Source: Hydractinia symbiolongicarpus
Taxonomy: Eukaryota > Cnidaria > Hydrozoa > Anthoathecata > Hydractiniidae
DNA: 64,000 nt
Reading direction: 5' to 3'
Assembly (NCBI RefSeq): GCF_029227915.1
Contig: NC_079879.1
Span: 19,355,001-19,419,000, forward strand
Position numbers and translations under genes: made by a program. The notes beneath the pieces are model-generated. The model had not been told where the DNA came from and made no database searches. It saw only the letters and a list, made by a program, of their open reading frames with translations. Shown here in pieces: positions 1 to 64,000 of this stretch (position 1 is its first letter; each line of letters opens with the position of its first letter).

Positions 1-1550
1 TGATAAAAGTCTGGAAAAAGTAGGGGTTTTTTGTGTGTTAAAGTCTACAAATAGAAATGCACGAGATTTTTTCTAGAAGAGCTCTGCATTTTTACTCAGT
101 CTAGCTATGAAACGTGAAAGCAAGGACAATGGTTTCTTACTAACATTTTTTGGCTAGTTGTCATGGTAACCCGTTTCTTCGAAAATTGGGCCTTTTGGAC
201 AACATTCAACGTTTGCTCTTGCCAAAAAGGAGAAGAAAGAGTGCTGTTTTTACAGTTTTGATGTGCGTTCTTGTATTTTTTTTAGACCTGTGCACAAAAT
301 AATAAAATATTATTTTTTTTAAAGTGTCCTTGTCTTTCACAAAATCTTGCGTTAGTCGCGGGAAGGACTAAAATGCAGGGATTCAATTCATATTGAGGAG
401 AATACTATTTTTCATTGAATTCTCAATTAAATTTTGTATCCTGAAAAAAATAGAAAAATATTTTCAAAATCTAAAATTTTCCAACGGGGTTTACTTTGTA
501 ATGAATTTTGATCATCTTCGTTTTCTTTTATCGGAAGATTGTTCAATTACAATAATAGTTTATCACACACTTAGGGTTTAACAAAGGAAATACAAAACCC
601 AAGCTTGCTATTACGAAAAGTACAAAAGCTTTTTCTTTCTGCATTATCGGCACATACGCACACGCGCATCGTGGGCTACGCTAGCGAAGTAGACTTTCTT
701 CGCGTTAATTTTCTGTGCTTCAGGGCACAAACCACACTTAAACAAAAACAATCAATTTGAATACCGCCGTCGGCCATTAAATATATCAGCTTAAGTTTAG
801 GTGACAGGCCATCAAAATATTATGCAATATCAAACGCTTTTAACGGTGCGTTTCGAGCAGACATGTAGTGTAACAACCATGTTATACCAATGATGAACAA
901 TTTTTAATCGAAAATATAACAGCATCCGTTTCGCAAAGAACAATATCTTATTTTTCACAGCTTTTGTAACGTCTCCACCTCCATTAGTTACAACAGCCGT
1001 TAAAAAATGATCTTTTATTATCGGGGAATTTAGATTGCGTATTAGCGACTGCGACACAGGCCGTTTAACGGTTTACTAATCACCACGATAGTGCAGGATT
1101 CATTCTATAGACATACACGGTTTTTACTCAAAGAAGAGGTAGTCGCTAACATGCAACCTTTTAATTTTATATACCACATATAGTAAAGTAAATCTGGTGG
1201 CGATTCCGTGTACGGTTCTTGACTATCGATCATTTTTCTTCAGGCAGTAGTGGAACTCTGGGTCTAAGTTTGGAATGTTGTTACTTATCTCTTAAGACTT
1301 GGGCAGCAGCAGGACAACCAAGAATTTTATGTTTTTATTCTCAACATTCCACTGACAGTTACGACACCCCATCTTTCTGCCAATATGTACGCTCATTTTT
1401 GCAATAATGAAGTCACTCTAGATAGTTTTCTTGTTGTTTTTCAGTGGTATCTTTTTCCGTAGGATGTGTCAAGAGGAAATGTAGCGTTTTATTTAAAAAT
1501 TCCTAAAAACACTTACCTATAAAACGAAAAAACAAGAAAACTATGTTCCG
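1..1550. other. Non-coding stretch, nothing recognised
   Basis: AT-rich DNA with only short chance open frames lacking domain-like composition or convincing splice sites. I see no gene, RNA gene or clear transposon end here. Confidence 0.5.
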
Positions 1551-1576
1551 CGCCGTGTCTTAAAACGAGTAATAAA

Positions 1577-2337
1577 TAGTTCCCGAAATTGAAAATTCAA
1601 AAGTTTGATTATCGCGATTTTGGACTTAAAAATACATAGTTTAATTTTGCTGCTTATCAACAGTTGACAACCCGGGCGTGCAATATTTATCACATCATCT
1701 TAAGCTGAAACAATTTCTTTGACAGTGTTATGGGAACGCGCATTCCAAAAACATCATGTTCCCGAAATTGAAAATACGGATTTTGTCTCGTTTTAGAGGT
1801 AAACGAGACACGCTTGACATGTATTACATATATAACACTAGCGAGGATGTCCAGGTAACCATTTTTGCTCATTGATGTCTCAACATCGTGTTGCAAAAGA
1901 AGATAAAGCTATAGATCGTGCTGTCACGAAAACGGTTTTCGGTGCTGTTTAAAAGAGCAACGAAGACTTGTCTTGTTATACTTGCAGAGGACATTCTGCT
2001 CTCCAAAAAAACTGTATTTTGTAGATAGATAAGTGATGTTGTTGATGAAATTAGGTGAATTAAATGCGTTTTAGTCAACATATCAAGGGCTTGCTCTCAG
2101 GGTCTATACCAGCGTTTGACGGGGGTTTGGTAGGCGAAATAAATACTGATGTTCCCGAAATTGTAAACAGTCCACGGATACCACAAAGACATAAAATCAT
2201 TTTAAATATTAATTCACACAGAACAACAATTACGTTCTAATTCAAAATAACCCAACCAACCCGAGTTTTAATTGCCCAAGCTGTATTTACAGATAAAAAT
2301 AGTTGTTCCCTTGATTTTAATTTCGGGAACGTAGTGT
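1577..2337. repeat. Cluster of four GTTCCCGAAATT motifs
   Basis: The motif GTTCCCGAAATT occurs near 1579, 1757 and 2152 on the plus strand and near 2326-2337 on the minus strand. The last two are inverted relative to each other and enclose about 185 bp, so they could be the ends of a small MITE-like element or a snapback repeat. I did not find this 12-mer elsewhere in the window by eye. No function is assigned. Confidence 0.5.
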
Positions 2338-2354
2338 CCAATTCATGAATCTGC

Positions 2355-2357
2355 AAA

Positions 2358-2404
<47 letters not shown>

Positions 2405-2406
2405 AT
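2355..2406. repeat. (AAAT)n microsatellite
   Basis: About 13 tandem AAAT units lie just 3' of the stop codon of the minus-strand cysteine-rich exon. They sit where the 3' UTR or cleavage site of that transcript would be expected. Confidence 0.95.
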
Positions 2407-2420
2407 TTTTAAAATTTTTC

Positions 2421-2426
2421 TTTATT
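2421..2426 (-). terminator. AATAAA overlapping the stop codon
   Basis: On the minus strand the last codons read AAA TAA A, so a canonical AATAAA polyadenylation hexamer overlaps the stop codon of cysteine-rich copy 1. Cleavage 10-30 nt downstream would fall inside the AAAT microsatellite. Whether it is used is inference. Confidence 0.4.
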
Positions 2427-2934
2427 TAAACGTAATGACTTTTCGAGCTTTCGCCTGGGCTCCCTTGCAAGACTTTTTAACACATCTTAACTCACAGCCA
2501 GTACGGACAACACTATTTTTTAAAGCAAAACTTTTTGTCCCATTGTTCTTCTGCGTTAAATTAGGAATAAGCCTGCGTCCAGTTAACTGAGTACATTTAA
2601 AACCACGAGGTATCATCGCTTTGTTTTTACTCGGCTCGCAGACATATTCTAAAAAGACTTCTATTCCTTTAATTGCATACATTTTATTACATTTGCATGG
2701 GGCTTGTGGGTCGTTGCAGTACAAATCACTCGTTAAATTACTTATAGGTGATTTAGGAGTATATTGAAATATGATTTTTTCTTTTTTGTTTATCATTTTC
2801 TTTAATTCCAGCGATAATGTCTGGCGCAAGATCGATGCGTGATCAACGTTGCGTGGATTTATATTTGCTGTTGGTCTGCCTAAAACCACGTGTGTCATGA
2901 AAATAACAGTTAGCGTTGCCAAAACGCAAGTATT
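2422..2934 (-). CDS. Secreted cysteine-rich protein, main exon (family copy 1)
   Basis: This is the last exon, 170 codons, of a small secreted protein family I do not recognise. An acceptor (TTTTAG) lies immediately upstream at 2935-2940, so an earlier exon should supply the start; the first in-exon ATG is too far inside the signal peptide. Residues 4-19 form a hydrophobic signal segment ending VVLG. Next comes a charged prosegment with basic clusters (about 45-53, NKKEK), then a domain with eight cysteines at 73, 80, 82, 99, 114, 147, 151 and 156 (C-x6-C-x-C-x16-C-x14-C-x32-C-x3-C-x4-C). Three N-glycosylation sequons are visible (66, 125, 131). It differs from its paralogues by a basic C-terminal tail of about 14 residues after the last cysteine. 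The signal, prosegment and even-cysteine layout would fit a secreted ligand, defence peptide or venom-type protein. I assign none of these. Confidence 0.8.
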   Translation of the reverse strand, partial: NTCVLATLTVIFMTHVVLGRPTANINPRNVDHASILRQTLSLELKKMINKKEKIIFQYTPKSPISNLTSDLYCNDPQAPCKCNKMYAIKGIEVFLEYVCEPSKNKAMIPRGFKCTQLTGRRLIPNLTQKNNGTKSFALKNSVVRTGCELRCVKKSCKGAQAKARKVITFK

Positions 2935-3650
2935 CTAAAAGAAAATTAGATTAACCGTCAAAAAAATATTTTGATAAATTTCGAAAATGAAACCGATGTA
3001 GATAAAAACAGCTATTTAACTACTCTCGCTTGGAAACAAAATTGGGAAATTTCCGCAAAGCTGGCTCGATATCACGTTAACGGTTCTTGATTGGCTCCAA
3101 ACAATTGAAGCTTTTAGTTAACAAGTTTTTTTTTATCTGTAAACGGGTCATTGAGGACTTTACCGAACATTTTAAAATCGCTTATCTTTGCCACATTTTT
3201 TCTGCCTGAGTGGATTTTTCCACTGTCTTTACAACTAGTTTTCATATAAATAAGCAAATTCTGCGCGTCTCTGTGTCACAAGAAAAATGGATGTCTTCAA
3301 TTTACCTGAAAAAAGCTGTGTGTCACACTTTTTAACCGATCATTTTAGTCTGTTTTTTTCCTTGTAAAAAGGTTCTTTACATTTTTTGTTTGACTTAAAA
3401 CAGCCATATGGTAAAATAAATTCAATTCAATAGATGACAATCCTTTGTACTAGCGACTCGCATGCATCAAATATATGATAAAAAATTTACGAGCTATTGA
3501 CCTTTGACATTGTTAGTTTGTTATTCACACCGTTTGACTGAAATTAACAAATCAATAAAAATTAAAAAAAGAAAAGAAAAAGCATTACTCTTGACTTAAT
3601 ACTTGGGATTTTTGACTAATAATGATCAAAGATAAACATTAATTGCTAAA
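2935..3650. other. Presumed 5' intron/flank of cysteine-rich copy 1
   Basis: This should contain the missing first exon of copy 1, but I could not identify an ATG-bearing exon with a matching phase-0 donor. A GTGGATTTTTCCAC hairpin with a following TCTGTGTC-type tract at about 3205-3280 resembles the repeat at 45.3 kb. The rest is AT-rich. Confidence 0.4.
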
Positions 3651-3659
3651 GATATTTAG

Positions 3660-4160
3660 TTTTCTAATACTTTAGCGCGTAAAAGTAGATATTTGATAAT
3701 TACAGGTTATTCTATTATACAGCAGGTACTTCAGAGAATATAGACCATCATATAGATCATACATTCACAAGTGGTGACACTGATTATTTTTATTTAAATT
3801 GTATAATTTGACCGGAATAATTAAAATATCATTTGTTTCTAAAATACTACAAAATCCATATATACCTACCATTGTTTTCTCTTTGCATAAACTCTGATGC
3901 ATATGGCAAAAAGATCGTATCAAAGTACAGTAAATGATGTTACTCTGATAATTCATGCATGAAAAACTATATTTACGCACGAATGAGCAAAAATGATGTT
4001 TCTGATGATTTATTGTTATTTTACGCAAGAATACACAGAAATGATTTATCAAAACACAGCGATGGTATGATTATTTCCGTTTTGAACTAAGGTAAAGGAC
4101 GTAACAAAGTAACCTATGACCCTGTTGTACATTTTAATACATGAACTACACGTTTGTTTC
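3660..4160. repeat. Diverged duplicated non-coding block, copy A
   Basis: Ordered similarity to 4850-5300 is clear: a CAGCAGGTA/AAGCAGGTAG stretch, then AGACCATC, then GTGACA(C)TGATT, then CATATGGCAAAAA.ATCGTATC. Part of it also matches 8480-8940. No coding potential was seen, so it may be duplicated flanking or intronic DNA of the cysteine-rich family. Confidence 0.6.
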
Positions 4161-4849
4161 TCCTTTATATATTAACTAATGCTTTCAATTCCACCAATAA
4201 ACACAAAATAATATATAAGACCAAACCACGAATTGCAATCTACCAACGAGTACAAAGCTAACAAGATTCCATTCTTAATTAGTTTTATACTTGTTTAAGT
4301 GAGTGAAATTATTCGGGTTTAAACATTCGAAAAAACTATTATCCGACAATAATCACGCGAGCAAAAAATAATAGAATTACCCAATCAAAAAACACGGTTA
4401 GTATTTTCACTCAGAAATTCGTTTGCGTAATTTTGCCTAACTATTCCAATTTTCTGGTGACAAGAGAGATTATGCTAGGTCTCCTGATTAAGCAGAAATA
4501 TTGATTGTTTAAAAAATAAAAAAATATATACATAACCGGAGTCCAGTCACAAAAAGTTCTACGAGTTATTTTGATTTGGTGGTAATTTTTTACGTCTTAT
4601 TTTACCGCAAAAGCTTAGCCAAACGAAAACAAAATTGACAATTGTTTATAAAAATATTCTCTGGTAAGTTGAACCATTTTTAAAGGAATGTGTATATTGA
4701 CTATGTAACAACCTTTAGAAAACAAGTTTCACAAAACATGGATTACTGGCTGTTTTATACTTTTGATTGAATTTAACATTTGCAATATGTTTTGTGAATT
4801 TTGCTTCATGTTCTGGTTTAACAAAGAAAGTTAATGGTTAAAGATATTA

Positions 4850-5300
4850 ACTTTTGATACTCTAGTGTCCAAAAGTGAATATTTGCTCATACAGCAAGTT
4901 ATGTATTATTTGTAAAGCAGGTAGCTATATCAAAGAATACAGACCATCTCATTGCTCATACAGTTACAAAAGGTGACATTGATTTCCTATTAAAATTTGT
5001 AACTACCATGACAAATTACTACATCGCCCGAAATAATCCATGTATACCTACCATATTTGTTTCTTTGCAGCATAAACTTTTCTTGCATATGGCATATGGC
5101 AAAAATCGTATCAAGCACAATGAGTAATGTTATTCCGACAATTTACGCTTGAAAATTTATTATTTTGCACACGAATAAGCAAGAAGAAATAATTAATACA
5201 CGATGCTGCAAGTGATATGACTATTCAGCTTTGACCTAACTAAGACAAAGGCTTTAGTAAAGTAAACTATTGCACTATTAACTGACATTCTTTATCACAT
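4850..5300. repeat. Diverged duplicated non-coding block, copy B
   Basis: Same-orientation counterpart of 3660-4160 with many substitutions and small indels. Landmarks in order are AAAGCAGGTAGCTAT, AGACCATCTCATTG, GGTGACATTGATT and GGCAAAAATCGTATCA. Confidence 0.6.
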
Positions 5301-5463
5301 GTAACCCATCTATGTTTCTTCTTTATAAATCAAGAAAAACGACGTCAATTTGGAGAGTAATTTTGCTTATTCAAAATCTTTTTACATATGAGTTATACTT
5401 TGGCTAGAATGTGATAGATATTACTGTGGCACTTTTAACTTTCGACTTCCCTTTTTTTACTTA

Positions 5464-6152
5464 GGGGCTGTTCATATGAGTCGAGCTGGCCCGGTTAACC
5501 ACCGGGCTGATATTTTTCTACGTTCATGTGAGGCGAGCTGGCCCTGTTAGCGGGCTGAAGAAAGTCACGAATGTTTTTTTATATATTTTACATCGCGTTC
5601 TAAAGTAAATTTAAATTACAGGGATTCTTCAAAAAAAATGTAACCCATGAAAAAGCTACAAATAATGCTTAATTTGTTAAAACAACGATAAATACACAAC
5701 AATAAAATTTGATGATACTGTTATTCTTCTGAAGTGTTTTTATACATTTATTGTTCCCATGCATATAATATAAATATTGTTTTCACCAATAGTTGCCAAA
5801 ATATTGCTCTCATGCATATATTATAATATTAATTTAACCAATAGTTATATAAACTGACAAAAAAGAGTTAAATCTTCAATATTTTTGGCATTTTCGAACA
5901 AAAAAAATATGCTTTTTACAAAATAAAATAATCTTGATCATGGAATAAAATTAATCAGCCCGGCTGGCCGGGCTGGCCCGTTTATATAGAAAATGTTCAT
6001 CTCACTTAGCCGAGATCTCGGCAAGGTGGGCTGGCTCGGTTCTCATTTGAACACATTTTTATTTTTGTATTTGTTTCTTAATAATAGCGAGATCCCGTCC
6101 AACAGAGCCAACCCGGTCAACTGAGTCAGCCCGCTTCCATATGAACAGCCCC
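5464..6152. mobile_element. Harbinger-like MITE with TTA target duplication
   Basis: A 689-bp element bounded by a perfect 15-bp terminal inverted repeat, GGGGCTGTTCATATG at 5464-5478 and its complement at 6138-6152. It is flanked by the direct repeat TTA (5461-5463 and 6153-6155). The subterminal regions carry several inverted GC-rich blocks of the AGCTGGCC/GGGCTGG type, while the centre is AT-rich. There is no transposase, so it is non-autonomous. A 3-bp TTA target site is typical of the PIF/Harbinger superfamily; that assignment is inference from ends and target site only. Confidence 0.85.
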
Positions 6153-6155
6153 TTA

Positions 6156-7150
6156 AAGTAAAAAAGTTGACAATAATAAAATCTAAGTATAAACGCGCTT
6201 ACAAAATTAAAAATATTCCTTATCAAAAGTAGAATGAAATCCAATGTTAGCGCTTACTTTTAAGTAGAGGACAAAACGATTGCATGTTATTTTCTTACAC
6301 AGTAATAATGTGTATATCAGCAAATATTGTTGATTTATTTTATTCCTTGAGGTTTACATGTCAACTGGCAAATACTTTCGCCTGAATGTCCCGAATCTCA
6401 TGGTTTTTAAGCAACTAGGCCGATAACTCTAAAATTAGACGGGGAGTTTAAGCCTTGCCTTGAGTGACGACTGACGAAAATCAATAAGTTTGATTTCTTG
6501 TTAAAATCATGCGTAGATTTTAACTCTGTCATGCAACGTAGTAAGAAATTTCCGCGGAATAATCTCCAATATCGAAACCACGGTGTTCAAATTATAACCC
6601 GGAATTCTGAGATCGGGAAACAGCTTCCTTTCGCGAACCCGATCAACCGATGCTGCCCTAATCTGGTTTAGCTCAGGCAGTATTGACCTAGTAGTTTATA
6701 GCACATAAACCCTGTAAAGATCATTTCTAGGTATAACTATGATGCGTTCTTCCGTAAGAGTTTAACGGTGGGACTAGTAAATCATAACACACAAACCCGT
6801 CGGCTTGGTCTTCAAAATCAAAACTGTCATCTTGAACTTTTATTCAGCAGCCTTGAGCAGTTCGCCTCAGTTCGCCTTTTAATAATTTTTTCTTGCTATG
6901 TTATACAACAGATAAGCATCTGATGACGTCACAAAAAAGTGGTGACATAGGCAAATCCCTATTGCCACTGTTCTTTTTATTTTTTTTTGACACATGAAAA
7001 CTATGCAAGTTTGATTCGATTCGGTAAGACCTATCAAAATGTTTTTAAAAGTGCGTAAGTGGGGGAAGATAATGGATCCCCTAGTCATCAACCCTTGACC
7101 GAATAGGGTTAAATAAAAAAATATAAACTATTTGATTAAATTCATTATAT
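6156..7150. other. Intergenic stretch, no gene recognised
   Basis: Mostly AT-rich, with a GC-richer segment at about 6600-6700 containing a GGGTTCGCGAA-like string on the minus strand that vaguely recalls a tRNA B box. No full tRNA fold was found. A short phrase near 7095 (GACCGAATAGGGTTAAA) resembles one at about 53110. Confidence 0.4.
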
Positions 7151-7153
7151 AAT

Positions 7154-7608
7154 TTACTTGCAAGATTCTTTAACACATCTTAACCCACACCCAATATGGA
7201 CAACAGCAGTTTTTAAGACAAAACTTTTCTTCCGGTTTTTCTTCTGTTTTAAACGGGGAAGAAGCCTGTGTTCAATTAATTGAGTACATTTAAAACCATG
7301 CAGCATCTTCGCTTTATTTCGACTAGTATCGCATACATTGTGTAGACTATTGTGTAGACCTTTCTACATTTGCATAGTGCTTGTGGATCATTGCAGTACA
7401 AATCAGTAGGCTTGTTATTTGATTTAGTTGATTCAGGAGTATACTCAAAAATGACTTTTTCTTTATTGTTCATTACATTCTTTAATTCAAACGTCAATGT
7501 CTGGCGCAGCATCAATGCGTGATCTACTTTCAGTGGATTTCTTGTAGGTCTACCTAAAACCACGTGTGTCATAAAAAGAACAGCTAACATGGACAAGACG
7601 CAAATATT
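7154..7608 (-). pseudogene. Frameshifted cysteine-rich secreted protein (copy 2)
   Basis: The upstream acceptor (TTTTAG before 7608), signal peptide ending VVLG and prosegment match copies 1 and 3. The first frame runs through the C-x6-C-x-C part (written there as CNDPQALCKC) and then breaks in a short duplicated TCTACACAAT-type stretch at about 7340-7360. Homology resumes in another frame at the next cysteine (CDTSRNKA) and continues through GFKCTQL to the final three-cysteine block and a stop at 7154-7156. Within that block the family's GCELRC reads GCGLRC. A single net frameshift therefore separates two otherwise family-like halves. The lesion could be a recent mutation, an allele or a sequencing error; I treat it as a pseudogene. 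Confidence 0.8.
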
Positions 7609-8479
7609 CTAAAATAAAAGTAGAGTATGACATTAAGAAGTATTTTTGCAAAAATTTTCAAAATGCACTAGGACTTGTATTTTAATAATGTACCTACCAA
7701 CGCCTTTAACCATTCATTTTAAATAAGCAGATCAATTTTTTCATGTTCCTTATGGACGAATAACGCAATTAACTGCAGACACATGAACAATCCAGCAGTT
7801 TTTTGTATTTGTTTTAGAAAAAGTAAACACGGGCTAGCTTATTCTAGGTTGAATATGGAAAGGTTATTTATTATATTTTCTTTCTTGTTATAAGTACTAT
7901 GAAAATATATTTTTCTTTTTATAAACGCTTTATTTACAATTTTTGCAGTGTGCGTATTGCAGTAGCTATTAATTTGCAAAATTTCAATGAGTAACAGAGG
8001 TTACAATAGATAGTTAAAATAACTTTATTTCTTGTTTTTCATTTAATTGAAAGTTAACGCAGCAACTCTGTTGTCTGATGATGTATTTTTTTTCTTTATT
8101 TGTTTGTTTTTTATTGCCAGAGGATTAGATTTCAAGTTTTGAAAATGTTCAGCATTTGAAGTATTAGTAGAATGGTTTCACGCATGAGTAAAAATAGGGA
8201 ATTTCCAAACGACTTAAAAAGCAAAAGATATGACGCAAATTTCAGTGTGTAAACGTTTTCTCTCATCAGGCCTGAGCATGCCCCTGCTACAACGAATAGT
8301 TAAATATCGATTGTTTATGTTATTATTCGTCTAATTAGTTTTGTAATGCTGGATAATGTTGACAGTTACACAGTAATTGCGGACCTAAATTAAATTTGAT
8401 GACAAGATTTTTAGATGTCATGGCCAACATTTTTCTACGAGATGTATTTTTATCCTGTACACTAATAAGATTCATATGA
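7609..8479. other. 5' flank/intron of copy 2, no exon identified
   Basis: AT-rich sequence with homopolymer-rich tracts. The first exon expected from the acceptor at 7608 should be here or further upstream, but no candidate is convincing. Confidence 0.35.
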
Positions 8480-8940
8480 TTTTTTTTCCTAAAATATCAA
8501 TCTACAGTTGTTTTTTTAACAAATACCTACCACTATTAAGATCTTATAATTGCAAAAGATGACATTAGTTTCTTATTTGCATCTTCTTTGTATTTGCATC
8601 GTGAAAAGACGTTTATTCGCCAGATATTAATAATAATAAAAAAAAAACTTTATTGCACTACAAAGGCCATATATGCTTACCAATGCTTGTTCCATTGAAT
8701 TTCTTGAACTTCCATCTTCTGTATTGACAAAAAAAAGGTGTTAGCTACTGCGCAGTAAATGATCCGCATGAGTTATTTTGTCAATATGTGCATACATGAA
8801 ATTTTATTGTTTTACGCACAAATAAGCCGCAAAAAATCAATGCGCAATAAAGCCGCAAATGATCATCTTTGACCCTACTTATGGTAACGGTTTTAGTAAA
8901 CTAACCTTTTATTGTTGTAAAATGTAAAATGTTAACTGAA
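8480..8940. repeat. Diverged duplicated non-coding block, copy C
   Basis: Shares ordered words with 3660-4160 and 4850-5300, including ATTGCAAAAGATGACATTAGTTTCTTAT, TTTTACGCAC.AATAAGC and a TTTGACC...GGTAA.GG..TTAGTAAA.TAACC end. More degraded than the other two. Confidence 0.5.
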
Positions 8941-10040
8941 CCATAGAGCTGGTTGCATGTCTTATAAAAAATTGTGTGACCAGCTAGCAATGTCGAAATT
9001 ATAAACAGAGAAGCAACAGCTTGACATGATTTGCCTGAAAATTCTTTCTTTATTTTTACACGCTAGTAAAATAACAACAACAACGAATAACAAATGTCCA
9101 TATTTGAAAATAGCTTTTGTAGCTACTTTTGCACTCCTGACACCAGTTAAATTCACATTTAGTCCCAAGGTATCTTTACTTTTTTATCTACCACAGGGCT
9201 CCATATATGCCTCCCTTTTCAAATCCAAGACTAATATAATTTTTTAACCTATTCAATTCATTATAAACAATTAAATTCAATTCGTTAGTATATCATCAAA
9301 AAACTAGAGGCCCTTAGGCCTTGAGGTCAGCGCGACTGAGAACTTTAAAGGTGTGAGTGAGAATTGTTTATCCACGAAAGTAAAAAAGAAAATTTTCTTC
9401 CGCTTCAAGATAGTAAAATTTACCCACTTTCCTCTGTTCAAATATCGTCTCACTTCTTATGCATGGTTTCCACTGCAAGATAGCGTGAGGTCATTGGCAT
9501 ATTACTGGGCACGGAGAAAGGAAGTACTATTTCTCGAAAGTTCAAATAAATAGCAATCTGACTTTTCAATTTGAATATTCCCGTTTTCAGTTGCAATTGA
9601 ATTGGGCAGTTCGTCAAAGCAAGATATTTACTGGTGTAACCTAAAGGCTGACGTAAAGATCATTCCCTAGTGTCAAAAGACGATCGAGATCCCATTCAGT
9701 CCAGTAACGCACAGACACAATAGAAGGGTAACAGATGGCCCACAAAGCATTGCACACGCATTGGCTACCCGCTGATTCTCCAAATCTAGAGTGACCTTGA
9801 TGAAATGAGCCCATTACTATTTTATCTGGGTTGACAGGCCCGGGATTGGACTAAACGTCACTAGCCATTAGAAAAGCCAAAGTAATATTTACACAAAAAT
9901 TAAACAGAATGGAGCTGGCCTTAATAAGAGCGAGATAATTTCTTCAGAAACAGTAGTTCTGAACTGAGCTGAGTGGTTGAACCGAAAGTTCCAATAGCAA
10001 TGCGATATGCCTAGATCGTAGAAATACAACAAAGTAGAAC
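8941..10040. other. Non-coding stretch
   Basis: Open frames here are short and overlap on both strands without domain-like composition. The segment at about 9660-9870 is GC-richer and may be an old repeat, but I cannot name it. Confidence 0.4.
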
Positions 10041-10459
10041 AGTAAAATTATATAGCTAGCTATATATATATTTTATATATATTACTTTTTATTGTAAAAA
10101 AATCTATTCTATAAGTTATATATATGTAAAAGTATATTGTAAGATCAAGATAGTGTCCAAGTCTGACAAGAGATTAAATAGTAACAAAGCAAACGTGCGT
10201 AAACAAGTATCCAAGTAAACCGTTGTTCTTTCGCTTGACCTATAAGAAAAGAAGAAAAAAAATTACACAATATTTTGTAAACAAAGGGAAGAAACTTTTG
10301 CAAGAAGGAAAATTTGCGAAAATTAGGGACCATCAAACGCTCCATTTTCGATTTCACAATCCAAATTAATGCCCCATAAAGTAAATTATGAGGATAATGC
10401 TACTGAATATATCAAGACCATATTAAAGAGAAAAATTAGTCATATTGAAGAAGAACTAC

Positions 10460-10535
10460 TTTGTTCATCACTAACATACTGCGAAGCGGCTCCCAGTTCT
10501 GGGGACCGCGGATCGAATCCCGCTCACTGCTTTCA
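10460..10535 (+). mobile_element. tRNA-derived SINE fragment
   Basis: The phrase CCCAGTTCTGGGGACCGCGG followed by GATCGAATCCCGCTC contains a Pol III B-box-like GGATCGAATCCC (10510-10521). A near-identical block lies on the minus strand at about 32.95-33.02 kb. Two dispersed copies with a tRNA-like promoter box suggest a SINE head. No complete A box or tail is clear here. Confidence 0.5.
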
Positions 10536-10755
10536 CCAAGAACTTCATTATTTTGAATATGACAGACGAAAAGTCTGATGGCTGATAATGTATTTTTACC
10601 GATAAATTCTACGGTCCTGTACCAAAATTTTAAATCGGCTATGAAAAACTGTGTTTTTAAAATATTCACCATCTTTGAAAGTCTTTTTGTAAATTGGGAC
10701 AAAAACTCGAAATTGGCAAATAATATTTAAAACCTTCAAAATGGAATTATTTTCA
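10530..10755. repeat. Direct duplication, left copy (~220 bp)
   Basis: Begins TTTCACCAAGAACTTCATTA and ends near AATGGAATTATTTTC. It is repeated at 10832-11048 with a few substitutions and an 11-bp difference near 10685. The left copy starts directly after the SINE-like block. Confidence 0.9.
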
Positions 10756-10831
10756 TGATTATTTAGTGATGAACAAATTGTACTTCTTCAATATGACTTA
10801 CACGCATTATACATTGCATTAGGAGTGAAGC

Positions 10832-11048
10832 AGATTTTCACCAAGAACTTCATTATTTTGAATATGGCAGACGAAAAGTCAGATGGCTGATAATGTATTT
10901 TTACCGATAAATTCAACGATCCAGTACCAAAATTTTAAATCGGCTATGAAAAACTGTGTTTTTGAAATATCCACCATCTTTGAAAATTGGGACAAAAACT
11001 CGAAATTGGCACATAATATTTAAAATCTTAAAAATGGAATTATTTTCG
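10832..11048. repeat. Direct duplication, right copy (~217 bp)
   Basis: Counterpart of 10530-10755 in the same orientation, over 90% identical by eye. It is separated from the left copy by about 75 bp of unrelated sequence. Confidence 0.9.
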
Positions 11049-11183
11049 CCAAAGGCCAATTTTCAAATTTTTGACAGAAATGAATTTTTGCGGATCGGTC
11101 ACTTTTAGATTCTAAAGTTGCAAAATCCGCCAAAATTTATTCCTGCGGTAATTGCAGGAAACATGCCCAGTTATTTCAGCGTG

Positions 11184-11185
<2 letters not shown>

Positions 11186-11215
<30 letters not shown>
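11186..11215. repeat. (TA)n microsatellite
   Basis: About 14 TA units inside otherwise non-coding DNA. Confidence 0.95.
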
Positions 11216-11218
<3 letters not shown>

Positions 11219-12242
11219 GCAATATTATGCAATTTTTACATCTATGGCAACAGGGGCACGAAGGCATGGAGAATTATTGTCTACTGAATCAAAATGTATT
11301 CATGTGTGCACTACTAAGAGCTTTGAAAGCAGTTTCACAAATAAAATAAATAATCACAAATGCCAAACATGCTACACAAATATCGGGGTGCGAAATTGCC
11401 CAGACGACTTCGATTTTAACTGTAAAATACGATCGTTTTATCGAATGTAACTCTCCTGTCTCTGGATCCAAAGCGATATTTTTTTCTGCCATGGATATTA
11501 ACGTCAAAAAGATCAACCCACACCCTCCTAACGTCGAATCGATACAGGAGAGATATATTTGATAAAGCGATCGTATTTTACAGTGCCGGATCTTGTCTGT
11601 TTACGAGCGGAAGAGAGGGGGACCTTCCATGTAGCATCAAACAAACTACATTTGGTCAGAATGTACTTCTGTCATCATGATGGCAGAGCGTGCTGGTGGG
11701 GGTGGGGGGTTTTTAAAGTAACGTTGAATCAATGCTTAGTTTGGCAATGTGAGCATATGGGTGCCTAACCTAAACGAAGATGGCAAGTTTTTTTGCCCGC
11801 CCATCACATTTTCATATGCAAAAATGACACGAACCGAACATTTTATTGATGTCGGCTTTAGCAGTTAGGACAGTAAGTCATTAACTAGCTATATTTCAGT
11901 TAATATATAGCTAGCTAGCTAGCTAGCTTATTATATGCAGTGCGACTGGCAAAAATTAGAAACCTGTTGAGGTTTGGGAATACTTAAATGCATTAACGGT
12001 AGCTACCTAATAGCTAGCTAGCTATAAAACAATAAATAGATAAGTAGAATAACTTGCCTTGAAAGTGGTCAAAGAACAATAAAACCAGTGAGATCCTCAG
12101 TGTACGGAGACGTAACTACCAGTCGGACAGCCAAAACCGCCAAAACCGGAAATATATTTCGTTTTATTTATATTTTAGCTGTATTTCAGATCTGATCAGA
12201 TCAGTTTCTTTCTTTTAAAATGTCGTTTGGTTCTGGAAACTC
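11216..12242. other. Non-coding stretch with GCTA-rich palindromes
   Basis: No gene seen. TAGCTAGCTAGC-type runs occur at about 11905-11930 and again at about 12010-12025. A G-rich tract, GGTGGGGGTGGGG, lies near 11700. Confidence 0.4.
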
Positions 12243-12251
12243 ATGATTCCT
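12243..12251. repeat. Left target-site duplication ATGATTCCT
   Basis: Direct 9-bp copy abutting the left inverted repeat; matches 14763-14771 exactly. Confidence 0.85.
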
Positions 12252-14762
12252 CAACCTCGTCCCCAGGGCATCTTGTATCTTTTCTGACCCCGGGACGGCG
12301 ATACGAACATGGCCCTGGAGGAGGCCTCGTCACGTGACCCTCCAATACACAGTATTTCTGTGTGTAATATTTAATGAGATTTGTCTCAATGTACCAAAGT
12401 TTTAATATAACCTTGCAGAGCTAAGCGAGATCGGCCTTTTACGTCACAGATGCGTGCGGCGAGTTTGTTTTGATTCCTCTCATCGCAACACACAAACTTC
12501 TCGCATATTGCCCTTGATTGTTTTGTGTAAATGTATAAATATACAATAATGTTATTTAGGCTGCTGTTTACTTGAAGAAATTCAAGCAATTTAGTTATGT
12601 GTATTTCACTGAATTGGTTGACTAGCAAGCACTGGGTTGCAAAACTTGTAGCTAGGGGAAACTTGGAAATTAGTAAATGATTTGCCCATCTGAACATAGC
12701 ACTTCGTTGGTTCTCTAAGGTGCAGATATGGCTACATAATTTTCAAATGTTCGTATCATTCTAGGTGCCCGACTGAAAGTAGCTAGGCAGAAATTTAACC
12801 TCATATTAACATTTACATTTTTTATTCATTTTGGCTGAACTTTAGAATTCTCATTTACCGTGAGTTCATATCTGTGTCTGCATTACTGCTTTTATATGAT
12901 GACAAAGATTTTGCTGTATTTAAACAATACTTAGCTGAAACTGAATTCAACTATGGTGGACTCACTGCTTGCAGTTATATTGGGTGAAAAAGGCTTCAGA
13001 AGAGTATTTACTTTAGAAGTATTTTTTTCTTTTACATTTGTGGCCTTAACATTTCCAAAAAGCCACCCATTACTGATAAATTCTGCTTTTTCTTTTCTTA
13101 ATGACATGTTTTAAAACGCTAAAAAAATGTTTCGGGAATAATTTTTTGAGGAAATTATTTTGGGGATTTTGGACCAAAATTAGTTTCATAAATTCGCACT
13201 TTTTAGAGCTCATCAAAATTCTGCTGCTGTTCAAAAATCGATTTTTATTGATATATACATCTATTTATTGTTATCATTCTGCTTGGAAAATATTTAAAAT
13301 GCCAAACTAGTTAACCGTGAAGATTAATTCAGTATTCTCAAAAGAGCATCCTATCACAAAAAGATGTCAGCAAAGAGACATTCCTTGCAACTAAATTTTT
13401 TGTTTACTAGCATAATTTTAGGTTGAATCTTATCTGACATTTCTGAGGTTAGAATAGCTTTTAAAATTTTCTGAATCTGTATCTTGGTCAAAATTGATAT
13501 GCTGTCAAAACGGCTTATCGGCGTCTTTGAAAAGGGCTAAATTCTGAAACTCAGAATGTATGATGATAATAGAACTATTTTTTGGCTCAATTTCATCAAA
13601 CCAATCTAAAACCATATCATACCAAATCTCAAGTCAATATTTTAATTTTTACTGAAGTTATGGGACGCTTTATAAACTATATACTCGGTTTAGACTTTTT
13701 TTGTGATTTTTTATGTTCACTGCTTTGTAATTTGTATTAAAACTCTTGAGATAATATATCACAGTGGTGAGCTGTTAAATATCTACCACCATCTTCAATA
13801 CATCCTGGATTTAACCATATGCCTAATTGAGCGCTCAATAAAATTTGATTGAGTTCGATTTTCTGAAATTTCTTCATAGCGTGTTAAAAAAGGCCTAGCA
13901 AGAATCAGTTTAAGAAAATCTTACCTTTTTCTCTTCCTCAAAATGGCTTTTTAAATTTTTCATGCCTGGTGTAATTTTATATTTTATCAGATAGGTTTAA
14001 AGGTACTCCTTAACAAGTTTCAAGTCAATAACTTTATTTTTTTACTGAAGCTTTTGCAATTTGAATTTTCTTGAATTAGGCCGGATAAATGTGCATTCAA
14101 TGATAAAATGGCTCCGACGGTTAACCTATTGGCTTTTTATATCTTTTATAGTAACCAAAGCATATAAGGTAATAAAACATGCCCACTAATAACAACCTGA
14201 TATAATTTAAAACGTAATGTATATATATTTTGTAAAAAAAAAACATTTTCGATACTTTGTGCAAAATTATTTTGTCTATAAAGGACATGGGCGGCAATTT
14301 TATGCAACGTCAGTCTTTGCAAAAAGCTGCAAATCAAACCTGGCCATTTGGAAACAAATTGAGTTTCTTTCTTTTGTTCTTACCTTGATAGTGTGTTAGG
14401 TATAGTGTGCTAGCTAACAACTTTTCTAGCTTTATTAAACATTCCCAGCTATTGAAATATTGTCATGTAAGCAGTATTACTTTATGATTTTTATACTCTC
14501 ATTGCTTAGTAATGCTTTTTATTAAATTTTTCACTTTAAAAAAAACTTGATACTGCTGATACACCTCCGCCATTTTAAAACGAACAGCTTCCTCCTGTTG
14601 GTCACAGACTCGCCGCCTCGCCAAAATGTTTTGTATGACGCAATAATTATTTGACATATCCGCGCCAATCAGGTTTCATATCGGACCAGCCTCCTCCAGG
14701 GCCATGTTCGTATCGCCGTCCCGGGGTCAGAAAAGATACAAGATGCCCTGGGGACGAGGTTG
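12252..14762. mobile_element. 2.5-kb DNA transposon, 74-bp TIRs, 9-bp TSD
   Basis: The ends are perfect inverted repeats of 74 bp (12252-12325 and 14689-14762) beginning CAACCTCGTCCCCAGG. The element is flanked by the 9-bp direct repeat ATGATTCCT at 12243-12251 and 14763-14771. The 2511-bp interior is AT-rich with no transposase-length frame. On the minus strand a well-placed ATG (about 14573, context AAAATGG) opens only 24 codons, possibly the remnant of a lost transposase start. A 9-bp target duplication with long TIRs suits MuDR/MULE-type or similar elements, but the superfamily is not established. The identical arms suggest recent activity or gene conversion. Confidence 0.9.
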
Positions 14763-14771
14763 ATGATTCCT
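14763..14771. repeat. Right target-site duplication ATGATTCCT
   Basis: Direct 9-bp copy abutting the right inverted repeat. Confidence 0.85.
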
Positions 14772-16639
14772 GCATCCTGATAGGTTGATGAGTGGAAAAC
14801 GGCCTTTGGATTAAGTAGGCGGTAATAAGGTGGTCGGGAAGCTGACTAGGGACGGACAGAATAACACACGAACACAAAAAGGCAAACTGAAATGAAGGAT
14901 CACCTGACGCCGCTGACCAAAGAATTGCCATTTCAATTTTTTATAGTAATATATAGTTGTAACACCAGTGGAAAGGCTCACTTGCTGACAATGGAGAAAA
15001 TTGTTATGCACTTTATTATCCTGTTGGTTTAATTTAGTAGACAACCGAACTGATCAAAGAATAAAAGCGAAATTAACCACCTCCTGCATATAGGTTTCAC
15101 ACTTTTAAATATCAGCATTTGTAATGAAAAACACGTAATTGTTGTTTTGCTGCATAATTTTAACTTGTGTTTCCTATCACGATGTGATTTGTTGTCAATT
15201 TCATTTAAAAGACACGAACAATCAAATGAAACCTTCGAACGAAATAGACAACAATAATATCAACGTTAATTGCCGTGACTTTACCCGCAGAATAAGTTAT
15301 AGCAAAGCAAACGTCACGGTAAATTTAAATTAGCATGCAATAAAACTCCCAACCGATGAAATCATTTTGTTTATCAAATGATTTGTTCTAGTCAATTAAA
15401 CACGTGCACAAAACTTTTGTAAAATACAGAACAATTTTATAGCGGATGTCTTATAGTCCACAAATTTTGTCTCCTGTAGACAGATTTTAGATTTTTATTG
15501 CACCCAAATTGCACCTAAAGAGTTTCTCTTATTTAATTTCTTTATTCTTTCTAATAGCTACACGACAATGCACTCTGTAATCAATGGTGGAAATAATCAT
15601 GAATTTTCAAAAAATTTTAAGTGTTAAGAAAAAGTCAGACCGATCCGAATTATTTCCGTGTGTCAGAAATTTAAGGTTCTTATGGTCATGGTGTGTCAGA
15701 AATTTATTTATTTATTTATTACATATCACCCTTTTTATCAAATTATTGACAAAGCTTGAAAAAAGATTTAAAATGCAGGAAATGTCAGTAACTATCACTC
15801 TTTCTTTTAGATTTCAAAGTAAAATTTTGTTAAAGAAAAACACTAATTAAAACTTGTGGGAACTACTTGCACTTTACAAAATTTAGCTAGAGAGCTACAA
15901 GTCTGTTAGAAAAGGATATTTATGTCATTCGTAAAAATGGTAAACAACAATAATTTCTTTAGCAAATACGTAGATATAATAAGCAAGTTTTCTCCTTGCA
16001 CCTTAATATTTGTTTTACATCATCATGTCAAATTATCGCAGTCACTTCTGTTACCTTACAGTAGAATTATTTTGTAATGTGCTTCTAAAAAAGAATTTGC
16101 TATACTAAATAAAAAAAAACGCTGTTCGTACTAACGGTTTAAAGGGACTCATAATCATGAAACATTGGTCACTTACTTACGCAGCACATTTCTGATGTAT
16201 GACGTAGCCGAAACTATGTCAACATTGTTACGCGTTTTAGAGATTACTTACATATCATTAACATGACGTCGACTGGGGAAGTGTATTTCTTTAAAGGATT
16301 ATATAGTAACATAAATCATAAAATATTTACGGTATTTTTAATCATTTGACATTTTGAACATTATTGGTTAAACAAGCAAAACATTTTTGCTATGTACAAC
16401 CAACATCCCAGAGTAAACGAACCCCTGTGCACCATAACCCTCTTAGTAGGTGCACCATTTAAAAGTCAAACCGTTTATACGAGCTCCGGTTCATTTTACA
16501 ACTTGAAGTGCAATGCGCTTCTTGTAAAACACGATATAAATCTTTAACCTTAAGTTACTGCGCTACGTTTATGATTTATCAACTGTTTTTAGTTACCAAT
16601 GTTGCATAAAGTTACCTTAAAAAATTAAGAAACGTCTAA
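14772..16639. other. Non-coding stretch
   Basis: A 64-codon frame at 15139-15333 has a hydrophobic, cysteine-rich start but opens with TTG directly after a stop codon, so I do not call it. Nothing else is recognised. Confidence 0.4.
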
Positions 16640-16960
16640 TTTCTTCTTATTACAGGTATATTACTAATTGGTTTAGCCTTTGGATATGCTCACATAGCAA
16701 GTTATAAGATAATTCATTTTAAACTTAGAAATATTAATTCCATCCTTACAAGTACTTTTTAATTGTTGATAAAACATTTTTGAAATTTTAACTTAAAACA
16801 TGCAATAAACTAATACAATTTTTTTAAATAACACGAAGTATTCAGCATTGTCTGAGGCATCATGAACGTGATAGAATTCTGATAACATCGATTTTAGAAG
16901 CGAGCTGAGTTGTGTCAAGGCAGAAATAAAAAATTTACTTGGGGAAGCATTGGTAAGATT
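16640..16960. repeat. Dispersed duplication, copy 1 (~320 bp)
   Basis: Starts near TATATTACTAATTGGTTTAG and runs through AATTGTTGATAAAACATTTT, TTTTTTTAAATAACAC and ATCGATTTTAGAAGCGAG. The same order appears at 19550-19850 with roughly 80% identity by eye. Non-coding, identity unknown. Confidence 0.75.
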
Positions 16961-19549
16961 ATATTTAGGACAAACCACATTTTAGCACATACTGATCAAA
17001 ATGCAATACGTACAATTTTTTAGGATGTTATAACCAGATGCTCAGCAAGGTTTAACGGGAAATCCGATATTATTAGTCGAACATGTGATATCCGACCACA
17101 CGCAGTGAAATCAAATCTCAACAAATCGCGACCCTGGTATACTATTTAGCCTCCAATATTGCAAGTTTGAGTTCACGAAACGTTTCTAGGTCAAGTTATA
17201 TTTTTAAAAGCATTATTTTTTGTTATTTCTTTAAAGAATGTTTATTTCTACTGCAAATTGCCTATTTCAATTATAAGTAATGTATACGGTATGTTTTCAG
17301 ACCATTTCTACCTTTATTTTTAACAGAGTTGAATTTGTGCGATCATTGTTTAAAAATATTACACCTTCAATAAAAATAAAAGTCCAAATGTGTGCCGACT
17401 GATTTTGTGTGTTCCTTTTTGAACGAGAAAAATCATTTTTTCATATTATTTTCCTGTTTTTGCCGCTTTAAAGTTTTTTTATGTAAAAAGTGACGACACT
17501 TCAATAATTGATGGTGTGGTCATGGTTAATTAATAAAGATTATATTGTTTACACATCAGAAGAATTTCGTTTATTATTTTGTTTATATGTGGTAGGTCAT
17601 TGGTGTTGATTTTATTGTTTGCGTTGACATGTTCTTGACTTCCTGTTATTGCATATTTTTTTCTTTAACAGCATGAACATTCGCTGGCAGAAACTTTCTC
17701 GATTCTCGTTTTTTTCGTTAAGTTATGGAGGCTCTTGCTAGCCTTTTTCGCGAGAGTAGATTTACGACGAGGTATTATGTAGGGTATTAGCACCATTTAC
17801 TACTGGATGTCAAAATGTAACCGATAATGAGGTTAAGGAACGTATTGAAATTATGATCTCAAAATATCATAACAGCCCTATTGCCATGTGTATAATAGAA
17901 CTAAAAAAAATCATTGTACCAAAATCGTTTTATTTTTTGTTATTAATTGCTTAAAATTTATAATTTTTGTTCAAAAAATCTCTACACTTTACATTTTACT
18001 CAACCTATCATACCGATCTAAAAACATATAACACGAATCAATATTTTTATTCTTTTTAAATCAGCTTTTTACACATAGGATGGTTGAAAAGACGTAATTA
18101 TGACTAAAGGGCTATTAAAGTTAGAGCAGTTGCATTTTCTCAATCTTTTATGTGCCCACCGATTAAGGGAAACAATAAAAATCATAAAGCATCAGATCTA
18201 ACAAATATGGCTAATTTTCAAATGACTCCACTGTATGATATTATGTGAGCTATAATCGAGCAGAGAAATATCATATGAGTGGAAATACGTTTAACATAAT
18301 TCTCATTTCTTATTGGTTTAGTTTGATCTATCTGGTTTACAGCGGGTTTAAGGCTTCGGTTCTTAGACATATTAGTTAGATACAAGCCCTTAAAATGTGC
18401 TGACAATCGCCGACGTCAGCAAGATTTATTTTTAGGAAACTTCCTGGCACCAGTAATACTGCCTCATAGTTATTGATTTTTATAGGGAAGATAAACTATA
18501 ACCTGTGTCATGCGTCTGCAAAAACAGTGGTCTTTCGGCCGTAGAATATTGGCCAGTTAATCCTTGTTTATCACTGAAAGATACCTATTTCATTGGAAAA
18601 TTGACAAAAATATTGTTCACCTTTGATAAAAGTCATACAATTCCAAGATACTTTCGTATACGTGTCTGAGAGCTTTGGTAATATATAAAAATAACTTTTT
18701 GATTAATAACTAACAAGGATGATATTTTGCATGTCTGCAAGAGTATACTAGTGATTTTGTCTCTTTTTTTATTCTGTTGTTTGAAAACACTTCTATTGCA
18801 AAATCGTTTTGAAAAAACAAACAAATAAAACAAAATCAAATATTAAAGTGTTGTGCACGAGTTTTATATCCATGCAAAATTCAAAACCGATATGATAAAA
18901 TTTATTTTTTTGTCAAGAATTTAAATAAAGATCTGTCAACACACGTGCCCAACACAATACACGGTTCGTTTATTGTCTCATTGCCACAATGATGTCAACC
19001 AAATCGATGTCATCTTGATCGTGCAAACAAGTCTACATTTGTTTTGTGATAAACATAATGTATTCACCATACATAGAGTAGAAGTTACCCGCGTATTTGT
19101 TATTATGAAAGCGAAAACTTAATTAATCCAAAATTTCTGTTAGATATGCTAATCTCTGATTGATTAAAGAAACACACACATGACTTTCTATCAAAGACTT
19201 ACCCCCCTTGTCGGTGTACTTTTAATGTTTCAAGCATATCTATTTCACTTTCAACAGGAGTTTCCTGATCATAAGGTCAAGCACTTATTCAAGAGACAGT
19301 AAATAGTTAAATTTACAATGTATAGCGTCAAGCAAAAATAACTTCACTGATTTCTAAATATGTTATTCTTATATATGATTTTATCGCGGAAACTGCCTCT
19401 ATAAGAAAGAAAACAAAATCAGTATCGTAGGCTTCAACAAATTATGCCAAACAACTCAGCATCTTTCCTTTATTTTAACGGTTGTATTTCCTTCTGGTGA
19501 CTGGTAGCATTCGTATATTACCTAAGGAATTTCTGACTCCCTCCTATCA
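16961..19549. other. Non-coding stretch
   Basis: AT-rich. A possible short hydrophobic frame after a TTTAACAG acceptor-like site at about 17670 is too weak to call. No repeats with clear ends were found. Confidence 0.4.
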
Positions 19550-19850
19550 CAGATATATTACTGATTGGTTTAGCCTTTGGGTATGTTCACAAAATTAGTT
19601 ATCAGATAATTCATTTTTAATTTTTTTCCATCTTTGCAACTACTTTTTAATTGTCGATGAAATATTTTCGAAAAACAGTTTACCTTAAAATATGTAATAA
19701 ACGAATACAATTTTTTTTAAATAACACAAGAAATATTCAGTGTCTGAAGTATTGACATCACTCATGATCGTGATAAAATTCTATTATAGTCGATTTTAAA
19801 AGCGAGAGGGGTTTTGTTAGGGAAAAATTGAAAAAGGTAGTTGTGGAAGT
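19550..19850. repeat. Dispersed duplication, copy 2
   Basis: Counterpart of 16640-16960 in the same orientation, with landmarks TATATTACTGATTGGTTTAG and GTCGATTTTAAAAGCGAG. A GGTGAC.AGTAGCATTCRTAT phrase occurs just before (about 19497) and just after (about 19865) this block, suggesting a further nested repeat. Confidence 0.75.
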
Positions 19851-19879
19851 TTTGGATTTCTAATGGTGACAAGTAGCAT

Positions 19880-20580
19880 TCATATGTTACCACACAATAC
19901 CTCTGAATATTGCGCTACTCTCAGCTGTCCGTTACAAATTAACCATCTTTAATTCATATTCAGTAGACCAATGAGATGTACGGTTTATCATGGCTCCCAG
20001 TGTAATCATGCTCAATTATAAAACTGGTTCACCTAATTAGAACTCTATTGTGAATGAAATTAAAACTGAAACATTGCTACATGGCAAATACAGCTAAAGG
20101 AAATGAGTTTGCAGGAACGTTTTTTCGCGAATTTTTATCTATCTAAAGCCCCGCAACGTATTTCAGGGCATTTAATTTGCGAACATCTCGATATTTTTTG
20201 ATGGACACAAAATTTATTTATGTTGCTTTATATTTTTCAATTTTTAAAATATGTTTTTTAAATCAAACGACCGTTGGTATTACTTTACGCGAAATACATT
20301 TTTTACTCGCAAAATTAGAAGATATCGACTGCAGATTGAATTCTATTTACTTCTAAGCAAGATGTTAACAACGCCCAACTGTTATCACGCGTTAGTATTT
20401 ACAAATCTATGTCAGATGAAACAATTTGTGCATATTCTAAAGCTGTAAAAAAATATAAACTGGTATAATAACCAATTCTCAAATATAGTGAAAGAGAGAG
20501 AAAATTGCAATCTAGAAATCCGTTTCGCGAAATATAATTAAATGGAAATTAAGTATATACCATACATATATTATCTATAC
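19880..20580. other. Non-coding stretch
   Basis: AT-rich; nothing recognised. Confidence 0.4.
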
Positions 20581-20587
20581 CATATTA

Positions 20588-20725
20588 TAATACCCGTATA
20601 CGTCTGTCACGCAAAATGGTAGATATGCTGTGCAAGCAGCGAGAAGCACGCAATGCGGTATAAAAAGGACTGGCGAACCCGTGGATTTTTCCACAGGCTA
20701 ACGACTAGTGTATAAGGATGAGGGT
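20588..20725. repeat. Short interspersed repeat with GTGGATTTTTCCAC hairpin
   Basis: Contains CGTCTGTCACGCAAAATGG, then GAGAAGCACGCAATGCGG, then GGCGAACCCGTGGATTTTTC followed by CCACAGG and TAACGACTAGT. The same order appears at 38038-38165, and partly at 37855-38020. No coding frame and no clear terminal repeats; an unnamed SINE- or MITE-like family. Confidence 0.75.
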
Positions 20726-20729
20726 TAAG

Positions 20730-21690
20730 GGTACTGTTATTATGTATAATAACCTGTTCATTTGCAAAATTCTTGAATTTATCACAATCCCCGTAACATA
20801 TCCATATTGATTCGTGTTTCAGATTTAATCAGACGTAGATACAAACAATGCTTACTAATGGCTTTGTAAAGATGTACCGATAATCCAAAGGGTCAATCTA
20901 ACGAAACGATTGTAGCCTTATAAAAATATTTGCTGTTTATTATATCGACGCGTTAAACCTCTTAATCTAACCCATCACAGCACTGAGCTTTTTTAAATGT
21001 TGTATACCTATTGAGAGAGTCTTGAACGGATACATTTGCGACTGTGTCAATCGGGATATTGGCGGGTATAATGAAAGATGTTTGTGTGGGAAAGTCCCTT
21101 TTGATAGCTTTTATAAGAAGCTTTTGTAAATTCTCTAAGTTTCCGTTATTTACAAAATTGAAGACAGGGCAAGTGCAGGCTATGCTAATTACTTGTTAAT
21201 GTAAACATCCGTTGTGGTTTGAACATAAATCTTAAAATTGTTTAAGAAAACAATAAATATGTCATATAATATATGCAGTTTTTTAATTACAATGTTTAAT
21301 ATTTCAAGTATCCTTTGAATTCTATTCAGAGGTTACTTTAACTCACTAAAAAGTCTAAAAAGAAATTCTGCTTTATTTTTTGTACGACAAAACATTAATT
21401 TACCTGTTTTTCGCCATAAGTTGTATCTTTCATTTATTAGAATAGCTAGCTGTACAAAATATTTTTATATAAATAAAACTGTTAATACTACAAAACATTT
21501 TTGTTGAAATTTACAAATCAGAAATAAATACTTGAAATTTCGCATCCAGCACGAAAATTTATATATGTTAGGCCAACATCCCTTTGTTTCATTTCTTTAA
21601 ACCATTCTCAACATTTGCTCTCAATAAATAAATAAATAAATTAAACTGCTATCGATTGCATTGTATCTTTTAGATCTTTGACGTTAACTT
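20730..21690. other. Non-coding stretch, including presumed 3' region of copy 3
   Basis: AT-rich. An (AAAT)-type tract at about 21625-21642 lies downstream of the minus-strand copy 3 stop codon, like the microsatellite next to copy 1. Confidence 0.4.
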
Positions 21691-21697
21691 TTATCGC

Positions 21698-22180
21698 CTA
21701 CTTGCAAGCTTTCCCTACGCATCTCAGCTCGCAACCAGTGTCTACGATTAACCTTTTCAACCCAAATCGTTGTACTCCATTTTCGCTTTTCTTCAAAAAT
21801 GGAACAAGCTTTCTCCCAGTTAGCTGGATACATTGAAACCCACGTGGTACATTTTCATTGGCCTTGTTTTTACTCGCGTCGCATGTATATTCTACAAAAT
21901 CAGCTGTTCCATATATTGCATAGACCTTTCTACATTTACATGGTGCTTGTGGATCATTGCAGTACATATCGCCAGTTTTGCTATCCGATTTAGTTGATTC
22001 AGGAGTATACTCAAAAATAACTTTTTCTTTTTTGTTCATTACTTTCTTTATTTCCAACGATAAAGCCTGACGCAGCAGTAATGCGTGATCTACTTTCACT
22101 GGATGTGATTTTCTTGTGGGTTTACATAAAACCACGTGCGTCATAAGAAGGACAGCGAACATGGACAAGATGAAATTATT
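21698..22180 (-). CDS. Secreted cysteine-rich protein, main exon (family copy 3)
   Basis: A 160-codon exon that opens at the family's acceptor (TTTTAG before 22180) and ends TGC AAG TAG, so the protein stops one residue after the last cysteine. In-exon residue 7 is an ATG that could start translation directly into the signal peptide (FAVLLMTHVVL), although a short upstream exon is more likely by comparison with copy 1. All eight family cysteines are present with the C-x6-C-x-C and GCELRC-x4-C blocks. One extra cysteine sits at the end of the signal segment (CKPT where copies 1 and 2 have GRPT). The prosegment keeps LRQ and NKKEKVIFEYTP. This is the most intact copy besides copy 1 and lies alone, about 14 kb from copy 2. 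Function unknown; extracellular export is inferred. Confidence 0.8.
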   Translation of the reverse strand, partial: NNFILSMFAVLLMTHVVLCKPTRKSHPVKVDHALLLRQALSLEIKKVMNKKEKVIFEYTPESTKSDSKTGDMYCNDPQAPCKCRKVYAIYGTADFVEYTCDASKNKANENVPRGFQCIQLTGRKLVPFLKKSENGVQRFGLKRLIVDTGCELRCVGKACK

Positions 22181-24370
22181 CTAAAATAAAAGTTTGTTGT
22201 TGAATAGTCATGCTACATAATATAAATATCTCAACGAGAATTTAACAATTTGGTAGTAAGCTCACCCGATCCATACTGCACTTGACATAAGGAGATAAAA
22301 TGTCAATTGTTTTATTATGTGCGAGACATAAGACTACATATAACCTGAGGTGGCTAATTTGATAAGTGTGTAGTCTTACCAGTATTTAGTTAATCCAAGT
22401 TTCATTCAAGGAGGCACAAAAATAAAATGTCGGCTCGAGCTGTTAAAAGATACCTTTATTGACTAAGCAATCGGCTTTTTTCTTACAAATTTTACTAACC
22501 GTATTATGTTATATGAGCAATTTTTTGAAGACATTTTTTTGTTTGTTTTGTGTCATTCAATTATTTTATTGACATTGTAAATTAAGTTCATTGATGTGTC
22601 CGAATGAAATTTAGACAAAATAAGCTATAAGCAAAACATATATATCAGTATTTATTAGTTTTTTTGAAATTTGATCTTCAATAGTTAACACACAAATACA
22701 ATGAATATAGTGGCGCGTGCGATAACGGAATTTTACAAATTTCTTATTTCTAAATTTTTTTTTAAACTAAAATTAATTTGTAGATAATTGCATACGCTAA
22801 TTCCAGTGTTGTGTCAAATAAGATCTTAACTGGCATTAATTAAAGAAACCACATAGTGTTCCTGAAAAACTATTGTAAATTCATATTCTCCAGTCTAGAT
22901 AATAGGAATATATCCTAAAGAATCACTTTTTAAAGTTGCAAAATTTAAAAATTTTTCTGAGTTAACAATAAAGATATTTTCAATAAAACACTGTAATCTT
23001 CATTATTCTGTCAACATTTTCACGACGCCCGTGATGCATTATGTTTTACTAGACATATTTCCGATCGCTTTATTCTAAAAACTGTTGTGCGGCTCCTGAG
23101 TTTGGCAACTTTCAAATAAGAATAGTTAGCTATGTATACTATATGCAATATTTTGATTTCATAACCATTATAAGATATAAATAAGTTGTTTCGTTTTTCA
23201 TGTTTCTTTTCCATTGGTTAACGTAACTTATTTTCATATTATTCGAGGCAAGATACGCATGTGCCTGGTTAGTTGAATACAACTTCCTACTCATTTCTAC
23301 TCAAAAGTCAATTCTATTTGTACGGTTCCGACGACCGCCAAGATGTTGTTACTCAAAAAGTGATATTAAGATTGGCTGAGTGACATAGAATCTGATGCCT
23401 ATCTATAAGGTTTCTTCTTGAAAAATAGACGAAGTCAATTCCCGGGGAGATATTGCATCAAATCTTTTTAAGTCATCTTTTGTAATCTCAAAACAATAAT
23501 TAATACTTTTGTATACCAGAACCTTAAAATAATAACCAGGAGTTGATATAAAAGCCCACCTCTTTTAAATAACAACTTACCACAAAAACAATAATTCAAC
23601 CTGTGTACGTAATGCTTTATTGAGTCATTGGTAAAAAAGAAAAATTCCAGTTTTAGTTTTATGCTACAGAGGCCTAAACTAGAAAGAAATCCGTTTGCGT
23701 AATCTTATTACCAAGCCATTGCTGAACCACTCTGTGTTTCTTGCTTGTAAATTCCTGCCTGTATTCATTTTCAATATACAGCAAAATATACTCACCATTG
23801 TTATGACTGGTTTGGAGACTTCTTAAAATTTAACTCTTTAGGTTCTGTTGACTTAGAAGCTGGTAAGTGATGACTTTAGGTGACGAGTGAAACAATTTAT
23901 ACACCTTGCATCGAAATTTCTCCATTGTTATATGCAGCCAATCAGAACTGATAGTAAAATGTCACACCTCACTAGCAACGTTCGTTTCCTTCAAATTAAA
24001 CAAAGCTGTTACTAACACATATCAGGTCTTAATGTCACGGAAAAGAAAAGAAAGAAATTGTTTGTTTGTTTGTGTTTTGTTTGTGTTTTATTTATAAAAC
24101 ATCTGATTTGGTGATGATAGTAAATTTTCAGAAATTCTAAGAAAAGACGTAGTGGCTAAGTGCAGAATAATGCATGAAACTCATTCATTGCAACCTTCTC
24201 AGATTTTTAGCCCAATTTCCGGTCCTCTTAATAGCACAATAACATTCTTTCCCAATTTATGCATGGTTGTAAGAATTGAAAAATTTCTAGAATGTGGTAA
24301 ATTTGCTGGTTAAGATTTGAATTTCCACCTACTCAATTCACCACAAATCCTGAAGCTTCTTTATTTCATG
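22181..24370. other. 5' flank of copy 3 and intergenic DNA
   Basis: The missing first exon of copy 3 should lie here. A GTAAGACT donor-like site with an upstream ATG exists at about 22376-22405, but its phase gives a stop on joining, so it is not called. Confidence 0.35.
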
Positions 24371-27300
24371 TACAATATGTTGTAATATATATATATATAT
24401 TGAAGGTGTACACAGGTATCGAACTTAGAATAATAGTTACATGTGTAGGTAGATTAGTATCATTGACCAAGAAATGATAAAAATATTGTTAACGAGCAAA
24501 TTCTGCCACGGGACTTCCGCAAATATGTTCACGTCTAAATTTTCACATAACATCAATACAAAATAAGAAAAAAAAATCGTCGAAGTTTTAATACTAATGC
24601 TTAGTACAGTTTGAATATCTTAACAAGATAAAACCTTGGCAAATTTTGTTGGAAATTGCGAATCCAAATATGCCTTATTACAAATATTTTAATCCTCATT
24701 TTCTGCCTTATTTAGCAGATCGTAGCAGCTAGGATCTATCAATGCGTGAACAGTTAACAACAAAGGCGCGATAATAAAAGCGTTGTGTACATTAAGAGGC
24801 GGTACTGGCTTTATTTTACCTTTGTGCATGCTTTAATTTATCATGAATTATCATAACAGAAGCCTTGGAGTATGGTAGCAGAGCAAAATGTTTTTCAATA
24901 CTTCTGCATGCTTTATCATAGGAGAGATACACTGAGAATGGATCAACGACATGCTCCAGAACACTTTACGACAGAAAAATTTCTTTAACAGCAATACGCT
25001 ATCGCTTTGAAATCGCTTTGAGTTTTAAATGCACCTCCAGAAAAAAAAATGTTTCATTCCACTAACAACAGCAACACGGTAAGAACAACTAAACCGATAC
25101 ACTCTTCCGTAAACGGACGTGTGTCAAAATTAGGCGAACTGTTTTGTATTTTAATTAATTACTTCTGGTAAGGTTTCACCAAAGCTTTTTAGGCACTAGT
25201 CCTAACAAGATAATGAAAAGCAGTAGGTTGAATTGCTGACATTTTATGTATTGTTAATTCCCATTCTTATATTCTGAGACTGTGTTTGCTTTTAAGATTG
25301 TTTCACAATTGTTTGTTTTTACTTAACAGAACTGAAAATATGTTTTTAAAGTCAACACGTGGATTGTTTTATGTTCTAACGGAATAGCCATAGCGCTACG
25401 CATAACACTATTAGCTAGCTGTTTCAATGCGAATTTTAGTTAAGCATAATTGTTTGTTTCTCGTGTGGTGGTGATTACTCAATCTAATAGTACTAATTGT
25501 AATAGTACCGACAAATATTGGCTGGCGTTTTCCTTATTTCTAAATCAAGAGGGTTTGTTTCAACTTTATTTCTTTAAGAAAGACGTGGAAAAATGAAAGT
25601 TGAAATTTTGTACGAAGTTTGTTTGCTAATTTGTTGAAAGATGAATCATCAATCTTATCATCAGCATCATGACCCAGAACGTCATTAGCAGGAGAATTAA
25701 TTAAATTGATTGGTAAAACAAGTTACAGGTCAAGCACTTGGTAAACTTTCTTTTAAGTGAAATAAATCGAATGGATTTACATGCTAAAGCAATGAGTTAA
25801 TCGTCTTAAAAAACAAAGAAGCCACAAAGAATAAAGTGCATAGGAACTGATTTTGTTTACCTAAACATAAGTAGACCATTAGCTAGCTGTGTGTGGCCTG
25901 TGGGCAAGCCAGGCAAGTTTATGTAACATGATGCAAGATCTATGCAGTTTTAAAATCATGCAATTTGAGATTTTGTGTAAAATCTTGTCTTAATTAAAGA
26001 GAATTGGTTTCAAGTGTTTCAGTGAAACCTCTTTAAAATAAACACGGGTAAAAATGTTTTTTCCTTTTTAGGTATTTTTGATCTTAAATGTTTCCAAATT
26101 TAGCTTTCGTCAGGTCGGTTTTTTATGCGTTTCTGGAAGGCTGGGGCGGGTAAAATTTCCCTGTAAACAACAACCTCTTAGGGTGTTTTCCCTTTTCAAC
26201 GAGTTTGGTAGCAGCGAGAAAGCTCTGACACAGGCTGGTAACATGATTGGTGATAATTTATGAAAAATTATGCCTACAAAATAATATATTCAGACTAATT
26301 GCTCTGCAAAAATTTTAAATTTGGCTGGGTGGGATTTATTTTCTAAACAGAAGAAGAAAAGTGGTGGTGATTTATGCAGGTTTGGGATGATTCATTCGAA
26401 ACATATATTGAAAAAAGATAGTATTTTTGGTTTTATATGCTATTGCAAATTTAGTTAATAGTTTAATGGACTAACATAATTGAGTTGTTTTACCTGTCTC
26501 TGCGACATTGTAACTAGCTGACGAACTAGCTAACGAGCAGCCGTATATTGATTATTGCTCTGTTATTGTTCTTCCTATAGGGGTACACAGCTTATTTTTT
26601 GCAAGTAAATGTTTGAGTTTATTTTCGTGAAGGCTTTGGTCACAAACTAGCTGTTTTCACTTCAAATCTTATTTTAGTGAGCTAACAAATTTATCAATTT
26701 ATGTTTAAGAAATAATTTATTGGTTAAAAACGAAGTAAATGCTTATTTATGTAAACACAATGAACTTATTTGATGTATTAGCCAGGCCGATGGATTGTAT
26801 TGCATTGTGTATGTAACATTAAAACGAAAACTAGATTGCACGTTTTATGACACATCCATTGCCTTTTCAACGATACAAGATCATACAGATTTGTCATCAC
26901 AAATTTTTGATACTATTTGTTGTAATCGCATTTAAAGGAAGGGCTAAACAATAGAGGTGGAAATTCGTATCTAATTTAATTCAAGAATTAAATGAATGGT
27001 AAGCATTTTCTTTCTTTCTTCTCAAAATTCATTTATTAACATCGAATTATAATTTCCAAGTTTTTTTTAACTATGATACACAAAACAATTTTTGAACAAT
27101 AAATAATTTTTATTAATACTGCACAATGTAACTCTGCCAATAGAACGAGCATAAGATATTTGTATATTTCCTATAGACTTTGTTAGTTTTTTAAAATTTA
27201 GACCCAGCAGATCCTGCATTGTGTGCCGAATGTAGCGCTTGTGTAGGCTGGTGAAAATCACTTTTATTTTTGGGTGATTTCCAATCGTTAAGTGGAGAGC

Positions 27301-30300
27301 GAAAAGTAAAAATGGATGTTTGTTGGGGAGGTAGTTAAAAACCGTACATTCGCCACCCACGCCAATAGGACCCTTCTTTCAGATAAGCCCTCTATCAAAA
27401 TTGAACAAGAAGATCTTCATCTTGACCATCTGTGCAACAAAAAACTCACACTGTAGTAGTTCCTAGTACTCCTATTCCTCAATTAATTACTTAAAAAATT
27501 TTATCAATCGCAAAAACAATATCGTCTCGCCTTGCCCTCCGGTCAATTTCCCTACTGCGAAATTGTTAACTTCGCACCCAGCACAGTTAATATCTTACCG
27601 GATAAGACTAAAAGTTTACCTCGCCGTCGTCATTTTAAAAATAGTCAAATGTTCCTGGGATTGAGGTTGGAAAATCGCGGTAGAAGTTGTTGTTTAAAAT
27701 GGGTCCTTTGTCTCTCTTCTCTTCTTTATAAAATCCCTTTCTCTTCTTAGTGAAAACGTTTTCATTCTTTCCTCCGAAATCAGCTTTTCCCGAAACACGT
27801 CTCTTCCAAAGTGCGAAACATTTCATGAACTGAATGAGAGCGCATTCCATAGCAATTTTGATCCGCAGCTTAAATATATGCTAGAGTACAGTATGCTTTG
27901 AATATGAAATGAAAAGTCCTTGCACGCTAAAAGATTTTGGATTCTTCTTTGCGTGTAATTTTGTTCCTTACACCTTTGAAAATTCGCCAAAGTAGCCTGT
28001 TTCGTACAGAACATTACAATGTTGTTCCGTCATTTCTAATGAAAAGATATTATCCTATAGTATTATCTTGAACCTGCGAAATGTTTTATTTAGCGCGTGA
28101 AATACAGGCTAGAACAAACCAACGCGTTACTGCTAGCGCATAAAGCAAGGGGCATAATTTTAAGTAGGGCCCAAAGCGATGAAAAAATGCAAGCCAATCA
28201 GACTTCAGAATCAGATATTCGTGGGAACATTTCGTCGAATTGAAAGGCCGCTTCTCCACTTCGCATCGACCAGGCGAAAGATTAGGATCCAATCCTATTT
28301 CCACGCCGTTCTCCAGGTGCCAAAGAAACAAATTGCTTGAACATTTTTTTAGGTTTTGACTATTGATTTTACAAGTTTTGTTCCTACATGTGACGAAAAG
28401 CTGACACACCCAGTACTTAATACACGGGTTCGAAGAAAAACTTCGAATCAGGCGGGACTCAAACTTTTGATTTATTTAATCTGTTTTTAAAATTAATTTT
28501 TATGTGTCTTTAAACATCTATAGTGTATTTGATTGTTTCATAGTATCATCATCAATAATTTTTAATTAAAAAAAAGTGTTAGAAAGCAATAATTTGACTT
28601 GTTACGAGAAGCCTGAAAATACACTTATAATCACTTTTCGGATTTGCCCATGCGTATTCCGTCGTTCTTTGAGAAACCTTAGCATTTAGAAATGAGGAAG
28701 TGAATCAGGGTGTGGAGAAGAAAACAGTGTGTTAGAAGCAAGAGTCGAGAGTCATAGCTCCTGCACTTGTAAAACAAAACTCTAAACGAGTGACATAGCC
28801 TTCTTCTCGCAACGAGAGTCATAACACTCGTTACCCTCACACTCGTAAAGACGCGTTAGCCAACTTTTTTTGAAATAAGAGTCGGGTTAGAGGGTCAGGG
28901 AAGATATATTTTTTATGGTCCGAATAGGGAATATTAACGTCCTCCGAGGCTTTTATCAGCCACAATACTTTAGTTTGTGATTTTCACCTCAGACTATAAA
29001 GCTGCTAAGTCTTAAGTCTAATTAATAAATGTCCGGCTAGTAAACTTTTATGGCAACCTCTTCCCTAGGGCATATTAAGACTTTTTTACGGTGGGACGGT
29101 GTTTCGAATATAGATATTTGAAACGCTGTCACAACGTAAAAAAGTACTATCCAAAGGAAAACCATGCTAAAAACTAAATTCTTCTCACACGCTCTATAAC
29201 ATTCTTTCCATGTAGGGTAATTTTTAAATGAACATGTACCATGTGACAATATGAAAACAAGCTTTGTGATGTATGATGTGATAAAAATGTCACTGGTGCT
29301 CAGGTTAAATTATATTTACCGTCAACTCAGGGTTGATAAGATGGAAAATAATGATTGATAGAATTTCGAAATACGCCTAAATTAAACCATACTGTGTAAA
29401 CACAGATGGAATAAAAAATTTTAATTCAAGCCTCCACTTGTTCTTTTAATGTGGAAAATACTCGGAATGTTTTATCCAGTCCATAAAAATTAAACTTACA
29501 ATAATCATGCCAGTATAAATAGGGTAGCAGTCAACAGTTAACATTTGTACTGACTAAACTTTCATGAATGATGGTTCTTAAAAGTTTTGCAAGACAAATT
29601 TTACGTAAAAATCTAGGTTCAGATTTTTTCAGGGAGAATCACATGCATTACCGAAAGTACTAATTCTAGTAGAAAAGGTTGTTTTTATATAAACTAAATA
29701 TAAACTATATAACTATATATAAAGGCCAGCGATGTTTGTGATCTTCAAAATTACCTGATTTTTGTTGATTTACAGTTTTTAATTGATTATTGAAAAATCT
29801 GGAATGTTGTTTGATTAGAAAGAAATCTGGTAGAAACAGTAACATTTTTTTCAATAGTCGTTAAATGTAGTTTAAAATATCTGTGTAGCTAATGTGAAAG
29901 TACAGAGAGATAACTGGCGCAATAATAGCTAGCTACTAGCTTACACAATATATTTAGAGATGTTTAAAATTTTATGTACCAAAAATCTCTAGGATATCGA
30001 TAAACTGTATTAGACATCATGCTAATTTTATACTTATGTTCAACCTATCTGGCTGAAAAAAATGCTACTTCAGTCATCACAAATGTAAATACAACACTTC
30101 CTGAGATTGTAAAAGTTTGCTAGTCTCATCCAGTTACGTCCATTCATTATTACGGCTAATATTTTGGATAGAATCGTTCTTCCAGCATTTATGCGGGGTA
30201 TGTTCGTGAACTACTTTACTCTCCGCGCTCCATCACCTTGTTTTAAAATCAAACAATTTCCACTTCACTCTTTGTGATAAAAATCCGTAAATCATCAGCC

Positions 30301-30950
30301 TGTATCAGGGTTAGGACGTTAGCTATATTTCGTTGAGACTGGAAGGACAACGCCGATGGTAACTTTTCTGGGCGCGTGGAACCACGTGATTTAGGTGTAA
30401 TAGCCTTCCAAGATAATGGACGCACAAAATGTATTTGAAGCTGCTGATACAATTTTACATCTGTCCAAATCCATACAGAAACGTAAGATCGATTGTTTAG
30501 ATGAGAAAATAGTAGTTACGGTTAGTATTGAATTCAAAGTAGTTAAAAATGTGACATCCGACGATGTTTTGCGATAATGATTTAAAAATGGAGGAAAAGT
30601 TGCAGAATTTTAAATCCGATATCCTTTAGCAGGTAACCACTTGTTTTTTATATTGTGATACAAAGAATGTCAAACAATCAAATTTCTTCTCACTGCAACG
30701 AGCAAATTAGAATTTTATCGGAATGTGATATTCAGTAGGACATTTTACCAATATACAATCAGCAGTGGTTTTTCTAACTAAATCATCATTTCTCTTAAAA
30801 GACACACAAAAAAAAAGATTTTTGACCAATTAAAAACGGTGCATGCAGAGCGCAACTCTCAGCATCTACATAGTAATGTGCGACAAAACGTAACCAAAGA
30901 CCCATCAAAAAAGAGTAGAAGCTTAAACGAACAAGTAACATTATTTAGAC
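24371..30950. other. Long intergenic stretch, no gene recognised
   Basis: Only short chance frames. Small features seen: a (TA)n run at about 24387-24401; a GTTCGAAG-AAAAA-CTTCGAAT hairpin at about 28428-28450; and GC-richer patches at about 27530-27700 and 28090-28320 that could be old repeats. No family is identified. Confidence 0.4.
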
Positions 30951-30954
30951 ACAT

Positions 30955-31000
30955 CATCCATCCATCCAACATCCATCCATCCAACATCCATCCAAAAAGT
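30955..31000. repeat. (CATC)n / ATCCATCC microsatellite
   Basis: Imperfect CATC tandem repeats just before the LINE-like fragments. Confidence 0.9.
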
Positions 31001-31044
31001 CTCTTTTAATAAAAATCGACAATGAAAATCTTTAAAAGATAACC

Positions 31045-31730
31045 TTGTACATTGTCAGATTACCAGACACTTTCAGTATCGGTGACAAAGGATGCTCAAA
31101 AGTCTCAGTGAAATCTTTTTCTGGCACCAAAGACTCGTGCATGAAAATGCACATAAAAGCCCTTCTCGATTTCAGCCCAAGGCAGATAATTCTCCATGTT
31201 TGTACCAACGAGCTATCATTAAGCATCCTCATCCCACAAAATAAGTGATTGGACATATAAACATAAATTCACTCAAAAGCAATGTATTATTTTTGCAGGA
31301 GACCGAAAGGATTATCTAGCCACTCTGTTGATATCTAAATCAAAGCCTGATCAAACCTTTACCGATGCTTTAATTGTATTGAATGGTGTTAAATCTCCTT
31401 ATCGAGGAGACAGAAACAAAAAAGGAGGCGGATTTGTTTTGTATGTTAATGACGAAATAGTAGGTAATACTATAAATTTTCACCCCCCCCTCCCCCACCC
31501 GTTACAACCCTATGATAACTGCTTATGAGGGCAACACCGGAGAATATTGGCCGACGCCAAAACGTGACAGAGGTCAATATTTGAAAGTAGATTCTATGGA
31601 ATGTATTCATTTGCAATATTGCAGAAAATTACTAAAAGAGGTTCACAAAACGATATTGATATTGAATCCTTCTTTCAAGGATTGTGTATTCCAGTTTAGA
31701 AATGACACTGGGTACAAATTAAGGTCATGA
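31045..31730 (+). pseudogene. LINE retrotransposon relic (SGNH, endonuclease, possible RT tail)
   Basis: Three short frames on one strand look like collapsed pieces of a non-LTR element. The first (31045-31248) has FSGTKDSCMKMHIKALL followed by QIILHVCTNEL, like the GTND block of SGNH-hydrolase-type ORF1 proteins in CR1-group LINEs. The second (31328-31528) has DQTFTDALIVLNG and YRGDRNKKGGGFVLYVND, typical of an apurinic-type endonuclease core. The third (31512-31730) has ECIHLQYCRKLLKEVHKT, which may be from the C-terminal end of ORF2, with low confidence. The reverse transcriptase core is absent, and frames change between pieces. The domain matches come from remembered family patterns, not a search. 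Confidence 0.55.
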
Positions 31731-31739
31731 AGTGCTTTA

Positions 31740-32935
31740 GTGAGATCTAGAGTACATTCTACAAAATGTAAGCTACAAACATTTGGGCACAAATCCTTGC
31801 AATTATGGCATTCCGCAGAGTTTTAGATCAAGTTCTGCAGAGATTTAAACTGATATTCTCATCTTCAATATAAATGTAGTAATTTACGTTTATAACTTAC
31901 GATTTTAATTAGTGTTAATTTGATAGACTAGATTTTATTTAGTCTTAAAAGACTAACCAGCTTCCTTAGTAGAATCATTCATGATTTAATCATACTTACC
32001 ACCGTGAATCATTCTTTTAGAGACATCTGATTTTATTAGTTCATTTTAACGCACATTTGCACTTTGTCGACTATAAATGCAGCATATCTATCTAGGGCTA
32101 CTACGGAGCCATCCCGTCAGATTATCTTAGGCGTTTCGGAGACCTGGAGACCAGTTGCCCCACCTCCTCCCAATTACTCAAGTGGGATTGACTAGTTATT
32201 GACTGCGATGGCTTTACTAAGCTTATTAAACGTATCGACGTCATTCCAATGAATCGCTTCTAAGTGGTATAAGTGATTTATTCAATATTGGCTTAAAAAT
32301 ATATTAACGTCAGAATAAGCTAATTGTTAAGACAAGGTACTTCAATCACATGATGAAAATGTCTTAAAATCCGCTAGCGGGTTTGATGAAGAAAGCTAAA
32401 ACGGGACGCCGGTCCTATACCTAACAAAATATAAATTGGTAAATGATCATAGAGAACAAAAAATATACTTTCATTTCGGCAGATATCTTTTGTCAATTTT
32501 ATAATTCACATAATTTTATATATTTTCTTGGTGTAAGCCCACGGGATGGTGACGTCACCTGAATATGTCCTTAGCATTTCGTGAAAAGCACCCGAGTCAT
32601 ATATGATTTTGTATATATACAGATAAATAATGTCGGTATTAAGACATATCTTTTAAGATGATTATGTCAAAAAATCAAGGGCTATTCAACTAGTTATACA
32701 AGAACAGCTTAACCCGAACGGTGGTTTATATACAAACAGTCTTTTGTAACCCAACCGAAGACACAAGTAGTCAGAGAATTTTACAAAGATACAGGTTTCA
32801 CCCTGTCGTTATCTTATTTAGCTAACACATTTACCCAGTATTTTGATTTCAGGATAAATTTAATTTTTAACTTTTTCGAGGGTTTAACCTTAAAACTACA
32901 TTCATATTCATAGTGAAGAGAAAATATTTTTCTCA
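31740..32935. other. Non-coding stretch
   Basis: No gene seen. GC-richer pieces near 32090-32190 and 32370-32420 may be old repeats. Confidence 0.4.
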
Positions 32936-32939
32936 TAAA

Positions 32940-33025
32940 TAACATACTTCCTGGCAGCGAGCGAGATTCGATCCGCAGTTCCCAGAACTGAAAGCCGGAG
33001 ACGAACCCACTACACGTTTTAATAA
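32940..33025 (-). mobile_element. tRNA-derived SINE fragment
   Basis: Read on the minus strand it gives GTGTAGTGGGTTCGTCTCC (A-box-like), then CAGTTCTGGGAACTGCGG and GGATCGAATCTCGCTC (B-box-like). The order and spacing fit a tRNA-derived Pol III promoter. The central part matches 10460-10535. Confidence 0.6.
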
Positions 33026-34020
33026 AAAAGCTTATTTTGTAAACAAAGGCTAACGCGTTTGTACTAATAAGCTCTTTCGAAATAAAGAAGCTGGTGCTTT
33101 TTGTAGTAAAAATGGCTCATTGGTATTAAAGGTGAATTAGTTTAGCAAATCTCAAGCATTGAAATTTTGTGATAGCTATTGTAAGTTTGGTACATTGAGA
33201 TAAAAATTTTTTTTGCACAATTCTGCAAATTAAGAACTGAAAAATTTTGACGAAAATAGTTAAAAATCACAAAATTTGTTGAAAAAGTTATTTTCCATTT
33301 ATTTGTTTATTTTAACAACAATGTATTATTTTATTTTATTTTTCACAGCGGTTGAAACTTTGTCTTTTTCTCATGCAAAATTTAGGCGTAGCAATTTTTG
33401 AGATAGGTTGGTGTTCAAACTGTTTTATGTTTCTTAAAGTTGAGTGATATTAGAAACGAGTTTTTATGATCCTATTTTTGGCATCTAGACACTTGGCTAC
33501 CTATGTAGCTATCTGATTACTGTACGAATCAGGCTAAAAAATTAAAAGGCGATATATATATGAGTGACTCAGTGTGACCCCTAGCTATGAAAAATCGAGA
33601 CAGATACAGCTAGGTTTGACAAGTTTTAATTTAGTGTATGAAAAATGTAGGTAGCCCAGCCCTGGTTAGTTAAATAAAGTTTCTGGTAAACACAAAATAA
33701 GAACTTTTGGAATTGTTTTTTAATATTATAGGAATTTGTTTAATGAGCTAGCTACATAATTTTTTTGCTGTGCTAGTAGTTTTATAAATCTTGCATGATA
33801 TACTAGCAGTTCCTCTTTGATCAGCACTGTGATATCTTTAAGACAATAGCAAAAACCTGCGATGTAAACTGGCTACCAAAAATAAGGTTTCTTTCTCTTT
33901 TGACTACTAACTTTTCATGATGAGTGTACCCACAACTTGAAGCAATTAATAACTAAGTTTAGGTCTTGAAATTTCATAATATACACTCTTATGTCAGTAC
34001 TTCTACGATTATGTACAGTA
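33026..34020. other. Non-coding stretch
   Basis: AT-rich; nothing recognised. Confidence 0.4.
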
Positions 34021-34024
34021 ATTC

Positions 34025-34066
34025 TACGATTATTTAAAGTAAGGATACTTACTTTAAATAATCGTA
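34025..34066. repeat. Perfect 19-bp inverted repeat with 4-nt loop
   Basis: TACGATTATTTAAAGTAAG at 34025-34043, loop GATA, then the exact complement at 34048-34066. A TTCTACGATTAT word also occurs about 25 bp upstream. It could form a cruciform or an RNA hairpin; no downstream T-tract or gene context suggests a role. Confidence 0.9.
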
Positions 34067-34069
34067 AAA

Positions 34070-37000
34070 TTAATATATCGCAACACTTTAAAAAGTGAAA
34101 ATACAAAGGAAAAAGTGACTAATTCTCTCCGTGCTGCATGTTTTCCCTAGCAAATGCCTTACGCTTTGCAGGGGTATAAAAATTTGTTCCTGCAAGCGCT
34201 TCGCTAGTGCCCAGACCTGCGCGGTACGAAAATCCGTAATGGTGCGGTTGAATACTAACTTTCTAGAGCTATAGGATACATCTGAAAATTGCAAAAGTAA
34301 AGTTTTTTTAATTTTGTGCTTTTAATTGCGCAGATCACATGAATATCCATTAAGGAAGAGAATTAAATTCCATATTCTGTAGTGCTCACGTTTATCAACC
34401 TTGAGGTAACATGCGACCAGAAAATCGAATTAAAATCGAAAAAACAATAGAAAGTTTGGGTTCCTTGAAAAATTGATGCAGAGTTTTGCGCCGAATTCTT
34501 AGTTGGTTTAAAATAGATCCTAAAATAGGCACTCACAATAACTCGAACAATTTATTTTAAGATTAACAATACTCCGCCCGTGTGAATTAACTTTCTTTAT
34601 TCTAAATGTAAAAAGTTTCTGCTCCTATCTATGAGTCCAATTTTGGTAATGTTTTGTTTAAGTGTTAAACTTCACGGAAACAAACACATAAAAAACCTAC
34701 TTTACATGAAGAACGAAAAAATTATTTTCTTACCATAACTACCCACTCACTGATATGACATACAACATTAAATGTGTTTTATTTTCAATATCAGTTTCTA
34801 TGGAAAAAGAAGTATGAAGAAGTATTAAATAGTAAGCGTTTAAACTTTTAAAAATCTACGAAAGTGAAAAGAATCTCTGCGATAGAGTGCTACATTAGAT
34901 TTAATAGCGGTAGGGAAAATGTAGTTAGTTGTCGAACACGGTATATATATTTTTTCTAGCGTGAAAGAAAATATTTGGTAATGGACAAACATTGTGTGCA
35001 TAACACATTCCCTTAGTGGTTTTTATTGTTTCTAATAAGTCCAAAATATCTTAACTTATTAGAAATAGCGTATTTTAAAATAGACCTATTTCCATATCCA
35101 TTTTCCTTCCGCGGAATACAAATACCAAAATACCGAATGACATGAACACGAGATTAGTTATGAGCAAATATTTATCAGCGAAGTAGTGCAGACATGGTTT
35201 GTTTACTTGCAATACTTGCAAAATTAATTTGTCATACAGATTGTTATTAACATTTGATGATAATATATGGGATAATAGCATGTATCATTGGACCGTTCTA
35301 ATGCTTTTGTTAATTATTCTTGGTGTTAAATGAGCTAGGTATTAGATTAGCTAGCTTTGAATATAATGATATGACTAGCTAGCTAGTTGGCTGGCTGACT
35401 TGTTCCAGGCAAACATGAAATTGGTGATTTTGCTGGTATATATCCTGTGTCTCCAGTTATTGAGTGTATCTTATTTTTTAATAAACATTTGTGAAAAAAA
35501 CTCGCATTTTACATATTTGTGATTTCAGAATTAAGATACTAATTTGACTTAGTGGGGAAAGTTGGACTTTAAAATTTCCTTGGAATGTTCTTACTTTTTT
35601 GTGCCACATTTTAAGCCTCTATCGTAGATTGTATTTTGTAAAAAAAATTATTTAAAATTCCAAAATATAAAGTTGACAAAAGTGATGATACCCTAATTTT
35701 TAAATTTTGTATTTAGAGAGTTACCATCTTGGTATTTTTTCAGGCAAATAAAATTGTCCAGTGATTTCGCTCGGTCAAAAACAACTTTTTCCCTGAGAGG
35801 ATCACTTCGCAAAACAATCAAAAAATTTTTACTTGAAAAAAAACACATAATGTTTACTAACGTACTGCCTAGAAAAAAAGAAATTTCTGTAAAATTTTGT
35901 CCACGAATTGCTTGTCATGTCAAACCTTTTCTTTAATAAGTACAAACAAATCTTTTTGTCAAAAACAAAATTCTTGGTTTTAAATTTTGACAAATCGACA
36001 CTTTGAAAAAATTTCATCGAGTTTATTTTCTGCAAATAAACAAATTGAACAATTCTGCAAGGTTAATTTTCAAGGTTTCATGCAAGCAAGAAAACAAAAT
36101 ACATAAGGACCTGATTTTAAAAAACATTGACACTGACATTTTGCTAAAAAATATGGCACGTTTACAGCTGAAATTCTTATAAGAAAAAGTATATTATTTT
36201 TTTTCCTTTTTTTGGATAAAAACCTAAAAAGTAGGGTGCCATGTAAAAAAAAGACTTATGGGAATTTATGATAAGCTCTATGCTCTATCAATTCATATTA
36301 CTTACAAATGTAAGTATTAAGGTTAACCATCACAATGCTTGATACAAATGTACGATTATTCACACAGTCAGTAAGAGAGAGAGAGAGTAGTGACAGAGGG
36401 AGTGCGACAGTTACATAATCACAACAGCCAAAAGTTTGAAAATATTAATTTTATATATTTTACGCAACAAATTTTGAAAATGATTTGTTGATTTTCAACC
36501 CTGGAAAAATACTTGTGAGAATGCTAAAAGAAAATCCAGCCTTTTTATTATTCTTGATGCTGAAATCACTTCACTGTCCATTCCCCTTTCCCCAAAAGTC
36601 AATGTTACTTTTTTCTAGTACTCCACGTTTCTGGAGTACTTCTGTTAGCATCAGTCAAGCATATTCAATATTCAACATTGATTTTTGGGGAATGTTTTCC
36701 AGAGTTGTAGCTTAGCCGCTGGCTACTTTGGCTACTTTGGCCCAGCTTACTAAGCTAACTTTAATTTTTTGAACTAATCAGAGTACTACGTTAGTAAACT
36801 GTATATTAAGTTTTAGTTCTAAACTTACTTAGAAACAGTAAAATGAAATTTTATTCACATCAGTCTAAAAACGTGGTAGGTTTTAGAGGTTTAGCTAGCT
36901 AGCTAACATATATCAAAAGATACGCCCTTAAAATCTTCAATATTTTAACTTTTTAGTCACACTACCACTACCAACACCCTCTTTATAACTGTGTTAACTA

Positions 37001-37840
37001 CGATTATGTGAAACTGCCAGTTAAAAGCTGTAAAAGTCAACATTTTGTTGATACAATCTTTAAACTTGCATGTAAAGAACCAGCATCCCGAAATTTTCTC
37101 ATAACTAATTTCGTTTTCATGTTATTCTGCATTTTTGAATTTATATTTCACGGAACCAAACGATATTGAAATAGGTCTATTGTTTTATTTATTACGTTAA
37201 TATGCAGTTTCGATAACGTGACGAATTTCTGTTTCTTATGAAAGCAAACATAACGAATAAAAAAATCCCTATTCCATGCCTTGCAATCTCGATTTTTTGG
37301 GAGAATATTTAAAAGTCAGGTCAGAAATGAAAGAAGTATGCTGTAGTACAAAATTCATGCTTTAGCAAAATAGAATTTAAATCATTTGAAAACTTCTCGA
37401 ATGAAAACAAACCATATCAATCTAAACATATGAAGTAAGGCAACAACCTGTGGGATATGCAGTTTCGAAAACACTCACAAATTTATAGAGTTTCACTCGA
37501 TAATAATAGAACGTTCCAATTTTTAAAAGTCTAGAAAGTAAAATAATGAATCAACATGGTAGTTTATGCTTCAATGTTGATTCCACAACTCCCATACAGT
37601 GCTACAATTAAAATGAGATAATGGATTTTGATTGCTTGTCTGGGGGAAAAGGGAAAGTACAAGTAAGGGCTAAGGTAATATAAAAGTTGCTCTGTTTATA
37701 ATCCTTCTTATGAATTGATTCATAAGTATTATACCCCCCAAAAAAGAAAGACAAAGGAAAGAATATTAATATGGTAAGTCCATTTGCAAATTTGGAACTG
37801 TTAAATCGAAATATTTTATTGATTTTTCTTAACAAGAATT
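34070..37840. other. Non-coding stretch
   Basis: A patch at about 34115-34260 is GC-richer, perhaps an old repeat. A (GA)n tract lies at about 36373-36387. TAGCTAGCTAG words occur near 35383 and 36895. No exon is convincing. Confidence 0.4.
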
Positions 37841-37849
37841 TATTTCTTT

Positions 37850-38170
37850 AATAATAGCCGTCGTCTGTCTGTGTGTTCGCAAAAGCGGTGTCCCGTAACG
37901 GAAACACAAAATTTTCAAAATGCGCACGAATGTCAAATGCGATATATTTCTGTCCACTTTGTTGCGACGGGTTAATTTAAAGGACGGGCGACCCCGTGGA
38001 TTTTTCCACGGACTAACGACTTCTATATTGTAATGCACGTATACGCCTGTCCGTCCGTCTGTCTGTCACGCAAAATGGTAGCTTAGCTGCGCAAGTAGCA
38101 AGAAGCACGAAATGCAGTATAAAAAGGATAGGCGAACCCGTGCATTTTTCACGGGGTAACGACTAGTAAT
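37850..38170. repeat. Two tandem units of the CTGTC/GTGGATTTTTCCAC repeat family
   Basis: The first unit (about 37855-38025) runs from GTCGTCTGTCTGTGTG to CCCCGTGGATTTTTCCACGG and CTAACGAC. The second (about 38036-38168) runs from CCGTCCGTCTGTCTGTCACG to GGCGAACCCGTGCATTTTTC, ACGGGG and TAACGACTAGT. The second is close to 20588-20725. The repeat abuts the acceptor-like site of the degraded cysteine-rich copy 4. Confidence 0.8.
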
Positions 38171-38203
38171 CACAATATTTATATCATATTTCACTTTTTT
38201 AGG

Positions 38204-38553
38204 GAAAAATTATTGTATTACTGGCAACATTTGCAATTGTTTTCATTGTGGTAAATAATAAACATCTGCCTTAAAAAAATATACAATGTTTTGATCCTCA
38301 CGCTTCCTGCAAATGCAATAAAAAATACACAATAAACAATTCAAATAGTTCCAGTAGTTATGTTCAATTTACATGCGACAAGGCGGCGAATGATTTTAGT
38401 AACTATATTCCCGCTGGATTTCAATGCAGACAACTTACTCGGGAAGAACATCTAAACGATTCGAAACAAACAAAGGTGTTTAGAAACATTGGTTGTGAAC
38501 TCAGATGCACAGGTAGATCTTGTAAAGAAACTGGTTTAATAATAAGGCAATGA
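38204..38553 (+). pseudogene. Degraded cysteine-rich secreted protein (copy 4)
   Basis: After an acceptor-like TTTTTTAG (38202), a hydrophobic signal segment (IIVLLATFAIVFIVV) runs into an in-frame TAA at 38272-38274. Thirteen bases later the same frame resumes at a cysteine and gives the family's full eight-cysteine domain: C-x6-C-x-C, a FTCDKAAN block, GFQCRQLT, then GCELRC-x4-C and a stop at 38551-38553. The prosegment of about 50 residues is missing between the two parts. It lies on the opposite strand to the other copies and is the most divergent in sequence. Because the cysteine domain is open and conserved, a rescued gene structure using an exon I have not seen is possible. As it stands it looks like a deleted, stop-containing copy. 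Confidence 0.75.
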
Positions 38554-38559
38554 TAAATT

Positions 38560-40525
38560 GATTTTTTCAATATTTGGTACGAATTTATACACATCTGCAT
38601 TGCCATTGAAAACATCAAGTCCTTAAACGTTTGAATGGTTGACAAAAGAGAAAGAATCTTTAGGACCTTTTAAACCGCATGTAAATTTTTATTTATACAG
38701 ATATTATATATTTAACTATATATTTGTAACAGAATAGTTTTAAAATACTCTAAATATATCACTTATGTGTAAATATTTATATGTTTATTATTATTTAAAT
38801 TCTCATTTTAAAATTCAACCTAAACGTGTATAAAGTCCATTTTTTGTTATAAAAAACAAACTACTATAGTTCTTTTTGAATTTGCAGTTGCGTGTAGAAT
38901 GATGTCTGCATAATCATTTCCTGATGAATAATAAATAACCATTCGGTACGGCTTTCGGCTAATTTACTAGACATTTTATGACAGCATATCAGCTCGTTTT
39001 TGAAGCCATTGTTAATATAATACAATAGTAACCAATTAAAAATAAAGAAAGAAAAAGGAAAAAGAAGAAAGCAAACACTTAACTATTTGCAGAAAAATAG
39101 AATAAATTGTGTTTCGCAAAACGCTTTCAGTTTTTTTTATTAATTTTATCTTTTTTTATTATGCAGATTAAGTTCTGGTATAGTGCCAAAATTATTCGTT
39201 AGCAAGAAGCAGTTGCATACGATCTACAAATGGTAACATAAAAACTGACACAACGACGGTTTTGGGGGCATTTTTAAAGCTGGCAAAAGAAATCGAAATT
39301 TGGCTGCGAAAATGCAATTTTTGTATGTGCGTATTCTATTTACCGTCCATGTCAGCTGCAACGAATATTTACAAAATATCTGGAAAAAGAGGCAAGCTGA
39401 CGTCAGCAAGAGCTTAAAAGGGAGGCGAATATGTTAAATTATTATCTTTAGCGAAGCCTCTGAAACGTAAATCACGTTCTCTGCCAAGGTCACATGCATT
39501 TACTTGCAACATTCTGGTAGCTCAATCCACTACACGCACCTAACTTGTTTTTTTATCAACGAAATATAATAAAACACGTTTACTATCCGAAATGGACTTA
39601 AATTTCTTAGTTTTTTCCTTCATTCTTATTATCTCTTGTTCATTTCATTTCTTTTCTAGACTAGAAAGTCTAGGATAACTACCTTGTTCCAGGAATTAAC
39701 GGGGCACAAATTAACGTTAACACGATTTAGCTCAACTGACTTACAAAAAGTATTAAAATAACGCGAATCAGGAAATATTTTCATTTTAGAAAAGGGTTTC
39801 TTTGACCACTAGCTTCTCTTCTTTTCTTCAGAACTCTTACAATATGAGCTGCCCTAATGCCTGCCTTAAAGGAGAATGAACAGCATCAGGACGATACTAA
39901 TTTCATTTTTGCGTCAATTCAGCAATTAGAACAAATTATGTGTGTGCGTGTGAGCTTTGTATTGCGATTGTTTGGAAAATGAAATTCTGAAACTTTAATT
40001 TCAGATTTTAAATTAACTAGTCATTTTTTTATATCTTCCCGGATGTTTACATTACACTCTAATAAGAGTCATTTAATTACCGCGAATTTTTAAAATATGC
40101 GCTAATTTTGTGCCATGTTAATTTACTAGAATAAGGTATCTACCCTGGGCCTTAGAAATTGTTATTTTTGGAAAAGACAATAAGAAAGCTTCGTTTCATC
40201 TTCAACGTAAAGACAATTTCACTTTCAATTTCACTTTAGGAAAGAATCCGACATTCATTCATTGCTTGCAAAGTATTTTATCGAAGCATTCAGTTACCGT
40301 TGCTCTTGCTGTTTGAAACTCCAGAATAATTATTTGCAATATAATGTTTGGCCACCAGGACATCGTAAGTAAAAATTGACCTATGCTCGTCAGCTAGCTA
40401 GCTAGTCAGTGTATTGATTGTTTGCTTGTATATTTTTCGCGCTGAAATTGAGCCATTCGTAATGCATGGTTGTGAAATATGAACATTTTCAAAACAACAA
40501 TCACGACAAATTAATGTGCGTTACT
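38560..40525. other. Non-coding stretch
   Basis: AT-rich. A GTGTAGTGGATTGAG phrase on the minus strand at about 39520-39540 resembles the A-box side of the SINE at 33 kb but lacks a B box. Confidence 0.4.
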
Positions 40526-40534
40526 TGAAAATGC

Positions 40535-40770
40535 TAGGCAGGGTAAAAAGACTTTTTGCTTGGAAAGAATATTACAAACCAGGAACTGTACAATGGTCTA
40601 TCATCAATATCCGCAAAGATTAGGAAACAAAGATTCAGTCTGGCTAGGCATTGTGTCCGTCACAATGAAACTCATCGAGAGGAAGAAACGAGAGAGGAAG
40701 ACATCGAGATGTTAATTTCTGACACGAGATTACACTTGACTATGGAACTTCGAGTATCGAAATCGTAAAG
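40535..40770 (+). pseudogene. LINE ORF2 C-terminal fragment
   Basis: The frame contains ITNQELYNGLSSISAKIRKQ followed by RFSLARHCVRH. This resembles the conserved tail after the reverse transcriptase in many animal non-LTR elements (the TNxELYG.LPxxSxKIRxRRLxxAGHCxRH pattern). The expected downstream tryptophan/glycine-rich segment is replaced by charged sequence and a stop, and no RT core precedes it. It is a short dead fragment. The match is from remembered pattern only. Confidence 0.65.
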
Positions 40771-40779
40771 TTCGACGTA

Positions 40780-43040
40780 AAATTGTGGAGTCGATTCGGG
40801 ACAAAATTTGGCCAAGGTGACATGAGGTGAGGTGATTTTTTTATTTGTTTGTTTGTTTACTAAGTAAAAGCTGGATATATGAATGGTGGTTTGCTAACCT
40901 CACTAATTGCTAGGACTACATAAAGCTAGCTGGATACCCAGTTGTTTGTTTTTAGGAGCCTCAAGGGCAATTCTCTGGAATTTTTGTTCATCTAGTAAAG
41001 AGCATCATACAGGGATTAAGGCCTTAATGTTTTTCAAATGAGAGGAAAACACTTTATAAGCCAGCTTTAGATCACTTAACATAAAAAAACTATGCTTGCC
41101 TTCATTCACAATAAATTCAATCTACAAGTTGATAAGAACAGCATGACGATAAGGACTATCTTCACCGAAATGTTAGATGTTTAAAAACGCATGAAATTTT
41201 TTTTATATTTCATAGAGGGTTTTAAAGTGACTTTATATCATACTATGTATGATATTCTTATTTATCTTCGCGGTCAAACACCTTACAAAATTTTTTGACA
41301 AAGAAAAAATCAGTTCGATATTTTCAGGATTTATTCGCAGAAACCATATGCATTAAATAATTCTACTTGTGCACTAATATAAAAAAAAGTTACCTAGGAC
41401 AGGTGGTGAACTACAAGAGAGGACATTTCACGATAACAATAAAATATCAAGTCGTTTTTAAATTATCTTTTTAAATAAACCTTTGGGCTGTGTAGTAGCT
41501 GCAATGCTGCTAATTTTTGAAAAATTAACCGATATTTGCAAGTTAGGGCTTTCGAACATCTTTAAATTTCTCCCGTAACTGGCAAGTCTGTAGAAAGTAC
41601 CCAGTTTTTCTACTATCAAAGAACATCTTTTATTTCTGCGTTTTGTCCTCCTTTTATGATTTTAGTGTTATCACATCAGCTCCAAATAATTTTCTTTCAA
41701 AAATCAAGATGATTTTGACGATATATAGGGAGAAACCCGAACTTAATAAGAACATTACGTCATGTCTGTTATATCTTTTTGATTACCATAGGTGGTTAGT
41801 TTTTTATATCTCATTGTAATGTAGTATATAAACTGTCTTTTGGAATATTCTTGCATTGCTGATGTTGGCCGCGCTTACTACCGAAAACTTTAATAAAATA
41901 AAAATAAAAAAGAATTAATTATTAATTAAAACCGACTTGATTTTTTCAAAAAAAATATTACCCCATTTTAGCCATTATTAGCCGTTATTGCATAACATAG
42001 ATCGATGACAGTTGTAGCTGTTGAAACGTAGCCTAGAATAAACTTTTTTCATACCTGGTAAATGTCTATATATTCATTAATTTTTCTTCTTATTTTTCTT
42101 CCTACGTTTATGTCGTTTTCCGTTATACTTATAATAAAAAGTCCTAAAACATTTAATAAACTACAAACTACACTATAAAATACAAAGACATTGACATTTT
42201 TTACCAGTTATGCAAAAGTATAAAAAGGTGCAATTGCAACTTAAGTGATGAATATTTTTAAATAATTAAACGAGCATTATGTAATTAATTATGACAGAAG
42301 TTGGCAAGTTTCGTTGAGTTATCTTGCAGCACTGATTTTAACAAAATTTATTTAGCACTCACGATTCCGTTTATATAAAGTATTAAAAAAGAAATTAGCG
42401 TGAGAAAGACTTATTAGCTATGCTTCCTAAATAAACCAATCTAAGATTTTGTCAAGTTTTATGTAAACGACGCATGGAATATTTGTTTATATAATGAAGA
42501 AAATAGACAGTCAGCAAGAAAAATATACAATTTGAGTATATTGTACCAAAATGCGATTGAATCTTTGATAGCTAGTTCACTGTTATAAATTTTTAAAGAA
42601 AGGTAATTTTGAGGTTTCTTGCCTTCTTGACAATTCCAGAAATCAAATTTTGTGAAAACTTTTAAAATCCTTAGAAGGCAAAGTTTTATTCCGCAAAAGC
42701 GTTAAAACGTTAAGCCGTGGAATTAAATTCCGCAATATTGTAGATCAAAGGTAAAATTCTTGGAAATCAGCGTTGTAGTTCAAAGTACTTTTAAAAATCT
42801 TTGTCACATGTGTAAAAGACTGCCAGTATATTTGATCACCAATTACGAAATTAAAAGAGGTGTTACAACTATAGCTAAACTAAATTCGTCTCAATGAGTA
42901 TAAAACTAGTAAAAGCAAATAAATGGTTTTAAATAGATAGTAAAAAAATAAGTTTTAACATCTCATTACTCAGTAAAAAACAGTCATAACACTTCATATA
43001 AGATAATAAAGTACTTTTGCTCACTCTACAAGCTCGCCCG
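40780..43040. other. Non-coding stretch
   Basis: AT-rich; nothing recognised. Confidence 0.4.
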
Positions 43041-43045
43041 GTAGT

Positions 43046-43237
43046 GTGTTTCTCTTGCCTAAAACAATCATGGATAAAATTAAAGAAACAAAGTTAGTTT
43101 CGTCATTTTCCTTTAAGTACGCACACGTAGGCCAGGTAGAGAACGTATTAAATTCACTAGTAGCATTCGTTAGCACCTTACAACGAAATAATTCACGTCG
43201 TGGCCCACGACAGATCACCAAACCAAACCAAATAACT
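43046..43237 (+). pseudogene. Possible LINE reverse-transcriptase fragment
   Basis: A 64-codon frame includes SSFSFKYAHVGQVENVLNSL, which looks like the segment preceding the RT core in non-LTR elements. It has no further support and may be chance. Confidence 0.25.
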
Positions 43238-43684
43238 TAAGGTCCGAAGTTTAATTCTGCTGTAAACATTGACAAGTTTAAAATACACGACTCTAATATA
43301 GAACAACCAATGTAATCACTTGTGGCGGGTAAATTCAAAAATTAGCCGTGCTGTTTCATTATATTTTATCCATGATTGTAGTAATCAAGAAAACACCGCG
43401 CATATTTTGCTGTGTTTGGGATTGGCTGGTTCGTCTCGCCGCCCTGGTTTAAAAGAAGGGAATAGACGTTGCATATTTGTGCACTCGTAATTTAAAAAAT
43501 GCAATTGTGCAAATCAACACTTCCTATAAAACAGAAAAAACACTAATGGGGAAGTAATTTTACAGTACACTAGCAGCATGGATAAAGCAATGTCATTGGA
43601 ATTGCAGCAACGCAATTGGGAGCAATTTACAGAATACCAGCTGTGCCAATAAAACATTCCATGTGAGTAAATTTAAGGGAACAT
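43238..43684. other. Probable 3' UTR/flank of the kinase gene
   Basis: Downstream (minus strand) of the kinase stop codon. I saw no clear AATAAA in minus-strand orientation within the first 100 bp. No other gene. Confidence 0.35.
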
Positions 43685-43885
43685 TCAAGCTAACCATCTC
43701 TCAAAATAGGATAAAACGGTCTGGCTGTCTAACCTGCCATCAACATTTTCCTTCAAGCACTGTATAATAAGAACCTTGTAGTCATTGTTTTTTACCATAT
43801 CGACTTGCTGTTCACGTAAATCTGGTACTGGTTGTTGCCTTATGCACATTTCACAAAACAGTACACCGAAGCTGTATACATCAAG
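43685..43885 (-). CDS. TKL-type kinase, terminal exon (end of kinase domain)
   Basis: This 66-codon exon plus stop completes the kinase encoded mainly at 48144-49829. It follows a TTCTTTCAG acceptor (43886-43894). It opens with LDVYSFGVLFCEM, the DVxSFG motif of subdomain IX, whose aspartate stabilises the catalytic loop. Next comes a helical C-lobe segment containing DLREQQVDMV and QCLKENVDGR; the final arginine is in the position of the conserved subdomain XI arginine. It ends SYFERWLA and TGA at 43685-43687. The upstream exon ends in the codon AAA at a GTGAGT donor, so the join is phase 0 and places DVYSFG the usual distance after the APE motif. The protein ends soon after the domain with no C-terminal extension. 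Confidence 0.85.
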   Translation of the reverse strand, partial: LDVYSFGVLFCEMCIRQQPVPDLREQQVDMVKNNDYKVLIIQCLKENVDGRLDSQTVLSYFERWLA

Positions 43886-46800
43886 CTGAAAGAATTGAAA
43901 TAATAAAAAGTCTGACTTTTACTTGGTTTTTCTTACATTAGAAGATTGACCATTCTTACCCACAATAGGTATCTCCATTTCTGAAAACCTTTGCTATTAT
44001 TAAATTTGTTTAAGTCAAGGAACCTGACACTATGAAACTTTAATTTTATCTATATGATGCTTGCCACGCATTTTTGCACTTTACGTATTAAAACAGGGTA
44101 GCCACTAATAAATATATTTTTATCACAGTATATTACAGCACTCTTTTATGTATATTGTTTCCGTTTTTAAGTATTTTGTAATGAAAGATTTTAGTGCATA
44201 AATCGAACATGAAGTATCTTTTGGGAAGAAATATCCAATATATCCAAGCACAAAGACATGTCCAAGTACTATGTTTTCTTAAGCATTTATTTTTTTTATT
44301 TTTCATTTATATGTTTCCTTAATTCTGAAGTTCAATGACTGAAGAAAGAAAACGAGAAAGATAATATTTTGAGAAAAACTTATTCCAAACATTCACTTCC
44401 CCTATATCTGTTTTCAATTCCAATTTATCAAACCGGTATAAATTGTTTACAAGCCTCTTTGAACCGTTTACTTAGTCAACCATTCAATATTTGTCAAATT
44501 TAGCTGTTGCAGTTAACAAATGTGCATGTGAGGCGAAAAAAGTTTAACATAATATGTAGATTAATTGAGACAAGCTTTCCACAAGTTAAACACATAACGC
44601 GATTACAAACGTAGAAAAATATACCAACTAAGAAACTTAAAAATATCAAAATATGAACAATATCATAGTAAAATACATCTTACTGGAAAAAGACCAATAA
44701 CAAGTTCAGTTCCTTATTCAGGTATCACTTAGGCAAACGTTATGTTTCAGATTTTTACTTGAAGGAACTTTTGTCAGTAAAGATAACAACGAATGCTGAC
44801 ATAATCAAAAAACTTGTAGTTTACAGTCCAGATTATTACAGGGAAACTCGCAATTGGCATTTCGTTGGTTTTAAAATGTTCATTATGGTGTGCAAATCAG
44901 CTGTGCAATTTTTTTATCTCTGCTTTGTCACAAATCTAAATTTATTTTACCCTTTATTTGTGCACAGCTTGAAACACTCACCAATATGGTATACAGAATC
45001 ATCAGCTTTTGAGAAATAGTTGAAGAGATATTGGGTTAAAAAGGCTTTTAATAATGTCAGGTGGGTTAATCCAGCTTTAGAAGTTAGTTCTAATTATCAA
45101 CGGAGAAGAATTTAGTTATTTTTCGCCATTTCCAAGTTACAATGCCTCAAGCTTGCAGCGCGAAATGCACCAACATGTATTGATGTCAATCTAAGTGCCT
45201 TGACGTCGTGCCATAACGTTTAAAAAGTTAGCATATACGTCATACTTTTTTAGGCTAGTTCAAAGAGAAATTAACATATATAGTTTGCCTGCTACAGACA
45301 AACACGCACAACTTACGCAATCGTATATTAGATTCGTGGAAAAATCCACTAAGGCAGAGGGACAATGGAAAAAAGTGTTATTTAATTTTGATAACGTCAC
45401 TATTAACCTGTCGATACACTAAAAAATATTTTTAACAGTGTATTTATCCTTTGCCTATCTGGGTAGAGCTTGAAGCTGTGTTCAAGAAAAATTTTAGGAT
45501 CATGTGTTAACGGAACGTTATTAGTGTATTGTGATGACTTCATTAATTAAAATCAATGAACCTTTTAGACATGCATTTGTCGGCGACTTCAAAGTAAACT
45601 GAACACAACCACTTTGCATGTAACAGACATAATCAACGTAATATCGCATAAAAGTCGGCAAATCCGTGAAAAAGTTTATTAGGCAGAAGAACAATGGAAA
45701 AGACAGGAGGAAATATCAATTTTGATGACGTCTGACCGTAAAATAATAATGTTAAATTACTTTGTGAAGATAATAGGTTTTAGTACCTTGTCAGACAGGG
45801 TAGTTTTGTTATTAGCACTCAAAATCTAGTAAAATCTAGTAATTTATGTACCGCTACACTAGCCTGGCACCCTTCGGTGCTTTACTAGGTCGGTAATAAA
45901 AACGGCGAGAAAAAAGTGCCTAATTAAAGTTCTACCGGCTTAAAATAAGCCGTAGAACAATAACACAGACTAAGCATGTTAATACAATAGACTGGTCGAT
46001 AATCAATTAAGTTTTCATGATGTTTATTTTTAGAAAAATGTTTACCTGTTGCATTTACTATGAAGAGCTTAAAGCTTGAATCAAAATATTGTTATAGAAA
46101 CATGTGTTTCAACAAAAGTGCAAGGAGTTGAAAGGCTTTAAAGATTTTGCTGATGTTAGCAAAGACACACAAATATAAGCAAACTTTTTTTAAAACAATT
46201 CGTCATCCCGTTGTGTGGAGCTTAAAATACTGATTAAGGGAAATGATAGGATAATGTGATTTTCAAAAACGGTTAAGAAGATAATAGAATTTTAAATTAT
46301 TTTGATAACGTCATCAATCAGTTTTTTTTGAAATTTTAAAAGTATTTTTGACGCCAGTCTTATTTTGATAACGTCATCAATCAGGTTGTTTTGAAACTTT
46401 AAATGTGTGTTTGAAGTCAGTCTTGAGGATTGTTCGATATCGCTAGAAATTCTCGTAGTTATAACTAACTAGAATTTGTCGGCGAAAGTAAATTATATTA
46501 AAAGATTTTTGCTGAAGTTAAGGAAGTTTGAAACTCAAAGAGAACTCTTTAAGGAATAGTTGCCTTGCATTTATCCTTCATCACATTCAGATACCACCCT
46601 GCGCTGCGAATAAAAGTTCATGATAAATGTTGATTTTAAAGACCAGACTGACTGGCTTGGTCGTTTGCTTTATAAGAAAGTCCCCACAATAAATCAATTT
46701 TGTTTATGTCTTTGTAAGTGATGAACTATTTATAATTGAGAATGTTTTCACATTTGCCAAACAGGTAGCTGAATCAAAAAACAATGGAATATATTTCTCT

Positions 46801-48143
46801 TTATTGTAATGGCCACGTACACAAAGTAATTAGAAGAAGTTCAAGATCAAAATAGAATGTTGAACAACATGTAAAAAACATTATTTTCATTATTTTATAT
46901 TGCTGAACTTCCCCCCAAAAAGATAAAGAAAGTAAAGATGCAAGAAATAAAGATGAAGCCACCACATTAAGCATTCGATTTGACATGAATGTTTTCGATC
47001 TGTATATTTATTCAAATTTACCGCCATCTCATCATAACAAACTTTCGTTCGAATTTAATAGTATGTTGAGGAAAAGGGACTTTAAACTAAACAAAATATT
47101 GTTGCTGGTCATGACAGATATCTCTTTACTTCAAAGAGGTTTAAACGAAGCTCTTAAAATGCTTTTAATACAATAAAATATTCTTGGTTATCTCGAGTTA
47201 TAGATTTTATTCTTGATGTTTACCAGTAGGTAAATCCAAAACCCACTTATTTTCACCCCATACAGCCATGAAGATTCTTAAAAACCGTTCCTAGGAAAAT
47301 ACCTGGATACTTAGTTGTGAAGTATAGTTATTTATTTGTTATTATAGTAGTTATCTTAATAGATTTTAGGATTTAGAAATCAATAATTTTTTTAATAATT
47401 ATCACCTTCCACCTGTAACTGCCTTGGATAAGTTTGCAAAGATGGATTACCCAATACGTTTGGGTTGATAACGCCATAAAAAATACTTACATCCCGTTAT
47501 CTCTGTAATCGTTCATCAAAAGGACCTGATTCTATATATTTTCTTGATGATCATTTCACACCTCTACACATTAGAGGCAACGGCTTAACGAAATTTTTCG
47601 CATATCAACAGGCTGATGACGTCATCAAAATTCCTTCTTGCATATCTCAGCGACACCACTTAATGGTATGCATTATTTTAATAAGGGTTGCGAATGTTAC
47701 ATAATAGAAAGAACAGGCTAGAAATTTTTATTTCATTGTAATGACAAATTTAAGGCAAAATAAATTGAAAAAGGATTGGAATGGTCTACGCCATCTCCCT
47801 TATGGGTAACTAGGAGCAACCAGGGCACAAAATTGGGCCAACACATACATTTTCTTTATCAGTATTTCAGGCTCTACAAACTAATTCTTTGCATCTCCAT
47901 TGTTGACGTTATCGTATTTCAAATGACAGATCTTCCTCATTGTTCCTCCGCCTAAGCTGATTTTTCTAGTGGAAATATATAATTGTTGCTTCCTTAATGA
48001 TGTGGATTATTCCACACCCATTCAACTAGAACTGAATATTTTATTAACTTTTTTTATTACTATAAATAGATGTCCTGTAAGTATAAATAAAAGATAAGAA
48101 AATCTGAATTTGCTGCTGTGAAATAAAAATATAAGACACTCAC
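43886..48143 (-). other. Intron of the kinase gene (~4.26 kb)
   Basis: Bounded on the minus strand by the GTGAGT donor at 48138-48143 and the TTTCAG acceptor at 43886. It contains relics of the GTGGATTTTTCCAC repeat (about 45330-45400, weaker at about 45655-45735) and a GTTCTACCGGCTTA hairpin with a near-complementary arm (about 45931-45960). It also has a TTTTGATAACGTCATCAATCAG tandem duplication at about 46300-46430. No extra exon was recognised. Confidence 0.7.
46300..46430. repeat. Two tandem ~63-bp units in the kinase intron
   Basis: TTTTGATAACGTCATCAATC begins both units (about 46300 and 46363), followed by TTTGAAA.TTTAAA and a CAGTCTT end. A related TTTTGATAACGTCAC lies at about 45388. 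Confidence 0.8.
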
Positions 48144-49829
48144 TTTCGTGTTCTGAGTATTAGTACATGCTTCAGGTGCGGAATATAATGAAGCACCAGG
48201 ATAGGGCGTTTTTGAATGGTGAATAAGGTTAGCTGCACCAAAATCTGAGAGTTTTCCTCTCCATCCGTCTTTGCCACGGTACAATAGAACATTAGCACTA
48301 CTAACATCGCGGTGGATAATAGGGGCAGGCTTGGACAGGTGAAGATAATTCAAAGCACGAATTGTATCGAAGGCTATCTGTAAACATTCTTGATCCACCA
48401 AATTTCTTTCCGTTATCAATGCGCGCAAGTCAGTTTCAAGGAGTTCCATTATAAATAATGGACAACCGTTATCGTTTGTTGCGCCGATAAATTGAACAAG
48501 GCATGGATGTCGACACCTGGATGCTATTGTCATTTCACGTTCAAATAGCCCACGACTGTAATCAGATATTATTAAGTTGTGAATTTTCTTAACAGCAACT
48601 TCAGTTCCACGAAACTTTCCAACTTCTACAGTTCCCCAACCACCATCACCTATTTTCTTCTTCATTAGATCTATTTCTTCACGCTTCAGTATCCAATCTA
48701 GTCCTTCATTTTTCTGGACTTCTCGATTTTGGCTTCTTCGTGTTAGAACTTGTGCATGAGATGACCTCAATCGTTCAGCCATTGCTTGATTTTGATTTCT
48801 TGTTTCTGCTAACTGTGCACGAAGGGACGTTAATTCTTCATCCTTTGCTTGAAGTTGCACACGAAGAAAAACCGATTGTTCAACCATTGCTTGATTTTCT
48901 TTCAATTGTGCACGAAGGAACGTTAATTCTTCATCTTTTGCTTCATTTTGATTGCTTGTTTCTACTAACTGTGCACGAAATGACCTCAATGGTTCAACCA
49001 TTGCTTGATTTTGATTTCTTGCTTCTGCTAACTGGTCACGAAGGGACGTTAATTCTTCATCCTTTGTATCATTTTGATTTCTTGTTTCTGCTAACTGTGC
49101 ACGAAGGGACGTTAATTCTTCATCCTTTGCTTGAAGTTGCACACGAAGAAAAACCGATTGTTCAACCATTGCTTGATTTTCTTTCAATTGTGCACGAAGG
49201 AACGTTAATTCTTCATCTTTTGCTTCATTTTGATTGCTTGTTTCTACTAACTGTGCACGAAATGACCTCAATGGTTCAACCATTGCTTGATTTTGATTTC
49301 TTGCTTCTGCTAACTGGTCACGAAGGGACGTTAATTCTTCATCCTTTGTATCATTTTGATTTCTTGTTTCTGCTAACTGTGCACGAAGGAATGTTAATTC
49401 TTCATCCTTTGCTTGATCTTGATCTCTTGTCTCTTCTAGTTGCGCACAAAGAAAAACCGATTGTTCAGCCATTGCTTGATTTTCATTCAATTGTGCACGA
49501 AGGAACGTTAATTCTTCATCTTTTGCTTCATTTTGATTCCTTGTGTGTACTAGTTGTGCGTGAAAGAATCCTACTTGTTCATCTTTTGCTTTATTCTGAT
49601 TTCTAGTTTCTGCTAGTTGTCCACGAAGGGACGTTAATTCTTCATCTTTTGCTTGATCTTGATTTCTTCTTTCCACTACCGGTTTAAACGTTACTTTTTC
49701 AAATTTTCTTTCGAATTTTTGATAGATTGACGGGAGTTCTCCTTGAAATGCAAAATCTCTCATCTGATTACCTAATTTTTTTTCCATTGCCGGTAATTGA
49801 TTTCTTTCCACGTTAAACCCTTCGTTCAC
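48144..49829 (-). CDS. TKL-type protein kinase with coiled-coil repeats, main exon
   Basis: A 562-codon exon, phase 0 at both ends, between acceptor TATTTAAG (before 49829) and donor GTGAGT (from 48143). It opens with GTG, so this is an internal exon or translation begins at the strong-context ATG at residue 15. Residues 1-55 match the exon of the upstream array. Residues about 55-375 are heptad-like coiled-coil repeats of the AKDEELTSLRAQLAETRNQN type. The kinase domain starts near 390: glycine loop GDGGWGTV, VAVKK lysine, FEREM glutamate, HRDVSSANVLL (about 507), DFG (about 530) and SAPEA (about 551), so the catalytic residues are all present. The usual lysine of HRDxK is serine here. Overall it is most like TKL kinases; substrate unknown. 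The coiled coil suggests oligomerisation and the kinase is probably intracellular, since no signal peptide or membrane segment is seen. Confidence 0.88.
48841..49404 (-). repeat. Two tandem 282-bp coding units (94 codons each)
   Basis: The segments 48841-49122 and 49123-49404 are virtually identical at the DNA level, differing mainly near the outer end. The period is an exact multiple of three, so the duplication lengthens the coiled coil by 94 residues without breaking the frame. Shorter, older repeats of the same theme flank it. Confidence 0.92.
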
Positions 49830-50110
49830 CTTAAATAGAAAAATACTTAAATATTAATTCACTACAATCTTCTTAAAAATATATTTAGACAAGGACGTTT
49901 TTAATGACTTTGCTACATTTTTTTTTTAAATTATGAAATGGAAATACAGTATGGGTCAAGTTAAATGAAATAGTTTCTGTAAAAGTGTGTTTACTGTAAT
50001 TATTGGGAAGGTAATGCTATTAATGATGCATTCACATAAAGAATTGAGCAAGTGATGGATCCAGATTTCTTTCAGGAAGGTGACTAGTTTAACTGAAGGA
50101 ATTGCAGGTA
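49830..50110 (-). repeat. Kinase-exon 5' flank homologous to the array unit
   Basis: Intronic sequence just upstream of the kinase exon matches the region upstream of each array exon. Shared words in order include AGACAAGGACGTT, then CAGTATGGGTCAAG, then a TTACTGTAATT/TTACAGTAATT site, GATGCATT/GGTGCATT, and ACTAGTTTAACTGA. The array unit and the kinase exon therefore share ancestry beyond the coding part. Confidence 0.8.
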
Positions 50111-50655
50111 GTAGGGTATCCAAACTACTTAGGTACATTGCTATGTCAAAATTATCAGTTGCATATATCTAGGCACTTTCGGGAGTTTTAAAGCTTTGTG
50201 TAGGAGTCTATAATGTTCTTGTTTTCAGAATGGCTGGGCCATTTGAAATTCAACGAGGGGTCAAACTTCCTTCTACGATAAATAGTTCAAAAGTTATGGC
50301 TATTTTAGTATGCGTAATTGGTAGCAAAAATTAGAAAAAATAAGTGCATTCCAAGTAGAACATTTTTGGCACCAAAACGACTGTTTTTAAACTCATTTTG
50401 AGACCTTTGCTACGTGTACAATAACTTTGGTATAACTAAACATTATAGAATGAAAATTTTAGGGTTGGTAAAATTTATGCTAAGAAAGACATTTGCAATT
50501 TTTTTTTCATATCTGACGTCATTATGCCGCCATTTTTACTTTTTCCATATATGGTAAAATATACATAACATTGGTAAAATAACTGTAAAAACTAACATAA
50601 AAATGAAAAGTAATCCTATCACGTAACTAGAAATAAGTAACTATAAACGTCACTA
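50111..50655 (-). other. Intron sequence, nothing further recognised
   Basis: AT-rich DNA. A plus-strand 34-codon frame starting MAGPFEIQ at about 50231 is too short to support. Confidence 0.4.
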
Positions 50656-50659
50656 GAAC

Positions 50660-51400
50660 TTAAAAGAAGAAAACCTATAAAATTATCACGTGATATGATG
50701 TGTATTTTACAGGCCAGACTGTTAACAGAGAAAGACGGGGGTAAAACTAAAAAGAAACCAGTAATAAATAAGCCATTGGCGAAGTTGCATCAAATTAATA
50801 AAAAAAAAAAAACTGTGATAAAACAGTATATAGTTCAAATTACAAAAAATATCATGTGATAATATGTGTATTTTACAGACCAGACAGTTAAATAGAGAAA
50901 GACGGGGGTAAAACAAAAAAGAAACCAGTTATAAATAAGTCATTGGCGAAGTTGCATTAAATTGCTGTGATAAAACAGTAATTAAAACTACAAAAAATAT
51001 CACGTGATAAGGTGTGTATTTTACAGACCAGACAGTTAAATAGAGAAAGACGGGGGTAAAACTAAAAAGAAACCAGTTTTAAATAAGCCATTGTTGGCGA
51101 AGTTGCATTAAATTAAAAAGAACAGAACCATGGTAAAACAGTAATTAAAACTACAAAAAATATCATGTGATAAATATGTGTAATTTACAGACCAGACTGT
51201 TAAATTTAAAAAAGACGGGGGTAAGAACTAAAAAGGAAACCAGGTATATAAGCCATTTGCGAAGTTTGTATAGGTTAATTAACAGAATTGTGATAAAAAC
51301 AGTAAATTAAACTATAAAAAATTATTGATGTTTTGCAGACCAGGCTGTTAAATACTGTAGAGAGATGGGCAAAAATCCAGAAAGAAACAAATATCAAAAT
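50660..51400. repeat. Degenerate tandem repeat, ~150-170 bp unit, about five copies
   Basis: Each unit has TCACGTGATA or TCATGTGATA, then GTGTATTTTACAG.CCAGAC, then AGAGAAAGACGGGGGTAAAAC and AAGAAACCAG, then GGCGAAGTTGCAT. Starts are near 50697, 50866, 51014, 51178 and 51330; the last is the most decayed. It lies in the presumed intron between the array and the kinase exon. Confidence 0.9.
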
Positions 51401-53520
51401 CATAAAATTAAGCTAAATAAAAACTTTAATATAAAGTCATTGACATAATATAAGCATTTTATAGTCATGCCAGAAATACCATTTTTTATACAAAGTATAT
51501 AAACACGTTTAACTGTACAACCACTGCATTCAGATGTTTGGCCAAGATATCTTGAAGTCAAATTCTAGTTAGTAATAAAAAAAGCATATAGGATAGGCAG
51601 AGCGGCATATTTCAAAGAACAAAATCTCAGAACAAAATCTCATACAGTCTACAAATGCCAATACAAAACTTGTATATACTAAAATTAAATGGACTAAAAT
51701 AGACGACTTTTTCCCATTAAAATATTATATATCAACAAAACTAATGTATACCATGTGAACATAAACTATTATTATATACCAAATTAACGACATAATAAGC
51801 GAACTACAGCAATATCAAATCTCCCTTTTCAAAATCCAAAAGCAATGGAAATTTCCAAACGTTATCAGGTTCAGAAGCGTACAGCACACAATACTCGGAT
51901 CTTTTAACATTCTTAGCAATCTTACTTAAGCTCATAACTTTTCCCTGTTTCCAATTTACCTCATCACTTCCCTCCTCTCTAACTCGATGACGAATATCCT
52001 TTCCAACAAGTAGGTTTGGATCTGCTAGAAATTCTTTCAGAAAATTACGTTATTTGCGACATTCTCGCTTCTCTAATGTTGAACATAAGTTCACTTTTCT
52101 GAACAGCAACAACATTGTCACGAACATCTTTTTTTAATAAAAAATTTTAATCTATAAAAAACACTAAACAAGCTGTGAAAACTAGCTAGACATACCTTAT
52201 GCCTTAGCATCCATACTAGAGGTAATTATAGTGATAAAATAACAAACACAAAGCTTAACTAGCTAGCTAGAATATAACCCCAAATACCACCTAGCTATAT
52301 AGTCGCTTAAATCTTTGTTTTACTATCTCTCACTATCTAGCTAAACTATAAATATATGTAACTATAAACATTGAACATCTCTTATTGTGAACAGTCTCTT
52401 ATTAATATACAAAAGTGAACTAGTAGCTATAACCCCATAAACTTATTTTTGAGATTTAGTCCGCCATGTTTGTAGCTGTTGTTAGCTCTGTCTGCAAGGG
52501 GTGATCCAAAAGTGTCAACAAAAAAATGTGAAATCCGACAGCTTTTCCTTTTTCTAACTAACTATTAATTTGATAAGAACAATTCTACATACTTTAAACT
52601 TTACTACTTGATATGATAGAAGTTTAAATAACACATACAATACAAAAATAATCGCAACCTTAAAATTCAAAATCCTGTAACTCTTCAACGTTAACAGCTA
52701 CAAACTTCTATCATCAATCAAAACAAACCTCGGCCTATTCTGTGCAAAGAGGTGTCTATCGAAAAATGCCTAATAAGGAAAAACATAGTCGGAAAATAGC
52801 TTTGGATGGGCACATACGTATAAAATCTCGGGAAAATCTGTCTACGGTATGCGAGTTCGCTACGGCAAAAAAAATTCTACGGCTTTTGATCACGTGACTA
52901 AACAGCCTAATATATCAGACTATCCTTTCCAGCTTTAAAAAATGGAGAAGAATTTCTTAAAAGAAGGATCACAAAGTGTAGTTAAATGGCCTCATTAATA
53001 TGCCTTTAAAGATCAAGAAGAAAATGGTACCGGGATCGATCCTTCGTAACTATTCTCTTCTCTTGTTACGAGCAAGCTGCACTAATTTAAGTTGTTTTAG
53101 GTCTAAGTAGGTTTAACCCTATTCGATCCGGGGTTTTTCAAACATATTTTGACTCCGGGTATCCGCCCCCCAAATTGAATCGAACTTAGCACACTTGAAT
53201 CAAACTTAGCACACTTATAGTACGTCCAAAAAGGAACAAAATCACAGCAATTAATTTTTTCTTGCGTCAGCATATTTTCTGTGACGTCATTAAAAGCTTT
53301 AAATTTGTTTAAAATGCCACTAGTAACGCAGATGTGCTGTTTTTTTCTTGAAACAACGGCATTTAAAATGTCACCTTTTTTGTCTTTAGTACTGATACAA
53401 AAGTCACGGGTCATCTTTTATTGTTGCATCAATGCATTTGCTTTGTTCACAATGAATTCACTGACAAAGTTACCGGTAATTAATGGATGGTTGGGCATGT
53501 CGTTTATATTGTCTTAATTT
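51401..53520. other. Intron/intergenic DNA, no gene recognised
   Basis: AT-rich with TAGCTAGCTAG words near 52260. A repeated pair ATCGAACTTAGCACACTTGA / ATCAAACTTAGCACACTT lies at about 53180-53217. Nothing coding was called. Confidence 0.4.
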
Positions 53521-54400
53521 TTCGCGCTTTTAGTCAAAAAATAATTTAACGATCAGAAAAACACTAAATGTCAATCTTGCGACCTTTTTCGTTTATTGTC
53601 TATTTTATTTCTATGGCTTTTATGGAGTTTAGAAAATAGATTTTTAATATGCCAAACATGTATGTTTATACAGTTTATCAACAACAAGTCTCTTAAAATA
53701 ATACGCTAACTGTGTGTTTTCGTACGTAAAAGGCAAAGTGAATGTGTTTGTTTACTTTAAAAAAAAGCCACAGTAATATGTCACAAAAAATTAAACTAAA
53801 ATCGTTGAAACTTTCTCTGAAAAAGAAAATACAATACTTTACAAAAATCAATTCCAGTGCTTTTTGTTTTTCTAAAAACTTACTAATTTTTTTTCTTCAA
53901 AAGTGAACAAAAATAGTTTAACGATGAAAAGAGTATCTGTTTCAATTTAACGGATTCTTTGTTGTTGTTTATTTTATTCAAGACTTTTGCTGAAATTTAA
54001 AAATATATTTTCAATACTTAGTGTCTGTAAGTGAATTTCTTCACGGATTAGACAAATAGTCTTTTATAATAACATGCTAACTGCTTGTGTCCGTATGTAA
54101 CAGGCAGAGTAGATATGCAGGTTTTTCTTTGAAAATAGCCACAATATTATTTTATATTTTTGTACTTTCTTTTTAATGCTCCTTCTTTATTTATAAAATA
54201 GTCAGAATAACTTCTTCAGTTCACTATAATTAACTTTTATTACTCCCTTAAGCATGCGTGTATTTCCAACTATTGTCTCTTTTCTTTCCACGGTACTAAT
54301 ATGTAGCTTCTGATATCAATCTTCTGTTTCCGTATGTCTGTAATAAGAAAAGTAGAAGAGTGGCTTCTTCTTAAAAATAGCGCAATAATATATCACATTT
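53521..54400. repeat. Three degenerate ~300-bp repeat units
   Basis: Similar word order recurs at about 53530-53790, 53900-54155 and 54200-54395: a TTTAACGAT start, a TTGTTTATTTTATT centre, then ACGCTAACTG or ATGCTAACTG, TTCGTA or CCGTATGT, and GGCAAAGTGAA or GGCAGAGTAGA, ending AAAAATAGCCACAATAAT-like. Strongly diverged; non-coding. Confidence 0.6.
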
Positions 54401-55285
54401 GCTAAACGAACATTTTCATTGTCTGTTTAATGCTGTTTTCATAACAAAAATTAAAAGAGTTTGTCGCACAAAAGTCACGAATAATTACTTTTCATTGTTT
54501 TCTTAAAGCATTACTTTTGTTGTATAAATATGTTTTATTAAAATTATTATTATTATTATTTATTAAAAAATGTTTTTTGGCTATTTCGTTTCAAACGTTT
54601 GAATTGTTCTAGTTTTTTCAACGAAATTAAAAAACAAAAAAATAGATAAGGCGTACAATAAATTTAAAGAAGTTTGTGTAAATAGATATTCTATTTTCTG
54701 TCTTTTTTGTTCTCAAAGAAAGTATTACATAATGTACGATCTGTGAAATTTATTTCATGAATTTTATTTTACATTCCCGAGTCTATAGTGGGGGCATGAA
54801 ACTTTCCACGAATCTTTATCACACAAGAAAAGGAATTTGTGAGGGAGACACGCTCAAATGCCACGTGATTGCCGACTTTCAGCATTTTTCAACTTTCCTA
54901 AACTTGGATATATTATACACTAATTGAAATTAAATTTAGTGGTGATTAACTTAATTTGGTGATTCATAGAAAACACGGAGTAAAAATGACCTGGAAACGA
55001 GTTATATACAATATAACTCATTGACAGGACTCTTTTTGAAAAATATATACCGTATTTACACTACTTAAAAATTGACTCACGGGGTACTCCATTAATTAGA
55101 GAGCGGCGCTAATAAGAGGACGTCGCTAATGAAATAATTTTCACAATGACTAATGGAAGAACTTGTTAAAAAGGAGGAATCATTATAACCTTTTTCCAAT
55201 GTCTAAAATAATATTTTACAACAAATAAAAACTTTCTAAATCTTCATACACTGGTCCTTCTTTATCTGTACCATATTTGACATAA
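54401..55285. other. Intron/intergenic DNA, no gene recognised
   Basis: AT-rich, with an (ATT)n run at about 54543-54560. Confidence 0.4.
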
Positions 55286-55934
55286 CTATGCTGCTGTTGT
55301 GGATGAAGGGGAGGGGGGATTAATGAATTTCCATAGTACATATGCCTTGTGTACCGTTTGTTGAACAATGGGCTGCTGGCCAGGTATTGTAACCATGCGT
55401 ACCAAAAGAGTTATAAATCGGTCATGACCTTGTTGCTGCTCTTTTTTCTTTCTTCTTTTGGTTTCGCTACCACTTGACTCATCAGCTTGCAACTGTCTAT
55501 AGATGTTTTGACTGCAAATACTTTGCCATGTGCCATATTGTTTGTATTCTTGAAATACTTTTATTCCAGAAGCAGCTTCCATGCAGGTTGTTATGTAGAA
55601 TTTAAACGTTAGGCTTGTTTGATTAGTGTCGATGGAAAATTCGATTCCTCTGGACTCACACCTTCCTTTCAGCTTTTCAATTACTGACTTATAATATTCG
55701 GTCTCTTTTTAACGTTTTAAACATTGGTTAATAGCAGCTTTTTGTCATCTTTTTATTTTCAAGAATAATCACTAAGTTGTTAACCATATTTCTTGGCCAA
55801 TGTAATTCCCTTCCAGTTTTATTTCTTTTTTTCTTCGTGCCTTTTTTCATTAAAACTTCAAAACGATTCTCCTCCTCTTTACTCTCATCAGATGACATTG
55901 GATTGTCATGTGTTATTGTTGATAAAAATATCAA
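55286..55934 (-). pseudogene. Degraded SANT/MADF-like DNA-binding protein gene
   Basis: On the minus strand three frame segments join into one protein-like series. First comes an acidic/basic N-terminal part with ELHWPRNMVNNLVIILENKK. After a frame change there is a KKLLLTNV block and a stop. After a second frame change the series reads EYYKSVIEKLKGRCESRGIEFS and continues open through KFYITTCMEAASGIKVFQEY and GTWQSICSQ to a basic stretch and a stop near 55286. The layout resembles Myb/SANT-like (MADF-type) DNA-binding proteins often linked to transposons in cnidarian-type genomes; this is from memory and uncertain. Two frame breaks and a stop make it a pseudogene. It lies inside the presumed intron of the kinase gene and is more likely an inserted relic than an exon. 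Confidence 0.55.
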
Positions 55935-56097
55935 ATTCTATTCAATAAACAAAAAAATATATATAATAATGATTAGGTTTGTAACGCGTTATCACCAATT
56001 ATAAATTTTAACTTACCACTTATGCAGGCAGGTTGGTTTGTTTGCGCCTTTAAAGCTTGCGCTTTATGTGTTTAAAACAAACTTGCGGGGGGCGTTC
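55935..56097. other. Left boundary of the tandem array
   Basis: Unique sequence ending in GGGGGGCGTTCAAA, after which the repeated unit starts at ATCACGTCGAG. Units further right have AAAAATGATAATA in this position. Confidence 0.6.
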
Positions 56098-56431
56098 AAA
56101 ATCACGTCGAGTATTGTATTACTGCCCATTCGTATTTCTGCCCCGAAAAACAAAATCCGATTTTATTTAGTTTCCCTTGACAAAAAGTAGACGTCTAATG
56201 CCGTGCCTCACTATTGGCGATTGTATCAGCACATTCTCCTGTAACTTTTGAATAACGTCGACATTAATTAATTATGTCAATGTAGACGTCATCTTTTTGT
56301 CAAACATATTAGACTAAATTAAGTTTAAAACGGCAAAAATAATGCATCTAATCTAGGCTTTAGACAACCTAAATTGAAGTAAGTATTAGTGCCTATAATG
56401 AAGATTTGAAAATAAGCCAAAATTGTCTAAC

Positions 56432-56677
56432 CTGAGAATGTTCTTGTTTCACACGTACAAGGTCAGCTTTAGTGTCAGTTACTTCTACTTGGTCTTGTTG
56501 ATTTTGGATTGTATTTTCTAATAACTGCACAAAAGAATTTTTTTCATCGCTTTTTAAGAACATTTGGAATTGTCTTTGAAATGGAGCATTTTCCGCCCTT
56601 TCTAATTGCATCTGATTGTCTCCTTGATTTTCCATCGCTGATAGTTGACTTTTTTCCGCATTATTCCCTTCGTTCAC
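56432..56677 (-). CDS. Array exon copy 1 (82-codon module, kinase-proximal)
   Basis: A 246-bp exon between acceptor CTATTTAAG (before 56677) and donor CAG/GTTAGA (56427-56431), phase 0 at both ends, so any number of copies keeps the frame into the kinase exon. It starts VNEGNNAEKSQLSAMENQ and ends VKQEHSQ. It is rich in Q, N and E, predicted helical and without cysteine. Its first 23 residues align with the first 23 of the kinase exon (VNEGFNVERNQLPAMEKK), and its LENTIQNQQDQ region with the start of the coiled coil. The ATG at residue 15 has a strong start context, so each copy could alternatively be a first exon. The role is probably a coiled-coil or oligomerisation module; that is inference. 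Distinguishing residue: K77, where other copies have E. Confidence 0.75.
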
Positions 56678-57174
56678 CTTAAATAGAAGATTACTATTAC
56701 TACTATCACTAAATTAGTATTAATTGACTTCAATTTTTTAAGATCATATTGAGACAAGGACGTTCTTATTGATAGTGCTAAAAAACTTAAATTTTTAAAT
56801 GGCAATGCAGTATGGGTCAAGGTATGTGGAGTATTTTCAGAACAAGTCATTTACAGTAATTGGATAAGTAATGTTCCTAATGGTGCATTTACAGGAAAAG
56901 TTAAAAAAGAGGTGGATTGTTTCTTGAGGGTAGGTAGTATTTGTTAGCTAAGAAATGAGGGTCCCATAAAAAAGGAACTAGTTTAACTGAGGGGAAATGT
57001 CCTAATTACTAAGCTTTACTTGAATTACGAGAAAGTGAAGACACAGGAGTTGATTTTTCCTAACTATTCTTTTCTCTTCTCCTCTTGAGAGCAAAACTGT
57101 GTAAATCATTCGTTCATGATTTGTAATAATTACATTAATTACAAAATTACAAAATTACAAAATTAAAAAAATAA

Positions 57175-58242
57175 CAAGAAGCCCTGGGGGCTCTAAGAAT
57201 TTCCGCGCGCTACCAAAATAATTGATGAAAACCTGCTAATTCGTTGTGTTATTGTGCCAAACATTCGAAGGGGTTTGGTGCATGAACCTCTGAAGATAAA
57301 GCACACCAGTGACATTATATCTTACAACAAACGCAAACAAAACGAAACGTGTCATTAAACTCACATTTTAAAAGAAATTGCTAACAAAAAATACAGCCTA
57401 TCATTCATGGTTGAAAGTCTTGTGACTGAAACGTTTATGGTCTTAATTATTTTTTAGGCATTAGTTGACAAAAAATTAAAATTTTGATGTGACCATCATT
57501 TTCAGCATACTTTTTTATTAACTGTGTCAATTTTTGTCGAAAATAAAGCAGTTTTAATTTTTGGATAAATTTTGGCCTGAAATAACATTTAGGTGACAAA
57601 AATCAAAATTTTGATGTCACCATTATGTTCAGCATACTTTTTTTGTTAACTTTGCCAATTTTTGTTGAAAATGAAGTAGTTTTAATTTTTGGACCAATTT
57701 TGGCCTAAAATGGCATTTAGGTGACAAAAATCAAAATTTTGATGTCACCATTATGTTCAACATACTTTTTTTGTTAACTTTGCCAATTTTTGTTGAAAAT
57801 GAAGTGGTTTTAATTTTTGGACCAATTTTGGCCTAAAATGACAGTTAAGGTGGCAAAAAACCAAAATTTTGATGTCATCATCATGTTCAGCATACTTTAT
57901 TTGTTAACTGTGCCAAATTTTGTTCAAAATAAAGTAGTTCTAATTTTTCGACTAATTTTGGCCTAAAATGACATTTAGGTGACAAACCTCAAAATTATTA
58001 TGTCACCATTATGCTCAGCATACTTTTTTTGTTAACTGTGCCAAATTTTGTCGAAAACAAATACCAATTTTGGCCTGAAACGTCAATACGAGACTTCCCA
58101 GTAGTTAAGGAGCTTGGGTACGAAATTTACATCTGTGACGGAGCAACGTGAAATCCCAGGGTCGATTTTTTCTCAAAAAATGCTCCGAAAGAAAAAAACG
58201 ACGGTTTTAAAGAATTTCCTACGCCTTCGGGCGCGGAAATTC
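57175..58242. mobile_element. 1068-bp insertion between array units 1 and 2
   Basis: It interrupts the A/T-rich unit border and is absent from the other borders. A 12-bp inverted pair GAATTTCCGCGC is present at 57198-57209 and 58231-58242; the right copy is at the exact end, while about 23 extra bases precede the left copy. No clear target duplication and no transposase. It is probably a MITE-like or foldback element carrying internal tandem repeats. Confidence 0.6.
57455..58085. repeat. Five tandem ~128-bp units inside the insertion
   Basis: Each unit has AAAATTTTGATGT(C)ACCAT, then TTCAGCATACTTTTTT, then GTTAACT.TGCCAA, then GTAGTTTTAATTTTTGGA and CAATTTTGGCCTAAAATG. Copies are at a spacing of about 126-131 bp; the second and third are nearly identical and the outer ones diverged. 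Confidence 0.9.
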
Positions 58243-58592
58243 AAAAATAAAAATGATAATAATCACGTCGAGTATTGTATTACTGCCCATTCGTATTTCT
58301 GCCCCGAAAAACAAAATCCGATTTTATTTAGTTTCCCTTGACAAAAAGTAGACGTCTAATGCCGTGCCTCACTATTGGCGATTGTATCAGCACATTCTCC
58401 TGTAACTTTTGAATAACGTCGACATTAATTAATTATGTCAATGTAGACGTCATCTTTTTGTCAAACATATTAGACTAAATTAAGTTTAAAACGGCAAAAA
58501 TAATGCATCTAATCTAGGCTTTAGACAACCTAAATTGAAGTAAGTATTAGTGCCTATAATGAAGATTTGAAAATAAGCCAAAATTGTCTAAC

Positions 58593-58838
58593 CTGAGAAT
58601 GTTCTTGTTCCACACGTACAAGGTCACCTTTAGTGTCAGTTACTTCTACTTGGTCTTGTTGATTTTGGATTGTATTTTCTAATAACTGCACAAAAGAATT
58701 TTTTTCATCGCTTTTTAAGAACATTTGGAATTGTCTTTGAAATGGAGCATTTTCCGCCCTTTCTAATTGCATCTGATTGTCTCCTTGATTTTCCATCGCT
58801 GATAGTTGACTTTTTTCCGCATTATTCCCTTCGTTCAC
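58593..58838 (-). CDS. Array exon copy 2
   Basis: Same 82-codon open exon with both splice sites intact. It differs from the consensus by G71 in place of A (TKGDLV) and has E77. Confidence 0.75.
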
Positions 58839-59675
58839 CTTAAATAGAAGATTACTATTACTACTATCACTAAATTAGTATTAATTGACTTCAATTTTTT
58901 AAGATCATATTGAGACAAGGACGTTCTTATTGATAGTGCTAAAAAACTTAAATTTTTAAATGGCAATGCAGTATGGGTCAAGGTATGTGGAGTATTTTCA
59001 GAACAAGTCATTTACAGTAATTGGATAAGTAATGTTCCTAATGGTGCATTTACAGGAAAAGTTAAAAAAGAGGTGGATTGTTTCTTGAGGGTAGGTAGTA
59101 TTTGTTAGCTAAGAAATGAGGGTCCCATAAAAAAGGAACTAGTTTAACTGAGGGGAAATGTCCTAATTACTAAGCTTTACTTGAATTACGAGAAAGTGAA
59201 GACACAGGAGTTGATTTTTCCTAACTATTCTTTTCTCTTCTCCTCTTGAGAGCAAAACTGTGTAAATCATTCGTTCATGATTTGTAATAATTACATTAAT
59301 TACAAAATTACAAAATTAAAAAAATAAAAATAAAAATGATAATAATCACGTCGAGTATTGTATTACTGCCCATTCGTATTTCTGCCCCGAAAAACAAAAT
59401 CCGATTTTATTTAGTTTCCCTTGACAAAAAGTAGACGTCTAATGCCGTGCCTCACTATTGGCGATTGTATCAGCACATTCTCCTGTAACTTTTGAATAAC
59501 GTCGACATTAATTAATTATGTCAATGTAGACGTCATCTTTTTGTCAAACATATTAGACTAAATTAAGTTTAAAACGGCAAAAATAATGCATCTAATCTAG
59601 GCCTTAGACAACCTAAATTGAAGTAAGTATTAGTGCCTATAATGAAGATTTGAAAATAAGCCAAAATTGTCTAAC

Positions 59676-59921
59676 CTGAGAATGTTCTTGTTCCACACGT
59701 ACAAGGTCAGCTTTAGTGTCAGTTACTTCTACTTGGTCTTGTTGATTTTGGATTGTATTTTCTAATAACTGCACAAAAGAATTTTTTTCATCGCTTTTTA
59801 AGAACATTTGGAATTGTCTTTGAAATGGAGCATTTTCCGCCCTTTCTAATTGCATCTGATTGCCTCCTTGATTTTCCATCGCTGATAGTTGACTTTTTTC
59901 CGCATTATTCCCTTCGTTCAC
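59676..59921 (-). CDS. Array exon copy 3
   Basis: Open, with intact acceptor and donor. Its single distinguishing residue is G20 in place of D (QGGNQM). Confidence 0.75.
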
Positions 59922-60766
59922 CTTAAATAGAAGATTACTATTACTACTATCACTAAATTAGTATTAATTGACTTCAATTTTTTAAGATCATATTGAGACA
60001 AGGACGTTCTTATTGATAGTGCTAAAAAACTTAAATTTTTAAATGGCAATGCAGTATGGGTCAAGGTATGTGGAGTATTTTCAGAACAAGTCATTTACAG
60101 TAATTGGATAAGTAATGTTCCTAATGGTGCATTTACAGGAAAAGTTAAAAAAGAGGTGGATTGTTTCTTGAGGGTAGGTAGTATTTGTTAGCTAAGAAAT
60201 GAGGGTCCCATAAAAAAGGAACTAGTTTAACTGAGGGGAAATGTCCTAATTACTAAGCTTTACTTGAATTACGAGAAAGTGAAGACACAGGAGTTGATTT
60301 TTCCTAACTATTCTTTTCTCTTCTCCTCTTGAGAGCAAAACTGTGTAAATCATTCGTTCATGATTTGTAATAATTACATTAATTACAAAATTACAAAATT
60401 ACAAAATTAAAAAAATAAAAATAAAAATGATAATAATCACGTCCAGTATTGTATTACTGCCCATTCGTATTTCTGCCCCGAAAAACAAAATCCGATTTTA
60501 TTTAGTTTCCCTTGACAAAAAGTAGACGTCTAATGCCGTGCCTCACTATTGGCGATTGTATCAGCACATTCTCCTGTAACTTTTGAATAACGTCGACATT
60601 AATTAATTATGTCAATGTAGACGTCATCTTTTTGTCAAACATATTAGACTAAATTAAGTTTAAAACGGCAAAAATAATGCATCTAATCTAGGCTTTAGAC
60701 AACCTAAATTGAAGTAAGTATTAGTGCCTATAATGAAGATTTGAAAATAAGTCAAAATTGTCTAAC

Positions 60767-61012
60767 CTGAGAATGTTCTTGTTCCACACGTACAAGGTCA
60801 GCTTTAGTGTCAGTTACTTCTACTTGGTCTTGTTGATTTTGGATTGTATTTTCTAATAACTGCACAAAAGAATTTTTTTCATCGCTTTTTAAGAACATTT
60901 GGAATTGTCTTTGAAATGGAGCATTTTCCGCCCTTTCTAATTGCATCTGATTGTCTCCTTGATTTTCCATCGCTGATAGTTGACTTTTTTCCGCATTATT
61001 CCCTTCGTTCAC
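60767..61012 (-). CDS. Array exon copy 4
   Basis: Consensus protein sequence with intact splice sites. Its unit carries an intronic base change just past the donor (GTCAAAAT instead of GCCAAAAT on the plus strand), shared with copy 5. Confidence 0.75.
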
Positions 61013-61857
61013 CTTAAATAGAAGATTACTATTACTACTATCACTAAATTAGTATTAATTGACTTCAATTTTTTAAGATCATATTGAGACAAGGACGTTC
61101 TTATTGATAGTGCTAAAAAACTTAAATTTTTAAATGGCAATGCAGTATGGGTCAAGGTATGTGGAGTATTTTCAGAACAAGTCATTTACAGTAATTGGAT
61201 AAGTAATGTTCCTAATGGTGCATTTACAGGAAAAGTTAAAAAAGAGGTGGATTGTTTCTTGAGGGTAGGTAGTATTTGTTAGCTAAGAAATGAGGGTCCC
61301 ATAAAAAAGGAACTAGTTTAACTGAGGGGAAATGTCCTAATTACTAAGCTTTACTTGAATTACGAGAAAGTGAAGACACAGGAGTTGATTTTTCCTAACT
61401 ATTCTTTTCTCTTCTCCTCTTGAGAGCAAAACTGTGTAAATCATTCGTTCATGATTTGTAATAATTACATTAATTACAAAATTACAAAATTACAAAATAA
61501 AAAAAATAAAAATAAAAATGATAATAATCACGTCCAGTATTGTATTACTGCCCATTCGTATTTCTGCCCCGAAAAACAAAATCCGATTTTATTTAGTTTC
61601 CCTTGACAAAAAGTAGACGTCTAATGCCGTGCCTCACTATTGGCGATTGTATCAGCACATTCTCCTGTAACTTTTGAATAACGTCGACATTAATTAATTA
61701 TGTCAATGTAGACGTCATCTTTTTGTCAAACATATTAGACTAAATTAAGTTTAAAACGGCAAAAATAATGCATCTAATCTAGGCTTTAGACAACCTAAAT
61801 TGAAGTAAGTATTAGTGCCTATAATGAAGATTTGAAAATAAGTCAAAATTGTCTAAC

Positions 61858-62103
61858 CTGAGAATGTTCTTGTTCCACACGTACAAGGTCAGCTTTAGTG
61901 TCAGTTACTTCTACTTGGTCTTGTTGATTTTGGATTGTATTTTCTAATAACTGCACAAAAGAATTTTTTTCATCGCTTTTTAAGAACATTTGGAATTGTC
62001 TTTGAAATGGAGCATTTTCCGCCCTTTCTAATTGCATCTGATTGTCTCCTTGATTTTCCATCGCTGATAGTTGACTTTTTTCCGCATTATTCCCTTCGTT
62101 CAC
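61858..62103 (-). CDS. Array exon copy 5
   Basis: Identical in protein to copy 4, including the shared intronic variant. The pair probably arose in one duplication of a 1091-bp unit. Confidence 0.75.
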
Positions 62104-62940
62104 CTTAAATAGAAGATTACTATTACTACTATCACTAAATTAGTATTAATTGACTTCAATTTTTTAAGATCATATTGAGACAAGGACGTTCTTATTGATA
62201 GTGCTAAAAAACTTAAATTTTTAAATGGCAATGCAGTATGGGTCAAGGTATGTGGAGTATTTTCAGAACAAGTCATTTACAGTAATTGGATAAGTAATGT
62301 TCCTAATGGCGCATTTACAGGAAAAGTTAAAAAAGAGGTGGATTGTTTCTTGAGGGTAGGTAGTATTTGTTAGCTAAGAAATGAGGGTCCCATAAAAAAG
62401 GAACTAGTTTAACTGAGGGGAAATGTCCTAATTACTAAGCTTTACTTGAATTACGAGAAAGTGAAGACACAGGAGTTGATTTTTCCTAACTATTCTTTTC
62501 TCTTCTCCTCTTGAGAGCAAAACTGTGTAAATCATTCGTTCATGATTTGTAATAATTACATTAATTACAAAATTACAAAATTAAAAAAATAAAAATAAAA
62601 ATGATAATAATCACGTCGAGTATTGTATTACTGCCCATTCGTATTTCTGCCCCGAAAAACAAAATCCGATTTTATTTAGTTTCCCTTGACAAAAAGTAGA
62701 CGTCTAATGCCGTGCCTCACTATTGGCGATTGTATCAGCACATTCTCCTGTAACTTTTGAATAACGTCGACATTAATTAATTATGTCAATGTAGACGTCA
62801 TCTTTTTGTCAAACATATTAGACTAAATTAAGTTTAAAACGGCAAAAATAATGCATCTAATCTAGGCTTTAGACAACCTAAATTGAAGTAAGTATTAGTG
62901 CCTATAATGAAGATTTGAAAATAAGCCAAAATTGTCTAAC

Positions 62941-63186
62941 CTGAGAATGTTCTTGTTCCACACGTACAAGGTCAGCTTTAGTGTCAGTTACTTCTACTTG
63001 GTCTTGTTGATTTTGGATTGTATTTTCTAATAACTGCACAAAAGAATTTTTTTCATCGCTTTTTAAGAACATTTGGAATTGTCTTTGAAATGGAGCATTT
63101 GCCGCCCTTTCTAATTGCATCTGATTGTCTCCTTGATTTTCCATCGCTGATAGTTGACTTTTTTCCGCATTATTCCCTTCGTTCAC
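62941..63186 (-). CDS. Array exon copy 6
   Basis: Open, with intact splice sites. Distinguishing residue A29 in place of E (ERAANAP). It is the last complete exon before the window edge. Confidence 0.75.
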
Positions 63187-64000
63187 CTTAAATAGAAGAT
63201 TACTATTACTACTATCACTAAATTAGTATTAATTGACTTCAATTTTTTAAGATCATATTGAGACAAGGACGTTCTTATTGATAGTGCTAAAAAACTTAAA
63301 TTTTTAAATGGCAATGCAGTATGGGTCAAGGTATGTGGAGTATTTTCAGAACAAGTCATTTACAGTAATTGGATAAGTAATGTTCCTAATGGTGCATTTA
63401 CAGGAAAAGTTAAAAAAGAGGTGGATTGTTTCTTGAGGGTAGGTAGTATTTGTTAGCTAAGAAATGAGGGTCCCATAAAAAAGGAACTAGTTTAACTGAG
63501 GGGAAATGTCCTAATTACTAAGCTTTACTTGAATTACGAGAAAGTGAAGACACAGGAGTTGATTTTTCCTAACTATTCTTTTCTCTTCTCCTCTTGAGAG
63601 CAAAACTGTGTAAATCATTCGTTCATGATTTGTAATAATTACATTAATTACAAAATTACAAAATTAAAAAAATAAAAATAAAAATGATAATAATCACGTC
63701 GAGTATTGTATTACTGCCCATTCGTATTTCTGCCCCGAAAAACAAAATCCGATTTTATTTAGTTTCCCTTGACAAAAAGTAGACGTCTAATGCCGTGCCT
63801 CACTATTGGCGATTGTATCAGCACATTCTCCTGTAACTTTTGAATAACGTCGACATTAATTAATTATGTCAATGTAGACGTCATCTTTTTGTCAAACATA
63901 TTAGACTAAATTAAGTTTAAAACGGCAAAAATAATGCATCTAATCTAGGCTTTAGACAACCTAAATTGAAGTAAGTATAAGTGCCTATAATGAAGATTTG

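Follow-up and report, generated by a model that had tools for sequence, protein, structure and literature searches.

A young tandem array of frame-neutral exons at a kinase gene of Hydractinia symbiolongicarpus, with its nearest copy probably serving as an alternative first coding exon

Introduction

In the KIV-2 region of LPA, a large intragenic unit of 5.6 kb, which comprises introns and two exons with a frame-neutral content (160 + 182 = 342 bp), is repeated in tandem up to 40 times, and its copy number has been measured on the protein. The triplicate region of NEB (PMC9109913) is an intragenic repeat of exon-bearing blocks that is prone to copy-number change; here a block of eight exons is present in triplicate in a giant muscle protein. 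In the UGT1 and protocadherin clusters (PMC1885805, PMC3325998), tandem exons lie upstream of a common exon and one of them serves as the first coding exon; in UGT1, every first exon comes with a promoter of its own and the exons differ from one another. Tandem arrays are also known in Hydractinia symbiolongicarpus, in which tandem repeats make up 15.7% of one published assembly, and the arrays described in that portion of the source have evenly spaced, nearly identical units that carry ncRNA genes or are unclassified (PMC11067881).

Here we describe an array in a window of 64,000 nucleotides of H. symbiolongicarpus DNA (contig NC_079879.1, positions 19,355,001 to 19,419,000), which lies 5' to the kinase exon of LOC130645160 in the same orientation. 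An earlier note on this DNA stated that no named system like it was known; this was wrong, because LPA KIV-2 and the NEB triplicate region share its build. Judged from the DNA, the array resembles LPA KIV-2 in having kilobase-scale tandem units, each with a frame-neutral exon on the strand of the kinase exon, but its unit is 1.09 kb, contains one exon, and is known in a protein model as one copy. In contrast to the first exons of UGT1, its copies are almost identical and, unlike the Hydractinia arrays described in those passages of PMC11067881, it appears to carry a protein-coding exon. We found no paper on LOC130645160. Further, among the papers listed on Hydractinia genomes and tandem repeats, no title or abstract opening describes the array.

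Results

When neighboring DNA was added to the window, the array was found to consist of 18 head-to-tail units running from 56100 to approximately 76725 (window coordinates; one assembly, in which the count of 18 may be inexact). The inspection of the DNA past 64000 that the earlier note had called for thus located the other end of the array. The unit length was 1,083-1,091 bp in 17 of the 18 units. However, copies 1 and 2 are spaced 2,161 bp apart, because approximately 1.09 kb of other DNA sits between them, so that the proposed unit of approximately 1.09 kb with one exon holds except at this interval. The intervening DNA contains 128-bp tandem repeats and has 12-bp inverted repeats close to both ends, and may represent a transposon-like insertion; its comparison with other loci gave no match. 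At the array edge that faces the kinase, the final 259 bp of a dispersed repeat coincide with positions 1-259 of copy 1, and these 259 bp are present again in every unit. A genome search with the unit DNA matched at least 15 places. Outside the array, among the matches listed, the exon part was touched only by the head of the kinase exon, and the remaining matches covered unit positions 7-263 or 660-853. No structured RNA in Rfam matched 55000-64000 at the gathering score.

Table 1. Features of the array and of the kinase gene LOC130645160 (window coordinates).
Feature	Position	Strand	Remarks
Kinase C-lobe exon (LDVYSFGVLFCEM...WLA stop)	43685..43885	-	phase-0 compatible with kinase exon
Alternative last coding exon, isoform X2 (KNQLRRRNNEEDLSFEIR)	47912..47965	-	shortens kinase domain
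Kinase exon, LOC130645160	48144..49829	-	array-exon-like head, 21-residue coiled-coil repeats, kinase domain to what we take to be the APE motif
Intron upstream of kinase exon	49830..50060	-	paralogous to the intron preceding each array exon, splice acceptor included
Dispersed repeat, array edge facing kinase	55168..56358	.	matches L020 (78% and 74%), L019 partly
Array portion within window	56100..64000	- (exon sense strand)	six complete units (copies 1-6 whole) and the beginning of unit seven (copy 7 truncated at edge)
Array exon copy 1, E77K	56432..56677	-	the copy in LOC130645160 isoform X2, where coding starts at the ATG at 56635
Non-unit DNA, ~1.09 kb, separating copies 1 and 2	57171..58260	.	
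Array exon copy 2, A71G	58593..58838	-	
Array exon copy 3, D20G	59676..59921	-	
Array exon copy 4, consensus	60767..61012	-	
Array exon copy 5, consensus	61858..62103	-	
Array exon copy 6, E29A	62941..63186	-	

All 18 array exons are open, are 246 bp (82 codons) long, lie on the minus strand, as does the kinase exon, and have phase 0 at both ends. The acceptor (...TATTTAAG/GTG) and the donor (CAG/GTTAGA) are identical in every copy. The six complete open exons originally reported, with an AG acceptor, a GT donor and phase 0, were therefore confirmed, and the description holds for the entire array. The reported limit of one residue from consensus per copy was confirmed as well: rather than the diverged exons of the UGT1 and protocadherin clusters, we found exon DNA equal to the consensus in 14 of 18 copies, and copies 1, 2, 3 and 6 each deviated by one base and one residue.

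Across the 18 units there were 13 substituted columns, and a 14th falls within an 8-bp length variant. Four of the 13 lie in the exon, which occupies 22.7% of the unit, and all four change an amino acid; the probability of at least four in the exon was 0.34 or 0.40 (13 or 14 columns, respectively). The exon was not depleted of change, and purifying selection between the 18 copies received no support. Given the small number of differences, copies would be expected to remain intact even in the absence of selection. Thus, the observation that no copy is broken, although it extends to all 18 copies including those beyond the window, carries no weight on selection.

We then considered whether the array exon is coding. 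Open phase-0 stretches between AG and GT that reached 246 nt or more were present in 54 of 1,000 dinucleotide-shuffled units. When window positions 1-43000 were cut into 40 consecutive pieces of 1,091 bp, which may contain real exons, 8 had such a stretch; the geometry alone is therefore not rare. The codon usage of the array exon exceeded that of all 28 background open stretches from positions 1-43000, and this, together with the inclusion of the exon in a public protein model, places it above chance. Further, the exon is paralogous to the beginning of the kinase exon (VNEGFN...AMEK), and the 20 bases spanning the acceptor are identical in the two. Between the array exon and this head, dN was 0.25 and dS was 0.66 (24 codons), a weak hint of past constraint; the differences were distributed over the three codon positions as 6, 7 and 5, with no third-position excess. 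On codon usage, paralogy and the public model, the array exon looks truly coding.

The domain encoded downstream matched Pfam PF00069 and PF07714. Its best solved relatives were TNNI3K and CTR1, and IRAK4, RAF and CSK were also found (best 60 of 640). We take TNNI3K, CTR1, IRAK4 and RAF to be TKL kinases and CSK to be a tyrosine kinase; within these best 60 of 640, the domain is closest to the TKL members.

In the public model of LOC130645160 isoform X2, one array copy is spliced to the kinase exon in phase 0 (HSQ/VNEGF), as the earlier note had anticipated for the exon at 49829. In this model, a single joining to the common downstream exon is seen for copy 1 alone of the 18; the copy is the one nearest to the kinase, is marked by the E-to-K change private to copy 1, and is accompanied by no second copy. 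Translation of isoform X2 begins at an ATG inside this copy, and a Met occupies the matching place in the paralogous kinase-exon head. The suggestion of a variable number of N-terminal modules is not supported by this model, which has one copy with the start within it. None of the candidates of approximately 356-1134 aa and 635-2021 aa contained more than one array exon; the exon occurred in one of 58 and one of 857 of these, respectively, both times in isoform X2. All 18 copies plus the isoform X2 tail would amount to 2042 aa, just above the 635-2021 aa range searched. Among kinase relatives, one of 120 had the array exon, namely LOC130645160 itself (best 120 of 3,076). An ORF at 77996-78491 (minus strand) was rejected as the true first exon: its GTAAGT donor is in phase 1 and misfits the phase-0 array exons, and joining it to an array exon gives a stop after five codons. 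This ORF had no match in the kinase relatives (best 120 of 3,076) or in proteins of approximately 635-2021 aa.

Discussion

The anatomy of the array, its paralogy to the kinase exon, its homogeneity and the use of copy 1 in the public model are established features. The explanation that we favor, with a probability of roughly 0.58, is that a young exon-bearing array lies at the kinase gene and that its nearest copy serves as an alternative first coding exon. The amplified piece would have comprised a stretch of intron containing repeat fragments, together with a short coding exon paralogous to the kinase-exon head. The piece would derive from a TKL-type coiled-coil kinase gene and would recently have been amplified head-to-tail to 18 copies. 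Copy 1 would then act as an alternative first coding exon, with the ATG within it and a phase-0 splice to the kinase exon, from a transcription start position that we infer. Copies 2-18 are most likely passive, or occasional stand-ins for copy 1. Copy number may vary between animals, and such change would be harmless to the reading frame because every copy is frame-neutral.

Alternatively, several or all of the array exons could be spliced serially before the kinase exon. An N-terminal helical region would then lengthen with copy number, each copy adding 82 residues, by analogy with kringle number in apolipoprotein(a). The 18 open phase-0 exons on the kinase strand agree with this, and, given their identical splice sites, it is hard to see why a transcript starting upstream of the array would pass over any copy. 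Further, the predicted structure of the exon product is largely helical, at a low confidence (mean pLDDT of 65.5 from a single sequence), and the exon stands ahead of a coiled-coil region that also contains repeats. However, the sole public model found to include the exon contains a single copy, within which translation starts, no further exon-bearing protein appeared in either size range, and the exon-like ORF upstream does not fit the array in phase. The single-copy model may understate inclusion, because short reads that map equally to many copies may drop out when gene models are built. On balance we regard serial splicing as unlikely. A more far-reaching form, in which the young satellite made a helical module of adjustable length out of a single first exon and copy number, differing between colonies, sets kinase size or oligomeric state, seems to us distinctly doubtful; its corollary, that transcripts starting upstream of the array carry a variable count of 82-residue helical blocks before the coiled-coil kinase, is doubtful to the same degree.

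Many units might instead have a putative promoter of their own and each be joined to the kinase exon, which would raise dosage rather than length. The start of isoform X2 within copy 1, and the Met at the corresponding place of the kinase-exon head, are in keeping with this idea, but copy 1 alone of the 18 is in the isoform X2 model, and near-identical copies imply no diversification of the kind seen in UGT1 or protocadherin clusters. We therefore judge tandem alternative first exons to be improbable. Still less credible is the absence of any functional exon, in which case a satellite would have caught the relic of a dead exon and the public model would be a prediction error. The similar open stretches elsewhere in the window and the lack of a purifying signal between copies would suit a relic; the codon usage, the 20 acceptor-spanning bases shared with the kinase exon and the exact phase-0 junction in the public model argue against it.

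If the favored explanation of a young array with copy 1 as an alternative first coding exon is correct, the locus would show a satellite of coding exons at a very early stage, in an animal genome rich in tandem arrays. It would offer a direct test of how a genome responds to the sudden presence of frame-neutral exons, namely whether it skips them, uses one or strings them together; in the last case, the array would parallel the LPA KIV-2 polymorphism, but in a kinase. Published work describes gene editing in Hydractinia (PMC6122657).

As in ordinary tandem arrays, unequal exchange would have built the array. Its units are homogenized, are arranged head-to-tail and have a multi-unit periodicity, as in satellite-like arrays. 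The six-unit periodicity shows satellite-like growth and points to past multi-unit exchange: at a lag of six units, 5 of 12 unit pairs were identical in five markers (permutation p = 0.0047, lags 2-8).

Extent and anatomy of the array

The earlier note described a tandem array in which each ~1.09-kb unit carries one frame-neutral exon. This was confirmed, and with neighbouring DNA included the array comprised 18 units and ended at about position 76725 (window numbering continued). With unit boundaries chosen by us, and with the array's two outermost limits (start of the first unit, end of the last) placed by hand, 17 of the 18 units were 1,083-1,091 bp long and the first was 1,071 bp. Every unit contains a 246-bp exon on the minus strand, open in 18 of 18 copies, with acceptor TATTTAAG/GTG, donor CAG/GTTAGA and phase 0 at both ends.

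A dispersed repeat has its body at the edge of the array that faces the kinase exon, and its tail forms positions 1-259 of the unit. Thus, copy 1, the unit nearest the kinase exon, still adjoins the body, and later units carry the tail alone. The inner part of this repeat was 75% identical over 788 positions to a further locus, L019. A second dispersed repeat, at unit positions 660-853, overlaps the stretch common to the array unit and the kinase-gene intron. The spacer between copies 1 and 2, for which there was no match among the loci compared in this analysis, is perhaps a transposon-like insertion. Tandem repeats with a period of 148-315 bp occupy 50699-51388 in the intron between the array and the kinase exon. 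Beyond the window, long open frames at 86563-87630 (minus strand) and 89710-91641 look like transposon genes, which we take to be integrase-like and PIF/Harbinger-like.

Features of the array, its flanks and the kinase gene (window numbering, continued past 64000)
Feature	Position	Strand	Length	Remarks
Normal kinase C-lobe exon	43885-43685			Present; phase fits
Alternative end of isoform X2	47965-47912		18 residues	Kinase domain shortened; C-lobe removed
Dispersed repeat	55168-56358			Two alignments with L020 (locus on another contig): 78% across 313 positions, 74% across 921
Spacer between array copies 1 and 2	57171-58260		~1.09 kb	Internal 128-bp tandem repeats; 12-bp inverted repeats near ends
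Exon-like ORF (MEEDTKERH...)	77996-78491	-		Beyond the window, just past the array's far end; imperfect repeats of roughly 30 residues; GTAAGT donor, phase 1

Tandem repeats of at least 7 copies are reported to make up 15.7% of an H. symbiolongicarpus assembly, possibly other than the one analysed here (PMC11067881), so that an array capturing an exon is not surprising in this genome. The earlier note knew of no named system of this kind; however, its build has precedents in LPA KIV-2 (5.6-kb units with two exons, up to 40 repeats; PMC11201333) and the NEB triplicate region, and another comparison in the variable first exons of UGT1 and protocadherins.

Use of the array exon in LOC130645160

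In a codon model for which the longest open frames from 8 kinase loci (3,809 codons) served as training set, the array exon scored 0.119 log-odds per codon in its own frame and below zero in the other five; the kinase exon scored 0.150, and none of 28 background open stretches exceeded 0.06. The kinase exon was 100% identical to isoform X2 of H. symbiolongicarpus LOC130645160 over the shared part (74% of the searched kinase region). This public protein of 648 aa consists of 68 residues from copy 1, where translation begins at an ATG, 562 from the kinase exon and 18 from an alternative end. Its array exon was assigned to copy 1 because it has the K of E77K, present in 1 of 18 copies. Isoform X2 may thus encode a coiled-coil protein that is kinase-dead. 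The cluster containing X2 has two member sequences from one contig, and isoform X1 may therefore be the other member. Public gene models with several isoforms are usually based on RNA-seq.

The proposal that array exons join the kinase exon was supported in part, by the coding-like exon and by the presence of copy 1 in a public model; serial inclusion of several copies, while possible, was unsupported. In two protein searches with words taken from the array exon and a length rule confining them to ~356-2021 aa, X2 alone carried this exon (1 of 58 candidates, 648-aa query; 1 of 857, 1155-aa query). A protein with all 18 copies and the X2 end would reach 2042 aa, beyond the upper limit, and near-identical copies can conceal array-to-array junctions in short reads. 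The ORF past the far end, where a first exon had been sought, does not fit as one: its donor puts the array exon out of frame, with a stop after five codons. No relatives of this ORF were found by protein search or in the kinase-relative comparison made here. Since X2 was the sole match in the lengths covered and the upstream ORF is out of frame, single use of copy 1 is the simplest reading.

Variation and origin of the array exon

The 18 units differed at 13 substituted columns (14 counting one within an 8-bp length variant) and by one 1-bp deletion and that length variant. Four substituted columns lay in the exon, which makes up 22.7% of the unit (binomial p of four or more falling there, 0.34 with 13 columns and 0.40 with 14); all four changed an amino acid (expected share 72.5%) and none was silent. 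Four random exon changes would leave no stop with a chance of 0.80. On these figures, the unbroken copies point to a young or homogenised array and not to selection. Markers recurred every six units (lag-6 identity 0.80, with exact agreement in 5 of 12 unit pairs; permutation p = 0.0047 across lags 2-8 and 0.0005 for lag 6 alone), a pattern that multi-unit exchange would leave.

The head of the kinase exon and the intron before it have paralogues in the array unit, namely the array exon with its acceptor and the intron upstream. Unit positions 510-818 were 70% identical to 49761-50060, and the first 24 codons of the two exons were 75% identical without gaps, with a Met at the equivalent place (QLSAMEN in the array exon, QLPAMEK in the kinase exon). 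Over these codons dN was 0.25 and dS 0.66; with 6, 7 and 5 differences by codon position, this signal of constraint is weak.

Kinase domain and predicted fold

Pfam PF00069 and PF07714 were found within residues 389-562 of the kinase-exon translation. Among the matches listed, the best solved relatives were TNNI3K and CTR1, with IRAK4 lower; species named among the best 120 of 3,076 protein matches were cnidarians. For the array exon alone, a low-confidence prediction made without an alignment (mean pLDDT 65.5) gave a mostly helical fold. Within the kinase exon, 48722-49285 comprises two head-to-tail copies, 90% identical, of a 282-bp (94-codon) coiled-coil block, which has a sub-repeat of 63 bp (21 codons); this is a possible second coding repeat in LOC130645160. 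Antisense to these repeats, a 337-codon open frame at 48593-49606 (plus strand) is probably a by-product of their codon usage.
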